NCBI GenBank assembly: GCA_029258795.1 | Contig: JAPDKB010000002.1 | Location: forward strand, 114,822 to 178,821 | Length of the DNA stretch: 64,000 nucleotides | Reading direction: 5' to 3' | From: an archaeon | GTDB taxonomy: Archaea; EX4484-52; WAPT01 | Shown here: positions 1-64,000 of the stretch, piece after piece | Position numbering within the stretch: position 1 is the first letter of the stretch | How the letters are laid out: every line of letters starts with the position of its first letter | Notes under the pieces: model-generated | Seen by the model: only the letters and a program-made list of their open reading frames with translations | Databases searched by the model: none | Told to the model about the DNA's origin: nothing | Translations under genes and position numbers: made by a program

Positions 1-1043
1 GCTTCAAACATGACTTCTGCTTCCTCCTTCCTCCTTATTTCTCCTATGACTATTCTATCCGGTCTCATTCTGAGAGCGTTTACAAGAAGGTCGAGCATGG
101 TCACAGCACCTTTACCTTCAGGGTTTGCTTCTCTGCTGGAGAACGGAACCCAGTGCAGGAATCTGGGGAGATTTATCTCTCTCGTGTCCTCTATGGAGAT
201 TATTCTCTGATTTGGTGGAATGAATGGCAAGAGTGTTGAGAGCATAGACGTTTTACCTGAAGCTGTTCCACCAGCGACTATGATGTTCATCTCGTACTGC
301 ATGGCAAGCCAGAGCATAGCAGCCATTTCAGCAGAAAGCGTGTTGTTTTCCACAAGATGTATGATGGTCCAGGGCGATCGGGAGAATTTTCGGATGGTCA
401 GGGTGTTGCCATGAGTGGAGATGGGAAAAAGAGTGGCATTAACCCTGTCTCCTGTGGGTAGATAAGCGTCCATGAGCGGATGGAGGTTGGTTATTTGCCT
501 CCCAACTCTCCTGCCTATGGCTGAAGCGTAATTGTAGATTTTCTCCTCACTGTCCACATACAGGTTGGTTTTCAACCACCCGTACTTTTTGTGGTACACC
601 CATACCGGCTCTTTGGAGGAGTTAACAACTATTTCTTCCAGATGAGGGTCAGCTATGAAGAACTCTATATCCTCCAAACCCAACATCTCATGAATCAAGC
701 TGCCCGCAAGAATATTCTTTTCTCTTTCCGAAAGGGTGGGGAGGTAGCTTTCTATCATTTCAAGGGCTTTAGCTCTAAACCTCTTTTTCAGGTTTGTAAC
801 CGCGCCGGGGTCCACGAATTCTTTGGTGGATATCTCCACCATCTTTATGAGCTCTTCCCTTATAGCATTCAATATGGCTTTGGTCGCAACATCTATTTTG
901 GGGCTTTTGAGAATGTACATTGGCACGTATTCGGATATGGACTCAACTATCTCCACTTCCGCTTCCACTCCATCCGCTTCCACTTTATAACTCTCAATGA
1001 CTCTGATATCCTCCTTTGGCTTGCTTTTGGAAGTGCGAACCAT
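1..1043 (-). CDS. Type II/IV secretion / pilus assembly ATPase (TadA/VirB11/GspE-like), runs off window start
   Basis: Reverse-strand reading from ATG at 1043 gives MVRTSKSKPKED...HKKYGWLKTNLYVD...TIRKFSRSPWT...IIVAGGTASGKTSMLSTLLPFIPPNQRIISIEDTREINLP...RPDRIVIGEIR, with Walker A and Asp/His-box style motifs. Absent from the ORF track because it is truncated. Confidence 0.88.
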   Translation of the reverse strand, partial: MVRTSKSKPKEDIRVIESYKVEADGVEAEVEIVESISEYVPMYILKSPKIDVATKAILNAIREELIKMVEISTKEFVDPGAVTNLKKRFRAKALEMIESYLPTLSEREKNILAGSLIHEMLGLEDIEFFIADPHLEEIVVNSSKEPVWVYHKKYGWLKTNLYVDSEEKIYNYASAIGRRVGRQITNLHPLMDAYLPTGDRVNATLFPISTHGNTLTIRKFSRSPWTIIHLVENNTLSAEMAAMLWLAMQYEMNIIVAGGTASGKTSMLSTLLPFIPPNQRIISIEDTREINLPRFLHWVPFSSREANPEGKGAVTMLDLLVNALRMRPDRIVIGEIRRKEEAEVMFE

Positions 1044-1105
1044 GATTCAGAATATGTTTGCGCTCCTATATTAATGTTTCTCAATCCTGTTTCAAGAATC
1101 CGGAT

Positions 1106-1693
1106 TTACACCTTCCTTTTATCTCCAATTACGGATGAGCATTTGAGATACCACACATACCAATAAGCTATCACCACTGCCGTGAGCCCCCACCTCCATA
1201 GATGGATGTGGACAACATCCATGAGGTCTGTGCCGTATTTTATGCCCACCATTATGGTTGTGACGAGGCGCATGATATTCATTACAAATATGATCAGCGC
1301 TCCACCGAGTATTCCAGCCAACCTGTGCTCCCATCTCACTCTGGGAGATGCGATTATTAATCCGAAAATGGCCAGAAAGGATTTCCAGCCCACACAGTCC
1401 CGTATTATCTCAACAGAAACGCCGGAAGCATGCACAATTACTCCATTCGCTATGGCTGCATAACCAACCAGATTGAGCACATGAGCCACACATCCAGCAA
1501 CGATTTCCTGAAGCCAGGTCATATCGACGTTCATCCACAGAAGAAAATGGAGCAAGCCAGCGGTCATTGTGAACTTAATCAAAAATATGAGCACCTCATA
1601 CAGCTTTTTGTCTCGCTCACTCAGATTTTCCACAAACTTTCGTTCTTTCTTTTTGAGCTTCCGAAACGTTTTCAAGAGAATATTTGAGCGCAT
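1106..1693 (-). CDS. Archaeosortase/exosortase family transpeptidase-like membrane protein
   Basis: Multi-TM 195 aa protein with the Cys (EIIRDCVGWKS), Arg (FVMNIMRLVTT) and His (VVHIHLWRWG) motifs in the order expected for exosortase/archaeosortase. Confidence 0.85.
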   Translation of the reverse strand: MRSNILLKTFRKLKKKERKFVENLSERDKKLYEVLIFLIKFTMTAGLLHFLLWMNVDMTWLQEIVAGCVAHVLNLVGYAAIANGVIVHASGVSVEIIRDCVGWKSFLAIFGLIIASPRVRWEHRLAGILGGALIIFVMNIMRLVTTIMVGIKYGTDLMDVVHIHLWRWGLTAVVIAYWYVWYLKCSSVIGDKRKV

Positions 1694-1769
1694 ACAAATA
1701 TTTTACTTCGAAGAAAACATTAATAATGGTGATCACAAGGAAAGCAGCCTTCTGGGTGCTCAGTTAAAT

Positions 1770-1904
1770 TCAGCTGGCTATCATCATTCTTTCTCCACAG
1801 CATTCTGGAGGAGAATTGAATGCATGACACTCTCTATGCTCCTCACGCTCCACCGTCTTCCCGCATCTGGTACACACATATTTTCTCTTTTTTACAGCAC
1901 TCAT
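1770..1904 (-). CDS. Small zinc-ribbon protein (44 aa)
   Basis: MSAVKKRKYVCTRCGKTVEREEHRECHAFNSPPECCGERMMIAS; CxxC...CC metal-binding pattern. Start chosen inside the longer ORF. Confidence 0.6.
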   Translation of the reverse strand: MSAVKKRKYVCTRCGKTVEREEHRECHAFNSPPECCGERMMIAS

Positions 1905-1992
1905 ACTGCATAGTAATGCTCTTGCCCGTATATAAAGCTTGGTCTTGATACATCGAGATACCGGAAAATAAAAAATAAGAGGACTGGAGTGA

Positions 1993-2820
1993 TCACAGCT
2001 CCGGCTCTTCCGCGTGATTCCACAGAATTTCGAAGACGCTGTGCGCAAAGTTGCGAGCGAAATGCTCCGAGCCAGTCCACAAAGACACTTCCTGTGAGGG
2101 GTGTGTATCCTCTCCACTCAAAGTCATGATTGCTCCTTTTCCGTCAGCGATGAACATCTTACCGTAAGGTATCTTTGGCATCTTACCCTGCAAGGTGTTC
2201 AAATCTTTTATCTCTGCAACACCTTTAAGCATCTCTGCCGCCTTTACATTGTTCGGAGTTATGGGTGCAAGAATTCTTATTCTAACTCCCTTGTCAGCAG
2301 CTTTTTGCAGAACTCCGGAATGAACATTCACGAGCTCCTTCAACCCCTCTTCTGTGGTTATGATATCCAGAGTTTTTTCAGCACTTTTAGCCATGTTTTC
2401 GAATCTCTGGTAGAGAGCATATCTGCCCTTAAGTGAGCCAGTGAGGTCGGCAGGTTCAACCAAGCTAACACCCTTGGAATAGAGGTTCTTAAGCTCTACA
2501 AAAGCATCACTCGTCTTGAACTCCTCAATCCTGCTCACCATCTCCTTCAATTCCTCATGCAGCCTTGCCTTAACTCTTTCAAGAGCTTCCTCCGGCTCGA
2601 CAGCAACATATTTTATGGGCTTGGAGTGCTGAATAATGACAAAACCCTTTTCAGCAAGGGACTCAAGCACATCATACGTTCTGGAGCGAGGAACGTTAGA
2701 AAGCTCGGCGAGCTCTCCAGCAGTTGCAGCACCTCTCGCAAGAAGAGCGGCATAAAGCTTCCTTTCATAAAGATTCAAACCAAGCATTTTCAAAGCATCC
2801 ATGGCTTTTCTGCTTATCAT
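1993..2820 (-). CDS. TrmB-family transcriptional regulator
   Basis: N-terminal wHTH (LNLYERKLYAALLARGAATAGELAELSNVPRSRTYDVLESLAEKGFV) followed by a TrmB/PLD-like C-terminal domain. Confidence 0.8.
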   Translation of the reverse strand: MISRKAMDALKMLGLNLYERKLYAALLARGAATAGELAELSNVPRSRTYDVLESLAEKGFVIIQHSKPIKYVAVEPEEALERVKARLHEELKEMVSRIEEFKTSDAFVELKNLYSKGVSLVEPADLTGSLKGRYALYQRFENMAKSAEKTLDIITTEEGLKELVNVHSGVLQKAADKGVRIRILAPITPNNVKAAEMLKGVAEIKDLNTLQGKMPKIPYGKMFIADGKGAIMTLSGEDTHPSQEVSLWTGSEHFARNFAHSVFEILWNHAEEPEL

Positions 2821-3021
2821 GCTCTCACCACACCACGCCTCTTTTTATCGTTTTTCATTATTTTTTCCGAAACGAATCTATATAAAGATTACCTTTAAAG
2901 AGTTGTCCTACAAAGTTCAAACTTGTTGCTCTATATTTTATTGAGACATCTTTTTAAACCTTTCTATTTTCACCACTCATAGGTGACTACTCAAGCAACA
3001 AGTGAGAGCTTGAAGCTTTCC

Positions 3022-5004
3022 TTACCCGGATCTGTGACGCTGTATCGTGTACAAGTGTTCTATCCTGCCTAATGTATCTATCTCCTCAACACTTTTATCG
3101 GCGCGTAATCTAACGAATCTGGGGAATCTCAGGGCATAGCCAGAGGTGTAGTGAGGAGATTTTTGGATTTCCTCGTAGCTGACCTCAACTACCACCTGAG
3201 GCATAACCTCCACTTCTTTCCCCTTCTCCTTGATTATTAGCGGTTTGAGCAGATTCGTCATTTCCTCGTATGTTGTGCCCTCCTCACTCTTTTCTTTCAG
3301 ACCCGTTGACATCTTGCCCACAGTTAACAGCTCTCCTGTGTCCTCATCTCTACACGCGAGAATGTAAGAGGTGAGCCATCCGGAACGCTTACCTTCACCC
3401 CATTCCGCACCCACTATAACCAGATCAAGGGTTTCCAGCGTGGTCTTCAGCTTCACCATGTATCCAACTCTTGAGCCGGGTTTGTAGACCGCATCAAGAT
3501 TTTTGAACATCACGCCCTCATTTCCGAGATCAAGAGCTTCCTCAAAGAAGCGCTGAGCTTCTTCATCCTTGTCCGTTATCAGTTGCTTTGCAAGCACCAT
3601 AACGTATGGCTCTTCCTTTATTATGCTTTTCAGCAGCTCTCTCCTCTTTCGGAAGGGAAGGTCGATGGTGAGCTCACCCTCCAGATAAACTATGTCGAAA
3701 AGGTTGGTCATCACGGGAATTTCTTTAGCCATCTTCTCTATCTCATACTTTCTCTTTATTCTTCTCGAAATCTTCTGGAAAGGCAACCACTTCTTCGTTT
3801 CCTTATCGTAGCCAATGGTTTCACCCTCTATCACACACCGTTTTGCAGTAACGTGTTTTCTGACCGCTTCAACAACATCCGGAAACTGCTTTGTGACATC
3901 TTCCAGCCTCCTGGTGAATATCTTCACTTTATCTCCATCCTTGTGTATCTGCACCCTGAATCCATCGTACTTGTATTCAAGTGCTGCTGGTCTCCCCACC
4001 ATATCAAACGCTTCTCTGACGGAGTAAGCGCGTTGAGCGAGCATGACCCTTATGGGCCTGAACAGGATCAGCTTGACTCTCTTTAAGCCATCTTCACCCT
4101 CGTTTTTTGCAACCTTTGCCACAAGTGCGAGGTCATTGGTGAGGGCATAAGCCCTCTCAAGCAAATCAATTATTTTCTGCTTCATCTCGCTTCCCTTCTC
4201 AGCCGAAGAAAGGATGAGGATATCCACATTGCTTTTTTTCTTCCACAGTACATCGAGTTTCTCAATTTCCTCCTTACCTACAATCTTAACATCATTGTTC
4301 TTCAGGAACTCCTGAAACTTGAGGGAACTCATTCTTTCGAGGGAGATGTAAGCACTTTTTTCCACCCACACCATCTTGCCCTTTTCTTCGAAAAGCGCAT
4401 CATACCTCTTCTTTCCATCTCCGTATGGTTGAGTAAGTAGGGCTTCCCATATCACATCTGTGAAATAAGCTTTAGCTATTCCATCCCTGATTATCCCTTC
4501 CGCCACACCAACTCTCAGATCTCCCAGCACAGTCCTAACTATGTACTTCGCTTCAGCGGGAGAAGCGTGTATTAGAAGCTCGGATATGAGCATGATCTTC
4601 CTTTCCTGCGAGCCCCCCCCCTCCAGCTGCGCCGCTTTTTTCAAATTCTCAAACACCTTATCCACGCTCAGCTCCTGCCTGAATAATGTCACCTGCTTTC
4701 TGCGAGAAGCCAATTCCTCCACTATCAAACCCAGATCTCCCTTTTCCTTCCATTTTGCCTCAATTTCACTCTCACTCACGCCGTAAGCCCTTGACACCGC
4801 CCTTATAGTCAGCTTGGTGGCAACGCCTATCTCTTCTTCACTCCATGGAGGAAACACCGTGCCCATTATCAGCAGTATGGATTTTTCAAGAAGGTCATCC
4901 TCCTCTATTTTTTCCAAAAATCTTGCAAGAATTTCGGTTTTTTTTATCTTGGAAGTTGTAGATGCCAACGCATCGTACAGCTTCACGAACTCAGCGTACT
5001 TCAT
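3022..5004 (-). CDS. lig: ATP-dependent DNA ligase
   Basis: Motif I EYKYDGFRVQIHK, VIEGETIGYD, EGVMFKNLDAVYKPGSRVGYMVKLK; 660 aa. Confidence 0.93.
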   Translation of the reverse strand: MKYAEFVKLYDALASTTSKIKKTEILARFLEKIEEDDLLEKSILLIMGTVFPPWSEEEIGVATKLTIRAVSRAYGVSESEIEAKWKEKGDLGLIVEELASRRKQVTLFRQELSVDKVFENLKKAAQLEGGGSQERKIMLISELLIHASPAEAKYIVRTVLGDLRVGVAEGIIRDGIAKAYFTDVIWEALLTQPYGDGKKRYDALFEEKGKMVWVEKSAYISLERMSSLKFQEFLKNNDVKIVGKEEIEKLDVLWKKKSNVDILILSSAEKGSEMKQKIIDLLERAYALTNDLALVAKVAKNEGEDGLKRVKLILFRPIRVMLAQRAYSVREAFDMVGRPAALEYKYDGFRVQIHKDGDKVKIFTRRLEDVTKQFPDVVEAVRKHVTAKRCVIEGETIGYDKETKKWLPFQKISRRIKRKYEIEKMAKEIPVMTNLFDIVYLEGELTIDLPFRKRRELLKSIIKEEPYVMVLAKQLITDKDEEAQRFFEEALDLGNEGVMFKNLDAVYKPGSRVGYMVKLKTTLETLDLVIVGAEWGEGKRSGWLTSYILACRDEDTGELLTVGKMSTGLKEKSEEGTTYEEMTNLLKPLIIKEKGKEVEVMPQVVVEVSYEEIQKSPHYTSGYALRFPRFVRLRADKSVEEIDTLGRIEHLYTIQRHRSG

Positions 5005-5072
5005 GAAAGGAATTTGTGCGGTGGAATTTTAAATAAGTTAAAACAAGAGAATCGGAAAAGCGCTTGTGGGTT

Positions 5073-5969
5073 TTATCTTTTGCTGCGTTTTTCCCTATCA
5101 CCGAGAATGGTGCTCACAACTTCAAATGGCAGGAGGAATATAACTTTCTGGTTTGGATCGCTTGCAGTATCCGCAAGGGTGTGCAGCGTTCTCAAATGCA
5201 GAGCTTCAGGAACGCTTGCTATCTTCTTTCCAGCTTTCACAAGATTCTCGGCAGCTTTAACCTCACCCTCTGACTTTATGATCACCGCTCTCTTCTCCCT
5301 TTCCGCCTCTGCCTGCCTTGCCATGGCCCTTCTCATTTCCTCCGGTAATTCTATGTCCTGAAGCCTCACACCAGTGACATCTATACCCCAATCATCCGTG
5401 ATCTCATCCACAACCTTTCTTATCTCTTCAGCAATCTCATCCCTCTTCTGCAGAACGTCATCCAGCTCTTTACCGCCTATCACATCCCTCAGCACGGTCT
5501 GGGAGTACATCATGGTAGCGTATTTATAATCTTCCACATTCAGCACGGCTTTGTCTGGATACTGCACCCTGAAGAACACGGTTGCGTTTATTTTTACAGG
5601 CACGTTGTCCTTGGTTATCACTTCCTGCTTGGGCAGGTCAATTGTCTGTATTCTCATATCGATTTTGCGAAGGTTCTGGATGATCGGCGCGACCCACACC
5701 AGCCCGGCATCAAGCAAACCCTTATACTTACCAAGGGTGAATATCACACCCTTCTCGTACTGATAGATTATTTTGATACCTGCTAGGGCATACAGGACTA
5801 TGAGAATCCCAACAATAATCGCTTTCCCACCTATAGCAAATATAAGCGCTATGCCAACAAGAAGCAAAATTAAGAACGCGCTCATTTGAAGTGTGTTTTT
5901 GTACGCCATAAGCTCTTTAGGGGAGCTTAATTTTATATGTTTTTTCAGGATGGGAAAAACGGTCATCAT
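5073..5969 (-). CDS. SPFH/band 7 (stomatin/slipin-like) membrane protein
   Basis: TM segment then GVIFTLGKYKGLLDAGLVWVAPIIQNLRKIDMRIQTIDLPKQEVITKDNVPVKINATVFFRV, canonical slipin. Confidence 0.9.
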   Translation of the reverse strand: MMTVFPILKKHIKLSSPKELMAYKNTLQMSAFLILLLVGIALIFAIGGKAIIVGILIVLYALAGIKIIYQYEKGVIFTLGKYKGLLDAGLVWVAPIIQNLRKIDMRIQTIDLPKQEVITKDNVPVKINATVFFRVQYPDKAVLNVEDYKYATMMYSQTVLRDVIGGKELDDVLQKRDEIAEEIRKVVDEITDDWGIDVTGVRLQDIELPEEMRRAMARQAEAEREKRAVIIKSEGEVKAAENLVKAGKKIASVPEALHLRTLHTLADTASDPNQKVIFLLPFEVVSTILGDREKRSKR

Positions 5970-6018
5970 GACGGAAAACTTGATTATGGAGGCGTTTCTA
6001 ATTGAAATTTTTTAATAA

Positions 6019-6384
6019 ATGACAATATATAGTGTAAACGTGGGTGAAAAAATGGATGATGAAATTAGATTTAAAGATTCGAGACGCGAAACGAAAGAAT
6101 CAAGGTATAAATTCGCAAAATACGCTTTTCCAATAAGTGCTCTTCCTATAGGTGTGGCAGCGGAAGTTGTATGGCTCAAGGTACTTGGTGAAATGAACTA
6201 TGAACCAGAAATTCTGGGGTACGTTCAAGAAATAATACCATTATTTGATCCGCTTACAGGAATTGGAATGATGATAATAGGAATTGGAACAGGACTGGGT
6301 GCAGAAAGGGCTTACAAATATTTTGACAGAAAGGAGAAAGAAGCGAAATACCACGAAAACCTAATGGACCGCTACGATTACTGA
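6019..6384 (+). CDS. Hypothetical membrane protein (121 aa)
   Basis: Open frame with two hydrophobic segments and charged termini; no recognised family. Confidence 0.5.
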   Translation: MTIYSVNVGEKMDDEIRFKDSRRETKESRYKFAKYAFPISALPIGVAAEVVWLKVLGEMNYEPEILGYVQEIIPLFDPLTGIGMMIIGIGTGLGAERAYKYFDRKEKEAKYHENLMDRYDY

Positions 6385-6542
6385 GGTCAAGTCTCGAGTA
6401 TGGATGAGCCCACAATCTTACTCATCTACACTTCAATTCTTAAAGTCAATAACAAGAACAAGTCCAAAAAACAATTGGTTGCGGGCGCGTCCTTGGATGC
6501 GACCGGGGAGAAGAAAAAAGCGGACGCGCCCACACGATCTGT

Positions 6543-7652
6543 TCAGTGTCTGATTATCTCTATACCCAGTGCCTCGCCCAAGCTCTTTTTCTCAAGCTCT
6601 TCAGCGGTTTCTGAAGGCCCGAGCACATACGGGCTCTTTACACCGGTTATGATGGTTATCACTCTTATCTTTCCATCCATACCAGGGTCAATTCTTGCAC
6701 CCCAGATGGTCTGAGCGTTTGCATCCAGATGTTTCTGCACATACGTTCCTATTTCGTTTATCTCGCTGAGCTTGAGGTCTTTTCCACCAGATATGTGTAT
6801 CAGAGCTCCATTTGCTCCAGTGTAATCCACATCAAGTAACGGATTTTCAAGCGCTCTCTCGACAGCTTCCCTTGCTCTTGACGCGGATGAACTCTCTCCG
6901 ATACCTATCATTGCCACGCCTCCAACGCTCATCACGGCTTTCACATCAGCGAAATCCAGATTGACGAGGGATGGCTGAGATATGGTTTCCGTTATACCTT
7001 TTATCATTGTCACGATAATTTCATCCGCAACAGCAAACGCCTGATCAAGCGACATCTCTCCTGCTATATCCAGCAGGCGGTCGTTTTCTATCACAATTAC
7101 GGTGTCTGTAACTTTTCTCAGGTTAACAAGCCCTTCTTCCGCCTTGTGGATTCTCGCACCCTCTATCCTGAAGGGCATTGTAACAACACCAATCACTATA
7201 GCTCCTTGACTTTTTGCAATCTCAGCCACAACCGGAGCTGCTCCTGTTCCGGTACCGCCACCCATACCTGCTACCACGAAAACCATGTCCACTCCACGTA
7301 GAACATCTTTAATTTCGTTAATGGACTCTTCAGCCGCTTTTTTACCAACATCAGGATATCCCCCCGCTCCAAGCCCCCTCGTAACCTCTTGTCCGAGGAG
7401 TATCTTCCTATCCGCTTTAATCATTTTGAGGTGTTTCGCGTCGGTGTTCATGGCTATCGTTTCTGCTCCTATAATTCCGATTGTACTTAGCCGATTAATG
7501 GCATTACATCCCATGCCTCCTATCCCCACCACTGCAATTCTGGCCTCCTGTGGTGTCTCAAATTCAGGATTTTCGTCCTGATAATAGATAGGTACCGCAT
7601 CTTTATTCATTTGCCTTTCGATTGCCTTCTGAATAATTGACTCCATCTTCAA
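6543..7652 (-). CDS. ftsZ: Cell division GTPase FtsZ
   Basis: AGMGGGTGTGAAPVVAEIAK tubulin signature, GVGGMGCNAINRL N-terminus. Confidence 0.97.
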   Translation of the reverse strand: MKMESIIQKAIERQMNKDAVPIYYQDENPEFETPQEARIAVVGIGGMGCNAINRLSTIGIIGAETIAMNTDAKHLKMIKADRKILLGQEVTRGLGAGGYPDVGKKAAEESINEIKDVLRGVDMVFVVAGMGGGTGTGAAPVVAEIAKSQGAIVIGVVTMPFRIEGARIHKAEEGLVNLRKVTDTVIVIENDRLLDIAGEMSLDQAFAVADEIIVTMIKGITETISQPSLVNLDFADVKAVMSVGGVAMIGIGESSSASRAREAVERALENPLLDVDYTGANGALIHISGGKDLKLSEINEIGTYVQKHLDANAQTIWGARIDPGMDGKIRVITIITGVKSPYVLGPSETAEELEKKSLGEALGIEIIRH

Positions 7653-7740
7653 TCCCCCTCCACCAGTTTTTTTGTGAACATGAACCTATAGCTCACACTA
7701 CCGAAATGTTTAAATTCTCCAGTTTGCACACTATTCCTTA

Positions 7741-8046
7741 CCCGCAAGAAACCGAGCCGTCTGCCCGCTAGGAAGAGCTGCAGACTGCCAAATAATTCAA
7801 ACCCACTTCAAAGCCCGCAAGTTTTAAGCCCGCAAGGAAATTTTGCCCGCGTGTAGTGAAAAGTTTTTAAATCTCCTTCTCAGCCCGCTTAATTTAAAAC
7901 CATGATTTATTTACTATATAAATCTTTTCGTAAGGGTAACTATAGTTTTAAAAATATATTTTGGTATAGTGTGACCTTTATTTCTTGTGGAACTAACCTT
8001 AGTTTCATGTGGAAAATACAACCTTTATTAAAATACAACCTTTATT
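7741..8046. repeat. Intergenic cluster of short repeats: about six CCCGC/GCCCGC elements (7741-7888), then an AT-rich stretch, then ACCTTTATT-type direct repeats including a tandem 17-bp unit (8013-8029, 8030-8046)
   Basis: AAGCCCGCAAGTTTTAAGCCCGCAAG at 7811-7835; AAAATACAACCTTTATT repeated exactly twice in tandem; TTTC(T/A)TGTGGAA at 7981 and 8003. Confidence 0.7.
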
Positions 8047-8099
8047 TAAGAATTTCCACCGAGTGAGAATTTAACCCTCAATCCTTGTAAGGTGAGCAT

Positions 8100-9116
8100 A
8101 TGCAGTGTAAAGACGTAATTCCACCACACGGCCATGGCCTGATGACCAACAATCGACTTATCTTCATCATGTGGGGCAGGGTGCTGTTCGGCAATGATCC
8201 GTTGTATGTTCTGAAGTATGTACCATCCAAAGGGTCAGGAGAAGATGTTCGAATTTTTAATGGTATGCGTTATCTGAAGGTGAGATCACCCATTTACGGC
8301 TACAGCAACATGATCGAAGTTCTCACGAGTGTTTGTCCAAAATATGTCGGCCAATCCCCATATTTTACTAGGAGGGTTGTTTGCATTCCGGAAGAGGACA
8401 TCTCCCGCATTTTCTCGCCCGTCGAGATTGCAGAAAAAATAATCTCTGATCCTCAGGACCCGGTGGAAGAAAAATTTGTAGATTACTGCGAGTTTTTTAG
8501 AGAGCAGATTGGAGGGGGTGTAGGATTCGGCATCACTGCTTCACTTATGTTCGGAATGCACACCACCAAATCTGACATAGATCTGATAATTTACAGCCAA
8601 AACCCGCAGCAGGTCCAGCTGAAAATTTTTGAACTGATTGAAGAAGGGATGGTGTGCACAGCTCTCAGAGAAAACGAAAAGGAGAAGAGAATCGTTGAGA
8701 ACGTGTTTCAGCAGAAGGTGGATGAAAGTTTCATAAAATGGCTTGTGGAGCAAAGAAGATATTACGGCTCATTGAGACATCCGGAGATTGGTGTGGAGTG
8801 CCACCTCATGCTCCTGTCCAAGCAAACTAAGGTGATTGAACACAAGCCATGTGAAGTTAGACGCGTATGCGTTGAGGGAGAGGTGGTGAATGCTGATGAG
8901 ACCTGCTTATCCGCGCCTGAATTTGAAATAAGGTGTGGGAATGAAACTTTCTGGGTGGTGTGCTATCACAGAGGTGGAGAGCTTGTGAAAACAGGTGATA
9001 GAGTTTCATTAGCGGGAGACATGATGAAATTTTCTGATGGCTCAGCATTAATAGCTCTCGTGGACTGGAACGATGACTGGCTCAGGATTTTGAGAACTGA
9101 GCAAAGCTTGCGCTGA
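8100..9116 (+). CDS. Nucleotidyltransferase-fold protein
   Basis: GFGITASLMFGMHTTKSDIDLIIY matches the pol-beta NTase G-[ST]...DxD motif; 338 aa. Confidence 0.65.
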   Translation: MQCKDVIPPHGHGLMTNNRLIFIMWGRVLFGNDPLYVLKYVPSKGSGEDVRIFNGMRYLKVRSPIYGYSNMIEVLTSVCPKYVGQSPYFTRRVVCIPEEDISRIFSPVEIAEKIISDPQDPVEEKFVDYCEFFREQIGGGVGFGITASLMFGMHTTKSDIDLIIYSQNPQQVQLKIFELIEEGMVCTALRENEKEKRIVENVFQQKVDESFIKWLVEQRRYYGSLRHPEIGVECHLMLLSKQTKVIEHKPCEVRRVCVEGEVVNADETCLSAPEFEIRCGNETFWVVCYHRGGELVKTGDRVSLAGDMMKFSDGSALIALVDWNDDWLRILRTEQSLR

Positions 9117-9191
9117 GCTTCGGAAAAGAACCCTATGAAATTTTTTAAAATTACCTGCCATACTATACTCACGTTGTTATCGTGTTTTCAC

Positions 9192-9351
9192 GGTCCCGTA
9201 GCTCAGCTGGTTGGAGCGCCGGTCTTATATGACCGCGGGAGCTAAAAATAACGGCTGTTGCTCCCGTGTCTAGGCCAGCCGGAGGTCGGGGGTTCGAAAG
9301 CCATCTAGAGAAACTGGAAAGAGAATATGGCAGAAAATCCCCCCGGGACCA
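9192..9351 (+). tRNA. tRNA-Ile (anticodon UAU) with two introns: 9230-9276 (37/38) and 9299-9337 (T-loop 59/60)
   Basis: Acceptor GGTCCCG/CGGGACC, D-arm TAGCTCAGCTGGTTGGAGC, anticodon stem CCGGT/GCCGG with loop CTTATA^A, T-stem GGGGG/CCCCC with loop TTCGAA^T. Both insertions fold as BHB motifs. Confidence 0.88.
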
Positions 9352-9413
9352 TCCTTATTCTGCCCGCATTGATATCCTAAGATTCTTAAAATTTGGAGTA
9401 TTATACTCACTAT

Positions 9414-10466
9414 ATGATAGTTACAGATGATGCGAAAGTATTGAAAGTTGAGGGGCACCAGCGGCATGGATATTTGATCGTTGGTGCTAAAATTTCTCCC
9501 GATATGAAGAAATACTTGGAAACGAAAGGAGAGGCAGGATACAAACCGGCTGTCAGCTTCTCTTTAAGAAGCAAGCTGGCCAGATGCGGTGCTGATGCTC
9601 GGCTATCGGGGTGGGAAATTCATGAGGACCTTCTCATGGGCAAACTGGAATATATCAATAGGGGATTGCCAATTGAATATCGTCCGGGAGATGAGATAGG
9701 GAGGTTCTTCGGATACCATCAGAAGGAAGCTTTGAGAGGGCAAGAACTGTATGATATGGTACGTAAATGGACTCCGCAAGAGAGTGTCAGAATGAATCCT
9801 GAGGAATGGAACGAGTTTAGGGATTCCACAATAGCGCTGGAACTCCAACCCTACAAGGTATATGAGGTTAGGAAATCAAAAGAACCAGTGAGAGCACCAT
9901 ATATAATCGATAGCAACGAGCTTTATCTGAAGATTAAGGAAGTAACGCCAGAAGAGGTCGTTGAGGAGCTGCCTTTCGAATCAAAAGAGCGGATGTTATC
10001 GCAGATGATGGAGGATAAGTCCCTTAAGGACACACTGTTCTGGGAGTGGCTTGCCATACAGCTATCCAAGAATGGCTTCTGTGTTGTGGAAAGCGTGGCT
10101 GAGATCGAGATTCCCGAAGGACATTATGGTCTGATACCAAGAAGGACTTCACTCTGGGGCAGCACCAATCAAGCATCTTCAGTCATAGTTGATCCTGCTC
10201 CCAAGTTTCAGGGCAAGCTACTCTATGAGATCGTTTCGGGCACGCCGGGAGAGCATCTCTCTCCAAAACGCTACGGATACCTGCGCATCTATCCAGATAC
10301 GCTCTCCCACACAGAAGAGCGCTACAGACCGGAAAAGCCGGAGAAGATGGAAACAAGGAGGGAAAGGAAGGAGAGAATGACGACCATCTCCACAGGCGTG
10401 GCAGCATGTCCATGGCGTGGAAGATGTGAGGAGGAATCAGTTGAGGAAATTCTGGGAATGATATAG
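9414..10466 (+). CDS. Putative dUTPase/dCTP deaminase-fold protein
   Basis: C-terminal half IPEGHYGLIPRRTSLWGSTNQASSVIVDPAPKFQGKLLYEI resembles the dUTPase/DCD core (GRSS...DPGF.G.L.LEL). N-terminal half not recognised. Confidence 0.5.
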   Translation: MIVTDDAKVLKVEGHQRHGYLIVGAKISPDMKKYLETKGEAGYKPAVSFSLRSKLARCGADARLSGWEIHEDLLMGKLEYINRGLPIEYRPGDEIGRFFGYHQKEALRGQELYDMVRKWTPQESVRMNPEEWNEFRDSTIALELQPYKVYEVRKSKEPVRAPYIIDSNELYLKIKEVTPEEVVEELPFESKERMLSQMMEDKSLKDTLFWEWLAIQLSKNGFCVVESVAEIEIPEGHYGLIPRRTSLWGSTNQASSVIVDPAPKFQGKLLYEIVSGTPGEHLSPKRYGYLRIYPDTLSHTEERYRPEKPEKMETRRERKERMTTISTGVAACPWRGRCEEESVEEILGMI

Positions 10467-10510
10467 CTTATGATTATGTTTTATACTTTTTCTCATCCAA
10501 AAATTCTCAC

Positions 10511-11521
10511 ATGGTTGATGATGGAGGCATCATTATTAAGGAAGAGGTGTTCGAGGAAGCTTATATACCATCCCGAATGCTTCACCGGGAGGGGCAAATT
10601 CGGGAAGTGGCGAGATGTCTTGAGCCGGTGGTGGAAGGAAGAAGAGCGCTCAACCTGTTTCTTTATGGTCCGCCGGGCACGGGTAAAACCACCCTTGTGA
10701 AATACATGTTCGATGATCTCTCATCAAGAAGCATGAAGTTCAAGCCGATCTACATAAACTGCTGGGAGCGCAACAGCAAGCATGCTGTAGCATCGGCATT
10801 GCTGAGCAGCGTTGACCCTCTGGCTCCACTCAAGAGAACTCCGGCTGAATTGCTTGAGGACTTTCTCGGGAGTGTGGAGAGAAAGGAGTACAACGTTGTT
10901 GTGTGTCTGGACGAGGTGGACAGAATGGAGGATAAGGACATGCTCTATGATCTCTCTCGAGCCGGGATAGGGCTTGTGCTCGTCTCCAACGATCCCTACG
11001 CGCTCGTTGACCTTGACCCGCGCATAAAGAGCTCCCTCTTTCTCAACTTCGTGGAATTCCCGAAGTACAGGCCGGACGAGCTCGTTGACATTCTTAAGGA
11101 CAGGGCTGAAATCGGACTGAGACCGGGAGCCATAGAGCCCCATTTGCTGCGGGTCATAGCTGTGAGTGCTGAAGGGGATGCACGGGTTGCCATAGCCACG
11201 CTGAGGAACGCTGCCAAGCTTGCTGAAAGCAGAGGAGCAAGCAAGATAGAAAAGGATGATGTGATGCAGTCCGTTAAGGCAGCCAGAAAGCTCAAGGTGC
11301 AGCAGATATTAAGCACGCTGAATGAAGAAATGCGGCTCCTTTATTCAATTGTGGAGGAGCACGGCGAGATAAGCTCAGCGGAGCTTTACCAGATTTACAG
11401 GGAGCGCAGCAAGAAGCCGGTGGCTGAGAGAACCTACCGAAATTACATGGACAGGCTGGTTGAGCTGAAGCTTGTGAAAGCTGAGGGAGATGTGAGGTGG
11501 AGGAGGTATAAGGTAGTGTGA
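10511..11521 (+). CDS. Orc1/Cdc6-type replication initiator
   Basis: LNLFLYGPPGTGKTTLVKYMF Walker A, NVVVCLDEVDRM Walker B, C-terminal winged helix (YSIVEEHGEISSAELYQIYRERSKKPVAERTYRNYMDRLVELKLVK). Confidence 0.92.
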   Translation: MVDDGGIIIKEEVFEEAYIPSRMLHREGQIREVARCLEPVVEGRRALNLFLYGPPGTGKTTLVKYMFDDLSSRSMKFKPIYINCWERNSKHAVASALLSSVDPLAPLKRTPAELLEDFLGSVERKEYNVVVCLDEVDRMEDKDMLYDLSRAGIGLVLVSNDPYALVDLDPRIKSSLFLNFVEFPKYRPDELVDILKDRAEIGLRPGAIEPHLLRVIAVSAEGDARVAIATLRNAAKLAESRGASKIEKDDVMQSVKAARKLKVQQILSTLNEEMRLLYSIVEEHGEISSAELYQIYRERSKKPVAERTYRNYMDRLVELKLVKAEGDVRWRRYKVV

Positions 11522-11535
11522 GAATAGGAACAACT

Positions 11536-12000
11536 TCAAGTCAATCCATACTCTTTTAGAAAGGTCTTGATTTCCTCCTCCCTCTTCATCAAATTCTCCA
11601 CCGGCAGAAACAGCGGCTCCAGCTTTTCTATTTCCTCCCAGCTTTTCCACTCCCATCCCTCACATTTCTCTGGCTCCATGACTTTTGGCTCACCACTTTT
11701 CCATCTTGCGATCATCCAGACGGTTATGTAGTGCTTACCCTCCTTCTCAAACACGTCGTTGGTGGCTGTCAGAAACCTGATGTCAGCGATCTCTACTCCA
11801 GCTTCCTCTCTAACCTCTCTTCTCGCACATTCCTCAAAACTCTCTCCAAATTCCAAATGCCCTCCGGGCGTGTGCCACGTGCCATGGCCATGGCTTGTGG
11901 ATTTCCTTTTACCAATCAAGAGCTTTCCGTCCTTAACGACTATAACCGCAACACCAACTCTTGGCCTGTCTCCTGACATTAATTCTGACTGGAAACTCAA
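11536..12000 (-). CDS. NUDIX hydrolase
   Basis: Nudix box GGHLEFGESFEECARREVREEAGVEI. Confidence 0.93.
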   Translation of the reverse strand: MSFQSELMSGDRPRVGVAVIVVKDGKLLIGKRKSTSHGHGTWHTPGGHLEFGESFEECARREVREEAGVEIADIRFLTATNDVFEKEGKHYITVWMIARWKSGEPKVMEPEKCEGWEWKSWEEIEKLEPLFLPVENLMKREEEIKTFLKEYGLT

Positions 12001-12007
12001 AAGTTAA

Positions 12008-12274
12008 ATGTTTAAAAAGCCCACCGAACTTCTAGGAGGTGGTGTCATGGAAAATGAAAAAATCCTCGAAGCGCTGAAGGATCTGATCTGGATAAATGCG
12101 GTCATAGCCACCGAAATAATCCGGGTGGTGGAGAACACGAAAGCTGCTCTTGGTTCTGATGTGCCAGCAAGCTGTAAAGATGAGCACAGGCAGATACTCC
12201 AGAAGGTTATAGAGCTGGCGGAGAAATGGAGGAAAGAAGATATTTTGAGGGAGCACAATCTCAAACATCCTTGA
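12008..12274 (+). CDS. Hypothetical protein (up to 88 aa; probable start at internal MENEKI, ATG near 12047)
   Basis: Helical, charged open frame with aggaggtg upstream of the internal ATG. Confidence 0.5.
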   Translation: MFKKPTELLGGGVMENEKILEALKDLIWINAVIATEIIRVVENTKAALGSDVPASCKDEHRQILQKVIELAEKWRKEDILREHNLKHP

Positions 12275-12280
12275 TCCGAG

Positions 12281-12568
12281 CTATTTAAGCACTTCCCTCA
12301 CCACATCAACAAAATCCTGTACGGAAGCGCCCACAACAACAACATCCGTAGAAGAGAACCACTTTTCAACAGCTTTTCCGACCTCGCTTACGTTCACCCC
12401 TTTGAGAAAGTTCTCCAGCTCCACTATTTTCTCTTCAGGATGCATGAAGAAATCTCCGGTTATCCTGATATCCTCGATCTTGTCGTCATCAACAACAACC
12501 CTAACCCTTATTAGTTTACCTCCAGCAACCTTTTTCTCAGCTCTTTTTTCTACCTCCAAAAGTTCCAC
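12281..12568 (-). CDS. lplB: Lipoate-protein ligase accessory C-terminal domain protein (LplB-like)
   Basis: GGKLIRVRVVVDDDKIEDIRITGDFFMHPEEKIVELENFLKG; matches the stand-alone C-terminal domain of archaeal split lipoate ligase and overlaps lplA by 19 nt. Confidence 0.82.
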   Translation of the reverse strand: MELLEVEKRAEKKVAGGKLIRVRVVVDDDKIEDIRITGDFFMHPEEKIVELENFLKGVNVSEVGKAVEKWFSSTDVVVVGASVQDFVDVVREVLK

Positions 12569-13335
12569 CCCCGTGTTGAGTACTTTTCGTTATAGAGCTT
12601 CTCAGCAAGCTCCAGCTCGTAAGGAGTGAGCTTTCCATCCACGAACCTGACTCCAAGCACATCTTCAAACGATTCTCTCATCAAGCTTGAAAATTCATCG
12701 AAGGACGGCACGTAGCCCAACTGCTCTTTTACCGTGGTCACCACCCTTTTAAGATCATCCACAACCTTGTCCTTAAGCTTTTCCCTGCTTATTTTCAGCA
12801 CGTTGAGCATCGTATCAACATCGAAATCCAGCAGAATGGTGCCGTGCTGAAACACCACACCTTTCTTGCGGGTTTGTGCGTTGCCCGAGATTTTTCTGCC
12901 CGCAACCACCACATCGTTCACGGGCCTGAACGAAGCATCCATACCCAGCTTTTTGAGCGCATCGATTATCGGCTGACACAACACCCCGTATGATGTAACG
13001 ATATCCCTCAGCTCGGGCATGAAGTTCTCCGGAATAATGATCGAATAGTTCAGCTCGCCTTCCGGATACTTGTACACGGCTCCACCCCCCGTCATCCTTC
13101 TGAAGATTCTTATGCTGTGCTGCACACAGTACTCCACATTCACCTCCTCCTCCACACTCTGAAAGAATCCGATTGCTACAGCCCTTTCCGGCCACGGATG
13201 AATGTAGAGGGAAGGCATGCTTTTGCCTTCGGCAACAGCAATCATCACAGCTTCATCTACAGCCATCTGATGGTACGAATCCTTTATTTCCGGCAGCTCC
13301 ACAAATCTGAAGGACGGCAAAGCCATACACATCAC
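12550..13335 (-). CDS. lplA: Lipoate-protein ligase A catalytic subunit
   Basis: RRMTGGGAVYKYPEGELNYSII and VAGRKISGNAQTRKKGVVFQHGTILLDFD motifs. Confidence 0.93.
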   Translation of the reverse strand: MMCMALPSFRFVELPEIKDSYHQMAVDEAVMIAVAEGKSMPSLYIHPWPERAVAIGFFQSVEEEVNVEYCVQHSIRIFRRMTGGGAVYKYPEGELNYSIIIPENFMPELRDIVTSYGVLCQPIIDALKKLGMDASFRPVNDVVVAGRKISGNAQTRKKGVVFQHGTILLDFDVDTMLNVLKISREKLKDKVVDDLKRVVTTVKEQLGYVPSFDEFSSLMRESFEDVLGVRFVDGKLTPYELELAEKLYNEKYSTRGWNFWR

Positions 13336-14663
13336 TTCAGTTCAAGCTTCTTTCTGCATGCCATTGCAAGTTTTTCCACTATGTGGAACACGTCCGAAAC
13401 GAGCGGGTGGTAGTTGAACATGTACTCCTCCACATCGTAAACGCTGGCTCTGTTTCTTATCATCACACTAGCAAGATTCAGCAGTTCCGGAATGACCATG
13501 CTTCTTCCCGCTGCCTGTAGGCCGAGAAGCTTACCATCTTTACCAGAGCACACGAGCTTTACCACCTCCCTACCCTTACCGCGTGTCGTTGAACTTACCA
13601 CATAATCGAAATGTGCTCTGGCATCTTTCTCCGTGAGACCGCACCCACCAAAATAAAACCCGTCAAGCACGCTTATCCAGTTCTCCAAGAAGCCCGCATA
13701 TTTCACGCTTTTCTCTCCACCGATTATTCTTGCAAGCATCATGGCTTGTTTTGCTGCAGATGGTGCAAATTTTGAGAGCGCACGTTTGCCAGTGAGAAAA
13801 TGCGTAACCTCGGCACAGTCCCCGCATGCGTAAACAGAAGGGATATTCGTGCGGAACTTATCATCAACAATTATCCCCACATCACATTCTATACCCGCCT
13901 TTCTAACCATTTCCAGATCGGGAACGAAGCCGGTGCAGTTAACTGCAAAATCAACCTTCAGCTTCTTCCCTCCTTCAAGCAAGACACTCCCATCCTTTAT
14001 CCCCAGAACCCTCACACCCGTTACGACCTCCACACCCCCTCTAACCTTTTCTTCCACAACTTCCGCAATATTACTATCGAGCAAAGCGGGCAATATCGTG
14101 GGCTGAGCTTCAACCATCACAACTTTCAGTCCCCTCTTCTTCAGAGCCTCGCTCACCTCAAGTCCGATGAGACCGCTCCCAATGATTGCAACACTCTCGC
14201 TGTTACCAGCAAGTTCAATGATCCTGTCCGCATCCCTGACATTCTGAAGTTTGGTTAGAGGAACGGAACCATCGTGCTGGAGCTTTATCTTCGGCTTGGT
14301 GGCTCCGACACAGAGACAAAGAACGTCGTAACCTATTTCTCTATTCTTGCCATCGCTTTCTTCCGTTTCCACCTTAACGATCTTCTCCCCAACGTCTATT
14401 TCTCTCAACTTCGATCCCAGCGCAACCTCAATTCCCTTCGAATTTATATCCTCCACTCCAAATCTGAAGAGATCTTTTCTGCTAACCTCTCCGGCTATAT
14501 AATACGGAAGAAGGCAGGGCGAAAAGCCTATCTCATTACGCTCATTCACCAGCGTAACCTCAAACTTTCCCCGCTTGGCAAGCTCCAGAGCAAGGGTTAT
14601 CCCCGCAACACCCGCGCCAATAACCACAACCCTTTTCCTGCTGAAGTTATCATCCCTTCGCAT
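13332..14663 (-). CDS. FAD/NAD(P)-dependent pyridine nucleotide-disulfide oxidoreductase, CoA-disulfide-reductase-like (single redox Cys)
   Basis: VVVIGAGVAGITLALELAKRG, EIGFSPCLLPYYIAGEV (one Cys at the redox-Cys position), AIIGSGLIGLEVSEALKKRG, VYACGDCAEV. Confidence 0.9.
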   Translation of the reverse strand: MRRDDNFSRKRVVVIGAGVAGITLALELAKRGKFEVTLVNERNEIGFSPCLLPYYIAGEVSRKDLFRFGVEDINSKGIEVALGSKLREIDVGEKIVKVETEESDGKNREIGYDVLCLCVGATKPKIKLQHDGSVPLTKLQNVRDADRIIELAGNSESVAIIGSGLIGLEVSEALKKRGLKVVMVEAQPTILPALLDSNIAEVVEEKVRGGVEVVTGVRVLGIKDGSVLLEGGKKLKVDFAVNCTGFVPDLEMVRKAGIECDVGIIVDDKFRTNIPSVYACGDCAEVTHFLTGKRALSKFAPSAAKQAMMLARIIGGEKSVKYAGFLENWISVLDGFYFGGCGLTEKDARAHFDYVVSSTTRGKGREVVKLVCSGKDGKLLGLQAAGRSMVIPELLNLASVMIRNRASVYDVEEYMFNYHPLVSDVFHIVEKLAMACRKKLELK

Positions 14664-15018
14664 AATTTCCTTTCCCCTCGAATTCATTGAGCGCTTCCAT
14701 GACATGCTGCAAGTACATCAGCGCTGGACCACCGCCCATCAACACGGCAACCCATGCCGCCTCCAGAATCTCTGCTCTCGTTGCACCGGCGTCCATTGCG
14801 TTCTTAACGTGCAGAACTATGCACGACTTGCACTGCGATTTCACGGCAAGCGCTACGGATATGAGTTCCTTCACCTTTTTTGAAAGTACGCCATCCTTCT
14901 CGCACACCTCCAGCAAATTCTGAAATGCTTCCCAGTGCTCAGCGTTTTCTTTCCCTATCAATCCGATGTTTCTGATAATCTTTCTCATGAGATCTTCATA
15001 CTCTCCCATTGCAACCAC
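14650..15018 (-). CDS. AhpD-like / carboxymuconolactone decarboxylase family protein
   Basis: KELISVALAVKSQCKSCIVLHVKNAMDAGATRAEILEA; CxxCxxxH with a Glu 12 residues before the first Cys, as in the AhpD active site. Confidence 0.9.
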   Translation of the reverse strand: MVAMGEYEDLMRKIIRNIGLIGKENAEHWEAFQNLLEVCEKDGVLSKKVKELISVALAVKSQCKSCIVLHVKNAMDAGATRAEILEAAWVAVLMGGGPALMYLQHVMEALNEFEGKGNYAKG

Positions 15019-15031
15019 CTCAATTCGATAC

Positions 15032-15427
15032 TCACCCTTCAGCGAGCATTCTTCTTTTTTCTTCCGCAGTATGAAGCGCTTTCAGCTCCCCCTCATTCTC
15101 AAGCTTAACCTTCATTATCCAGCTTCCATATGGATCGTGGTTTATGCGCGAGGGCTCGTCAAACAGCTCCTCATTGACATCAACTATCTCTCCGCTTACA
15201 GGGCTTGAAATATGCCCGCTCCACTTTATCGCTTCAAGCGAAACGTACACATCACCTTTTTTTATCCTTTTTCCTTTTTCCGGCAGTTTTACGAACACAA
15301 ACTCATCAACTTTTTTCACCGCCGGCTCAATTAATCCGACGCTAACAACACCATCTTTCTCAACCTTCACCCACGAGTACTCATCATCGTAGAGCAGGTC
15401 TTCGGGCAGGTTGAACTCTCCGCTCAT
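15032..15427 (-). CDS. GcvH-like lipoyl carrier protein
   Basis: LYDDEYSWVKVEKDGVVSVGLIEPA...VSLEAIKWSGHISSPVSGEIVDVNEELFDEPSRINHDPYGSWIMKVKL; lipoyl-Lys hairpin LEAIKW. Start/stop overlap TGATG with the upstream gene. Confidence 0.9.
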   Translation of the reverse strand: MSGEFNLPEDLLYDDEYSWVKVEKDGVVSVGLIEPAVKKVDEFVFVKLPEKGKRIKKGDVYVSLEAIKWSGHISSPVSGEIVDVNEELFDEPSRINHDPYGSWIMKVKLENEGELKALHTAEEKRRMLAEG

Positions 15428-17013
15428 CACGACTCACCCTTTCTTTTCATTTTCATGCTCTCTTTTTTATTTTTACTTGCACCGCCACTCTTTTCTTTAT
15501 TTTTCTCTCTATCTTTGCTTTCCTTTTCCTGTCCTTTCACAATACCCAGCTTGAGAGACACGAGAGCGATGATAAGAGCAAGCCCTATCGCTCCAAGGAG
15601 AATAGCTACAGAGGTCAGCACGTTAGTGAGCAAGTTTGGATTGATGAGCAGCACCAGACCCAGAGCGAGCATCATCATGCCTGAAATGAGTTTCAACACT
15701 CTTCCCTGAAATTCGGTGAGCTTTCTCGCCCCCAAGGTCAGTGTGAAAGCAATCACGATCATCGCAAGAGGAATGACATAGACAATGTTGTAAAGCACGA
15801 GGTAAGCATAATAATGGAGTGTGGGTAGCTCTCTTAGAGTGAGGATTCTTGTGAAGAGCATGGGGAAACCGGCTGTGCACAGCAGCTCGTAGGTGTTTGC
15901 TGAAACCGCGAGCACGATTGTTCCCGCAAGCATGGCGGGCAAGGATTCAGATTTGAGGAGTTGTCTCATCCTTTTGAAGAGCTTTGGCTTTGCGCTCTCC
16001 GGAATGGTGAGCGAAACACCCTTCTTAAACGCAAAGAAGTCCTTTATGTTGATGAGAGCCATGACGACAGCCACCAATCCAGCTATCGTGGTGATGAAGG
16101 ACACGCTGCCAGCTATCAGGAAAAAGTTGAGCCAAGCAGCCATGAAAAGGAAGTATATAAATCCGGAAAAGAAGACAAAAACACCACCTATCAGCAGCAT
16201 TCTTTTGCGGGAGTTGGCATAGATGAGCATGCTCAGCAGGAAAAATAGCACGAAGAACGCACACGGGTTTATGCTGTCCAGCGCGCCCAATATGATCGTT
16301 ATTAGCACCAAGCTTGAGGTTTGGGGGTTAAGGGAGGAAAGAAGAGGGACTTTGTTGAACTCGTTCCTGAGCTGGGAAAACGGCGCTGAAATATTTGTAC
16401 TTACATTTTCTTCCGTGCTTGGTGTACTCCACTCCTGCTCTTTCGCGATTTTTCCCGTTTCCTCATATTTTTTCAACACCTCAAGTGGTGAGGGGCAGCC
16501 GTTTTTCAGACAAGAGACAATCATGCTTTCAATCTTGGTTCCTGTGGTGGAATCATCTCCGTATCCCACAACAGGATCGAACGTGCCTATGAATGTTGTG
16601 GGCACGCCCATGGCCTTCGTGCCATAAGCGACGGCCATTTTTTGAAAAAGAACAGCATTCGTTCGGTTATACCATACCTCCATATAATGTACTTTAAGGT
16701 AGGGCGCGTATTTTTCTTCAAGCTTCTGCAGGAATGGCTTCTCTTTTGCACAGTGCGGACAGCCATTACCCCAGAAGAAATACACTTCTATGTAATGAAA
16801 AGATTGTGAGGTGGGTGAAGCTGTTGTGGTTGCGTGTTCGTTCTGCTCTGCTTTTGTAGGAATCTTCAAGGTGCAGGTTGTGGAGGAGGAAGTTGAAACG
16901 GAACATGTAGCTGCGGTGGGCTGAATAGAATGGCTGAATCCCAAGCTTGCACTCGCTATGAACACCAGAACGATTAAAGAGAGTATTGCCGGCAGAGAGA
17001 TTTTGGTCTGCAT
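15427..17013 (-). CDS. Extracytoplasmic thioredoxin-fold domain fused to CcdA/DsbD-type membrane electron-transfer domain
   Basis: N-terminal signal peptide; VYFFWGNGCPHCAKEKPFLQKLEEKYAP (CPHC); ALDSINPCAFFVLFFLLSMLIY and NTYELLCTAGFPMLFTRIL Cys-bearing TM helices; highly charged C-terminal tail. Confidence 0.9.
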   Translation of the reverse strand: MQTKISLPAILSLIVLVFIASASLGFSHSIQPTAATCSVSTSSSTTCTLKIPTKAEQNEHATTTASPTSQSFHYIEVYFFWGNGCPHCAKEKPFLQKLEEKYAPYLKVHYMEVWYNRTNAVLFQKMAVAYGTKAMGVPTTFIGTFDPVVGYGDDSTTGTKIESMIVSCLKNGCPSPLEVLKKYEETGKIAKEQEWSTPSTEENVSTNISAPFSQLRNEFNKVPLLSSLNPQTSSLVLITIILGALDSINPCAFFVLFFLLSMLIYANSRKRMLLIGGVFVFFSGFIYFLFMAAWLNFFLIAGSVSFITTIAGLVAVVMALINIKDFFAFKKGVSLTIPESAKPKLFKRMRQLLKSESLPAMLAGTIVLAVSANTYELLCTAGFPMLFTRILTLRELPTLHYYAYLVLYNIVYVIPLAMIVIAFTLTLGARKLTEFQGRVLKLISGMMMLALGLVLLINPNLLTNVLTSVAILLGAIGLALIIALVSLKLGIVKGQEKESKDREKNKEKSGGASKNKKESMKMKRKGES

Positions 17014-17083
17014 ATATCAACACTACCACTGAAACCTTATAAATATCTTGGTTTCAAAATCGGAAACCTTTTAATGATTTGAG

Positions 17084-18085
17084 ATGATATTTGCAGAAAT
17101 GTACGAACCAAGGCTTGATGAGATTCTCGAATTGCTGAAGAAAAATGTGAATCATGGCAGCAGGGTGTTTCTGCAGCTTCCGGAAGGACTGAAGAAAAAA
17201 GCACAGATAATAGTAGAGGGAATTGAAAAGAAAGGTTATGAAGTGGTTGTGGACATAGAACCGTGTTTTGGAGCTTGCGATGTTCCTGTGGCAAGAGCTA
17301 AGGTGGAGGGTTGCGATGTTGTTCTTCATCTGGGGCACACGCCCATTCTGGAGCTTGATTCTCAGATAAAAGAAATGCACGGCATTAAGGTGGTATACTA
17401 TCCCGTCCATGCTATAGTGGACTTAACACCTCTGCTTGAGAGGGCTGCGGGTCTTTTGGAGAGAGGGTCAAAAGTTAGTGTAGCGACAACCATCCAGTTC
17501 CACCACGTGCTGGAAAGCATAACCGAAGAGCTTAAAAAGCAAGGTTTCACGCCCTTGATAGGAAAGAGTGCGAGAACCGGTCTGGAAGGCGTGGTTCTGG
17601 GCTGTGATTATGCCGCGATGAAGAAGATGGATGGGGAAGTAATGTCACACCTTTTCATTGCGGGAGGAGAGTTCCATGTAAAGGGTGCGATTAGAGAGGT
17701 GAACAAGTCAATTGTACACATTAATCCTGAGAGAAATGAAGTCAAGTTGATTGGAAAGGAAGAGAGGGAAAAGATCATGAGAAGGGAAATGTTGCTAGTG
17801 GAGAAGTTCAAGGAAGCGGAAAAGATAGGCATATTGACCTCCACCAAGCTCGGGCAGAGGTTCGGAGATCCATTTAAGGTTAAGAGGGCTGTGGAGAAGC
17901 TGGGCAAAAAATGCTTCGTCCTGAGTGGAGATTTGATCAGCAGAGAGAAGCTGGAAGGTTTGGATGTTGATTTTTATATAATACTGGCTTGTCCGCGTCT
18001 GGAAGAAGATACCACCATATTCAGTGCTCCTGCCATCGCATGGGGCACTCTAGTTAAACATTTAAAGATTACAGGTATTGATTAA
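17084..18085 (+). CDS. dph2: Diphthamide biosynthesis radical enzyme Dph2
   Basis: DIEPCFGACDVP, GVVLGCDYAA, ILACPRLEEDT with spaced cluster-ligand cysteines. Confidence 0.92.
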   Translation: MIFAEMYEPRLDEILELLKKNVNHGSRVFLQLPEGLKKKAQIIVEGIEKKGYEVVVDIEPCFGACDVPVARAKVEGCDVVLHLGHTPILELDSQIKEMHGIKVVYYPVHAIVDLTPLLERAAGLLERGSKVSVATTIQFHHVLESITEELKKQGFTPLIGKSARTGLEGVVLGCDYAAMKKMDGEVMSHLFIAGGEFHVKGAIREVNKSIVHINPERNEVKLIGKEEREKIMRREMLLVEKFKEAEKIGILTSTKLGQRFGDPFKVKRAVEKLGKKCFVLSGDLISREKLEGLDVDFYIILACPRLEEDTTIFSAPAIAWGTLVKHLKITGID

Positions 18086-18110
18086 ATGTTCAAATCCACG
18101 GGGTGAAATC

Positions 18111-18386
18111 ATGGAGATAAACGTGAAGAAGGAGAAGGACGGCACACTCATCGTGGAGGTGAAAGGTGTTGATGCTTATCTTCCCAACCTTCTCAGACAG
18201 GAGCTGTGGAATGATGATGGAGTAACCTTTGCGGCTTTTGATAAGGATCACCCTTACATAGGAACACCGAAACTCATCGTGAGGGGAAAGAACCCGGAGA
18301 AATCCCTGATGGATGCCATTGAAAGACTTAAAAACATGTTCAAACAGCTGGAAGATTCGTTTAAATCTTCCTTTCAATCTCAGTAA
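18111..18386 (+). CDS. rpoL: DNA-directed RNA polymerase subunit L (Rpb11-like)
   Basis: GVDAYLPNLLRQELWNDDGVTFAAFDKDHPYIGTPKLIVRGKNPEKSLMDAIERL. Confidence 0.88.
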   Translation: MEINVKKEKDGTLIVEVKGVDAYLPNLLRQELWNDDGVTFAAFDKDHPYIGTPKLIVRGKNPEKSLMDAIERLKNMFKQLEDSFKSSFQSQ

Positions 18387-18504
18387 ATTTCGTTTATCGA
18401 CGAAATATTATTTGTGCATTTAGATAACATTTAAAAAGTTTTTTATACTAATAGGAGCTCCACGTGAAAATTTTCTTGTGAATTGATAAAAGCTAGCGGT
18501 GATT

Positions 18505-18996
18505 ATGTCCATGGAAGCACAAACCCGTATAAATCACAAAAGGAGATTCAGGATACCTGAAAAGCTGGAAGACCTGTTCTATTTATTGCTGGGAATGTTC
18601 ATAGCATTCCTTATATACCACTTGATGGCATTTGCTCTGCATACTTCCGATCCAATAGTTTCGGTGGTATCATGCTCCATGTTGCCAACACTGGATAGAG
18701 GAGACTTGCTCGTTGTTAAGGGCGTTACTTTTGAAGAGATAGTGGCGGGAAGAAAAAACGGCACCATCATAGTTTACCGCCATCCTGTGGATGGCAGGCT
18801 TATAGTTCACAGAGTATACGAGAAATTACCTGATGGGACGCTGCGAACATGGGGAGACAACAATCCCGTTCCCGACCCATGGGTTGTACCAATCGAAAAT
18901 GTGGTTGGTAAGGTTATGTATAGGATACCGTATTTGGGATATCCTAAAATAATCCTGTCGGAGCTTGTGGGAGCTACCCCTTCCATCTCATGCTGA
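18505..18996 (+). CDS. Signal peptidase I (archaeal/SipW-like)
   Basis: TM then VVSCSMLPTLDRGDLLVVKGV (catalytic Ser), IVYRHPVDGRLIVHRVYE, WGDNNPVPD. Confidence 0.9.
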   Translation: MSMEAQTRINHKRRFRIPEKLEDLFYLLLGMFIAFLIYHLMAFALHTSDPIVSVVSCSMLPTLDRGDLLVVKGVTFEEIVAGRKNGTIIVYRHPVDGRLIVHRVYEKLPDGTLRTWGDNNPVPDPWVVPIENVVGKVMYRIPYLGYPKIILSELVGATPSISC

Positions 18997-19367
18997 ACGT
19001 TAATCTCAAGACCCGGGGGTGGTGCAGTATCAAACTGTGTAAGAAGTGTGGTAGTTTAATGCAGCCAATAAAGAAGGATGGAAAAGTTATACTGGTGTGT
19101 ATGAGGTGTGGTAGGAAAGAGAAGATGACCTCTAATGATAACTTCAAGATAACTGAAAGGATAGAGCATGATGCTGCTAGGGATAGCATTCCTGTGGTGG
19201 ATGAGGAAAATGAGGTTAAACAATTACCCACAACCACAATCGAATGTCCAAAATGCGGACATAACGAGGCAGAATGGTGGACGATGCAAACCAGAAGCAG
19301 TGATGAACCGGAAACAAGGTTCTACAGATGCACAAAATGCAAGCATACATGGAGAGAATACAGCTGA
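18990..19367 (+). CDS. Transcription factor S (TFIIS/RPB9-like)
   Basis: Two zinc ribbons: CKKCGSLM...CMRCG and CPKCGHNEAEWWTMQTRSSDEPETRFYRCTKCKHTWRE. Confidence 0.92.
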   Translation: MLNVNLKTRGWCSIKLCKKCGSLMQPIKKDGKVILVCMRCGRKEKMTSNDNFKITERIEHDAARDSIPVVDEENEVKQLPTTTIECPKCGHNEAEWWTMQTRSSDEPETRFYRCTKCKHTWREYS

Positions 19368-19433
19368 ACACCCTTTTCTACCACCTTTCTTAATTATATC
19401 ATTTAAAAAAATTTACGTGCCATTAACTTCTCC

Positions 19434-19721
19434 ATGCAGCTGGATGAGGAGACGGTGCGGAGGGTGGCATTTCTTGCGCGTCTGAAGCTTGACGAGGAGG
19501 AGGTAGAGAAATACAGGAGAGAGCTGGAGAGCATACTGGAAAGCTTTCACGTTCTGAACGAAGCAAAGGTTGATGGTCTTGAGCCTGCCTTCCAGCCCAT
19601 TCCCGTAAAAAACGTTTTCAGGAGGGACGATGTTGGGGAAAGTGTGCCTCAGGATCTGGCTCTTTCAAACACAAAAAATCGAGAAGGAGGTTTTTTTAAA
19701 GGTCCAAAAGTCATGGATTGA
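19434..19721 (+). CDS. gatC: Asp/Glu-tRNA amidotransferase subunit GatC
   Basis: LDEETVRRVAFLARLKLDEEEVEKYRRELESILESFHVLNEAKVDGLEPAFQPI; precedes gatA. Confidence 0.9.
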   Translation: MQLDEETVRRVAFLARLKLDEEEVEKYRRELESILESFHVLNEAKVDGLEPAFQPIPVKNVFRRDDVGESVPQDLALSNTKNREGGFFKGPKVMD

Positions 19722-19729
19722 TGGTGTGA

Positions 19730-21157
19730 ATGATGACAAAAGTACAGCCTCTTCGGGAATTCATTCAGGATGTTCGGGCAGGAAATGTTGATGAGGAGGA
19801 GTTCCTGCACAGCGTTATGGAAGCTTGTAGCAAGCTTGATGAGGAGTATGAGCCGTTCATAACTCTCAGGAATGTAGAAGAGGTGTTAGAGGAAGGTAGA
19901 GGTTTGCTAAAAACTAAAGGAAAGATGCCTCTCGTACCCTTCAGCGTGAAGGACAATATATGTACCGCTGGTGTTAGAACCACCGCCGGTAGCAAAATAT
20001 TGCACGACTACATTCCGTTTTTCGATGCCACCTGCGTTAAAGCTCTCAAGGATGAAGGTGCTGTTCTGATAGGCAAAACCGCCACAGACGAGTTCGGATT
20101 TGGCACTTTCTGCACCAACTGCGCTTTTTGCACACCTAAAAATCCGCACGACAAGAGCAGGGTTTGTGGCGGTTCTTCCGGAGGAGCTGCATGTATAACA
20201 GCATTGGCGTCATTTCCGCACGTTGCAATCGCTGAAAGTACCGGCGGTTCTATAGCGTGTCCCGCAAGTTTCTGTGGAGTGTTCGGTTTCACCCCCACTT
20301 ATGGTGTTGTGAGCAGGTACGGGCTGGTGGATTACGCTAACTCACTGGATAAAATAGGTCTGATGGCGAAATATATTGATGACATCATGCTCGCATTTGA
20401 GTTCATATCCCGCAGGGATGAGCGTGATTCCACATGCGTTGGACTTGATAAGGAAGATCACGACATAACTCTTGAGAGGATTACACTCGGGATTCCGAAA
20501 GAGTTTGTGGAAGCTGTAACGGATGAGAAAGTGCTGAAGACCTTCCAGAGCTTTGTGAAGAAGCTTGAGGGAAACGGCGTCAACATCGTTCAGGTGAGCA
20601 TTCCATCCGTGAAATACGCTCTTGCAGCTTACTACATAGTTGCAACGGCTGAAGCTTCCACCAATCTAGCGAAGTTCTGCGGGATGAGGTACGGCTATGA
20701 GAAGAATCCGGAGGGAAAGCATTACAACGAGTATTTCAGCGAGGTGAGAAGCGAAGGTTTTGGGGAGGAGGCAAAACGAAGAATCCTCTTGGGTACATTT
20801 GCAAGGATGGCCGGTTACAGAGATGCTTACTACCTGAGAGCCTTGAAGGTCAGAACACTTGTGATCAGAGAGTTTGAGAAAGCTCTGAAGAATGCGGACT
20901 TTTTGCTGGCTCCAACTATGCCTGTACTTCCTCCACGTTTTGAAGATGTGAAGGAGATGAGCCCTGCCGAAGTTTACGCCATGGATGTGCTCACCGTGCC
21001 CGCCAACTTTGCTGGCTTACCTCACATTTCCCTGCCGTGCGGAAGCGTCGCTGGACTTCCGGTTGGGGTGCAGCTGATGGGCAGGCACTTTTCCGACTGG
21101 AAAATGCTTTCTCTGGCAAAAATAATGGAGGAAGCTGAACTCACGCATTCCTTCTGA
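19730..21157 (+). CDS. gatA: Asp/Glu-tRNA amidotransferase subunit GatA
   Basis: Amidase signature: PFSVKDNICTAGVRTTAGSKILHDY, VCGGSSGGAACITALASFPHVAIAESTGGSIACPASFCGVFGFTPTYG. Confidence 0.95.
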   Translation: MMTKVQPLREFIQDVRAGNVDEEEFLHSVMEACSKLDEEYEPFITLRNVEEVLEEGRGLLKTKGKMPLVPFSVKDNICTAGVRTTAGSKILHDYIPFFDATCVKALKDEGAVLIGKTATDEFGFGTFCTNCAFCTPKNPHDKSRVCGGSSGGAACITALASFPHVAIAESTGGSIACPASFCGVFGFTPTYGVVSRYGLVDYANSLDKIGLMAKYIDDIMLAFEFISRRDERDSTCVGLDKEDHDITLERITLGIPKEFVEAVTDEKVLKTFQSFVKKLEGNGVNIVQVSIPSVKYALAAYYIVATAEASTNLAKFCGMRYGYEKNPEGKHYNEYFSEVRSEGFGEEAKRRILLGTFARMAGYRDAYYLRALKVRTLVIREFEKALKNADFLLAPTMPVLPPRFEDVKEMSPAEVYAMDVLTVPANFAGLPHISLPCGSVAGLPVGVQLMGRHFSDWKMLSLAKIMEEAELTHSF

Positions 21158-24100
21158 GCAGGAGTATAAGTGTGGACATGACCATCACAGCCATGAGTTG
21201 TACGAGCTCTATTCCCGGAGCTTGTGTTTCTGCTCCTTCTGCAACCAGCTCCTTAAAGTTTAGAGTTACGTCTGCAACTTGTTTTTGAGATGTGCTCCAG
21301 CTGGTTGCAGTGATTTTTAAAATACACGATGGTTTGGTTGGATCGTAGACTGGCGTATAGACCTTGACAGGAATCCTCGTGATTTTGCCTGGAGGAATTG
21401 TGAAGCTCGTCTCTTTCTCGTATGGTGTGCCTTCATAACCAGCAAACCACGCTCTCACAAACTTGGAGCATCCTGAAGTATTCAGTTTGAGGTCTATTAA
21501 CTCATTAAATGTGTTGGGGTTTTTTATAGTAACAACGAGCCTCTTTTCAACACCTACTGTAATGTCTAGATTAGATGTTACTATAAGTGAAGCCGACTTC
21601 GGCACGGAAGCGGATTCTACGCATTTAGACCTCACACAGCTTCCTGTTGCACAATCGCTTGATGTGCTGCATTTACAATCTTTATCAGCCTGAACTTTGA
21701 TGTCAAGGGCAGTGTAGTTCTTGTTGCCTGCTTTGTCCCATGCAACAATATAATATTCTTTGGTTTCTGAAGTACATCTATCTAACGATATTTTACATAC
21801 CTTGTCCTTGTCTACCTGATACTTCCATTCACAAATCACCTGATCGCAGTTGGGTGTAGGACACACTCTTATAATATCGACCCCGCTCTTCCCGACGGTC
21901 GGCGATGTCTCATTATCATAGACATCCTCCACATTTGGATATTTGAAGGTGATGACCCACACTCTACTCACATCATCAAATGTGAGGTTGTATGCTGTTT
22001 CAGGGCTGTGAATCACCGGAGGAAGCACATCCGGCAGGAAGAGCGACTCTCCCTTATAAGTATTTGCTTCACACACATAGCCCTGCCCGTTCTCGTCAAA
22101 TACCAGTGTACCCTGATGTACTTGCTTAACGAGAGGCACACCGGTAGCTATCTCCACATTTTCATCACCATCAGGAGCACTTTCGCACTTCCAGACAGTA
22201 TGGAACCCTTTATAACCTGAAGCCGCACTTGCATTGCATGCGTAACGTCCGGCAGGTAGTTCTGCAGCAAGGCTATCTGGTGTGTCATCACCTATCTTTT
22301 CAATTTCATGCGATACCCAATGCTCACCATCCTTACATGAGCGATACACTGGAATGGGTTGCTTAGATTCGATATGACCCAGTGCACTATCGAGACCCTT
22401 TGAGTTATAAAGCTTTTTCGCATCTTCAGCCAAAAAATTATTCGCTGGTCCAAAACCACAGAGAGCAACCTCGTAATAGTTTCCAGTTTTACCGTTCACT
22501 TCAAGTGTTACGGGATTCATCAAACATTCCTCCCAGTTATATATGCATGCTGCAAGCACAGCAGGATCGAGACCTGCGAGCTCACCATAATTCCAATTTA
22601 TGTTTGCCATCTGTTTCACGTCGCAGGTAGTATTTATGGTCAATGTCAGATTAACCATATCTATATTTAACGAACAATCATACCCTACCGTTATGTTAAC
22701 ATGTATAGATGCGTCACTTCCATACTCTATTTTGTACTTATCTGGCACGCAGGTAAATTTTGGAGTATCACAACCTGCAGGTTCCACGTTGAATGCTTCC
22801 AGAACTTCCGTGGTGGATGGTTTGGGCATATCGCTACTCAGCACTTCTTCAAGATCGTCTGAACTCTTAATTGAAGTATAAAACTCCGATGCATTTTCAA
22901 AGCCATACTTTGTTACATCAACATTAGAAAGCTTTACTTCGATATCTTCTCTTTCTAGAACATCCGTAAGTTCTCCTCTAAAAACGACATCGTCTAGTTT
23001 TTCACTACAAATTTGGTCAGAGTAGAAAGCAAAATCTGCAACCGTTTCCAAAACGCTTAAAGTATCTTCCTTATTGGCATTATAAGCGTCAACAAGATCT
23101 GACGCGTCGCATATTTCCATCCCGTTAATTTTTGGTATGTCGAAAACAGAGAGGATTACATTTGTTTTCCTTTGTCTGGTTGATGTGCCAGATAGTTGTT
23201 GAGGAGTCACTTGTTCATTCACACCGATTAAGAAGTCCTGAGAATAAAACACTCTATTATATCCATCTCCCACGACCAATCCCGGACCGGTAGTCACGGA
23301 TACGCTACCCCACCCACCGTCTGGTTCCGGTGCTGTGAGGCTCTTACGAGCCACAACATTTTCTATACCCTGTCTTAATCTCTTTCTGAAAGCCCACGCC
23401 CTGTAAGCATCAACTTTCCAGCTTAAATTATAGTACTTTTTGAACACTTTCTGCGTGTCTGGAATTTTCAGTCCAAGCATAGGATGGGATAAAGTTACAC
23501 TTAAGTTTTTGTGTCTAGCGTAAATTCCAGTGAGAATGCTTTCAACTCCACCGCTCTCATTTACAAGGCTCACTTTTACTCTCATCATAGGAATCCTGTT
23601 CTGACACGCCTGTATGAAAGCGTTAAAAGTAACATTGACAGTCTCGTTGGTGAGTGGCCATCCCGGAATCAAGGAGTCCACACCACCCGGATTAAATTCA
23701 AACGTCAGCTCCGGATGCTTGGTAATACCACGCATTAACAGCCAGTAACCAAAAGTAGCACATCCTTTACAGTAATTAAACTCATTGTTATATTCCCAGG
23801 GTTCTATCCACGCTTCTGGACTGTCACATGTGGGGTTACTATCGACTATACACATAAATTTGTTCGAGCTCGAAGCAAATTGTTGTGTTGTGGTTGTTGC
23901 ACTAGAACTAGATGAGGATGACGCAGATGCTGTATTATCTATGACTTCCCACACATCACATGTTGGGGGGTTGGCGCACTTAACCTCTGCCCATTCAGCA
24001 CAAGTCGGCGGATCTGCACAGCCGCTTACAGGTTTCCCGCTCCCGTCCGTGACATTTAATAATTTACCCTCCTGCCCTTCTACCCATTTCCAATTAGTTA

Positions 24101-24392
24101 CGTAGGTGCCACCATGCCAGTCGCGCCTCTCATAACTCCAACACAGATAGCCATTACATTTAATACACAATCTTAGTGTGCCCTCACTGGTAGTGCCGGC
24201 AGTAGAATAAAGTGCGTTTTCAGGACAGATTCTGGCATCTGAACAGTCCCTGGTGTCTATTACGTTAACTAAGCTACATAGAGATTGAGGGTTTTGCTTA
24301 ACACATTTATCTGCAAAAACCTGCGAGACGAGGTGTGTATACATTATACCTGCAATCAACATTGTTAAAATAAAGACTCTTATCTTTCTCAT
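21141..24392 (-). CDS. Large secreted Cys-rich surface protein with Ser/Thr linker and C-terminal hydrophobic anchor
   Basis: Signal peptide MRKIRVFILTMLIAGIMYTHLVSQVFA; ASASSSSSSSATTTTQQFASSS; CKCSTSSDCATGSCVRSKC; C-terminus ETQAPGIELVQLMAVMVMSTLILLLRRNA. Confidence 0.8.
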   Translation of the reverse strand: MRKIRVFILTMLIAGIMYTHLVSQVFADKCVKQNPQSLCSLVNVIDTRDCSDARICPENALYSTAGTTSEGTLRLCIKCNGYLCWSYERRDWHGGTYVTNWKWVEGQEGKLLNVTDGSGKPVSGCADPPTCAEWAEVKCANPPTCDVWEVIDNTASASSSSSSSATTTTQQFASSSNKFMCIVDSNPTCDSPEAWIEPWEYNNEFNYCKGCATFGYWLLMRGITKHPELTFEFNPGGVDSLIPGWPLTNETVNVTFNAFIQACQNRIPMMRVKVSLVNESGGVESILTGIYARHKNLSVTLSHPMLGLKIPDTQKVFKKYYNLSWKVDAYRAWAFRKRLRQGIENVVARKSLTAPEPDGGWGSVSVTTGPGLVVGDGYNRVFYSQDFLIGVNEQVTPQQLSGTSTRQRKTNVILSVFDIPKINGMEICDASDLVDAYNANKEDTLSVLETVADFAFYSDQICSEKLDDVVFRGELTDVLEREDIEVKLSNVDVTKYGFENASEFYTSIKSSDDLEEVLSSDMPKPSTTEVLEAFNVEPAGCDTPKFTCVPDKYKIEYGSDASIHVNITVGYDCSLNIDMVNLTLTINTTCDVKQMANINWNYGELAGLDPAVLAACIYNWEECLMNPVTLEVNGKTGNYYEVALCGFGPANNFLAEDAKKLYNSKGLDSALGHIESKQPIPVYRSCKDGEHWVSHEIEKIGDDTPDSLAAELPAGRYACNASAASGYKGFHTVWKCESAPDGDENVEIATGVPLVKQVHQGTLVFDENGQGYVCEANTYKGESLFLPDVLPPVIHSPETAYNLTFDDVSRVWVITFKYPNVEDVYDNETSPTVGKSGVDIIRVCPTPNCDQVICEWKYQVDKDKVCKISLDRCTSETKEYYIVAWDKAGNKNYTALDIKVQADKDCKCSTSSDCATGSCVRSKCVESASVPKSASLIVTSNLDITVGVEKRLVVTIKNPNTFNELIDLKLNTSGCSKFVRAWFAGYEGTPYEKETSFTIPPGKITRIPVKVYTPVYDPTKPSCILKITATSWSTSQKQVADVTLNFKELVAEGAETQAPGIELVQLMAVMVMSTLILLLRRNA

Positions 24393-24395
24393 CTC

Positions 24396-25760
24396 TCATC
24401 CCCTCCGTTTCACCAGTAGTATAAGTGTGAGGATCATGAATATGGCCATCGCTGCAATGCTGATCAACACCTTCTTGTGCATTGGTATTTTTTCCTCTTC
24501 TTTTGTTTGCGCTTTAAGAGTCAAACAGTCCAAACAGCCGTATCCAATTTCACTCTCCTCACACACACCATCAGTAAAACATGGTACTGAAAGGTCTCTT
24601 ATGCGCCCGTCGGGATAAATGATTTTTTCTGGTTCAAGTTTGTGGTACTCCACAATCTTGCTATCAAGGAGATTATTGTTTGCATCATAAAGATCAACCT
24701 TTAAAGTATACTTGTCAAGTTTTTCTGGTGCTTTCATCCTGACCTCTGTAACATAACTCTCTGGAGGAAGTTCTTTGATTTCGAGCGTTTTACTCTTTAG
24801 GGTATTGCCATCTTTCATGATACTGACGACAAGTTTCACATCTCTTACCTCGCTATATCCATCAGCTGCACCAACCAGATAAATCTGAAGCACAATATCT
24901 TCACCTTTCTCGTAAACATCTTTAGAATTAATAACATCGACAATTCTCCCGCTTACTCCCCTCACAACAATTCTCACTCTTTGCATCCCCACTCTTTCGA
25001 GGGTGTTCGCATCTTTCAGCACTACCACAATATCGTATGTTCCGGACCTTCCGATTTTAAGTGGTTCAGAAAACTCCTTTTCCTCTCTAGCATCAAGTTT
25101 GACACTCTCCTCCTTCAAAACTTCTCCATTATTTATATCTCCGTTTGCAGTAGTGAGGATATACTCGATCTTCATATGTCTTGGGTTATCCGCACGGCTT
25201 ATAAGAGAGAACTTCACGTCGAACAGCTCATTAATATTAACAGACTCTCCTCTCAACCCATAGGACGGGATATAAAGGGTTGTACTACCCGCGTGCCTCG
25301 GAATCACAACATGGACCGGGTTAGATAAGTTAAAATAAATATCATACTTACAGGGTGAGAGAGGAAGGGAATTTTCATCTAGATCTAATATCTTGTCATA
25401 AATTGGATCGCCTCCGCCCGAGTAAAATTTGACCACCAATTTATAGTCTTCGCCCTTACACAGGTTAGGCAAGGAGAGTTTATAACTGAGCTCTTTCACT
25501 TCTCGAGGCGCGAGCAAGATGCTTGTAGAAAGCACAGTGAACATCTCCGCATTGTCTTTACTCCTCAAAATAATGGCCCTTAATATTACTTTTTTCACAG
25601 AATCATCATAATTAATCAACATTCCGTTGAGTTCATTACCTGAAATTTTAACACCGGTCACGCCGACGTATTTGGCCGCGGAAATTGGAGCCATAAAAGT
25701 AAGCGCAAGCATGAGCGCCAGTACAGAAAACAAAGTATAAGACAAATTTGAGAGTCGCAT
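24396..25760 (-). CDS. Secreted, C-terminally membrane-anchored Ig-like/COG1470-like surface protein
   Basis: Signal peptide; beta-rich repeats; CFTDGVCEESEIGYGCLDC; C-terminal TM plus KRRG. 4-nt gap to the 1083-aa gene. Confidence 0.75.
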   Translation of the reverse strand: MRLSNLSYTLFSVLALMLALTFMAPISAAKYVGVTGVKISGNELNGMLINYDDSVKKVILRAIILRSKDNAEMFTVLSTSILLAPREVKELSYKLSLPNLCKGEDYKLVVKFYSGGGDPIYDKILDLDENSLPLSPCKYDIYFNLSNPVHVVIPRHAGSTTLYIPSYGLRGESVNINELFDVKFSLISRADNPRHMKIEYILTTANGDINNGEVLKEESVKLDAREEKEFSEPLKIGRSGTYDIVVVLKDANTLERVGMQRVRIVVRGVSGRIVDVINSKDVYEKGEDIVLQIYLVGAADGYSEVRDVKLVVSIMKDGNTLKSKTLEIKELPPESYVTEVRMKAPEKLDKYTLKVDLYDANNNLLDSKIVEYHKLEPEKIIYPDGRIRDLSVPCFTDGVCEESEIGYGCLDCLTLKAQTKEEEKIPMHKKVLISIAAMAIFMILTLILLVKRRG

Positions 25761-25867
25761 GATTATCTTAGAGATTTAAGGTATATATAAAAATTACGCC
25801 TTCTCTCGGCGAGTGCGTCCGGATAACTAAGAATTTCTCCACCACAATATAAAAATCAAAATAAGAA

Positions 25868-25912
25868 GGCATCACCTCCCGAGGAAGTAATACGGGGGAG
25901 GAATGTGATGCC
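25868..25912 (+). promoter_or_regulatory. Hairpin in the transposase 5' leader overlapping its SD-like purine tract
   Basis: GGCATCAC CTCCC ... GGGAG gaat GTGATGCC; the GGGGGAGG tract lies in the 3' arm, just before ATG 25915. Confidence 0.75.
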
Positions 25913-25914
25913 AG

Positions 25915-26583
25915 ATGGAAATCTACTCCCTGATAAAAAACATTCTCTCAAACATATTTAAACGTAACAGAATCCCGCTTGAAATAAAACTCCTTGCCGT
26001 AACTTTATTCTTGCATGGTATGGGTGTGAGAAGGATAAGGAAAGTGGTTCAATCCTCCAAATCTTCAGTACACGAATGGACCTTAAAGTTCAGGCAGGTT
26101 CTGAACTTTAAGGTGGAAAAGAAGAGAAGGAGATGCATAGCAATAGATGAAACCAAGCTGAGAGTGAATCAAGCATGGTATTACATCCATGCTGCCATGG
26201 ACGCGGAAACAAAAGAATTGATAGTGATGAAAGCATACACATCAAGAAATTACTTGAACACACTCGATTTCATAAAACGGGTTACGAGATTTTGCACAAA
26301 CAGGGATTTTGAGATAATAACGGATAAGATGCCGTGTTATGAACAGGTATGCAGAAGGCTTGGAGTAAGGTGGAGACATGAGACTTTTGGAAGGAGGAAT
26401 TGTATTGAGCATGTGTTCAGATCATTCAAGTTTTTCACGATGAGGTTTAATCACTGTCTGTGCGTTGATTTACGTAAGGTGAGTTTGAGACTGGACAGGG
26501 ATTACTGGTTTAAGAGGGTGCTGTATTTGCTTGAATTGTGGTGTGGAATGTTTATGTTTTATTGGAATGTTTTTAGGAGGTGA
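25915..26583 (+). CDS. IS6-like DDE transposase (222 aa)
   Basis: RRCIAIDETKLRVNQAWYYIHAAMDAETKELIVMKAYTSRN...EIITDKMPCYEQV...RRNCIEHVFRSFKFFTMRFN; D, D, E residues. Confidence 0.9.
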   Translation: MEIYSLIKNILSNIFKRNRIPLEIKLLAVTLFLHGMGVRRIRKVVQSSKSSVHEWTLKFRQVLNFKVEKKRRRCIAIDETKLRVNQAWYYIHAAMDAETKELIVMKAYTSRNYLNTLDFIKRVTRFCTNRDFEIITDKMPCYEQVCRRLGVRWRHETFGRRNCIEHVFRSFKFFTMRFNHCLCVDLRKVSLRLDRDYWFKRVLYLLELWCGMFMFYWNVFRR

Positions 26584-26586
26584 GGC

Positions 26587-27228
26587 TTATCCGGACGCAC
26601 TCCTCCGGTCAATCTCGTTGTGCACCACAGCTATGCAGCTTGATGCCAGATAGGGTAAAGGTCCAACGGAGATTTTTTCAGCTCCCAGCTTGTTGATTAC
26701 GTAGTCCTCAACTTTTTTGGGCATGCCTATATGATCCCCGAGAATGAAGCAACAGTTATCTCCGAAATCCTCAACCTCTCTTATGTCCTCTCCTTTCTCG
26801 TGCAGCACAAAAAGCTTGAAATTGCACATCTCCTTCAATTCCTTAACGAGAGGCACAACATCTTTCCTAGCAATATAAATCCCATCCTGAACCTTAACCC
26901 ATTCCTCCCCCCTTTCCTGCGCTTTCCTTCCTTCTCTCTCCCATTTTTCAAGAGCTTTCTTTATCCAGCTACCCACATTTCGTTCATCCAGGGACAAGCG
27001 TTTGATGCTATCGGAAAAAAATCCGATGGTTTTGGGCGGGTCCGGAGGACCGTTCAGCACCGCGTAAAAAGCCACATTCTCCCTCAAATCATGACTCAGC
27101 CAGAGCGCCTGAGTAACACATCTCGCCACCAGGTCCATCCTGCCCCCGCTCCCCGGCAGGTCATTTAAAGAAAAGATCGGGGCTGTAGCACCCTTTCTGG
27201 AATAAAGCACGAACGCTCTTGTACTCAT
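26587..27228 (-). CDS. trmY: tRNA pseudouridine-54 N1-methyltransferase TrmY; 3' end formed by the IS terminal repeat
   Basis: MSTRAFVLYSRKGATAPIFSLNDLPGSGGRMDLVARCVTQALWLSHDLREN...FILGDHIGMPKKVED; last codons AGT GCG TCC GGA TAA lie inside the IS TIR. Confidence 0.88.
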   Translation of the reverse strand: MSTRAFVLYSRKGATAPIFSLNDLPGSGGRMDLVARCVTQALWLSHDLRENVAFYAVLNGPPDPPKTIGFFSDSIKRLSLDERNVGSWIKKALEKWEREGRKAQERGEEWVKVQDGIYIARKDVVPLVKELKEMCNFKLFVLHEKGEDIREVEDFGDNCCFILGDHIGMPKKVEDYVINKLGAEKISVGPLPYLASSCIAVVHNEIDRRSASG

Positions 27229-27314
27229 GTTGTAATGGAAGTGTGAAAAAATTGTTAAATCTTCCGCCGAAACGATAGAAATGTGTGCATCACCTTTTGG
27301 AGGTGAATTAGGGA

Positions 27315-27551
27315 ATGGAGGGGGACAAGATAGTGTACCTCTCACCAAACGAGAAGCTTAAAGTGACGCCCAACGGATACGTTGTGAAGGAGAATACGTT
27401 GTTTGGTGAAAGGGAAGTGCTGGGGACATTCGAAGCCAACCTCGGTATTGGAGATCCGGATGGAATGAGGTATGCCCTGAGACACGGGTGCAGGGTCGTC
27501 ATCAGCCCGGCGGAAGGGTTCAAAGCACTCGCGTACAGACCGCTTGAATGA
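27315..27551 (+). CDS. Hypothetical protein (78 aa)
   Basis: Well-formed short ORF divergent from trmY; DUF-like beta-rich sequence. Confidence 0.5.
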   Translation: MEGDKIVYLSPNEKLKVTPNGYVVKENTLFGEREVLGTFEANLGIGDPDGMRYALRHGCRVVISPAEGFKALAYRPLE

Positions 27552-27648
27552 TAACTTAAATAATGGCTTACGAATTTTCTTTTCTTTCCTCTTTTATCGG
27601 CAGGGATGAGCTTCAACCTTTAAAAATGTGAGTTTGCACTTTTCAACC

Positions 27649-29157
27649 ATGGTCGCTTCTGTATCCTCACCTTCAAAAACAACTCAGAGCAACATTGTTA
27701 CTTCTGGCGAGAAGGAGAGTGTGAAGGTCAAGATAGGACTGGAGACGCACGTTCAGCTCATAACCAACTCCAAGCTTTTCTGTTCCTGCAGGAATCCTGT
27801 GACGCTTGAAAAAGAACCGGAACCAAACACGCTTGTGTGCGATGTCTGCCTTGGAATGCCCGGAACGAAGCCGAGGGTAAACGAAAAAGTTATCGAGTAT
27901 GCCATAAAAGTTGCTCTTGCTCTCAATTGTGAGGTTGCAGCCAGAACTTTCTTCTCAAGAAAGACGTACTTCTATCCGGACATGAACAAGAACTTTCAGA
28001 TAACGCAGTACGAAATACCAATAGCCAAAGGTGGATGGGTGGAAATAGAGGGGGATGATGGTAAAAGGAAGAGGATCAGGATAAGGCGCGTACATATAGA
28101 GGAGGACCCGGCCAAGCTGGTGCATAAAGAGGGCCACACCCTCGGGGATTATAATAGGGCGGGTGTACCTCTCCTTGAGATAGTCACCGAGCCGGATTTT
28201 TCCAGCCCTAAGGAGGCGAGGGCATACCTTCAAAAGCTGGTGCAGATTCTGGAATATCTGGGGATTTATGATTCAACCACACAGGCCACTGTGAAGAGTG
28301 ATGCCAACATTTCCATCGTTTACAACGGAATGCAGGGCGAAAGAGTCGAGCTAAAGAACATAAGCGGCACAAAGGAGATAGAGAGAGCTCTGAGCTACGA
28401 GGTTATAAGGCAGGTTAACGTGTTCAGGAGAGGCGGGGCTGTTGCCAGAGAGACCCGAAACTGGGATGAGAATGCCGGTGTGAGCAGACCCATGAGAATG
28501 AAGGAGGAAGAGGAAGAGTATGGCTATATTTTTGAGCCGGATCTGCCGATGGTGGAGTTTGAAAGGAAGTTTATTGAGAAAATAAAGGCATCGCTGCCAG
28601 AGCTTCCAGATGAGAAGAGGAAGAGGTTTGTCAAGCAATACAGCTTGAAGGAGAAAACCGCAGAATCGTTGACCAGCGAGATGGAAATTGCGGACCTTTT
28701 TGAGAAGCTCGTTTCTCACGTTTCTGTTAAGAACGCCGTGGCGTGGACACTTGTGCTGTTAAAAACTCTCAATTATCACAATATCAAATACAGGGAAGCG
28801 GGTATAAAGGATGAATGGTTTATCGAGCTTGTGAGAGCTTACGAAAATAAAGAATACTCTGACCTTGTCACCGAAGAGATTTTGAGAAGGATGGTGGAGG
28901 AGAAGCAGCCCTTGGAAAAAATTGTGAAAAAATACAAGTATCCTAAGCTTGGGGAAGGTGTGAAGCTGGAGGAGATTGTGGAGAACGTGATTGAGGAAAA
29001 CAGAAAGGCAGTGGAGGATTATGTGGCTGGTAGGATGGAGGCACTTAACTTCCTGGTGGGGCAGGTGATGAGGGCAACGAAAGGGGCTGCGGATCCGAAA
29101 AAGGTAAGGGAAGTTATGATTTCAAAGCTTGAAAACCAGAAGAAGGAAAATAAATAG
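27649..29157 (+). CDS. gatB: Asp/Glu-tRNA amidotransferase subunit GatB
   Basis: KIGLETHVQLITNSKLFCSC, CLGMPGTKPRVNEKVIEYAIKVALALNCEV, RRVHIEEDPAKLVH. Confidence 0.95.
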   Translation: MVASVSSPSKTTQSNIVTSGEKESVKVKIGLETHVQLITNSKLFCSCRNPVTLEKEPEPNTLVCDVCLGMPGTKPRVNEKVIEYAIKVALALNCEVAARTFFSRKTYFYPDMNKNFQITQYEIPIAKGGWVEIEGDDGKRKRIRIRRVHIEEDPAKLVHKEGHTLGDYNRAGVPLLEIVTEPDFSSPKEARAYLQKLVQILEYLGIYDSTTQATVKSDANISIVYNGMQGERVELKNISGTKEIERALSYEVIRQVNVFRRGGAVARETRNWDENAGVSRPMRMKEEEEEYGYIFEPDLPMVEFERKFIEKIKASLPELPDEKRKRFVKQYSLKEKTAESLTSEMEIADLFEKLVSHVSVKNAVAWTLVLLKTLNYHNIKYREAGIKDEWFIELVRAYENKEYSDLVTEEILRRMVEEKQPLEKIVKKYKYPKLGEGVKLEEIVENVIEENRKAVEDYVAGRMEALNFLVGQVMRATKGAADPKKVREVMISKLENQKKENK

Positions 29158-29200
29158 TCCAATATGCTTCCTCAAGTTTATAGAATGGAGGGTAGAAACG

Positions 29201-29209
29201 TTTATATAT
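29201..29209 (+). promoter_or_regulatory. Probable TATA box for the nrdR-nrdJ-btuR operon
   Basis: TTTATATAT in the gatB-nrdR intergenic region, about 26 bp upstream of the operator region. Confidence 0.65.
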
Positions 29210-29234
29210 GTGTGGTGTCCAATTATACATCGAG

Positions 29235-29282
29235 ACACAATTTGTAGGGTGCGACCGGGGAGGATAGCCCTACATATTGTGT
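29235..29282 (+). promoter_or_regulatory. Tandem NrdR-box-like operator (29235-29250 and 29267-29282)
   Basis: ACACAATTTGTAGGGT and GCCCTACATATTGTGT each match the NrdR box ACACWATATATWGTGT at 13/16 positions; start-to-start spacing is exactly 32 bp. Confidence 0.78.
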
Positions 29283-29357
29283 GGTGTATTAATTGGATTA
29301 GTCCTACCTATCTCGATAAGGGCTGAAATTTCAACAAAAACACCGGAGGTGCTCGAA

Positions 29358-29864
29358 TTGCACTGTCCTTACTGCGGATATCATGAAACAAAGGTTATAG
29401 AAACGAGAGACGTAGGGGATGAGGCCATAAGGAGAAGAAGAGTGTGCCTGAGGTGTGATAAGCGTTTCACCACCTACGAAAGGATAGAGAGAATGGACAT
29501 CTTCGTGATAAAGAAGGATGGCAGAAGGGAGAGATTCAGCAGGAACAAAGTGATGAAGGGCATACTTAAAGCATGCGAAAAAAGACCGATAAGCATAGAG
29601 GAAATAGAGAGGCTGGTGGAAAACGTAGAGAGCGAGATAAGGAAGAAGGATGGTGTTGAAGTGAGCAGCAGGGAGATAGGGGAGATAGTGATGCGCAAAC
29701 TTAAAGAGCTGGATCACGTTGCATACATACGCTTTGCTTCGGTTTACAAAGAATTCAAAGATATAGATTCTTTTGCAAGGGAGGTGTTGATGCTCAAAAA
29801 TGAGGTTAATAAAAAGGAGGATGTCGTAAAGGAGAATGTCGTGGTGAAGGGTGATACGGTATGA
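29358..29864 (+). CDS. nrdR: Transcriptional repressor NrdR (Zn ribbon + ATP cone); probable TTG start
   Basis: [87 protein letters not shown] at 29345 upstream of TTG 29358. Confidence 0.93.
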
Positions 29865-32023
29865 ACGAGAGGAGAAGGGTAGAGAATGCGGAGATGGAGG
29901 GGAAGGAAAAGCCGAAGGCACGGGTTAAGAACCACATAAAGAAGATAAGGAAGCGTGATGGCAGGATAGTGAAGTTCGAAAAAGAAAAGATTGTGAATGC
30001 TGTGTTTAAGGCTGCGCAGGCAGTTGGTGGTAAAGATAGAAAGATGGCTGAGGAAATTGCGGATGAAGTTGTAATGGTTCTGAATGAGCGATTCAAACCG
30101 GGTGAGATTCCCAGCGTGGAGGACGTGCAGGATGTTGTGGAGGAGGTGCTGATAAAGAGGGGACATGACAGAACCGCGAGAGCTTATATAGCTTACAGGA
30201 GGGAGCGTGCAAGAATAAGAGAGGCAAAGGCAGCTCTGGGTGTGGTTGACGAGCTGAAGCTTCCGCTCAACGCCATAGTGGTGCTCAAGAACCGCTACCT
30301 GCAGAAGGATGAGACGGGCAAGCCGATAGAGAGCGTTGCCCAGATGTTCAGGAGGGTGGCACGAAACATAGCCAAGGCGGACAGGTTTTATGGAAAGACC
30401 CCTGCTGAGGTGAAAGAAACGGAGGAGAGGTTCTACAAACTCATGACCTCTCTTGAGTTCTTACCGAACTCGCCCACGCTTATGAATGCTGGCACACCTC
30501 TTCAGCAGCTCTCCGCATGCTTTGTTTTACCCATAGAGGATGATATAGAGAGCATTTTCGATGCGGTGAAATATACAGCCATGATACACAAGAGTGGGGG
30601 AGGCACCGGATTCAGCTTCTCGAGATTAAGGCCAAAAGGCGATATAGTTAAAAGCACGCACGGCGTTGCTTCAGGCCCCGTTTCTTTTATGCGTATATTC
30701 GATGTGACCACAGAGGTCATCAAGCAGGGCGGCAGGAGAAGAGGAGCCAACATGGGTGTGCTGCGTGTTGACCATCCAGATGTGCTGGAGTTCATCACCT
30801 GCAAGGAGCAGGAAGGCATGTTCTCGAACTTTAACATATCTGTGGCTATAACCGACGCGTTTATGGATGCCGTCAAGAGCAACGACACTTACCCTCTCAT
30901 AAACCCGCGCACCGGAAAAGTTGTGAAGGAGTTGCCGGCCAGAGAGGTCTGGGATCTTATCATTCTCATGGCCTGGAAGAACGGTGAGCCGGGAGTGATA
31001 TTCATAGACACGATAAACAGGCATAACCCGACACCCAAGATTGGGATGATAGAGTCCACAAATCCCTGCGGAGAACAACCGCTCTTGCCTTACGAATCCT
31101 GTAATCTTGGATCGATAAATCTTGGAAAGTTCGTGGTGATGGATGGTGGCAAGCCCTACATTGACTGGGAAAGGTTGGGGGATGCTGTCAAAACTGCAAC
31201 GCACTTTCTTGACAATGTCATAGACATGAACAAATACCCGCTAAAGCAAATAGAGAAAATGACCAAGGCAAACAGAAAGATAGGGCTCGGTGTGATGGGA
31301 TTTGCTGACCTGCTCATAAAACTCAGAATTCCGTACAACTCCAACAGAGCGGTTAGAATGGCGGAGAAGGTTATGAAATTCATAAATGAAAAGAGCAAGG
31401 AAGCTTCGGTGGAACTTGCTGAGGAAAGAGGAAGCTTTCCAAACTTTGAGTTGAGCGTGTGGCCTGAAAGGGGTTACGACAAGCTGAGAAACGCAACAAC
31501 CACAACGATAGCTCCAACGGGCACGATAAGTATAATTGCTGGAGCATCGAGCGGAATCGAGCCAATCTTTGCCATCTCCTATGTCAGGAAGAACATACTG
31601 GGTGGGGAGGAGCTAATAGAGGTCAACCCGCTCTTCATAGAGATGGCCAAGGAAATGGGACTTTACAGTGAGGAGCTGATGAAAAAAGTAGCGAAGATGG
31701 GCTCCATACAGAAGATCGATGGTGTGCCGGACGAGCTGAAGGAAATATTTGTAACTGCACATGACATAGCGCCGGAGTGGCACGTGAAGGTGCAGGCCGC
31801 GTTCCAGAAGCATACAGATAACGCGGTATCCAAAACCATAAACTTCCCCCACTACGCTACACCTCAGGATGTGGAGAAGGCATACTGGCTTGCTTACAAG
31901 CTCGGATGTAAGGGAATAACCGTCTACAGAGACAGAAGCAGGAGCCAGCAGGTGCTCAACATAGAGTATAAGGAGAACAACAAGGATAACAAAAAGGAGG
32001 GTAAATCATGCCCCTCCTGCTAA
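29861..32023 (+). CDS. nrdJ: Adenosylcobalamin-dependent (class II) ribonucleotide reductase with N-terminal ATP cone
   Basis: [80 protein letters not shown]-terminal CPSC. Confidence 0.95.
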
Positions 32024-32057
32024 CCCTTCCCATTATTAATCCCAAAGGTGTTGCGAT

Positions 32058-32795
32058 GTGAGCTTCGCTAACGGTGTGAAGGATACTCCTCAAAATACTG
32101 CTCCACATATTGATGAAGCTGCAGTGTCTTCCGTGGATTCGGCAGCTCAAACACCGGTTGATGTGAGGGGTCCGGGTCTAGTGCAGGTTTATACGGGAGA
32201 TGGAAAAGGCAAGACCACAGCAGCGTTAGGACTTGCTTTGAGGGCTGCAGGCCACGGCTACAAAGTTTTCATTTTCCAGTTCCTGAAAGGCGGGCAGTAC
32301 ACAGGAGAATTAAAATCAATAAACATGGTGCTTCACCCACTCATAAAGATAGAGCAGTTTGGCACTGGTTGCATCAAGACATCGAAACAGGTTAAGATCT
32401 CAGCTTACAATGGGAAGAGTGGCTTGTGTCCGCGCAATTATACTGCTGAGAGAGATGTGCTTAACTGCGGAGCATGCCGTTATTGTTTCCTGATTCATGA
32501 TGAGGATTATGTAAGAACAAGAAAAGCGATAAAGATGTTCAGAGAGTTTGCAGCTTCAGGCAGCTATGATATCATAATTCTGGACGAACTGACACATGCC
32601 ATAAACAAAGGGCTCGTAAGTGCGGAGGAAGTGGTGGATATAATCAAATCCAGAAAGAAGGGTGTGGAAATTGTGATTACAGGCAGGGATGCTCCCCCAG
32701 AGCTTTTGGAGATAGCTGATCTTGTCACGGAGATGCATGAAGTGAAGCATCCATGGAAAAAAGGTGTGCCCGCCAGAAAGGGCATAGAATACTAA
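32058..32795 (+). CDS. btuR: Cob(I)alamin adenosyltransferase (BtuR/CobA family) with Cys-rich insertion
   Basis: VQVYTGDGKGKTTAALGLALRAAGHGYKVFIFQFLKGGQYTGE P-loop; insertion CPRNYTAERDVLNCGACRYC; LDELTHAINKGLVSAEEVVDIIKSRKKGVEIVITGRDAPPELLEIADLVTEM. Confidence 0.9.
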   Translation: MSFANGVKDTPQNTAPHIDEAAVSSVDSAAQTPVDVRGPGLVQVYTGDGKGKTTAALGLALRAAGHGYKVFIFQFLKGGQYTGELKSINMVLHPLIKIEQFGTGCIKTSKQVKISAYNGKSGLCPRNYTAERDVLNCGACRYCFLIHDEDYVRTRKAIKMFREFAASGSYDIIILDELTHAINKGLVSAEEVVDIIKSRKKGVEIVITGRDAPPELLEIADLVTEMHEVKHPWKKGVPARKGIEY

Positions 32796-32834
32796 AAGCT
32801 TTTCATTCCATTTTCTTCTGGAGGTGGATAAACG

Positions 32835-33674
32835 ATGGGCGATGTTCATCTGGGAGGATTCTTTGCTTTTCATTCGGTAGAGGAGTTCGAAAAGCTGAAA
32901 AGGAACAAGCTTGCCAAAAGCTGTTTAAAAGTTATGGACTTCTGTGAGATCTGGCTTGAGAATGAGAAGGGCAACGTCGAGCTTACAAAACAGGAAGATT
33001 ATGTGGTCAACCTGATTAGAGATGTGGTCGGAGATGATAAATACATCGGAATTCACGGCCCTCTCTTTATAATTAACGCTGCGAACCCATCTCCAACCAT
33101 GTGGAAAGCGGCTTTCGAGGAGGCAAAAGCCACCATAGATATTGCAAGTAAACTTAACGCGGTCTATGTGCTTTTCCATGCAGGCAACTACCCGTTTTTT
33201 GTAAAAAGAAAGCGTGTGGATGAAATGATGGTATCACGCTTTAAACAGCTGGTTGAATACGGGAGGAAGAGGAAGGTATGCATTGCGGTGGAAAATGTGC
33301 CCTATGCTCCCTCTCTTTCAGTTCCATACGGATCAAGTTTAAAAGAAATAGGACTTTTGCTCAGAAAATGCAAGGACCTTTACTTTGTACTGGATTTTCC
33401 GCACCTTTTGCTTGGAAGGGACAGTGAAGCCATAATAAAGAAAATACATCTTGAACGGCTCATAGCACTCCATGTGCATGGATTCAACGGGATGGCAGAT
33501 CATGTAGAGATAAACGATGACAACTTAATCGATTATGGAGAGATATTTGAGCACCTGATTCCAAAGCTTAAGCGCGATCTTTACGTTAACGTGGAGGTTG
33601 TCGGGTTGAGGGAGATGAAGCGCTCCATTTTGGTGGTTAAAGAAATCGTGGACAGCGTGAAAAAATCAAAATAA
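32835..33674 (+). CDS. AP-endonuclease-2/sugar-phosphate isomerase TIM-barrel family protein
   Basis: IGIHGPLFIINAANP, YVLFHAGNYPFF, CIAVENVPYAP, FVLDFPHLLLG, IALHVHGFNGMADH metal-site pattern. Confidence 0.75.
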   Translation: MGDVHLGGFFAFHSVEEFEKLKRNKLAKSCLKVMDFCEIWLENEKGNVELTKQEDYVVNLIRDVVGDDKYIGIHGPLFIINAANPSPTMWKAAFEEAKATIDIASKLNAVYVLFHAGNYPFFVKRKRVDEMMVSRFKQLVEYGRKRKVCIAVENVPYAPSLSVPYGSSLKEIGLLLRKCKDLYFVLDFPHLLLGRDSEAIIKKIHLERLIALHVHGFNGMADHVEINDDNLIDYGEIFEHLIPKLKRDLYVNVEVVGLREMKRSILVVKEIVDSVKKSK

Positions 33675-33699
33675 ATATTTTTGTGTCCAACAATCATGC

Positions 33700-33957
33700 A
33701 TGCCCGAAGACAATGAAAAGAAAATTTATGTTACGGCTGATATGAGTATAGGGGAGGTTGTATCTAACTATCCGGAAGCTGTTGCCGTGCTCATGAAGTA
33801 TGGTTTGCACTGTATAGGTTGCCAGATAGCAGCCTTCGAATCGCTGCGTGATGGACTTGTCGCTCACGGACTGAGTGAGAAAGATGTTGAAAGAGTGGTG
33901 GAGGAGATAAATGCTACCATAGAAGAGGTTAAGAAAACCGTAGAGGAAAAGAAATGA
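33700..33957 (+). CDS. DUF1858-type redox disulfide domain protein
   Basis: VTADMSIGEVVSNYPEAVAVLMKYGLHCIGCQIAAFESLRDGLVAHGLSEKDVERVVEEIN; CxxC. Confidence 0.85.
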   Translation: MPEDNEKKIYVTADMSIGEVVSNYPEAVAVLMKYGLHCIGCQIAAFESLRDGLVAHGLSEKDVERVVEEINATIEEVKKTVEEKK

Positions 33958-33971
33958 TGAGGTGGTGAGGA

Positions 33972-34163
33972 ATGTACAGGATAGTGCAGGACCATGAGGC
34001 ATGCATAGGATGTGGTGCTTGCGTTTCCGTCTGCCCGGACAACTGGGAGATGGGTGATGACGGGAAGGCAAAGCCCATAAAGACCGAGGTGGAGGAAGCT
34101 GGCTGCAATCAGGAAGCAGCGAACATCTGCCCGGTGCAGTGCATCAAAATCGAGGAGGAGTGA
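33972..34163 (+). CDS. Ferredoxin (single-cluster type)
   Basis: ACIGCGACVSVCPDNWEM...GCNQEAANICPVQCIKIEEE. Confidence 0.92.
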   Translation: MYRIVQDHEACIGCGACVSVCPDNWEMGDDGKAKPIKTEVEEAGCNQEAANICPVQCIKIEEE

Positions 34164-34186
34164 ATTTTCACTTTTTCACTTCTTTT

Positions 34187-35443
34187 TTATTTCAACACTC
34201 CATACCCTATCAGGCGCCATCTTCCCTCTATCTGGGTTGAAAGCGCGACCTTACTGCCCGGCTGAGCGCATATCGGTATCTTCAACTTTGCTTCAATAAC
34301 ATCGCTTCCTCCCTTTGTGCAGACACCAACAGTTCTTGCTGTTCCAACGTTCATTAGGAGAGGCGTTCCGGTTTCAATTTTTTCTATCATGAATTCCTTC
34401 CCGCTCTCTTCAATTCTCTTTATTGGGTAGTATTCCAACGTGACCTCATAGTAAACGGGTGGAAGCTGATTAACGTGACCCACAACATTACCCACCATCG
34501 TATCCGATTTGGTGAGGGCAGGGTCAAGCAAAGTCCCGACAGCGATAAGGCCGCCGGGTGTGGCTTCATCCAGTTTCTTGTTTCCCTGCATGAGTCCAGT
34601 AACCTCGGTGATGAGGGAGTGGTACTTGCCATCATCTCCCTTTATGCCCGGTCTTATCTCTATCTCATCTCCAACTTTCAGCACGCCCTGTATCAAGCTA
34701 CCTCCCAGCACACCTCCGACCAGATTTTGAATAGAGGTGCCGGGTTTGTTCACGTCAAAACTTCTTGCCACGTACATGAGGGGTGGCTTGTTGAGATCCC
34801 TTTTCGGAGTGGGGAATTCCTCCTGAATTGCCTGCAAAAGAACATCTATGTTAACTCGATGCTGGGCTGAAACAGGGATTATGGGGGCATTTTCCGCTTT
34901 CGTGCCCTTCAGGAATTCCTTTATCTGCTGATAATTCTCCATGGCCTGCTTCTCATCCACAAGATCTATCTTGTTCTGCACCACGATGAATTTCTCTATC
35001 CCTGCTATCTGCGCAGCCGTGAAGTGCTCGACGGTCTGCGGCCTCGGGCACGGTTCGTTTGCCGCTATAACGAGTATTGCATAGTCCATCAATGCAGCTC
35101 CGGTAAGCGTGGTGGCCATGAGCGTTTCATGACCGGGGCAGTCAACTATGGACACCGTTCTGAGCAGCTCCGTCTTCGAACCGCAATAAAAGCAGGTTTC
35201 AAAGGTTGTGTAAGCTTGCGGTTCACCACACTTCGGGCATTTCCTGATGGAGAAGTCGGCATAACCCAATCTTATGGATATACCTCTCTTCAGCTCTTCC
35301 GTGTGCTCGTCCGTGAACTTGCCTGTCAGCGCTTCAGTCAGGGTTGTCTTACCATGATCGACATGTCCTATCATTCCTATATTCATTTCCGAGATTTCCT
35401 TCGGGTTAACTTTACTCATGAGTCCTTCACCACCACTATCCAT
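34187..35443 (-). CDS. Translation initiation factor 2 subunit gamma
   Basis: MNIGMIGHVDHGKTTLTEALTGKFTDEHTEELKRGISIRLGYADFSIRKCPKCG...CFYCG. Confidence 0.96.
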   Translation of the reverse strand: MDSGGEGLMSKVNPKEISEMNIGMIGHVDHGKTTLTEALTGKFTDEHTEELKRGISIRLGYADFSIRKCPKCGEPQAYTTFETCFYCGSKTELLRTVSIVDCPGHETLMATTLTGAALMDYAILVIAANEPCPRPQTVEHFTAAQIAGIEKFIVVQNKIDLVDEKQAMENYQQIKEFLKGTKAENAPIIPVSAQHRVNIDVLLQAIQEEFPTPKRDLNKPPLMYVARSFDVNKPGTSIQNLVGGVLGGSLIQGVLKVGDEIEIRPGIKGDDGKYHSLITEVTGLMQGNKKLDEATPGGLIAVGTLLDPALTKSDTMVGNVVGHVNQLPPVYYEVTLEYYPIKRIEESGKEFMIEKIETGTPLLMNVGTARTVGVCTKGGSDVIEAKLKIPICAQPGSKVALSTQIEGRWRLIGYGVLK

Positions 35444-35504
35444 TGCTTAAAGCATAGCAGAATACACCTAATTGTGGGTTCACGTTTTTAAAGTTTAGCC
35501 CGCG

Positions 35505-36230
35505 TCAGCCGCGCTTCAAAGGAAATTCCACCAGTTTTTTCTCAAGATTGGGAGAGTGACCATCATTTAAATACCACACACCCATCTCTAGTGGAGTGAA
35601 GGGTTCATAACTGTTCTCGGGAACGCTCAGATACACAGATATTTCTTCTGACTTATTTTCCTTTTTCCACCTGTCCAGCAGTTCTTTTGCACCACGGGGT
35701 GCGAACTCGTCTATCAATGTCTGGAACGAGCATGATTTATATCCTACACGCGAGATGATGAGTGGAAACATCCTTGTTTCATCGAAGAAATGAAGATTTA
35801 CTTCTCCTGATAGGGTGGAGAAACCCGCGGATCCTAGCTCATCCCACTCCAGATTTTCAAATCCTGCAATCCAGGATTTGGGATACATTCTGACCCTTAC
35901 ATAATCCAAGTCATACACGGTGGGGCCGTTTTCATCGCGTTTTAAAAGAGTATCTAATGTCACATGTTCGTGATGCCCGTATGAGCATGAATTACATCTC
36001 TCCCCGTAATGAATCATTATCTCGTTTTTATCGAAATAGCTCTCTCCATCCACCCAAGCATAAGCATTAAGGCTCTCTTTTCCACAAGAGGGGCATATAT
36101 CTCCCTCCACAACCTCAAGTAATACATTTTCGCAGCTTCCGTCATGCGAAATTGATGCTGCGTCTTTTATTGCGTGATACAATTGCTTTAAGAAAAACAG
36201 TTTCGGGTTTTCACAGTTTTCCGGATCCAT
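35505..36230 (-). CDS. Zinc-finger protein, possibly ZPR1-like
   Basis: CPSCGKESLNAYAWVDGESYFDKNEIMIHYGERCNSCSYGHHEHV: two CxxC pairs about 30 aa apart. Confidence 0.4.
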   Translation of the reverse strand: MDPENCENPKLFFLKQLYHAIKDAASISHDGSCENVLLEVVEGDICPSCGKESLNAYAWVDGESYFDKNEIMIHYGERCNSCSYGHHEHVTLDTLLKRDENGPTVYDLDYVRVRMYPKSWIAGFENLEWDELGSAGFSTLSGEVNLHFFDETRMFPLIISRVGYKSCSFQTLIDEFAPRGAKELLDRWKKENKSEEISVYLSVPENSYEPFTPLEMGVWYLNDGHSPNLEKKLVEFPLKRG

Positions 36231-36349
36231 GGCTCAGCACCACAGAATGAAGGTGGGCGCAATTAACTTTAAAAAACTTGCATTATAGAATTGTTGTGTT
36301 CTCCTCAAAGGTGTTGTGAAAACGCACTCGATTTTGATGGTGATGCGAG

Positions 36350-36766
36350 ATGAACGTCAAGTTCGTTATAAACGATCCGAAAACAGGCAAGAGCTATCAG
36401 AAAGAAGTGGAGCAGAGCAAAATAGAAGCGCTGTTTGGCCTGAAGATTGGGGACGAGTTTGATGGTGGCATAATCGATTTGCCCGGATACAAGCTGAAAA
36501 TAACCGGTGGAAGCGATAAGGACGGGTTCCCCATGAAGAAGGGTGTTGAAGGCACTGGCAGAAAAAGACTTCTTCTTTCAGGAGGTGTCGGTTACAACCC
36601 CAAGGAAAAAGGAGTGAAAAGAAGAAAGACGGTGAGGGGAGAAATGATAGCAGAAGACATAGCACAGATAAACTGCATGGTTGTGAAGGTGGGTAAGCAG
36701 AGCTTGGATGAGCTGTTCGGAAAAGCGGGTGGAGAGCAGGAAGCTCAGGCAGAACAGGCGGCTTAA
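36350..36766 (+). CDS. 30S ribosomal protein S6e
   Basis: MNVKFVINDPKTGKSYQKEVEQ...GLKIGDEFDGGIIDLPGYKLKITGGSDKDGFPMKKGVEGTGRKRLLLSGGVGYNPKEKGVKRRKTVRG. Confidence 0.96.
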   Translation: MNVKFVINDPKTGKSYQKEVEQSKIEALFGLKIGDEFDGGIIDLPGYKLKITGGSDKDGFPMKKGVEGTGRKRLLLSGGVGYNPKEKGVKRRKTVRGEMIAEDIAQINCMVVKVGKQSLDELFGKAGGEQEAQAEQAA

Positions 36767-36800
36767 TTCCTTCTAATTTTATCTCATTTGCTTTTTGACC

Positions 36801-37391
36801 TCACACGAGGGAGAACTTGAGGTAAACTCCCCCATCCTTAACTCGGTTCTCCACCAGCCGGTAGGATGAAGGAATATCCAGAATCTTGAAATACATGGTA
36901 TCTTTGGCATAAGCTCTGAATTCTGCCGATTCATCCAGCTGAATTATCTCTATGTCCTCAGGACTCTTAACACCTTCCACTTCCATTTCAACTTCTATGA
37001 CGCTTCCTTCCTTCTTTATCGATTTTATCTTGGGCTCTTTCACGCTCTTGAATTTTCTCTCCTTCTTTCCATCCTTTCTATCAGTCAGCACGTTAGCCAT
37101 TTCTGGAGAATTATGAACGTTGCCTCCCTGCTCCACCTTGACGCCAGCCGGCGTTATCCTTATCTTAACTACATGCTTTTGTGGGGGAGCCGGCATGCGT
37201 TCTCTTTCCGCATCCATTCCCATAAAATCGCGTAGCATGTCATTTGCCATCTTCATCATTTTCTCCATCACGTCCTCCATCCCGAATTCGAGTATATTTT
37301 TCCATCTTGGCTCGATCTTGTTTCCGCAGAATGGACAGTAATTCCATTCCTTGTTCAGCTCGGATCCACAGTTTTTACATTTCCTGCTCAT
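36801..37391 (-). CDS. Zinc ribbon + Hsp20/CS-like domain protein
   Basis: CKNCGSELNKEWNYCPFCGNKI followed by a beta-sandwich C-terminal domain. Confidence 0.6.
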   Translation of the reverse strand: MSRKCKNCGSELNKEWNYCPFCGNKIEPRWKNILEFGMEDVMEKMMKMANDMLRDFMGMDAERERMPAPPQKHVVKIRITPAGVKVEQGGNVHNSPEMANVLTDRKDGKKERKFKSVKEPKIKSIKKEGSVIEVEMEVEGVKSPEDIEIIQLDESAEFRAYAKDTMYFKILDIPSSYRLVENRVKDGGVYLKFSLV

Positions 37392-37409
37392 AACTAAACG
37401 CACCACAGA

Positions 37410-37691
37410 TTACTTGTTCAACACGGTTTTCAGGATGTCAAGCGGCTCGTTCGGCTTTATTTCAAAGCCCCTTGCCGTCAATGCCAGAACCATCCAGAAC
37501 ACATCGGAGATGGTTTTGAGTGATGCTATAAACGATGTGTGCTTCCCCTCAAATATGAGCGTTGTTCCCTCATAATCGAATGTTACCTGAGTGAACTCTC
37601 CTGCCTTCAGCTCGAGCTCCTGTCCTTCAGCCCCCACTATGGTGAGGTATAGGTTTTCCGGGGGCTTTATGCTTATGGTATAATCTGGCAT
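37410..37691 (-). CDS. Hypothetical protein (93 aa)
   Basis: Open frame with SD-like upstream region, co-directional with neighbours. Confidence 0.5.
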   Translation of the reverse strand: MPDYTISIKPPENLYLTIVGAEGQELELKAGEFTQVTFDYEGTTLIFEGKHTSFIASLKTISDVFWMVLALTARGFEIKPNEPLDILKTVLNK

Positions 37692-37776
37692 ATCACATCA
37701 CCACTAACATAATTCAGCTTAGCACTTTATATAAGTTTCGAAGAATTTTTATCCGGATTTCTAAAAGAAAATTGTT

Positions 37777-38427
37777 TTAGCCACTCCTGAAATTCTTTTT
37801 CCACCAGTCACAAACATCCCTTATCGGGCACTCTTTGCACTTCGGCTTTAAGGGCTTGCAGATGCTCTGGCCAAAGCGAACCATCGTTAAATTGACCTTT
37901 CTCCACCATTCCTTCGGCACGAGTTTCTTTAGCTCCTTTTCTGTCTGTTCTGGTGTGACTGTACTCACAATTCCAATCCTGTTGGAGATGCGATGCACAT
38001 GCGTATCAACTGGAAGTGCATCCTTGTTGAAACCGTAGGCAAGAACACACCCCGCAGTTTTCCTACCAACACCTGGCAATGATAGCAGCTCCTCCTCGCT
38101 TGAAGGCACCTTTCCGCCATATTTCTCCAGCAGTATTCTGCTCACCTCCACTATTCGCTTCGCTTTCTGCCTGTAAAACCCCGCATTTTTTATCAGCTCC
38201 GCCACTTTTTCCTCTCCTGCCTTCACCATCTTTTCTGGAGTATCATATTTTTTGAAGAGTTTCTCGCTTGCCTCGTAGGTCTGCTCATCTCTGGTGCGCT
38301 GCGAGATGATGGTTGAGATGAGAACCCGGAACGGATCGTTGAAATAGAGGTGCTCATCCCAGTACCGAGGCACGAGCTTTTCAATAATGGCTCTGATTTT
38401 CTTTTCAACGTCACTTCCTGCAGGCAT
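37777..38427 (-). CDS. nth: Endonuclease III (Nth), Fe-S DNA glycosylase
   Basis: LLSLPGVGRKTAGCVLAYGFNKDALPVDTHVHRISNR; CKPLKPKCKECPIRDVC cluster loop. Confidence 0.95.
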   Translation of the reverse strand: MPAGSDVEKKIRAIIEKLVPRYWDEHLYFNDPFRVLISTIISQRTRDEQTYEASEKLFKKYDTPEKMVKAGEEKVAELIKNAGFYRQKAKRIVEVSRILLEKYGGKVPSSEEELLSLPGVGRKTAGCVLAYGFNKDALPVDTHVHRISNRIGIVSTVTPEQTEKELKKLVPKEWWRKVNLTMVRFGQSICKPLKPKCKECPIRDVCDWWKKNFRSG

Positions 38428-38480
38428 ACTTGAAAAAACTAACAAAAAAACTTTAAATTTCATGGAATAAAAACTGTTTC

Positions 38481-38666
38481 ATGGAGGGGTATTCGATTAA
38501 AGAAGGTCAAACCGACGTGGTATGGGTTGGTGGTGAACCATACCGACTGGGGAAGTTGAACCCGATCAGCGATACAGTGTTGAACGAGCTTAAGGAGATG
38601 AGCGGAAAATATCCTATCATCGCTCTTGGCGATGAACTCTATCTACTTGAAAGAATTGAAAGATAA
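38481..38666 (+). CDS. Hypothetical protein (61 aa)
   Basis: Short well-formed ORF between divergent/convergent genes. Confidence 0.4.
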   Translation: MEGYSIKEGQTDVVWVGGEPYRLGKLNPISDTVLNELKEMSGKYPIIALGDELYLLERIER

Positions 38667-38707
38667 AGGGAGAAAAGCGAAAGAAAAAATCAGCAAAGTG
38701 CTTTTGA

Positions 38708-39190
38708 TTACCTCACCACAGCACCGTCCTTCACGTTTTTTTCAGGCTTTAACTCGTGTCCGTCAGCGAGCAGTTTCTTACCGTTCCAAGTCACGCACCC
38801 ATTCTTTACTGTGAGCTTGTGCTTGGTGAACTTCTCGAAGGATATCTGCTCTGGAAGCGTTTCAACTACACTTTCATCCATCCCTTCTGGCAGGGCAACG
38901 CTACCGAGATCAGCGTCGCTGGTTATAAGCGTTATTGTGCTGCCATCGTCAGCTGCAAGCACCATGCCCTCGCTCACCACACCTCTTATCTTCGCGTGCT
39001 TCAGATTGCAAAGCACAGCCACTTTCTTCCCTTTAAGTTCATTTATCTCGTATATTCCTCTCAGTCCTGCGACAAGCTGCCTTTCCTCATCACCTAGATC
39101 CACACTTAAAATATACAGTTTGTCCGCGTCTGGATGATTCTCAACATCCACAATTCTGCCGGTTTTTATGAGGAGAGCGAAACCTTCCAT
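38708..39190 (-). CDS. Stand-alone tRNA-binding (EMAPII/MetG C-terminal-like) domain protein
   Basis: GRIVDVENHPDADKLYILSVDLGDEERQLVAGLRGIYEINELKGKKVAVLCNLKHAKIRGVVSEGMVLAA. Confidence 0.9.
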   Translation of the reverse strand: MEGFALLIKTGRIVDVENHPDADKLYILSVDLGDEERQLVAGLRGIYEINELKGKKVAVLCNLKHAKIRGVVSEGMVLAADDGSTITLITSDADLGSVALPEGMDESVVETLPEQISFEKFTKHKLTVKNGCVTWNGKKLLADGHELKPEKNVKDGAVVR

Positions 39191-39243
39191 GAATTCCACC
39201 CCTCTAATAGTTTTTGGATTGAACTGGGTGTGTCTCACCCCAT

Positions 39244-40032
39244 TCAGAACACGCTCACAAGCTCATCAAGCCTTCTTATTATTTCAGATGGCTTGTACTC
39301 GCCCTTGGCCTTTCTCGCTTCCTCCTCGCTCGTAACGCCTGTCAGAACGAGCACCGATCTGAATCCGCACCGGTTTGCAAGCACCATGTCAGTGTATATG
39401 TCATCTCCAACTATGACTGTATCCTCTGGAAAGCTCTTTATGGTTTTGAGCACTGCCTCTCTCATGGCCTCTGAAGGCTTACCCAGATTCATGACAGGCA
39501 CGTGCTTCATGGCCTGCAGAGCTCTTATGATGGGAAGCTCCGCTGGAATCTTTGTGCCGTTGCTTCCTATCTGCCAGTAGGGATAACTTCCTGTAGCGTA
39601 AACGCTTGCTTCTCTTTCCACAAGTTCAAAAGCCCTTTTCAACTTCCAGATGTTGAAGTTTCGATCAACAGAGATGAGGACGTGTTTTGCATTTTCATTA
39701 ACCTTTATATCCTGAATTGAAAGCTCCTTCACCAGACCCTGCTCCCCAATAACATAAACGCTGTTCACTCCCTTTTTGCGGAAATATCGAGCAGCAGAAT
39801 AACCGGAGCTTATTATTCTGTCAGGGGATGTCTTTATCCCCATTTTTGCGAGCTTCCTTGCCAGCCCCTCCCTTGAAAGCACTGTGTTGTTCGTTATGAA
39901 ATAAACATCTTTGCCATCCTCTTTAAGCTTCTCGACTGTGTATTTTGCTTGTGGGAGGAGTTCATTCCAGTTCCAGATTGTGCCATCGAGGTCAAATATA
40001 ACCGTCCTGATATTTTTCATGAAGTTCAGCAT
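39244..40032 (-). CDS. HAD-superfamily hydrolase (NagD-like)
   Basis: TVIFDLDGTIWNW, VYFITNNTVLSREGLARKLAKMGI, FPEDTVIVGDDIYTDMVLANRCGFRSVLVLTGVT. Confidence 0.92.
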   Translation of the reverse strand: MLNFMKNIRTVIFDLDGTIWNWNELLPQAKYTVEKLKEDGKDVYFITNNTVLSREGLARKLAKMGIKTSPDRIISSGYSAARYFRKKGVNSVYVIGEQGLVKELSIQDIKVNENAKHVLISVDRNFNIWKLKRAFELVEREASVYATGSYPYWQIGSNGTKIPAELPIIRALQAMKHVPVMNLGKPSEAMREAVLKTIKSFPEDTVIVGDDIYTDMVLANRCGFRSVLVLTGVTSEEEARKAKGEYKPSEIIRRLDELVSVF

Positions 40033-40092
40033 GTGACATCACAATAGAGTAGAGGCAGATTAAATTTTTATTTATTCCTCCAGAGTCAAGTC

Positions 40093-41148
40093 ATGATGAA
40101 GGAAGTGGGGAAGGAGACGTTGTTCAACCTTCGCGAGCTCCTCCAGAAGAGGAGGGAAGAGCTGAAAAGGATTGCGCGAGAGCTGGAGAAAAACGTGAGC
40201 TTGAGATCTGTTGTTCGTGAGAAACTGAAGCAGCTGGCATGCGTTGTTGCGGGTGTTGATGGCGGTTGCTACGTTTTTGAGGAGCTATCGATAAGCTTGC
40301 TTGCTTTGCGGGCTGCCTCAGCCATTATGACTATTGATGGTGGGAAGGTAGTTTCGGTGGAGCATGTTCCCGCAGGATATATTGCGCCAAAGGTTTTGCT
40401 GGTGGAGGATGATGAAGATGATGCTGGCAGGGCACTCTCAATTCAGACGATGAGAGTGCTGGAAGAGGTGGCTCTGGCAAAAAGGCTTGCTGAAAACAAA
40501 AAGCCGGACATCCTGTTTTTGCATGGCCCTCTGCTTCCACATTTTCTCGCAAGAGCCGCAACGCTTGATTCGGGAAATGGAGAGAAACCTGCACGCTCCC
40601 GCTACAGAGCGGTGCTTCAGAATCTGGCTGAAATTGTGAGGCGGGCGGATGAAAGCGGGATGGTGGTGGCGGGAGTGGTTGAGGATAGCAGGGGAAGAAC
40701 GCTACTGAGTACGATTGAGGATGAGGTGAGTGCTGGTGGCATGAGCGATACCGCGGCTTTGGACATCATCATGCGCAAGAACCAGTACACCATGCCGGTT
40801 CTTTACACAAATCCAGCGGTGAACAACACGCTTTCTTATCTCTATCCTGAATTGCGCAGAGCTCTTGATAGAGTGTTTGTGTTCTACCTCAAAAATGCGG
40901 AAGCCGACGTTCCGATACGCATCGAGTTCTATAAGCCAGAGGCGTTTACTATTGAGGAGACAGCCGAAAAAATAGCACGGAGTGTGGTAGCGCAAACACT
41001 CACATCTACATACTCCGTTCCAGCGGTTCTTGTGGAAGCGGACAGGAGAGCAAGGATAACTAAGAAGGAAGCGGAACTCTTACTCCTGCGGGAGCTGGGC
41101 AGTGAGGCCCTCAAGCTCGTGAAGAGGAGAAAGCGCAGGTTCGTGTAA
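40093..41148 (+). CDS. nurA: NurA 5'-3' nuclease domain protein
   Basis: VVAGVDGGCYVFEELSISLLALRAASAIM, DILFLHGPLLPHF, VVAGVVEDSRGRTLL. Confidence 0.8.
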   Translation: MMKEVGKETLFNLRELLQKRREELKRIARELEKNVSLRSVVREKLKQLACVVAGVDGGCYVFEELSISLLALRAASAIMTIDGGKVVSVEHVPAGYIAPKVLLVEDDEDDAGRALSIQTMRVLEEVALAKRLAENKKPDILFLHGPLLPHFLARAATLDSGNGEKPARSRYRAVLQNLAEIVRRADESGMVVAGVVEDSRGRTLLSTIEDEVSAGGMSDTAALDIIMRKNQYTMPVLYTNPAVNNTLSYLYPELRRALDRVFVFYLKNAEADVPIRIEFYKPEAFTIEETAEKIARSVVAQTLTSTYSVPAVLVEADRRARITKKEAELLLLRELGSEALKLVKRRKRRFV

Positions 41149-41202
41149 AACCTTAAAAAGCTTTACTCCAATTTTTTACTATCTAATAATGGTGAAAATG
41201 GT

Positions 41203-42027
41203 ATGTATGGCACCACTCCTTTAATAGACGTTCTGAGAGAGGGTAAGGAGCGCAATCTTTTCAGGGATGAAGGATTCCGGCGTGTTTGCAGCGAGATAAC
41301 GGATAGTGTGTACGCGCACATTAAAAAGTTGAGCGATGAAGATGAGCGTGCTTATTATGGGCTTCGAAGGGAACTGGTCGAGCTTGCTGTCAAAACCGCC
41401 GCCTATGAATCTTCCTACGGTAACGAATCCGAAAGGATTGTGAACAAATATAACTTCCATGAGGTTTTCAAGAGCAGCGCATCAAGGAGGGGGTATGGAG
41501 AGCTCCTCTACCTTTTCGTAAAAACTGTAACTCTCACCGAGGGCGGAGACAGAAGCGTTGATTTCCAGCCGGTGGCGGATGCTCGCATTCAAACCACCAG
41601 TGGAGAGAGATACATCGCATGCTATGCGATGATGGTATCTCACCCCTCCGATCTTGAAGAAAGTGGGGACATGGTTGTGGAGTATGTTGGGCACATCAAA
41701 CTGGATCCGAATGATCCGTTTGAAATAGGAGAAATTGGCGTTTATCGGACTTCAAATGAAGTGATGGAGAAGGAGGAAATTGAAGATATGTTGGGATGTC
41801 CTTACGAAAATGCACGATGTCTTATCAAAATAGCCGGACCGGAGATCTTCTCTCCGGGAGAGGAGATACCAACATATAAATATATTGAAAGTCAACTGAT
41901 CGATAAGCTTGGAGAACACTTGCTTCAATGGATCAAAAAGCTCAGTATAAAGAAGTTCAGAGAGAGATTGCCGCATGTTTTCATTCCATCATACTCAAAT
42001 GATGAATACCCGAGGGAGGTGTGGTGA
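41203..42027 (+). CDS. Hypothetical protein (274 aa), downstream of nurA
   Basis: Long ORF with coding character; no family recognised. Confidence 0.65.
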   Translation: MYGTTPLIDVLREGKERNLFRDEGFRRVCSEITDSVYAHIKKLSDEDERAYYGLRRELVELAVKTAAYESSYGNESERIVNKYNFHEVFKSSASRRGYGELLYLFVKTVTLTEGGDRSVDFQPVADARIQTTSGERYIACYAMMVSHPSDLEESGDMVVEYVGHIKLDPNDPFEIGEIGVYRTSNEVMEKEEIEDMLGCPYENARCLIKIAGPEIFSPGEEIPTYKYIESQLIDKLGEHLLQWIKKLSIKKFRERLPHVFIPSYSNDEYPREVW

Positions 42028-42030
42028 GGT

Positions 42031-42846
42031 ATGGAAAGGAAGGACGGTGTGAGGATAAGCAATGAGGTGTATCGGGAACTTCTTCACGGAACCAAGCCCG
42101 GAATACCTGAAAGTTCATACATCACGAGGTTTCTGGAGCTTGCAAATGAAGAAGTAAGGAAGGATTTGATGGAAAGTGTGAGGTACGACTACGGAGGAAA
42201 CACGGAGTTCCTTTATTTGCTGAGCGGGGTGCTGCTCTCTATTGGCCCAACACCCGAAATGGCAGCAAATGAAATCAACATGTCCGAAAGAGTTTATGCT
42301 GAGGTGAAAAATACAGCGGAGTATGCATGGAGGAACAAAATAAAACTCGGAAACTTCGACCTGTATCTTCTCACCCAGAAGGAAGCGGAGGAACTGGGGA
42401 TTGAGAGACCGATCGCAGTAATAAGGCACGGAAACAGCTACTTTGTGCCGGTAGAGAAGCTTGATGAGAGCGGTTACTGGTGCGTTAATCTCTCGAATCT
42501 GCGAGAAGGAGCGGTGATCAGATTAAAAGACAATAAGATTTCAATCGAAAAGGCAGAAGCACCGAAATTCTACAACAAGGACATCACGATAAGTCAGGAG
42601 AGCTTCATTCACGAGTTTTACGAGAATTTATCTAGAAGTTTTGCCAGAGAAGAACAATTCCCGGACCTACCACCAGAAAGAAAAATGTTGAAGGAAGAGA
42701 GCAGGGGCAGGAACAGGATATTAGATCCTGCGGAGCACGCGATACTCAAGGGTGAGCATCAGAAGGTTAAAGAGCTTCTGGAAGGGTACGACAAACCGGT
42801 TGATTTCAGCGAGCTCTGGGATGATGAAGAAAGCGGTCATCAGTAA
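42031..42846 (+). CDS. Hypothetical protein (271 aa)
   Basis: 3-nt gap after the preceding gene; no family recognised. Confidence 0.65.
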   Translation: MERKDGVRISNEVYRELLHGTKPGIPESSYITRFLELANEEVRKDLMESVRYDYGGNTEFLYLLSGVLLSIGPTPEMAANEINMSERVYAEVKNTAEYAWRNKIKLGNFDLYLLTQKEAEELGIERPIAVIRHGNSYFVPVEKLDESGYWCVNLSNLREGAVIRLKDNKISIEKAEAPKFYNKDITISQESFIHEFYENLSRSFAREEQFPDLPPERKMLKEESRGRNRILDPAEHAILKGEHQKVKELLEGYDKPVDFSELWDDEESGHQ

Positions 42847-45119
42847 ACTCTCGTGGCTTTCGTCACATCTTTTTTCCCTTCTCCTCTTTCAAATCTGTAG
42901 AGGTGCTCCGCTGCACTTTCCGCAAGCGTTTCATCATGCGTTATGAGTATCACCTGTTTCAGGACTTCAACCGCTCTTTCTCTGAGCGTTCTGCCCAGCT
43001 CTTCAACCGCCTTGCTGTCCAGATTGTGTGTGGGTTCATCCAGAATCATGACCTTGAAGGAAGGAGCGAGCAGGTTGGCAAGTGCAAGCCTCAGGGTTAG
43101 AGCGGCGGTCATTCTCTCTCCTCCAGAAACGAAAGTGTCGGCATCAACCCACACACCCTCGCTGCTGAGAAGCCTTAGCACGTAGCCATCCTCCACGAAA
43201 AGCTTGACATCCTGATAATCCTCATAAGGATATAGCACTTCCCATATCCTGCTCATCTGGAAGTTGAGGGCAGCGACAAATTCTTCCCTTATTTCCACCT
43301 GCGCCTTTATGAGCACGTCCTGAAGCTTGATGAGCATCCCAACCTTTTCCTTCAAGCTCTCGATTTCCTCCTCAATCTTTCGAATGGTTTCTACCCTCTC
43401 CTTAATCTCGTTGAGGCGGTGTTCCTTTTCCTTTATCACTTCATTCAGCCTGCTGAGTTCACCTTTCACCGCACCAACCTTCTGGTTGAGCTCCATCACC
43501 ACTTTCTCAGCTTCTTTCAGCTCGGCTTCATCAACCTTCAAGCTCATCAATTCCCTTTCAAGTTCGGCAACACCTTTCTCTATACTTCTTATCCTTCCCG
43601 CTTTTTCTATGAGGTCCAGAAGCTTCTCCACCTCTTTAAGCTCCTTCTCAATTTTTTCTTTTTCAACTTCCTTCAACTCTTTCTCAATCTGCTGAATATT
43701 TTTTTCCAAAGAGCCCAGCACCCTCCCACTGTCTTCAACCGATTTTCTCCTTTTTTCTGCCATTTCTGCCATCGATTTCAGCTTCAGCGCTTCATCCTTT
43801 TTCTTTTTCAACTCGTTCAACTCTTCCATAAGCTTTTTCCGCTTTACATTGAGCTCACCAATTTTCCTTCTGAATTCTTCAATTCTTTTTTCCTTAACCG
43901 CAATTAGTTCCTTTTTCTTTGCATATGTTAGCTTGCTCTCACAGACAGGACATGCAGCTTCCGCTTTTTTCAACGCATCAATGCTTTCTCTTTCATTATC
44001 TATGGCCGTCTTGAACATGGATACTTTCTCAATCAGCGACTTCTCCTCCATTTCGAGAGATTTTATAGTATTTTCAATCTCTTCCACATTTGGCGCTTCC
44101 TTTAACTTCTCCTCAAGTTTCCTTATCTCCTCTTCATCCCGCTTTATCTGCTCTTCAATCACGCGCTTTCGGGATTTCAGAGCTTCAAGCTCTTTTTCCT
44201 TCAAGTTAATTTCTTTCAGAGTCCTTTCAAGTTCCGACTTTCTCGCTTCAACTTCATCCTTTTTCTTTTTCTCCAGCTCCTCTACACTCATTCCATTCCT
44301 TTTTATCTCTTCAAGAAGAGCGTTTATCTCACCCTTTAGCGATGAAATTCTGTTGTTCAAGATATCGGCTTTCGCTTTCTTCTGTTTCAAATCATCCAGT
44401 TTGCTTTTTTTGTTTGTCAGCTCGTCTTCCAGCTTTTGGGCTTCTTTTTTCTTCTCCTCCAGCTCCCTTCGTTTTATTTCCAGATCCTCTTCCATCTTCT
44501 TTACATCAACACTTTCCATATCCTTTTTCCATTGAGTGAGCATGCTTTCTTTCGTCTGAATCTCCTTCTTAATGTTGTTTATTAGGGTTACCAAATTTGA
44601 CCGTGCGCTCTCTATCTTATCTATCCTCAAAATCTCATCCATCTTGGCTTTTCTTTCAGCCGGTCTGAGGGAGAGAAAAGCATCTATCCTATTCTGTTCT
44701 CCATAAACTATTTGTACGAAAGTGTCGTAATCAACACCCGTGATTTTTTCAACAACTTTGGTAACCTCGTTGGTTTGGGGTGCCGCCAGAAGCCTGCCAT
44801 CTTCTCTTATCTCGCTGTGATACGTGCCCTTGTTAATACTGACCTTCCTAACAACTTCGTAAGTTTTCCCGTCTATTTCCATCCACACTTTAACTTCCGC
44901 TTCATGTTTTCGTGTTGGAAACTTCATGACGAGATCCTGAATCTTCAGCTTTCTGGACTGAATGGACGGAGTTGTGCCGTACAGGCAGAAACAGACGGCT
45001 TCAAGCACAGAGCTCTTGCCAGAACCCATTGAGCCAAGAAGACAGTTCACACCCTCTGCGAATTCCAGCTCGCTGTGTAGATGTGTCTTCCAGTTTTTGA
45101 GCTCAACCTTTGTAATCAT
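42840..45119 (-). CDS. rad50: DNA double-strand break repair ATPase Rad50
   Basis: LLGSMGSGKSSVLEAVCFCLYG Walker A, CPVC zinc hook, FVSGGERMTAALTLRLALANLLAPSFKVMILDEPTHNLD. Confidence 0.96.
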   Translation of the reverse strand: MITKVELKNWKTHLHSELEFAEGVNCLLGSMGSGKSSVLEAVCFCLYGTTPSIQSRKLKIQDLVMKFPTRKHEAEVKVWMEIDGKTYEVVRKVSINKGTYHSEIREDGRLLAAPQTNEVTKVVEKITGVDYDTFVQIVYGEQNRIDAFLSLRPAERKAKMDEILRIDKIESARSNLVTLINNIKKEIQTKESMLTQWKKDMESVDVKKMEEDLEIKRRELEEKKKEAQKLEDELTNKKSKLDDLKQKKAKADILNNRISSLKGEINALLEEIKRNGMSVEELEKKKKDEVEARKSELERTLKEINLKEKELEALKSRKRVIEEQIKRDEEEIRKLEEKLKEAPNVEEIENTIKSLEMEEKSLIEKVSMFKTAIDNERESIDALKKAEAACPVCESKLTYAKKKELIAVKEKRIEEFRRKIGELNVKRKKLMEELNELKKKKDEALKLKSMAEMAEKRRKSVEDSGRVLGSLEKNIQQIEKELKEVEKEKIEKELKEVEKLLDLIEKAGRIRSIEKGVAELERELMSLKVDEAELKEAEKVVMELNQKVGAVKGELSRLNEVIKEKEHRLNEIKERVETIRKIEEEIESLKEKVGMLIKLQDVLIKAQVEIREEFVAALNFQMSRIWEVLYPYEDYQDVKLFVEDGYVLRLLSSEGVWVDADTFVSGGERMTAALTLRLALANLLAPSFKVMILDEPTHNLDSKAVEELGRTLRERAVEVLKQVILITHDETLAESAAEHLYRFERGEGKKDVTKATRVY

Positions 45120-45171
45120 ACAATTCCTGATAATCCGCAAAATCTTAAAAACCCTTCACCTTACTCAAAAA

Positions 45172-48100
45172 TCAACTCACATCCACACTACAACCATTTC
45201 CAGGCAAAAACACCCAGTATGCCTTTCCTTTCTCCAGGGTATCTGGATTTACCCATTTCCCATCTTCAGGTTGCCAGTAATACACAAAATTTTTAGGGAT
45301 ATTACATTTCTCCATGATCACTTCCACGCTTTGCCCTGTTCCCGGTATCAAATTCCAACCATTTACCAGCCCAACTCTTTCAATCTCAAAATCCTTGGGG
45401 CTTCCGACAACACAATCTTTTGACGAATACACATAATAACCACGGTTTGGTTGGATCTTTTTATTGCATATGAATGCTTGTCTCCTGCTATCCCACGTCC
45501 AGAAATAACACCCATCACGGCTTTTCAAATCACAGCCCGCGTTCTCAAAATCCTTTACTTCCAACTCGACTGGTGAGGAAATTAGGTTCCATCCCTGTTT
45601 TATCGGTAGCTGAACCACAACCTCTTCTGGTGTGGGAATTTCCGGGGTAATTTCAGGAGGCATTGGGATTTCTGGCTCTTCTACTTCCCCTTTTTCCTCC
45701 TCAGCACAGGTCACACAGTAATAATACTCATGTCCTCTGGAATCCTTACACGGCTTATCAAGCTTTACATAATTGCCTCTTCCATCACACTCATATTCCC
45801 AAATTTCCACTGATCCGCACCAGTATTCATTTCCGTACTCTTGTTTGCAAGAAATAAACTCTTTGATTTCTTTTTTCTCTTCAGCTCCACCTTCGGAGGA
45901 CTCTTTTTCACTTTCGCCACCCGTATTATCGCTCTTACTATCCTTCTCTGAAGCTGCTGAAGACTCTAGAAGGAGTGTTACGCTGCATTTGGTGTATATT
46001 ATATTGCATATTTCCGTGCCGCTGAAACTGCATGCGCCATCCACATCATAGAGCATTATCATACTATCGTACTGACGGTCAGGTTGGATAGAAAGAACCT
46101 TTATTTTTATTCCGCCCACCTCTGCACTCTCCCCTTCACTCAGCTCAAGAGCAGATTTCTGGTCGTTTACTCTAACACCCATTTTTGCGAATAATCCTTC
46201 CCTTAATCCCTCGTCTTCCCACCTATGTTTTTCAGTATTTTTATATTCAGCAACGGCAACCAAAGACAGCATTATTTCCTTGCCACCAAATTCCATCTTT
46301 TTGTCTTGGTTGCATGATATTGTTAGTGTTTTTAAGTTACCGCCCTCGTTCGTATCTACACCTTTTTGAGTTTCTTGATTTTTATTCTCTTCGGATTTTT
46401 CGGGCCCGTTTTCGCACTCTCGCTTCTCCACAACCCACTTCGTATTTGTTATCTCGTAATGGCATTTTCCTTTTTTAATCTTCCAGATTTTACCCTTGCA
46501 TTCATATTTTCTGTATTCCATCTTTCTCTCCGTAATTTTACAATTACCATCAGTTCTAACTCTTGTGTTTGAGGTAGAGTACCACTTACTCGGTGGGCAA
46601 TCCTTATCCTTGCTGCACCGCATAGACTGCTTATTTTGATCTCCTTTTTCATTTTCCTTTCTTTCTTCTCCACCACTCTTCCTTTCACTTCCCTCTGAAC
46701 CGCTTCCGCAACCCAAGCGCTTAACTTTTATTTCTACATACCCGTCCAAATAATCTATTTTGCATATCTCACCCTCCCCACCTTTAGAACATACACCGTT
46801 TCCCGAATCATAGTATTCAACGTAATAATCCTCCTTAGGTTCCAAGGAAAGTACCTTGAACTCCCAGTCGCCTTCTCTGAAAACATTACCTTCTCTTACC
46901 GTATGGGTGTGTGTAGACTTTTCGTCAAAGACAAAGATATCCGTAAGCAGACCTTCTTCAGCCCAATCAATTTTCTCAGTGTCCACTTGTTTGAAGATGG
47001 ACATCAATTGAATCTCGACACTTTTCCCTTCCAATTCAATTTTCTTTCTTTCAAACATCCGAATTTTAACTGTTTTCTCGCATTCGGATTTTGCTGGCTC
47101 TGATCCCACGTCAACCCAGCGCTTTCTGTATACTACCATGCAACGACCGCCATGATAATGAACATACTCCCCAACACATCTGTATTTTTTGTAAACTTCC
47201 AGCCTTTGTTTTTTCATAACATTTCCCTTACGTACCGTTCTATACACATCCGTCGGATACCAACCGCTCTTACCACAGTCAGAGGCTCTCCAGCACCTTT
47301 TTCTAGGATAATCTGTTATGTTGACTTTTATTTTTGCTTTTGAAACATATTTTCTGCCTGCCTCTACACTTACTTCAATTTCATTATCCTCATAAATGGC
47401 TGGCAGACTGTCTCTACATACGACTTCTTTCATCTCGTTTACCTTCAGAAATCTCGGATAATTGATAGTATCGCATGTGACTCCGTTGAGGCGAAGAGTA
47501 TATTCTGTATTGACGGACCCTGTATTTTTCAACTTTACTCTGATATCGAATTCTCTCCATAGCTCATCCCATCTAACCCTGATCTCCTTGGGCTCCACAT
47601 CCATAATCTCCACTCTGTTATTACAACCATATCTTATTTCAAATTCATTTTTCATTTCATCAATAGAAGTTCCAGCTATATACCACCAATAGTCATAGAG
47701 AGGCCTATACTTACCTTTATACCATACCCAACTTATATGTGGTTGCAGGTAAGCAACATCTTCCTCGCCATCCATCATCACCATTACCCAATGTTTTGGT
47801 AGTGAGCTAGTTCGCGTCGGGCACCTCAGCACATCCCATTTAGTCCCACAACTATCCGTCCAAGTTTCAACATAATCGCACACAGTGTTTATGCAATCTT
47901 CTCTAAGTTTTCTGTCGCTATTCCATTTCGCAGAATACACACATTCCTCCGGATTTCTCTTTCTGATTTCGGGTGGTTTAACTTCTTTCTCGACCACTTC
48001 CAGTTTTATTTTAGCACTCTGATCATTTTTATTATAACATTTGGCATCCAAAAGTGTGACTTTTAAATCAAAATTATATCCTTCAGCAACTGCGTGTCCT

Positions 48101-48978
48101 CCCTTATCTAGAATTGCAACATCCGAAAATTTATCAAACTTAAATCTGTACTTTCTGTTACGATTCCACCAGGAAGTACATCTCCATAAACAATCCTTTC
48201 CCAAAAACTCGATTGTGAAGGAAACTCCATTAAGAGTAACGGTTTTTCTTTCATGAACTCTTTCAAACTCAACTATGATTTCTTTTCCTTCTAACCCATT
48301 ATTGCTCGTATCTCCTGATTTGGATGGTTCTCCCGGTCCCGATGTTTCTTCTGGAGGTTCCGCGTAAGCAAATTTCACATAATCAACTTTTATCTCAACA
48401 TAATGATCATGCATATTACAATATTGCTTGCTTAAATCCTCAATTACTATCTTTAAATCTACTTCTTTTCCCGCGTACTTTGAAACATCTACCGAATACT
48501 CGCCTGATTTTTTATGGCCTTTTACTCCAGGTGTGTGGAACTTTAATACCCACTCATCATTTATTTTTATTCCAGTATACCCTCCATACTCCTTTTCAAC
48601 AACTTCCACATATGTTACCAGATACTTGGCGTTCTTAGGAACGTAGACTCTTTGTTTTAGCCCCGCTTCACCACAATAACCTCCTTCACCATTAGTTCCC
48701 GATATAATTATTGCTTTTCCGTCCTTTATAGATATCTCTCCAGGCACATCGTTAGTTGTGCACCCAGAAGTTGGTACGTTATCACAAGAATCTATGGGTC
48801 TCTCAAATTTTTCCCAGCCTTTGCCATCGTTCAATCCATCATTGGGGTCAGAAAAATCATAGTTAACTATTCCCTCTAACGAGGTACTTGATGAAAAACT
48901 CAGTGATGGGAACATAAGCGCTACAATAAATATTATCGATAAGTATATCGCCATCTGATTAAGGTTAGAACGGCACAT
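45172..48978 (-). CDS. Giant secreted Cys-rich modular surface protein (1268 aa)
   Basis: Signal peptide; duplicated C..DC..SxWY / (D/E).GL modules; two C-terminal GWNLI repeats. Confidence 0.78.
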   Translation of the reverse strand: MCRSNLNQMAIYLSIIFIVALMFPSLSFSSSTSLEGIVNYDFSDPNDGLNDGKGWEKFERPIDSCDNVPTSGCTTNDVPGEISIKDGKAIIISGTNGEGGYCGEAGLKQRVYVPKNAKYLVTYVEVVEKEYGGYTGIKINDEWVLKFHTPGVKGHKKSGEYSVDVSKYAGKEVDLKIVIEDLSKQYCNMHDHYVEIKVDYVKFAYAEPPEETSGPGEPSKSGDTSNNGLEGKEIIVEFERVHERKTVTLNGVSFTIEFLGKDCLWRCTSWWNRNRKYRFKFDKFSDVAILDKGGHAVAEGYNFDLKVTLLDAKCYNKNDQSAKIKLEVVEKEVKPPEIRKRNPEECVYSAKWNSDRKLREDCINTVCDYVETWTDSCGTKWDVLRCPTRTSSLPKHWVMVMMDGEEDVAYLQPHISWVWYKGKYRPLYDYWWYIAGTSIDEMKNEFEIRYGCNNRVEIMDVEPKEIRVRWDELWREFDIRVKLKNTGSVNTEYTLRLNGVTCDTINYPRFLKVNEMKEVVCRDSLPAIYEDNEIEVSVEAGRKYVSKAKIKVNITDYPRKRCWRASDCGKSGWYPTDVYRTVRKGNVMKKQRLEVYKKYRCVGEYVHYHGGRCMVVYRKRWVDVGSEPAKSECEKTVKIRMFERKKIELEGKSVEIQLMSIFKQVDTEKIDWAEEGLLTDIFVFDEKSTHTHTVREGNVFREGDWEFKVLSLEPKEDYYVEYYDSGNGVCSKGGEGEICKIDYLDGYVEIKVKRLGCGSGSEGSERKSGGEERKENEKGDQNKQSMRCSKDKDCPPSKWYSTSNTRVRTDGNCKITERKMEYRKYECKGKIWKIKKGKCHYEITNTKWVVEKRECENGPEKSEENKNQETQKGVDTNEGGNLKTLTISCNQDKKMEFGGKEIMLSLVAVAEYKNTEKHRWEDEGLREGLFAKMGVRVNDQKSALELSEGESAEVGGIKIKVLSIQPDRQYDSMIMLYDVDGACSFSGTEICNIIYTKCSVTLLLESSAASEKDSKSDNTGGESEKESSEGGAEEKKEIKEFISCKQEYGNEYWCGSVEIWEYECDGRGNYVKLDKPCKDSRGHEYYYCVTCAEEEKGEVEEPEIPMPPEITPEIPTPEEVVVQLPIKQGWNLISSPVELEVKDFENAGCDLKSRDGCYFWTWDSRRQAFICNKKIQPNRGYYVYSSKDCVVGSPKDFEIERVGLVNGWNLIPGTGQSVEVIMEKCNIPKNFVYYWQPEDGKWVNPDTLEKGKAYWVFLPGNGCSVDVS

Positions 48979-49099
48979 ATAAACCGCCCCCTCGTAAATA
49001 GTATTTCAATTGTATGGCTATTGCCTGATTATCCATATATTTTTTCCCTCTATATATATTTTTCTATTTTCCCTTAAGAGACCGTTTTAATAAGCACGT

Positions 49100-49470
49100 C
49101 CCCTTTAACAACATTCCACTAAAACATAACCTCTATTGCACCACAAACCAAGCAAATACAGAACACGCTTAACCAATAATTGCCATCCAATCTCAAACTA
49201 CAGGCAATTATTAAAATTAAACTTCATAGTCATAAACTTAAAAGATCTGAACACCTGCTCCACACAATTTTTCTTTCCAAAAGTTACACGTTTCATTTTA
49301 ATTCCATCCTTCTACAAAACCTGCTTATAACACGCATTTAACATCTGCAGCATCATTATGAAATATCGTGTGTTGTTAACCTTTACCCTGCTTTCATCCA
49401 TAGCAATACGTGTTCTATCTTTTCTTTTCCATTTTAACTTTAAAGCTACGCGGTTCATCTTTAATTGAAA
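49100..49470 (-). pseudogene. Decayed IS6-like transposase remnant
   Basis: Reverse strand reads KLKWKRKDRTRIAMDESRVKVNNTRYFI ... GIKMKRVTFGKKNCVEQVFRSFKFMTMKFN ... VKRVLYLLGLWC with frameshifts/stops. It parallels the intact transposase RRRCIAIDETKLRVNQAWYYI ... GVRWRHETFGRRNCIEHVFRSFKFFTMRFN ... FKRVLYLLELWC. Confidence 0.8.
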
Positions 49471-49554
49471 ATTGATCGTTGTTATCTCGAAAAATAAAAA
49501 TGGAAAAAAAGAAAACGTTCCTACACTTTCAAATCTACATCTCTACATCCGGAT

Positions 49555-49842
49555 TCACTTCTTAAAAGCTTCCACGAGGTTCAGCAGCGCTCCAACCACA
49601 ACGAACACTGCTCCAAGCGCTGCCAGTACACCCTGCACCTGTGTTATTGTCTGGGCAGAACCCTGAGCCACTGCCGCAAACACTCCGATAGCAGCGGCCA
49701 TGAAAAACAGCATTGCTGCTACCGTAAAGTACTTCCAGTCAAGCTTCGGCAATGCGCTGTACTTCCAGAGCACACCGAGCACTGCTATTACGAGGAGTGC
49801 TCCAAGAGGTGTAGCCATTGTAAGCAAGTTTTCCACCGCCAT
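49555..49842 (-). CDS. Small membrane protein (95 aa, about 3 TM)
   Basis: Hydrophobic segments separated by a polar loop; SD-like aggtg before ATG. Confidence 0.65.
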   Translation of the reverse strand: MAVENLLTMATPLGALLVIAVLGVLWKYSALPKLDWKYFTVAAMLFFMAAAIGVFAAVAQGSAQTITQVQGVLAALGAVFVVVGALLNLVEAFKK

Positions 49843-49931
49843 TTTATCACCTGTTGTTTAGTGAGCTTTTAATTCCTTTTATATGTTTTTCACCTTTCAG
49901 GCAATTACATCGTTTATTGACGAATATAGAA

Positions 49932-51332
49932 TCACGGAGATTTCATGAAATCTGCGAGAGTTCCGGACAATTTTCCTGATTTTTCGCTTTTTATTTTATT
50001 ATTTGTATCATTTTCATTATTATCTACAGAATCTTCCGTTGATAATGAATCCGAATCATCTTCATTTGTTTCATGGTTAGATTTCTTACTATCTTTTAAT
50101 TCATTATCAACTTTCATTGATTTTATAAGTCTTTCCGCTTCTTCCAGCTTACCTTCCCCTAGAATTTCAACCAATTCTATGAATTCGATTGGAAGTTTGG
50201 AATCCCTCAACTTTTTCTCCATTATTTTTACAAATATTGACTCAACACTTTCAGAATCCTTGATGGCATCCAGGAACTTTTCTCTCTTTTGAATTTCATC
50301 TTTGGTTATGAGTTTTTTCGCTATCGTCACTATCGCCTGATTTTCAAACATTCTCACAACCTCTTCAAGCCCCATGGCTTTGATGTTCTCATTAACAACA
50401 CCTGTCACCACAACCCTAATAAGCGGTGGCTTGCCAGCATCTTTAACCTCTTCAAGCTTTTTAGTTATGGCAGAGATAACAGCTTCCTTTATTTCTTTTC
50501 CAGTTTTCCCGCTCGCATCCATCTCGATGTAAAATGCTTTTCTTACACTCTCCAGCTTTTCCTTTTCCAGTTTTCCAGTTTCTGTGTCATAAAAGTAGAT
50601 GTATTTAGGAATGGCGGCCTCCGTTTTTCTGACCTGCGTGGTTGTCGTGCTTCCGGGGATCAGAAAGAGTGTGTTTCCTATTCTGGTTTCATTCGCCCAG
50701 TGAATGTGTCCATCCACGATTAAATCGAAACCTTTTGGTAAATCCTCCAGCGTCAGCGTGGGGTTATCATCATCCATATAAACAAAGCCCTTGACGGACT
50801 GGTGAAACATGAGTATGTTCTTCATACCTTCCAGCGGTTTTGGTCTCAGCTCGCGGAAAACCTCTCTTGCATATATCTCGGGTACGCCAGAGATGCCGTG
50901 CACAGCCACCCTCTCTCCGTTTTTTTCAACTATCGCCACATCTCCGTGAAGGCAGATGAGATATCCTGCTTCCTCCAGCAGCTCCACGGGGTTGACGCTT
51001 CCTTTAGTTCTTCTTTCATGCGTGCCGTAGATTGCTATAATGGGGAACCCCGTCATTGCAAGAGGGTTTGGCTTTCTGTCAGGGTCTCGCTTCCTCACCT
51101 CCACTATTCGCGCTTCACTCTTTCTTATCTTCATCTCTCTGAATATCTTGATGGCTCTTGCAAAAACTTCCTGCTTCGGCACTTTCATGTCAAAAATATC
51201 TCCTGCAAGAATGAGGACATCAGCTTTACTCGCTTTCTCCACGACCCCCATCGCAGCTTCAAAACTGTCCTCCTGCCTCTTTCCGTTCCAGTCGTAGCCA
51301 AAATGAAGGTCAGAAGCTATGGCTATGCGCAT
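49932..51332 (-). CDS. mre11: DNA double-strand break repair nuclease Mre11
   Basis: MRIAIASDLHFGYDWNG, LILAGDIFDMKVP, IIAIYGTHERR, NILMFHQSVKGF, LIVDGHIHWANE phosphodiesterase motifs. Confidence 0.93.
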   Translation of the reverse strand: MRIAIASDLHFGYDWNGKRQEDSFEAAMGVVEKASKADVLILAGDIFDMKVPKQEVFARAIKIFREMKIRKSEARIVEVRKRDPDRKPNPLAMTGFPIIAIYGTHERRTKGSVNPVELLEEAGYLICLHGDVAIVEKNGERVAVHGISGVPEIYAREVFRELRPKPLEGMKNILMFHQSVKGFVYMDDDNPTLTLEDLPKGFDLIVDGHIHWANETRIGNTLFLIPGSTTTTQVRKTEAAIPKYIYFYDTETGKLEKEKLESVRKAFYIEMDASGKTGKEIKEAVISAITKKLEEVKDAGKPPLIRVVVTGVVNENIKAMGLEEVVRMFENQAIVTIAKKLITKDEIQKREKFLDAIKDSESVESIFVKIMEKKLRDSKLPIEFIELVEILGEGKLEEAERLIKSMKVDNELKDSKKSNHETNEDDSDSLSTEDSVDNNENDTNNKIKSEKSGKLSGTLADFMKSP

Positions 51333-51367
51333 GATTATAAGAATTAAACACGAGCTTTTTAATGTGT

Positions 51368-51985
51368 TTAGTTAACACCAAAAAGCTTTCCAATCGCTCT
51401 TATAGACCTGCCCAACCAGCTGCTTTCAAACTTAAGCTTTCCGTAAGCGCTCGCGAGCTTTTCAATAGCATTCTCATCATATTTCCCGTCCTTTTTCTTA
51501 ACCGTGTCCAGTGCCAGCTGTAGCATCAGAACGTTTCTGTCGTTGGGTTTGAGGTACTGAATCACATTTTCAAGTCTTTCCGTAGCATCATGGTCATAAT
51601 TCTCGAGAATGAAGGTGACCTGAAGTGGGTAGCGCAGCTCTCTTTCTTTTTTAACATCCTCTAAAATTTTGTTGTAACACGCTTCCCTGAACTCTATCGC
51701 TTTATCTTCCATGCCAGCACGCTTTGCGATACAGTATAACGTGTCCAGAATGTGATCATCATCATACACAAATTTTCTCAAATCATTCCAGCTTTCCATA
51801 TCGGCCAGAAAGCTTTGGAGGAACTCTTTTGCCTTCTCTCCCTCCGCATTCCTGTAGTTGTAAACTTCAAAGGCCCTTTCACGCACCTTTTTCATTTTCT
51901 GCAATCTTTCATTCATAGAGTTTCTTCTGTAAACTTCCTGCATAGAATCATTTTGCTGTCTTCGAAATTTTAAAAGGATTTTCAC
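51368..51985 (-). CDS. Hypothetical protein, helical (up to 205 aa)
   Basis: TPR-like helical sequence; co-directional with mre11. Confidence 0.5.
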   Translation of the reverse strand: MKILLKFRRQQNDSMQEVYRRNSMNERLQKMKKVRERAFEVYNYRNAEGEKAKEFLQSFLADMESWNDLRKFVYDDDHILDTLYCIAKRAGMEDKAIEFREACYNKILEDVKKERELRYPLQVTFILENYDHDATERLENVIQYLKPNDRNVLMLQLALDTVKKKDGKYDENAIEKLASAYGKLKFESSWLGRSIRAIGKLFGVN

Positions 51986-52421
51986 TTCTAAGGAGCAGCA
52001 AAACTAAACCCACTACCATAGATAGCACACAGAAGCTGTAAATTGGTAGAACTGCCCCAGCTCCGATGAAGAAAGGGTTGTTTTCAAATGGGAAAAATGG
52101 CATCATATCTTCGTATAGGAAAGAATCCAGTATAACGTGGCTCAATGTGCCGATGAATGAGCTTATGAAAATAATTTTGAAGCTCTCTTTTTTCCAAAAT
52201 TTTTCGATAGCTTTAGCAAGCACGAATGCCAGAACCACAGCTCCAATAAACGTGTGCAGATAGCCATGCATCGGGTAAAATTCAGTGGCGTTTAGCATAA
52301 TAACCAGTAAGGTCTCGAGGTCTATAATCATTGAACCAAGTAAAAGCGCATGGAAATTCAGGTTTCTTTTTATTCCATATGCAAGCACAGCTATGCCTGT
52401 ATGAAAAGGTGTGAAAGGCAT
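51948..52421 (-). CDS. Membrane-bound metal-dependent hydrolase-like protein (YdjM/DUF4184-like)
   Basis: MPFTPFHTGIAVLAYG...GSMIIDLETLL...HGYLHTFIGA...SHVILDSF. Confidence 0.7.
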   Translation of the reverse strand: MPFTPFHTGIAVLAYGIKRNLNFHALLLGSMIIDLETLLVIMLNATEFYPMHGYLHTFIGAVVLAFVLAKAIEKFWKKESFKIIFISSFIGTLSHVILDSFLYEDMMPFFPFENNPFFIGAGAVLPIYSFCVLSMVVGLVLLLLRSENPFKISKTAK

Positions 52422-52477
52422 GCGAAAGTGTTTAACGCCATTAGTTTTAAATATTTCCCGCGGTTTATCTAACCTTC

Positions 52478-53962
52478 ATGGCGTCTGAAAAGAAGAATGA
52501 GAAAAAAGAAGAGTTAGGGATTACGGTAAGCAAGGATGAAAACTTCTCCGAGTGGTTCAGCCAGGTTGTGTTCAAATCTGATCTTGCAGATATAAGGTAC
52601 GGTTTGCAGGGCTTTATAGTTCATCGCGAGTGGGGCACACTCATCCTCCGCAAAATTTACGAGATGCTTGAAAGAGAGGTGGAGAAGGACAACCACTTAC
52701 CCGTGCTTTTCCCCATAGCAATACCCAAGCACTTTTTTGAAAAGGAAAAAGAGCATGTTGAGGGCTTTGCCCCAGAAGTTTTTTGGGTTACTGAAGCTGG
52801 AGATGATAAACTTGCTGAACCGTTTGCTTTAAGGCCAACAAGCGAGACCGCTTTCTATTCCATGTATTCTTTATGGATAAGGAGCTGGAAAGACCTGCCC
52901 TTCAAGAGATACCAGAGCAGGATATGTGTTTACCGTTATGAAAGCACGACACGTCCATTCCTGAGAGGCAGGGAGTTCCTTTTTTTCGAGACGCATGACG
53001 CCTTCAGGACGCATGAAGAAGCGCTAAAACAGGTAAGAAAGGATATGGAGATTTTGAAGAATGTGGTAGAAGAAAAGTTATTTATCCCCTTTATATTTTT
53101 CCGCAGACCCCAGTGGGACAAGTTTGCTGGAGCGGATGATACGTATGCTGCCGATACCGTCATGCCGGATGGCAAAATTAGTCAGATAGGCTCGACACAT
53201 GATTTGGGTCAGAGATTCAGCAGAGCTTTTGAGGTCAAATTTAAGGATAAGGACGAGAAGGAAAAATACGTCTATTTAACCTGTTTTGGTCCGGGAATCT
53301 GGCGCATCATGGCAGCGCTGATAGCTTTGCACGGCGATGACAAGGGGCTTGTGCTGCCGTCAAGTGTTGCACCGTATCATGCGGTCATTGTGCCAATTTA
53401 TTTCAAAGGGAAGGAAGGGGTTGTGGATGAAGCCGCAACCAAGCTTAAAGAAAAGCTGGAAGCTGCAAGATATCGTGTGATTTTTGATGATGATAAGGAC
53501 AAGACGGCTGGCTTCAAATTCTACAAATGGGAGCTTTACGGCGTGCCTGTGAGGATAGAGATAGGTCCAAGGGATGTGGAGAATGGTACGGCTGTACTTG
53601 TAAGGCGTGCTGATGGAGGGAAGGTTGTGGTTGAAGTTGAGAAAGTGGGGGATGAGCTCAAAAAGCAGCTGGAAGAGAACGACAAGATTATTAAGAAAGG
53701 AAGTATGCGCTACCACAAAATACACGAGGCAAAAACGCTGGAGGAGGTTAAAAAGCTTGCCGATAAAGGAGGTTTCATCAAAGCTCCGTTCTGTGGGGTG
53801 GATGAAAAAGCTGAAAGCTGCGCTGACAAGCTGCAGGAGATGACAGCTCTGAAGGTCAGAGGCGTGCCTCTCGATAGTAAAGAGAATCCCGGCAAAGATG
53901 ATAGGTGCATAATCTGCGGGAAGAAAGCCAAGGTTTTGGTTTATTTGGCAAAAGCTTACTGA
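52478..53962 (+). CDS. proS: Prolyl-tRNA synthetase (archaeal/eukaryotic type)
   Basis: RPTSETAFYSMYSLWIRSWKDLPFKRYQSRICVYRYES; class II aaRS motifs; CGKKAKVLVYLAKAY C-terminus. Confidence 0.96.
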   Translation: MASEKKNEKKEELGITVSKDENFSEWFSQVVFKSDLADIRYGLQGFIVHREWGTLILRKIYEMLEREVEKDNHLPVLFPIAIPKHFFEKEKEHVEGFAPEVFWVTEAGDDKLAEPFALRPTSETAFYSMYSLWIRSWKDLPFKRYQSRICVYRYESTTRPFLRGREFLFFETHDAFRTHEEALKQVRKDMEILKNVVEEKLFIPFIFFRRPQWDKFAGADDTYAADTVMPDGKISQIGSTHDLGQRFSRAFEVKFKDKDEKEKYVYLTCFGPGIWRIMAALIALHGDDKGLVLPSSVAPYHAVIVPIYFKGKEGVVDEAATKLKEKLEAARYRVIFDDDKDKTAGFKFYKWELYGVPVRIEIGPRDVENGTAVLVRRADGGKVVVEVEKVGDELKKQLEENDKIIKKGSMRYHKIHEAKTLEEVKKLADKGGFIKAPFCGVDEKAESCADKLQEMTALKVRGVPLDSKENPGKDDRCIICGKKAKVLVYLAKAY

Positions 53963-54019
53963 GGCACAGTAAGTTTTTTACCAAACCCTTATAAAGCTTG
54001 ACGCTATTACACTTCTGTT

Positions 54020-54868
54020 ATGAGTGTGGTGAGGACAATATTTAATTACTTCAAGCTGACATTTTTGCTTGCACTTCTGGCAGGCATATTTCTTGCTGTA
54101 GGTTATTATTTTGGCGGGACAGCGGGCATGACCCTAGCTTTAATTCTCGCCATCGTGATGAACTTCATGGCATACTGGTTCTCCGATAGGATAGTGCTTG
54201 CGATGTATGGTGCCAAGCCGCTAAAAGATGAGCGCGTGGAGAGAATTGTAAGGAAGCTTGCAAAGGAAGCGGGTATAGAAATGCCGAAGCTGTATGTGGT
54301 GGAAAGTGCTCAGCCAAATGCATTTGCAACCGGCAGGAGCAAGAAGAGGTGCGCTATAGCGGTAACCACAGGGCTTCTCGAGCTGCTGGGTGATGATGAA
54401 CTTGAGGGTGTGCTGAGCCATGAAGTGGCGCATATAAAAAACAGGGACATTCTGGTATCAACGATAGCCGCTACACTGGCTGCAGCGATAAGCTACATAG
54501 CCGAGATGCTCTGGTGGAGCACCATTTTCAGCAATGACGATGAAAGTCCCCCGGTCTGGGCAGTTATTCCAGTCATTTTGCTGGCACCTCTTGCCGCAAC
54601 GCTGATTCAACTTGCCATCTCTCGAAGCAGGGAGTTCTCGGCTGATGAGACAGGAGCAAATCTCTGCCGCAAACCCAAAGCTCTGGCTTCAGCACTTAGA
54701 AAAATTGCAGGATATGCCGCCAGAATTCCGATGGAAAAAGGCACGGCAGCCACATCTCACATGTGGATAGTCAATCCCTTCAGTCAGAGCAGCTTACTCA
54801 TAAAGCTCTTCTCCACCCACCCGCCTGTAGAGGAGCGGATAAAACGACTTGAAAGCATGAAAATTTGA
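54020..54868 (+). CDS. htpX: Membrane M48 metalloprotease HtpX
   Basis: GVLSHEVAHIKNRDILVSTIAATLAAAI; SREFSADETGANLCRKPKALASAL. Confidence 0.94.
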   Translation: MSVVRTIFNYFKLTFLLALLAGIFLAVGYYFGGTAGMTLALILAIVMNFMAYWFSDRIVLAMYGAKPLKDERVERIVRKLAKEAGIEMPKLYVVESAQPNAFATGRSKKRCAIAVTTGLLELLGDDELEGVLSHEVAHIKNRDILVSTIAATLAAAISYIAEMLWWSTIFSNDDESPPVWAVIPVILLAPLAATLIQLAISRSREFSADETGANLCRKPKALASALRKIAGYAARIPMEKGTAATSHMWIVNPFSQSSLLIKLFSTHPPVEERIKRLESMKI

Positions 54869-54892
54869 ATTTTTGGCATTATTCGTTCTTCC

Positions 54893-55297
54893 ATGGAATA
54901 TGAAGAATACGTATTTCCTAGCCCCAAAGCAAAAGCCCGCAAGAAACTGATGGAGTTGAGGCTTAGTGACTTGTTGATTGAGGATATAGTTAAGGGGAGA
55001 CCTGACGGAATGAATCTGGTTAGAATTTTAAATGCTATTACCAATTTCCCGACCGGATTAAAAATCAAAGAAATACTTTTTTATTTTGAAATAGTAGATA
55101 AAGATGCGGAACATACACCGTATGAACTGAGAGAAAAGCTTAAAACGATGAGAGATTCGGGGCTGGTTGTATACAAAAACAAAAAATATCGACCTACAGA
55201 TAAAGGAAAGGGAATTGTGAAAATTGCGCGTGAGCTTTATCCAAATCTTATCAAGGAGCTGGAGGAGGTGTACGGATGGGTGAGAAATATGGAATAG
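54893..55297 (+). CDS. Putative winged-helix protein
   Basis: Helical wHTH-like sequence YELREKLKTMRDSGLVVYKNKKYRPTDKGKGIVKIA. Confidence 0.6.
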   Translation: MEYEEYVFPSPKAKARKKLMELRLSDLLIEDIVKGRPDGMNLVRILNAITNFPTGLKIKEILFYFEIVDKDAEHTPYELREKLKTMRDSGLVVYKNKKYRPTDKGKGIVKIARELYPNLIKELEEVYGWVRNME

Positions 55298-55632
55298 AAG
55301 AAAAAATAATTGAGGAATGCGACCTTCCCGCAGGTGCGGTGAGAGATATTCTGAAGAAAGGCAAACGAGGAGAGATGATTAGAGATATAATCTATGCGCT
55401 CGGGTTAAGTGATGGTAACGGATTGCGTGCCTACGACATAGCTGCTCGTATTGGGTACTTCGGGAAGGGAAGAGGAGACAAAGCCGCTAAAGAGCTTGAG
55501 AAGAAAGTAATAAGGTGGCTTCAGGGGTTGGGTGTGGTTGATCGGTACGGTAAGGACAGAAATAGTAGATATGTTCTGACAGACACGGGTCAAAAACTCT
55601 ACACGATTTTGAGAGAGAATTATCGTGAATGA
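55276..55632 (+). CDS. Putative winged-helix protein
   Basis: LEKKVIRWLQGLGVVDRYGKDRNSRYVLTDTGQKLYTIL; overlaps the preceding ORF. Confidence 0.6.
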   Translation: MGEKYGIEEKIIEECDLPAGAVRDILKKGKRGEMIRDIIYALGLSDGNGLRAYDIAARIGYFGKGRGDKAAKELEKKVIRWLQGLGVVDRYGKDRNSRYVLTDTGQKLYTILRENYRE

Positions 55633-55666
55633 TAACTATTTATGAGTTGGTGAGTAAACTACAGAC

Positions 55667-57345
<1,679 letters not shown>

Positions 57346-57457
57346 TCCGACTTTTGAAACGGCAATCGAACCTCCTTATCTTTTTAAATTTTATGCTTCA
57401 AATATGCCTTACCACAACTACCGTTAAAAAAACAAAGATTCTGAGGGTGATGTGATT

Positions 57458-58732
57458 ATGGCAAAAGAAAAACCTCACATAAACCTTGTTACAATTGGGC
57501 ACGTTGATCAGGGTAAATCCACCCTGATCGGAAGGTTGATGTACGACACAAACAGCATACCTGAAACAGAAATGAGAAAGATTGAGGAGAAGGCGAAGGA
57601 GCTCAAAAAGGAGAGCTTCAAGTTCGCTTTCGTGATGGATAGATTGAAGGAAGAGAGAGAGCGTGGATTGACAATAGACATCATGCACCAGAAGTTCGAG
57701 ACGGACAAGTATGAGTTCACAATAATCGATGCGCCGGGACACAGGGACTTCGTTAAGAACATGATTACAGGAGCTAGCCAGGCAGATGCAGCGATACTGG
57801 TAGTGGGTGTGAAGGAAGGTGTGATGCCTCAAACAAAAGAGCACGTGTATCTGGTTAGAACTCTCGGTATAAATCAGATGATTGTGACAATAAACAAGAT
57901 GGACGAGGTTAACTACGATGAGGGAGCTTACAACAAGACAAAGGAGGAAGTGGAGAAGCTGTTGAAGACAGTGGGTTACGACACAAGCAAGATACCGTTC
58001 ATACCAATTTCAGCATGGTACGGAGACAACGTTGCAAAGAAGAGCGACAAGACACCTTGGTATAATGGCCCGACAGTAATAGAAGCGCTTGATACTCTGC
58101 AGCCACCAGAGCAGCCGATAGACAAGCCACTCAGAATACCCATACAGGACGTGTACTCCATAACCGGTGTGGGTACAGTGCCTGTCGGAAGAGTGGAGAC
58201 AGGTGTGCTGAAGGTTGGAGACAAAGTAGTTTTCATGCCTTCTGGCAAGACGGGAGAAGTTAAGAGTATAGAGATGCACCACGAGCCGATTCAGGAAGCA
58301 AGACCTGGAGACAACATCGGTTTCAATGTAAGAGGTGTGGGTAAAGACGAGATAAAGAGAGGAGATGTCGCTGGTCACCCAGACAACCCACCGACAGTAG
58401 CTGAAGAGTTCACAGCACAGATCATAGTGTTGCAGCACCCGAGCGTCATAACAAAGGGCTATACTCCAGTGTTCCACATAAACACAGCACACGTTGCAGG
58501 TCAGATAGTGGAAATATTGAAGAAGATAGATCCAAGAACCGGAGAAGTGGTGGAAGAGAATCCGGACTTCATAAAGCCAGGAGATGCGGCAGTGATAAAG
58601 GTCAAGCCACTCAAACCTGTGTGTATAGAGAAGCAGAGCGACTTCCCGAAGCTTGCGAAGTTCGCTATCAGAGACATGGGCATGACAGTGGCAGCAGGTA
58701 TGTGTATCGACCTCGTGCCAGCGAAGGAGTAA
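57458..58732 (+). CDS. tuf: Translation elongation factor 1A
   Basis: [48 protein letters not shown]. Confidence 0.98.
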
Positions 58733-58825
58733 ATTTGGCTGGCATCCTTTCTTTTACCTTTTTAAATTTTTCATACATGTTTAATATGCGTGTTTCAATT
58801 TCATGATTAGCTCAGGTGAGATATC

Positions 58826-59137
58826 ATGCAGATAGCCAGGGTCAAGCTCAGCAGTCCAGACCACCAGAAGGTGGATGAGGTATCAAGGCAAATAAAAGAG
58901 ATAGCTGAAAAATTCGGAGCAGCTGTATCTGGACCAATTCCTCTACCCACCAAAAGATTGAGAATTGTGACCAGAAAATCTCCTGTCGGGAGAGGAAGCG
59001 AAACATATGAAAGATGGGAGATGAGAATCCACAAAAGAGTTCTGGACATAACCGTTAACGATAGGGCCTTGAGGCACATAATGCGTGTTGAGGTGCCTGA
59101 TGGCGTGCATGTGGAGATAGAACTCAGGGAGAAGTGA
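58826..59137 (+). CDS. rpsJ: 30S ribosomal protein S10
   Basis: ARVKLSSPDHQKVDEVSRQIKEIAEKFGAAVSGPIPLPTKRLRIVTRKSP; follows EF-1A. Confidence 0.96.
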   Translation: MQIARVKLSSPDHQKVDEVSRQIKEIAEKFGAAVSGPIPLPTKRLRIVTRKSPVGRGSETYERWEMRIHKRVLDITVNDRALRHIMRVEVPDGVHVEIELREK

Positions 59138-59163
59138 TCATTTTTGTTATGAGGGGTGTGGTG

Positions 59164-59904
59164 ATGGAAACCTTTACTTTGGTTCTTCTTTCAGCTGGTG
59201 TAGTTAGCCTTGTGGCGCTGGTTGGGGCTTTCACCCTTGTGCTGAGAGAAAGTGTGTTGCGCAAGCTGATTTTCGCTCTTGTCGGGCTTGCTGCCGGTAC
59301 GATGCTGGGCGGAGCGATCTTTCACCTTTTTCCAGAAGGTTTTCACGAGCTGGGTTATGATGTCGCTGCAAAGCTTTTCATAGCGGGTTTCGTGGCCTTC
59401 TTTATCTTGGAACGCGTGCTCTACTGGCATCACTGCCACGAGCGGGAGTGTGATGTGCACACCTTTTCCTATCTCATCCTGATCGGAGACGCGATCCACA
59501 ACTTTATCGATGGTGTCATAATCGCTGCAAGCTATCTGACCTCTATGGCAATTGGTTTTGTCTCCACAGTTGCCATAATAATGCACGAGATCCCGCAGGA
59601 GCTTGGAGATTTCGGTGTGCTTGTTTACGGGGGTTTCAGCAAAAGGAAAGCTCTACTCTACAACTTCATCTCGCAGCTTACAGCTTTAGCTGGAGCGACA
59701 ACCGCTTACTTTATTTTTACAAAATCACAGGCGGCAATGGGCTTTCACACATACCTTCTTCCGTTTGCAGCCGGCGGATTCCTCTACATAGCCACAAGCG
59801 ATTTAATTCCCGAGCTCCACAAGGAAAAGAATCTGAAGAAATCGCTTGTGGCCATGCTGCTTTTCCTTGCCGGGCTCGGGATGATGATGTTTCATGGGCA
59901 TTGA
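59164..59904 (+). CDS. ZIP-family metal transporter
   Basis: GDAIHNFIDGVIIAASYL and IMHEIPQELGDFGVLVYGG metal-binding helices. Confidence 0.93.
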   Translation: METFTLVLLSAGVVSLVALVGAFTLVLRESVLRKLIFALVGLAAGTMLGGAIFHLFPEGFHELGYDVAAKLFIAGFVAFFILERVLYWHHCHERECDVHTFSYLILIGDAIHNFIDGVIIAASYLTSMAIGFVSTVAIIMHEIPQELGDFGVLVYGGFSKRKALLYNFISQLTALAGATTAYFIFTKSQAAMGFHTYLLPFAAGGFLYIATSDLIPELHKEKNLKKSLVAMLLFLAGLGMMMFHGH

Positions 59905-59907
59905 GAA

Positions 59908-61023
59908 TCAGTTCACTCTATCCATAACAACGATCGTGGCATCAAGATCATCGTAGTTGACCCACAGCTTTTTCTTTATTACGAATCCTTTCGGCTTTTT
60001 CAAAAACTTGAGATTACGTGAGGCGGTTATCATCACCACCCTTTCGCATCGCGAGCTTTCCACATTTCTCATGAACTTGGCATAGAGTTTCGGGATGTTG
60101 ACCTTTCTCATCCTCACACCGTACGGCAGGTCAACGCAGATGATCCTTGAACTCAGCGGTATTTTTGTGGCATCTCCGAGGTAAAAGCGGATCTTTGCAT
60201 TGGCTTCCATGCTGTTGATTCTTGCTTTCCTCACCACCTCTCTGTTCCAGTCTGAAGCCGCTATGAATGCATTAACCCGCTCCTCCTTCCAGCTTTCCTT
60301 AATCTCTTCGAGCTTCTCCTTGCTGAACCACCACAATCTCTCAAACCTGAAGCTTCTGTTTTTGTTCGGAACTTTTGCAAGGTAATGATAGGCTTCTATC
60401 GGAATCATGCCTGTTCCACACATAGGATCGTGGAAGGTTTCGCTTTCCCCGTTTTTCAGGTTGCTCAACCTGACCATGCTGTGCGCTATCGTGCTCTTTA
60501 GAGAGGTGATGTGCACAAGCTTTCTGTACCATCGTTTATGGAGGGAATCTCCTGTGGTGTCTATTCCGAGCCAGAATAAGTTGTTGTGCACCCTCGCCAT
60601 GAATCTGACATCTGGGTCTTTGAGATACACCTTAAGCCTCGTGCCTTTCTCTTTCAGGTAGGAATCTATGATGGCCTGTCCAACAACCTTGCTGACATCA
60701 ATGCTGGTGAAGTCGTGCTTCCCGGATCTTTTGGACACTACACCAAAGGTTTGGTTAGGGAGGACATACAGAGAGTAATCAACATCAAGGCACTTTTGAT
60801 AGATGTCATCCAGCGTGCTGAACTCACAGCTCACAACCTCTATCATGATCCGGTGGATGGTTTTGGAAGCGTAGTTCAGCAGCATCACGTCTTCATCGCC
60901 GGCATTTTTTATTTCCAGCAGGCCCTTGTCCAGCTTTGCAGCCTTATATCCCAGCTCTACAAGCTCCTCAATGCCGACCTCCTCAAGCCCGGGGTTGCAG
61001 GTGAGAAGGAGATCGTGCTTCAT
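59908..61023 (-). CDS. tRNA (guanine-N2) methyltransferase Trm-G10-like (THUMP + Rossmann MTase)
   Basis: LLLTCNPGLEEVGIEELVELGYKA, HDPMCGTGMIPIEAYHY, CVDLPYGVRM. Confidence 0.9.
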   Translation of the reverse strand: MKHDLLLTCNPGLEEVGIEELVELGYKAAKLDKGLLEIKNAGDEDVMLLNYASKTIHRIMIEVVSCEFSTLDDIYQKCLDVDYSLYVLPNQTFGVVSKRSGKHDFTSIDVSKVVGQAIIDSYLKEKGTRLKVYLKDPDVRFMARVHNNLFWLGIDTTGDSLHKRWYRKLVHITSLKSTIAHSMVRLSNLKNGESETFHDPMCGTGMIPIEAYHYLAKVPNKNRSFRFERLWWFSKEKLEEIKESWKEERVNAFIAASDWNREVVRKARINSMEANAKIRFYLGDATKIPLSSRIICVDLPYGVRMRKVNIPKLYAKFMRNVESSRCERVVMITASRNLKFLKKPKGFVIKKKLWVNYDDLDATIVVMDRVN

Positions 61024-61046
61024 GCTTTAGAATTGCATGCGAATTT

Positions 61047-61268
61047 TTAAATCTCGCGCTTCTTCGCCCTAACTTTATTTGCAATGAAGGTGCCGATGAA
61101 CGCGCCTATGAAAGCACCAAGAGCCCCGTAGCATGCAAAAGTTATGCTGACCGAACCTTTGGTGAGATAACTGATCATGCACATCCCGGTAAACACACCT
61201 ATTCCGTACACGAAACCCATCTTAATTGGTGACTGCCTGAAACCGCACTCCGACATCTTCCTCATCAC
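61047..61268 (-). CDS. Small membrane protein (73 aa)
   Basis: Two Gly-rich TM segments, basic tail. Confidence 0.55.
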   Translation of the reverse strand: MMRKMSECGFRQSPIKMGFVYGIGVFTGMCMISYLTKGSVSITFACYGALGAFIGAFIGTFIANKVRAKKREI

Positions 61269-61275
61269 ACCACAA

Positions 61276-61695
61276 TCACTCAGCTACGGGAACTCTGACT
61301 TCCCTCTGGTAGCACACCACCGCCTTTTGCTTTCCATCCGCTCTGACGAGAAAGACCGTGGTGTTAGCAAAGCTCCCGTTCAGGTAGCACACCACATCAT
61401 TCCCTTTCAGCACGTTTTCGAAGCTGCAGATCACCTTTCCGGATGCTTCGGTCTTCACGTTGCTGAGGTTTGAGTTAGCACTTACGATTACAGCATTTCC
61501 CTCACATCTCGCCCAGAACGGCTCGGGCTTGTAGCCGTAATTTTCATGACCTGTCACGCGCTTCATCTCTACATAAAAGCCAATAGCAGCAACCCCAATC
61601 AGAAAGACGCCGACGGCAAGCAAGAAAGCGCTGAACTTGGTGAGGTCGAGCTTTTTGCTCTGTGAAGCTCCCTTCGTTTGGTTTTTGGAGGGCAT
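61276..61695 (-). CDS. Membrane-anchored extracytoplasmic protein (139 aa)
   Basis: Single N-terminal TM plus a 3-Cys beta-rich ectodomain; 8-nt gap to the next small membrane protein. Confidence 0.6.
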   Translation of the reverse strand: MPSKNQTKGASQSKKLDLTKFSAFLLAVGVFLIGVAAIGFYVEMKRVTGHENYGYKPEPFWARCEGNAVIVSANSNLSNVKTEASGKVICSFENVLKGNDVVCYLNGSFANTTVFLVRADGKQKAVVCYQREVRVPVAE

Positions 61696-61752
61696 TTAAT
61701 ACACCATTCTTCAATAGCTAATACCTCGGGATAGGGACTCAAACATTTATTT

Positions 61753-61952
61753 TGGTGCCGAGGGGGGGATTTCCTGCCACCAGAGCAGGAAGCGCGACGA
61801 AGCTTTGCTTCGGCGGCGTTCGAACCCCCGACCTCCAGATTTCTCAGCGCCGTAACACAAAATCATCGCTTGCTCATTACTCGGCAAACTCATCACTCAT
61901 AAGCCAACACGGCTTATGAGTCTGGCGCTCTAACCAGCTGAGCTACCTCGGC
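61753..61952 (-). tRNA. tRNA-Met (CAU, elongator-type) with encoded CCA and two introns: 61914-61841 (37/38) and 61818-61770 (T-loop 59/60)
   Basis: Acceptor GCCGAGG/CCTCGGC + ACCA, D-arm AGCTCAGCTGGTTAGAGC, anticodon stem CCAGA/TCTGG loop CTCATA^A, T-stem GGGGG/CCCCC loop TTCGAA^T. Confidence 0.9.
61841..61914 (-). ncRNA. Putative box C/D guide RNA inside the tRNA-Met intron
   Basis: AGCCGTGTTGGCTTATGA-GTGATGA(C)-GTTTGCCGAGTA-ATGA(D' degenerate)-GCAA-GCGATGA(C')-TTTTGTGTTACGGCG-CTGA(D)-GAA. Confidence 0.68.
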
Positions 61953-62037
61953 ACCGAACAAAAGCGTGGCTCCGTAACAGAATTTTTATCCGGCAAAATT
62001 TTATAAAAATTCACACGGCAGCTTCACAAAAACCTTC

Positions 62038-63240
62038 TTAGCGTCTTTCAAATTTTCTGGTGGCGGCTACAAGCAGAACAGCTGCAACCAAGCTCATCAC
62101 AGCTCCATACGCAAATGTTGCTCCAGCGGATACGGAGCTCCACAACACCCCAGCCACCATGCTCGCAGGAAGAGATGCAAGTCCAACAGTCGTGTGAAAT
62201 GCTCCAAGAGCTGTGGCTTTAAGTTCAGGCGGAGCTATATCAGCTATCAGGGCACGCTGATTTCCGTCAACTATGGCATAAACCACCCCGTAGAGCAGGA
62301 AAAGAAGAATGAATGCTGGAATGCTGGAGAGGGCATAAAAACCCAAACATACAGCTGAGAACAGCAGGTAGCCAAGGGAGATGACTTCACCCCTTCCGAT
62401 CCTGTCGGAGAGAACTCCAAAGGGCACAGCAAAAAAGGTGTAGGAAACGTTGAAAATAATGTAAAACACCACAGCCGTTATGGTGGCGTTCACAACACTA
62501 ACGCTGTTCATGACCTTCATTATGAAGAACATGTAGCTGAAGTTCGCAAGGGCAAAAACTGTCATCGCAACTACAACCCACCTAAGCTCGGGAGGCAGGC
62601 TTCTTAAAGCAAGTCCCAATTTTTCCACACCTTTTCCGCTTTTCACCCTTTCCTCTCTCACGAGCAGAAGGGGTATAAGCGATGCAAAGCTGAGCAAACC
62701 TGCCACGATCAGCACACTCCTAATTTCAAAGCTCATCCTCCACAATAAAAAGAGCGCTACGATCGAGCCAACAACCGCCCCCAAGCTGTCCATGGCTCTA
62801 TGAATTCCGAAACCCTCTCCTTTCCTCTTCGGCATCGATTCAGCTATTATCGCATCACGGGGAGCTGTCCTTATTCCCTTTCCAACACGCTCAGCGGAGC
62901 TGAAAAAAGCAACATGAACCCAGCTTTTGGAGAAGGGCAGGAGGAGCTTGAACACAGCCGAGATGAGATAGCCAGCGAACACTATCGGCTTCCTTCTGTT
63001 CCATCTGTCCGCAAGATATCCAGAGAATACCTTCAGCAAGCTGGAGATGCTGTCCCTCAACCCGCCAACCACACCGAGAGCTACGCTCCCTCCACCAAGC
63101 GAGTTTATGAAAGCGGGGAGGAGTGGTGCTATCATATCGCTGCTCACATCGTTGAGAAAGCTGGTCATACCCAGTGCATAGATGTTCCTCTTTTCCATTT
63201 GGCTGGCTGTTTTCCCGTCTTTCTTGCTCATAGTTCTCAC
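62038..63240 (-). CDS. Major facilitator superfamily transporter
   Basis: 12-TM hydrophobic protein; GGLRDSISSLLKVFSGYLADRWNRRKP and FGVLSDRIGRGEV MFS loops. Confidence 0.92.
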   Translation of the reverse strand: MRTMSKKDGKTASQMEKRNIYALGMTSFLNDVSSDMIAPLLPAFINSLGGGSVALGVVGGLRDSISSLLKVFSGYLADRWNRRKPIVFAGYLISAVFKLLLPFSKSWVHVAFFSSAERVGKGIRTAPRDAIIAESMPKRKGEGFGIHRAMDSLGAVVGSIVALFLLWRMSFEIRSVLIVAGLLSFASLIPLLLVREERVKSGKGVEKLGLALRSLPPELRWVVVAMTVFALANFSYMFFIMKVMNSVSVVNATITAVVFYIIFNVSYTFFAVPFGVLSDRIGRGEVISLGYLLFSAVCLGFYALSSIPAFILLFLLYGVVYAIVDGNQRALIADIAPPELKATALGAFHTTVGLASLPASMVAGVLWSSVSAGATFAYGAVMSLVAAVLLVAATRKFERR

Positions 63241-64000
63241 TCCCCGAACACCGTTTCAAGAGGGGGCACAACCTGCTTCTTTCTCGACATCACTCCTTCA
63301 AGCCAAGCTTGGCCATTTTCAAACTTCACGTTAAAAGCTTTCTCAAATGGCTCGACATCATCCGCCACGAGCAGTGCTGTTGAGCCCTCCTTCATGATGT
63401 CCGTAACGAGCACAAGCACTGCAAAGAAACCCTCTTCCTCCTTCACTTTCTTCATCTCCTCCATGATCTCATCCTTTCTGGAAAGCACTTCCTCGCCATC
63501 AACCACTTCCAGCTGGTCTATCAACACCCTTTTACCGGCGAATTCGTACACCTTGTAGTCATTATATATCAGATCACGAGCGCTTTTCTCACTCAGAGCA
63601 GATTTCGCCTTGAACATCTCTATACCCCACGCTTCCATGTTTTCCACGCCTGCGATCTCCGCAAGCTTCCTTGCCATCTCTTTATCCTCACTGGTGGTTG
63701 TGGGCGACTTGAAGATAACAGTGTCTGAAAGGATCGCGGAAAGCAGGATTCCTGCTATGTTTTCGGGCATTTTAACTCCTTTCTGGAAGAATTTGTTTGC
63801 AATGATCGTGGCTGTGCTGCCCGCAGGAACTGTCAGGAAGTAGATGGGTCTGTCCCAGCCGAACTTGATCTTGTGGTGATCCACCACCTCCACTATGTTC
63901 GCCTGCTCTATATCATCGGCACTCTGATCAAACTCGTTGTGATCAACAAGCACAACATCTTTGTCAGCTGCGCTTTCAAGCAAAGGTGGAGCATCCATCT
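63237..64000 (-). CDS. ppaC: Manganese-dependent inorganic pyrophosphatase (DHH family), truncated by window end
   Basis: VVLVDHNEFDQSADDIEQANIVEVVDHHKIKF, PAGSTATIIANKFF, AILSDTVIFKSPTTTSEDK. Confidence 0.9.
   Translation of the reverse strand, partial: MDAPPLLESAADKDVVLVDHNEFDQSADDIEQANIVEVVDHHKIKFGWDRPIYFLTVPAGSTATIIANKFFQKGVKMPENIAGILLSAILSDTVIFKSPTTTSEDKEMARKLAEIAGVENMEAWGIEMFKAKSALSEKSARDLIYNDYKVYEFAGKRVLIDQLEVVDGEEVLSRKDEIMEEMKKVKEEEGFFAVLVLVTDIMKEGSTALLVADDVEPFEKAFNVKFENGQAWLEGVMSRKKQVVPPLETVFGE

Follow-up and report, generated by a model that had tools for sequence, protein, structure and literature searches.

The window considered here, a stretch of 64,000 nucleotides of archaeal DNA, contains two tRNA genes whose T-loops are both interrupted at site 59/60. 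A preliminary description, made from the sequence alone, took the nearly identical 3′ ends of the two inserts as a sign of one intron family and inferred that this family had proliferated genome-wide. This raises the question of whether one intron has been copied from tRNA gene to tRNA gene, or whether the ends are alike only through the pairing required for splicing. Our reading is that the inserts are archaeal BHB introns at 59/60, and that one family of them has very probably multiplied in recent time across the tRNA genes of a Nanohaloarchaeota-like DPANN archaeon. Excision in vivo is inferred.

The two tRNA genes of the window

The tRNA-Ile(UAU) gene (9192–9350, forward strand) has acceptor, D, anticodon and T stems and carries two introns; its anticodon was obtained from ARAGORN with the T-loop insert removed. 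Intron 1 is at the anticodon-loop position (9231–9277, forward strand; ARAGORN i(40,47), ends approximate). The 59/60 intron is 39 nt in length (9299–9337, forward strand) and lies in a T-arm that, together with the intron, spans 9288–9343 on the same strand and is scored as a family member by covariance model R1 (48.0 bits, E 1.1e-8). The tRNA-Met(CAU) gene (61757–61952, reverse strand) is of the elongator type and also has two introns, both on the reverse strand. Its intron 1, at the anticodon-loop position (61841–61914; ARAGORN i(39,74), ends approximate), is found as well in two genomes of the same genus, G001 and G002. Its 59/60 intron is 49 nt in length (61770–61818), and the T-arm with intron (61764–61829, reverse strand) scores 52.7 bits (E 7.3e-10). 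It should be pointed out that both T-arm sequences were included in model R1.

No tRNA is detected in the window by unaided ARAGORN or by Rfam at gathering thresholds. Removal of the inserts gives TTCGAA^T T-loops on a GGGGG/CCCCC stem, and both tRNAs are then recognised by ARAGORN. The insert coordinates (9299–9337 and 61818–61770), the site and the BHB fold given in the preliminary description all held, as did a central helix of three pairs plus a G.A on the GGGGG/CCCCC T-stem; in both tRNAs three of the four central pairs form beside a G57.A mismatch, and the inner helices are 5 bp (Ile) and 7 bp (Met).

G001 and G002 each have a related intron at 59/60 of tRNA-Ile, which is therefore older than the split of the three congeners. 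Its core has no significant relative among other tRNA genes, and it stands outside the main subfamily described below. The Met 59/60 intron is missing in G001 and G002, where the site is an empty TTCGAAT; it belongs to the main subfamily, and its best core partner is the Cys intron. The possibility that the Ile and Met introns are copies of each other was ruled out, as their cores are unrelated when the BHB-constrained ends are removed (P = 0.71). Their common 3′ end is thus not evidence of copying but reflects BHB pairing, and for this pair the argument from near-identical ends to one intron family failed.

Introns at 59/60 in the genome

The draft genome consists of 1,168,407 bases in 23 contigs and is 96% complete; its DNA ligase is closest to those of DPANN and Nanohaloarchaeota MAGs. 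The whole genome was searched for combinations of acceptor, A-box and T-arm with an insert at 59/60 allowed. This yielded 46 tRNA genes, 30 of which have a 59/60 intron of 24–52 nt. Not counted are three false hits and the four tRNAs of contig C11. Genes with a second intron were mis-called or missed by ARAGORN, so the anticodons of Ala(GGC), Leu(GAG), Val(CAC) and several Arg genes were read by eye from their stems and loops. With the 59/60 insert removed, ARAGORN recognises 44 of the 46 genes, and the remaining two also have a D-loop intron.

The inference of genome-wide proliferation therefore held, with at least 13 of the introns having cores common to different genes. One part of what would have refuted it, the absence of such introns from all other tRNAs, is not the case. 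The reason behind it was partly wrong, since the two window introns are not mutual copies and the one in tRNA-Ile was already there before the three congeners diverged.

Contig C11 (9.3 kb) has four tightly packed, intronless, bacterial-looking tRNA genes (G000:C11:169-495) and is probably a contamination of the bin.

BHB structure

The introns have a common layout. The outer helix is the T-stem of the host tRNA, the TTCR of the exon pairs with four bases near the intron 3′ end, and the bulges are AA^N and AA^T. All four central-helix pairs form in 27 of the 30 introns and at least three in every one. An inner helix of three or more contiguous base pairs is found in 24, and the other six have fewer than three in strict register. 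At least three central and at least three inner pairs together are seen in 0.9% of shuffled inserts. The central-helix G.A mismatch is the exception, found in Ile, Met and Gly(CCC). The preliminary description had taken an AGRA strand with G.A as typical; this is corrected, as it holds for only three of 30 members, and the consensus YGAA pairs fully with TTCA or TTCG.

In alignment A1, the named structure pairs in 89.8% of cells versus 37–56% for slid controls, with T-stem pairs in 100% and the central helix in 97% of cells. Changes on both sides are found at 11 of the 16 pairs. Covariation in the T-stem is a property of the tRNA itself, and the independent part is the inner helix. A comparison of exon base 57 with its intron partner shows an intron C only with G57 (5/5; Fisher P 0.045), which is suggestive. 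The introns do not meet the criterion for group I or group II introns: at 24–52 nt they are too short for a protein, and the genome has no RVT_1. The common site and the BHB pairing are regarded as shown.

One family or several

Short sequences align easily, and clustering at a 60% identity cut-off therefore put all introns into one group; a test of intron cores was used instead. Since the 3′ ends are constrained by pairing, the first five and last eleven bases were trimmed, and the cores were compared with shuffles. For thirteen introns the core is significantly similar to that of an intron in a different tRNA gene (P<0.005, the lowest value the test can give). The Leu(CAA) and Leu(CAG) introns are identical over 47 nt, those of Val(GAC) and Ala(CGC) show 96% identity over 45 nt, and those of Ala(GGC) and Thr(GGT) make up another pair, apart from these. 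The presence of copies in unrelated tRNAs is shown by these data. About half of the 30 introns have no recognisable core relative; some of these might be independent, or might have diverged too far.

A covariance model, as suggested in the preliminary description, was built (R1) and gave no further convincing sites. Neither this T-arm model nor an intron-only profile found copies outside tRNA T-loops in this genome. The profile, made from the eleven main members, returned those eleven sites and nothing else significant. The main copied subfamily is dedicated to the T-loop.

Filled and empty sites in relatives

The two congeners have fewer 59/60 introns, nine in 37 tRNAs of G001 and ten in 38 tRNAs of G002. 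The congener tallies as output included three false hits, and G001 and G002 were read around their tRNAs. Eight genes have the intron in all three congeners and 15 have it only in this genome. Sixteen genes that carry the intron here have an empty site in all congeners sampled; Pro(CGG) carries it here, and the sole congener in which that gene was found has the site empty. The existence of empty congener sites is shown. An outgroup, G010, is empty at nine of 15 genes (Arg TCG, Trp, Leu GAG, Leu TAG, Cys, Leu CAA, Ser TGA, Val GAC and Gln TTG). A search of 100 genomes with model R1 gave 27 matches here, 6–7 in the congeners and 0–6 elsewhere, with the proviso that the model was trained on this genome.

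Two sites differ between G001 and G002. At Ala(GGC) it is G001 that has the intron and G002 that has the empty site, and both flanks are orthologous. At Glu(CTC) G002 has the intron and G001 the empty site, and the downstream flank is not alignable.

At the Glu(CTC) locus (L203 near 5811 in G001, L190 near 6020 in G002) the upstream flank aligns between these close congeners and the downstream flank does not, and the break may represent a rearrangement or an element boundary at the tRNA 3′ end.

Movement of the introns

The Val(GAC)/Ala(CGC) pair is the clearest. The exons of the two genes differ at the base that abuts the intron (T versus A) and again downstream after three identical bases, and each agrees with its empty ortholog at 24 of 24 bases compared. 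As the exons are unlike each other at the border and like their empty orthologs, the tract that moved is the intron, give or take three bases; that its ends are at the splice sites is shown for this pair. The borders fit movement that is exact to the splice site, most simply by reverse splicing, and long gene conversion does not fit. The abutting exon base differs also in the Leu/Val, Glu/Val and Gly(CCC)/Cys pairs (0 identical nt upstream), where the introns are less similar. The tract common to Leu(CAA) and Leu(CAG) consists of the intron, 31 nt upstream and 13 nt downstream, and is consistent with gene conversion. Exon change is not in excess in genes that gained an intron (six differences in 17 genes versus seven in 14 controls, all seven in one diverged Gly copy).

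The Leu(CAG) gene of this genome (G000:C5:31269-31400) differs in its variable arm and T-arm from those of the congeners (L209:5718-5852, L187:5701-5835). These arms match other Leu genes, which points to gene conversion among Leu tRNA genes.

We infer that spread has been mainly splice-site-precise. By the simplest route, an excised intron would reverse-splice into another tRNA, and cDNA synthesis followed by recombination would place it in the gene of the recipient tRNA. Gene conversion between similar tRNA genes may add some cases, such as Leu(CAA)/Leu(CAG). One intron could be spliced in almost any tRNA because TTCRAA is near-universal and the 3′ end YGAA AA^T pairs with TTCR on any T-stem. 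Removal would presumably be by the single splicing endonuclease of the genome, with exons joined by RtcB. No reverse transcriptase of the RVT_1 family (PF00078) was found in the 96%-complete genome, and the cDNA step is therefore unsupported, with no identified enzyme.

Four genes, Gln(TTG), Glu(CTC), Pro(CGG) and Thr(GGT), have an encoded CCA here that is absent in the empty orthologs, and all four are intron-gaining. Where orthologs have no CCA, it is present here in 4/4 intron-gaining genes versus 1/5 without gain. Val(GAC) is a counterexample, having gained the intron and lost the CCA. As the footprint of an RNA intermediate the CCA is a hint only, given the small numbers and a post hoc test.

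Viral contigs were searched with a 15-base family pattern. A T-arm with the family 3′ end was found in none of the 80 stretches looked at among 92 that match, and the matches were therefore treated as chance. A search of viral contigs for the endonuclease found no relative.

The splicing endonuclease

The genome has one PF01974 endonuclease gene (L115:1216-1806, on G000:C6) and one RtcB gene. No second endonuclease subunit was found in this genome at E values up to 1, and nearly every relative examined within the order also has one PF01974 gene. The protein is ~197 aa in length and, among single-domain enzymes, is closest in sequence and fold to that of M. jannaschii (1a79; model pLDDT 86). 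It is of a single-gene alpha4-like type. Two residues of the triad, Tyr126 and His143, are invariant in 20 members of the order. The third position, that of the catalytic Lys, which we take to be K156 in the M. jannaschii enzyme, is an invariant Ala174 in 20 members.

Compared with the M. jannaschii enzyme, this one has a short insertion where the specificity loop of A. pernix lies (YFGKWIEEEKVK vs YYGQPLDVEKPR), and Lys45, within the insertion, is invariant in the order. Cleavage is reported to depend on a Lys of the CSL and ASL loops (PMC12397907, PMC6379350), and by analogy Lys45 might have the role of the CSL/ASL Lys. This is a hypothesis. The preliminary description held that a broad-specificity enzyme is required, which is not confirmed; there is one single-gene alpha4-like endonuclease, and most of the introns have near-canonical BHBs. 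A bolder reading, which can be entertained but no more, is that of a T-loop-dedicated intron family that travels as RNA from one splice site to another, by reverse splicing of excised introns into mature tRNAs and recombination of the cDNA into the gene, and is served by a single-gene endonuclease without the canonical Lys, perhaps one that uses the insertion Lys at the CSL/ASL position.

Alternative explanations

Convergence would mean that each T-loop intron arose independently and that the ends are alike only via BHB pairing with TTCR and the T-stem. In its favour, the 3′ end YGAAAA^T is dictated by TTCR pairing, the Ile and Met cores are unrelated, about half of the introns are without a core relative, and unrelated T-loop introns with similar 3′ ends are found in other families of the order. 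However, 13 introns keep significant core similarity across tRNA genes after the ends are removed, and the Leu CAA/CAG identity and the 96% Val/Ala identity extend over 47 and 45 nt, respectively. Convergence is thus unlikely as a general account and is refuted as the sole explanation, but it is a likely one for some of the divergent introns. Gene conversion, i.e. DNA-level spread between tRNA genes with near-identical T-arms as homology, remains possible. The common flanks of Leu(CAA) and Leu(CAG) speak for it, as do the variable and T arms of Leu(CAG), which are unlike those of its orthologs; the mismatch between exons right at the intron border in the pairs Val/Ala, Leu/Val, Glu/Val and Gly(CCC)/Cys speaks against it, as does the lack of excess exon change in gained genes.

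Intron loss would require that the congeners deleted introns precisely, e.g. by recombination with spliced tRNA cDNA, with no gain here. At a single locus precise loss cannot be distinguished from gain, and two genomes do not settle which way G001 and G002 came to differ at Ala(GGC) and Glu(CTC). But G010 is without the intron in nine of 15 genes, near-identical introns across isotypes require copying, and Leu(CAA) is empty in both congeners, yet in this genome it has an intron identical to the Leu(CAG) one. We consider loss very unlikely. Lastly, the inserts might not be introns at all but signs of decayed tRNA genes or an assembly artefact, given that standard tools detect no tRNA in the window and that the genome is a draft of 23 contigs. 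This is all but excluded, as exons around most inserts match intronless orthologs exactly, the inserts are on many contigs and invariably at 59/60, and for most isotypes the only copy found is affected. Recent multiplication of a BHB intron family remains the preferred reading.

Comparison with known systems

Large-scale transposition of tRNA introns is known from Thermoproteales (Fujishima 2010, as described in PMC4090602, PMC4033280). The likeness is in similar introns in diverse tRNAs, rapid gain, BHBs outside the anticodon loop and an unknown mechanism. However, Thermoproteales are Crenarchaeota, whereas this genome is DPANN and Nanohaloarchaeota-like; their copies are at canonical and non-canonical positions, those recognisable here at 59/60 only; their endonuclease is (alpha-beta)2, here single-gene alpha4-like; and empty sites in congeners are shown here. 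Atabeyarchaeia and Freyarchaeia have introns in 92–95% of tRNA genes, often non-canonical and many multiple (PMC11291895), but these are Asgard archaea, and copying from tRNA to tRNA and a single preferred site are not described in the bearing sections of that work. ARMAN-2, another small member of DPANN, likewise has introns in unusual places; its epsilon2 endonuclease is built of three units and has a specificity loop (Y160, K161) and the catalytic triad Y236/H251/K282 (PMC12397907, PMC6379350), whereas the enzyme here has ~197 aa and Ala at the Lys position. In Caldiarchaeum populations, gain of a tRNA-Thr intron is tied to an integrating mobile element (PMC3293823); there too intron presence varies among close genomes, but the short intron here is placed precisely and no element is seen.

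The open-access literature searched holds no report of tRNA intron spread in Nanohaloarchaea or DPANN generally. The kind of process is known from Thermoproteales, and what is new is the lineage, the single-site specificity, the empty sites and a single-gene endonuclease without the catalytic Lys. It can be looked at as a recent burst of tRNA introns, still under way, in a lineage other than the one from which such bursts are known. The way in which archaea gain tRNA introns has yet to be settled. With three congeneric genomes the same genes can be compared with and without the intron, at two sites even within the closest pair, and the comparison lets the limits of the tract that moved, the direction of gain and the donor be read directly. 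In addition, the burst occurs with a single-gene alpha4-like enzyme, whereas intron-rich tRNA sets have so far been linked to (alpha-beta)2 or epsilon2 types. DPANN tRNA sets are perhaps under-annotated, because such tRNAs escape ARAGORN and Rfam at default thresholds.

A second set of introns

A second set of introns is found in the D-loops of Arg(TCT) (G000:C5:23289-23410), Arg(CCT) (C3:79312-79432), Arg(TCG) (C1:64112-64272) and Val(CAC) (C2:52503-52623). The D-loop site is empty in Arg(TCT) of G002 and in Val(CAC) of both G001 and G002. The D-loop introns of Arg(TCT) and Arg(CCT) resemble each other.
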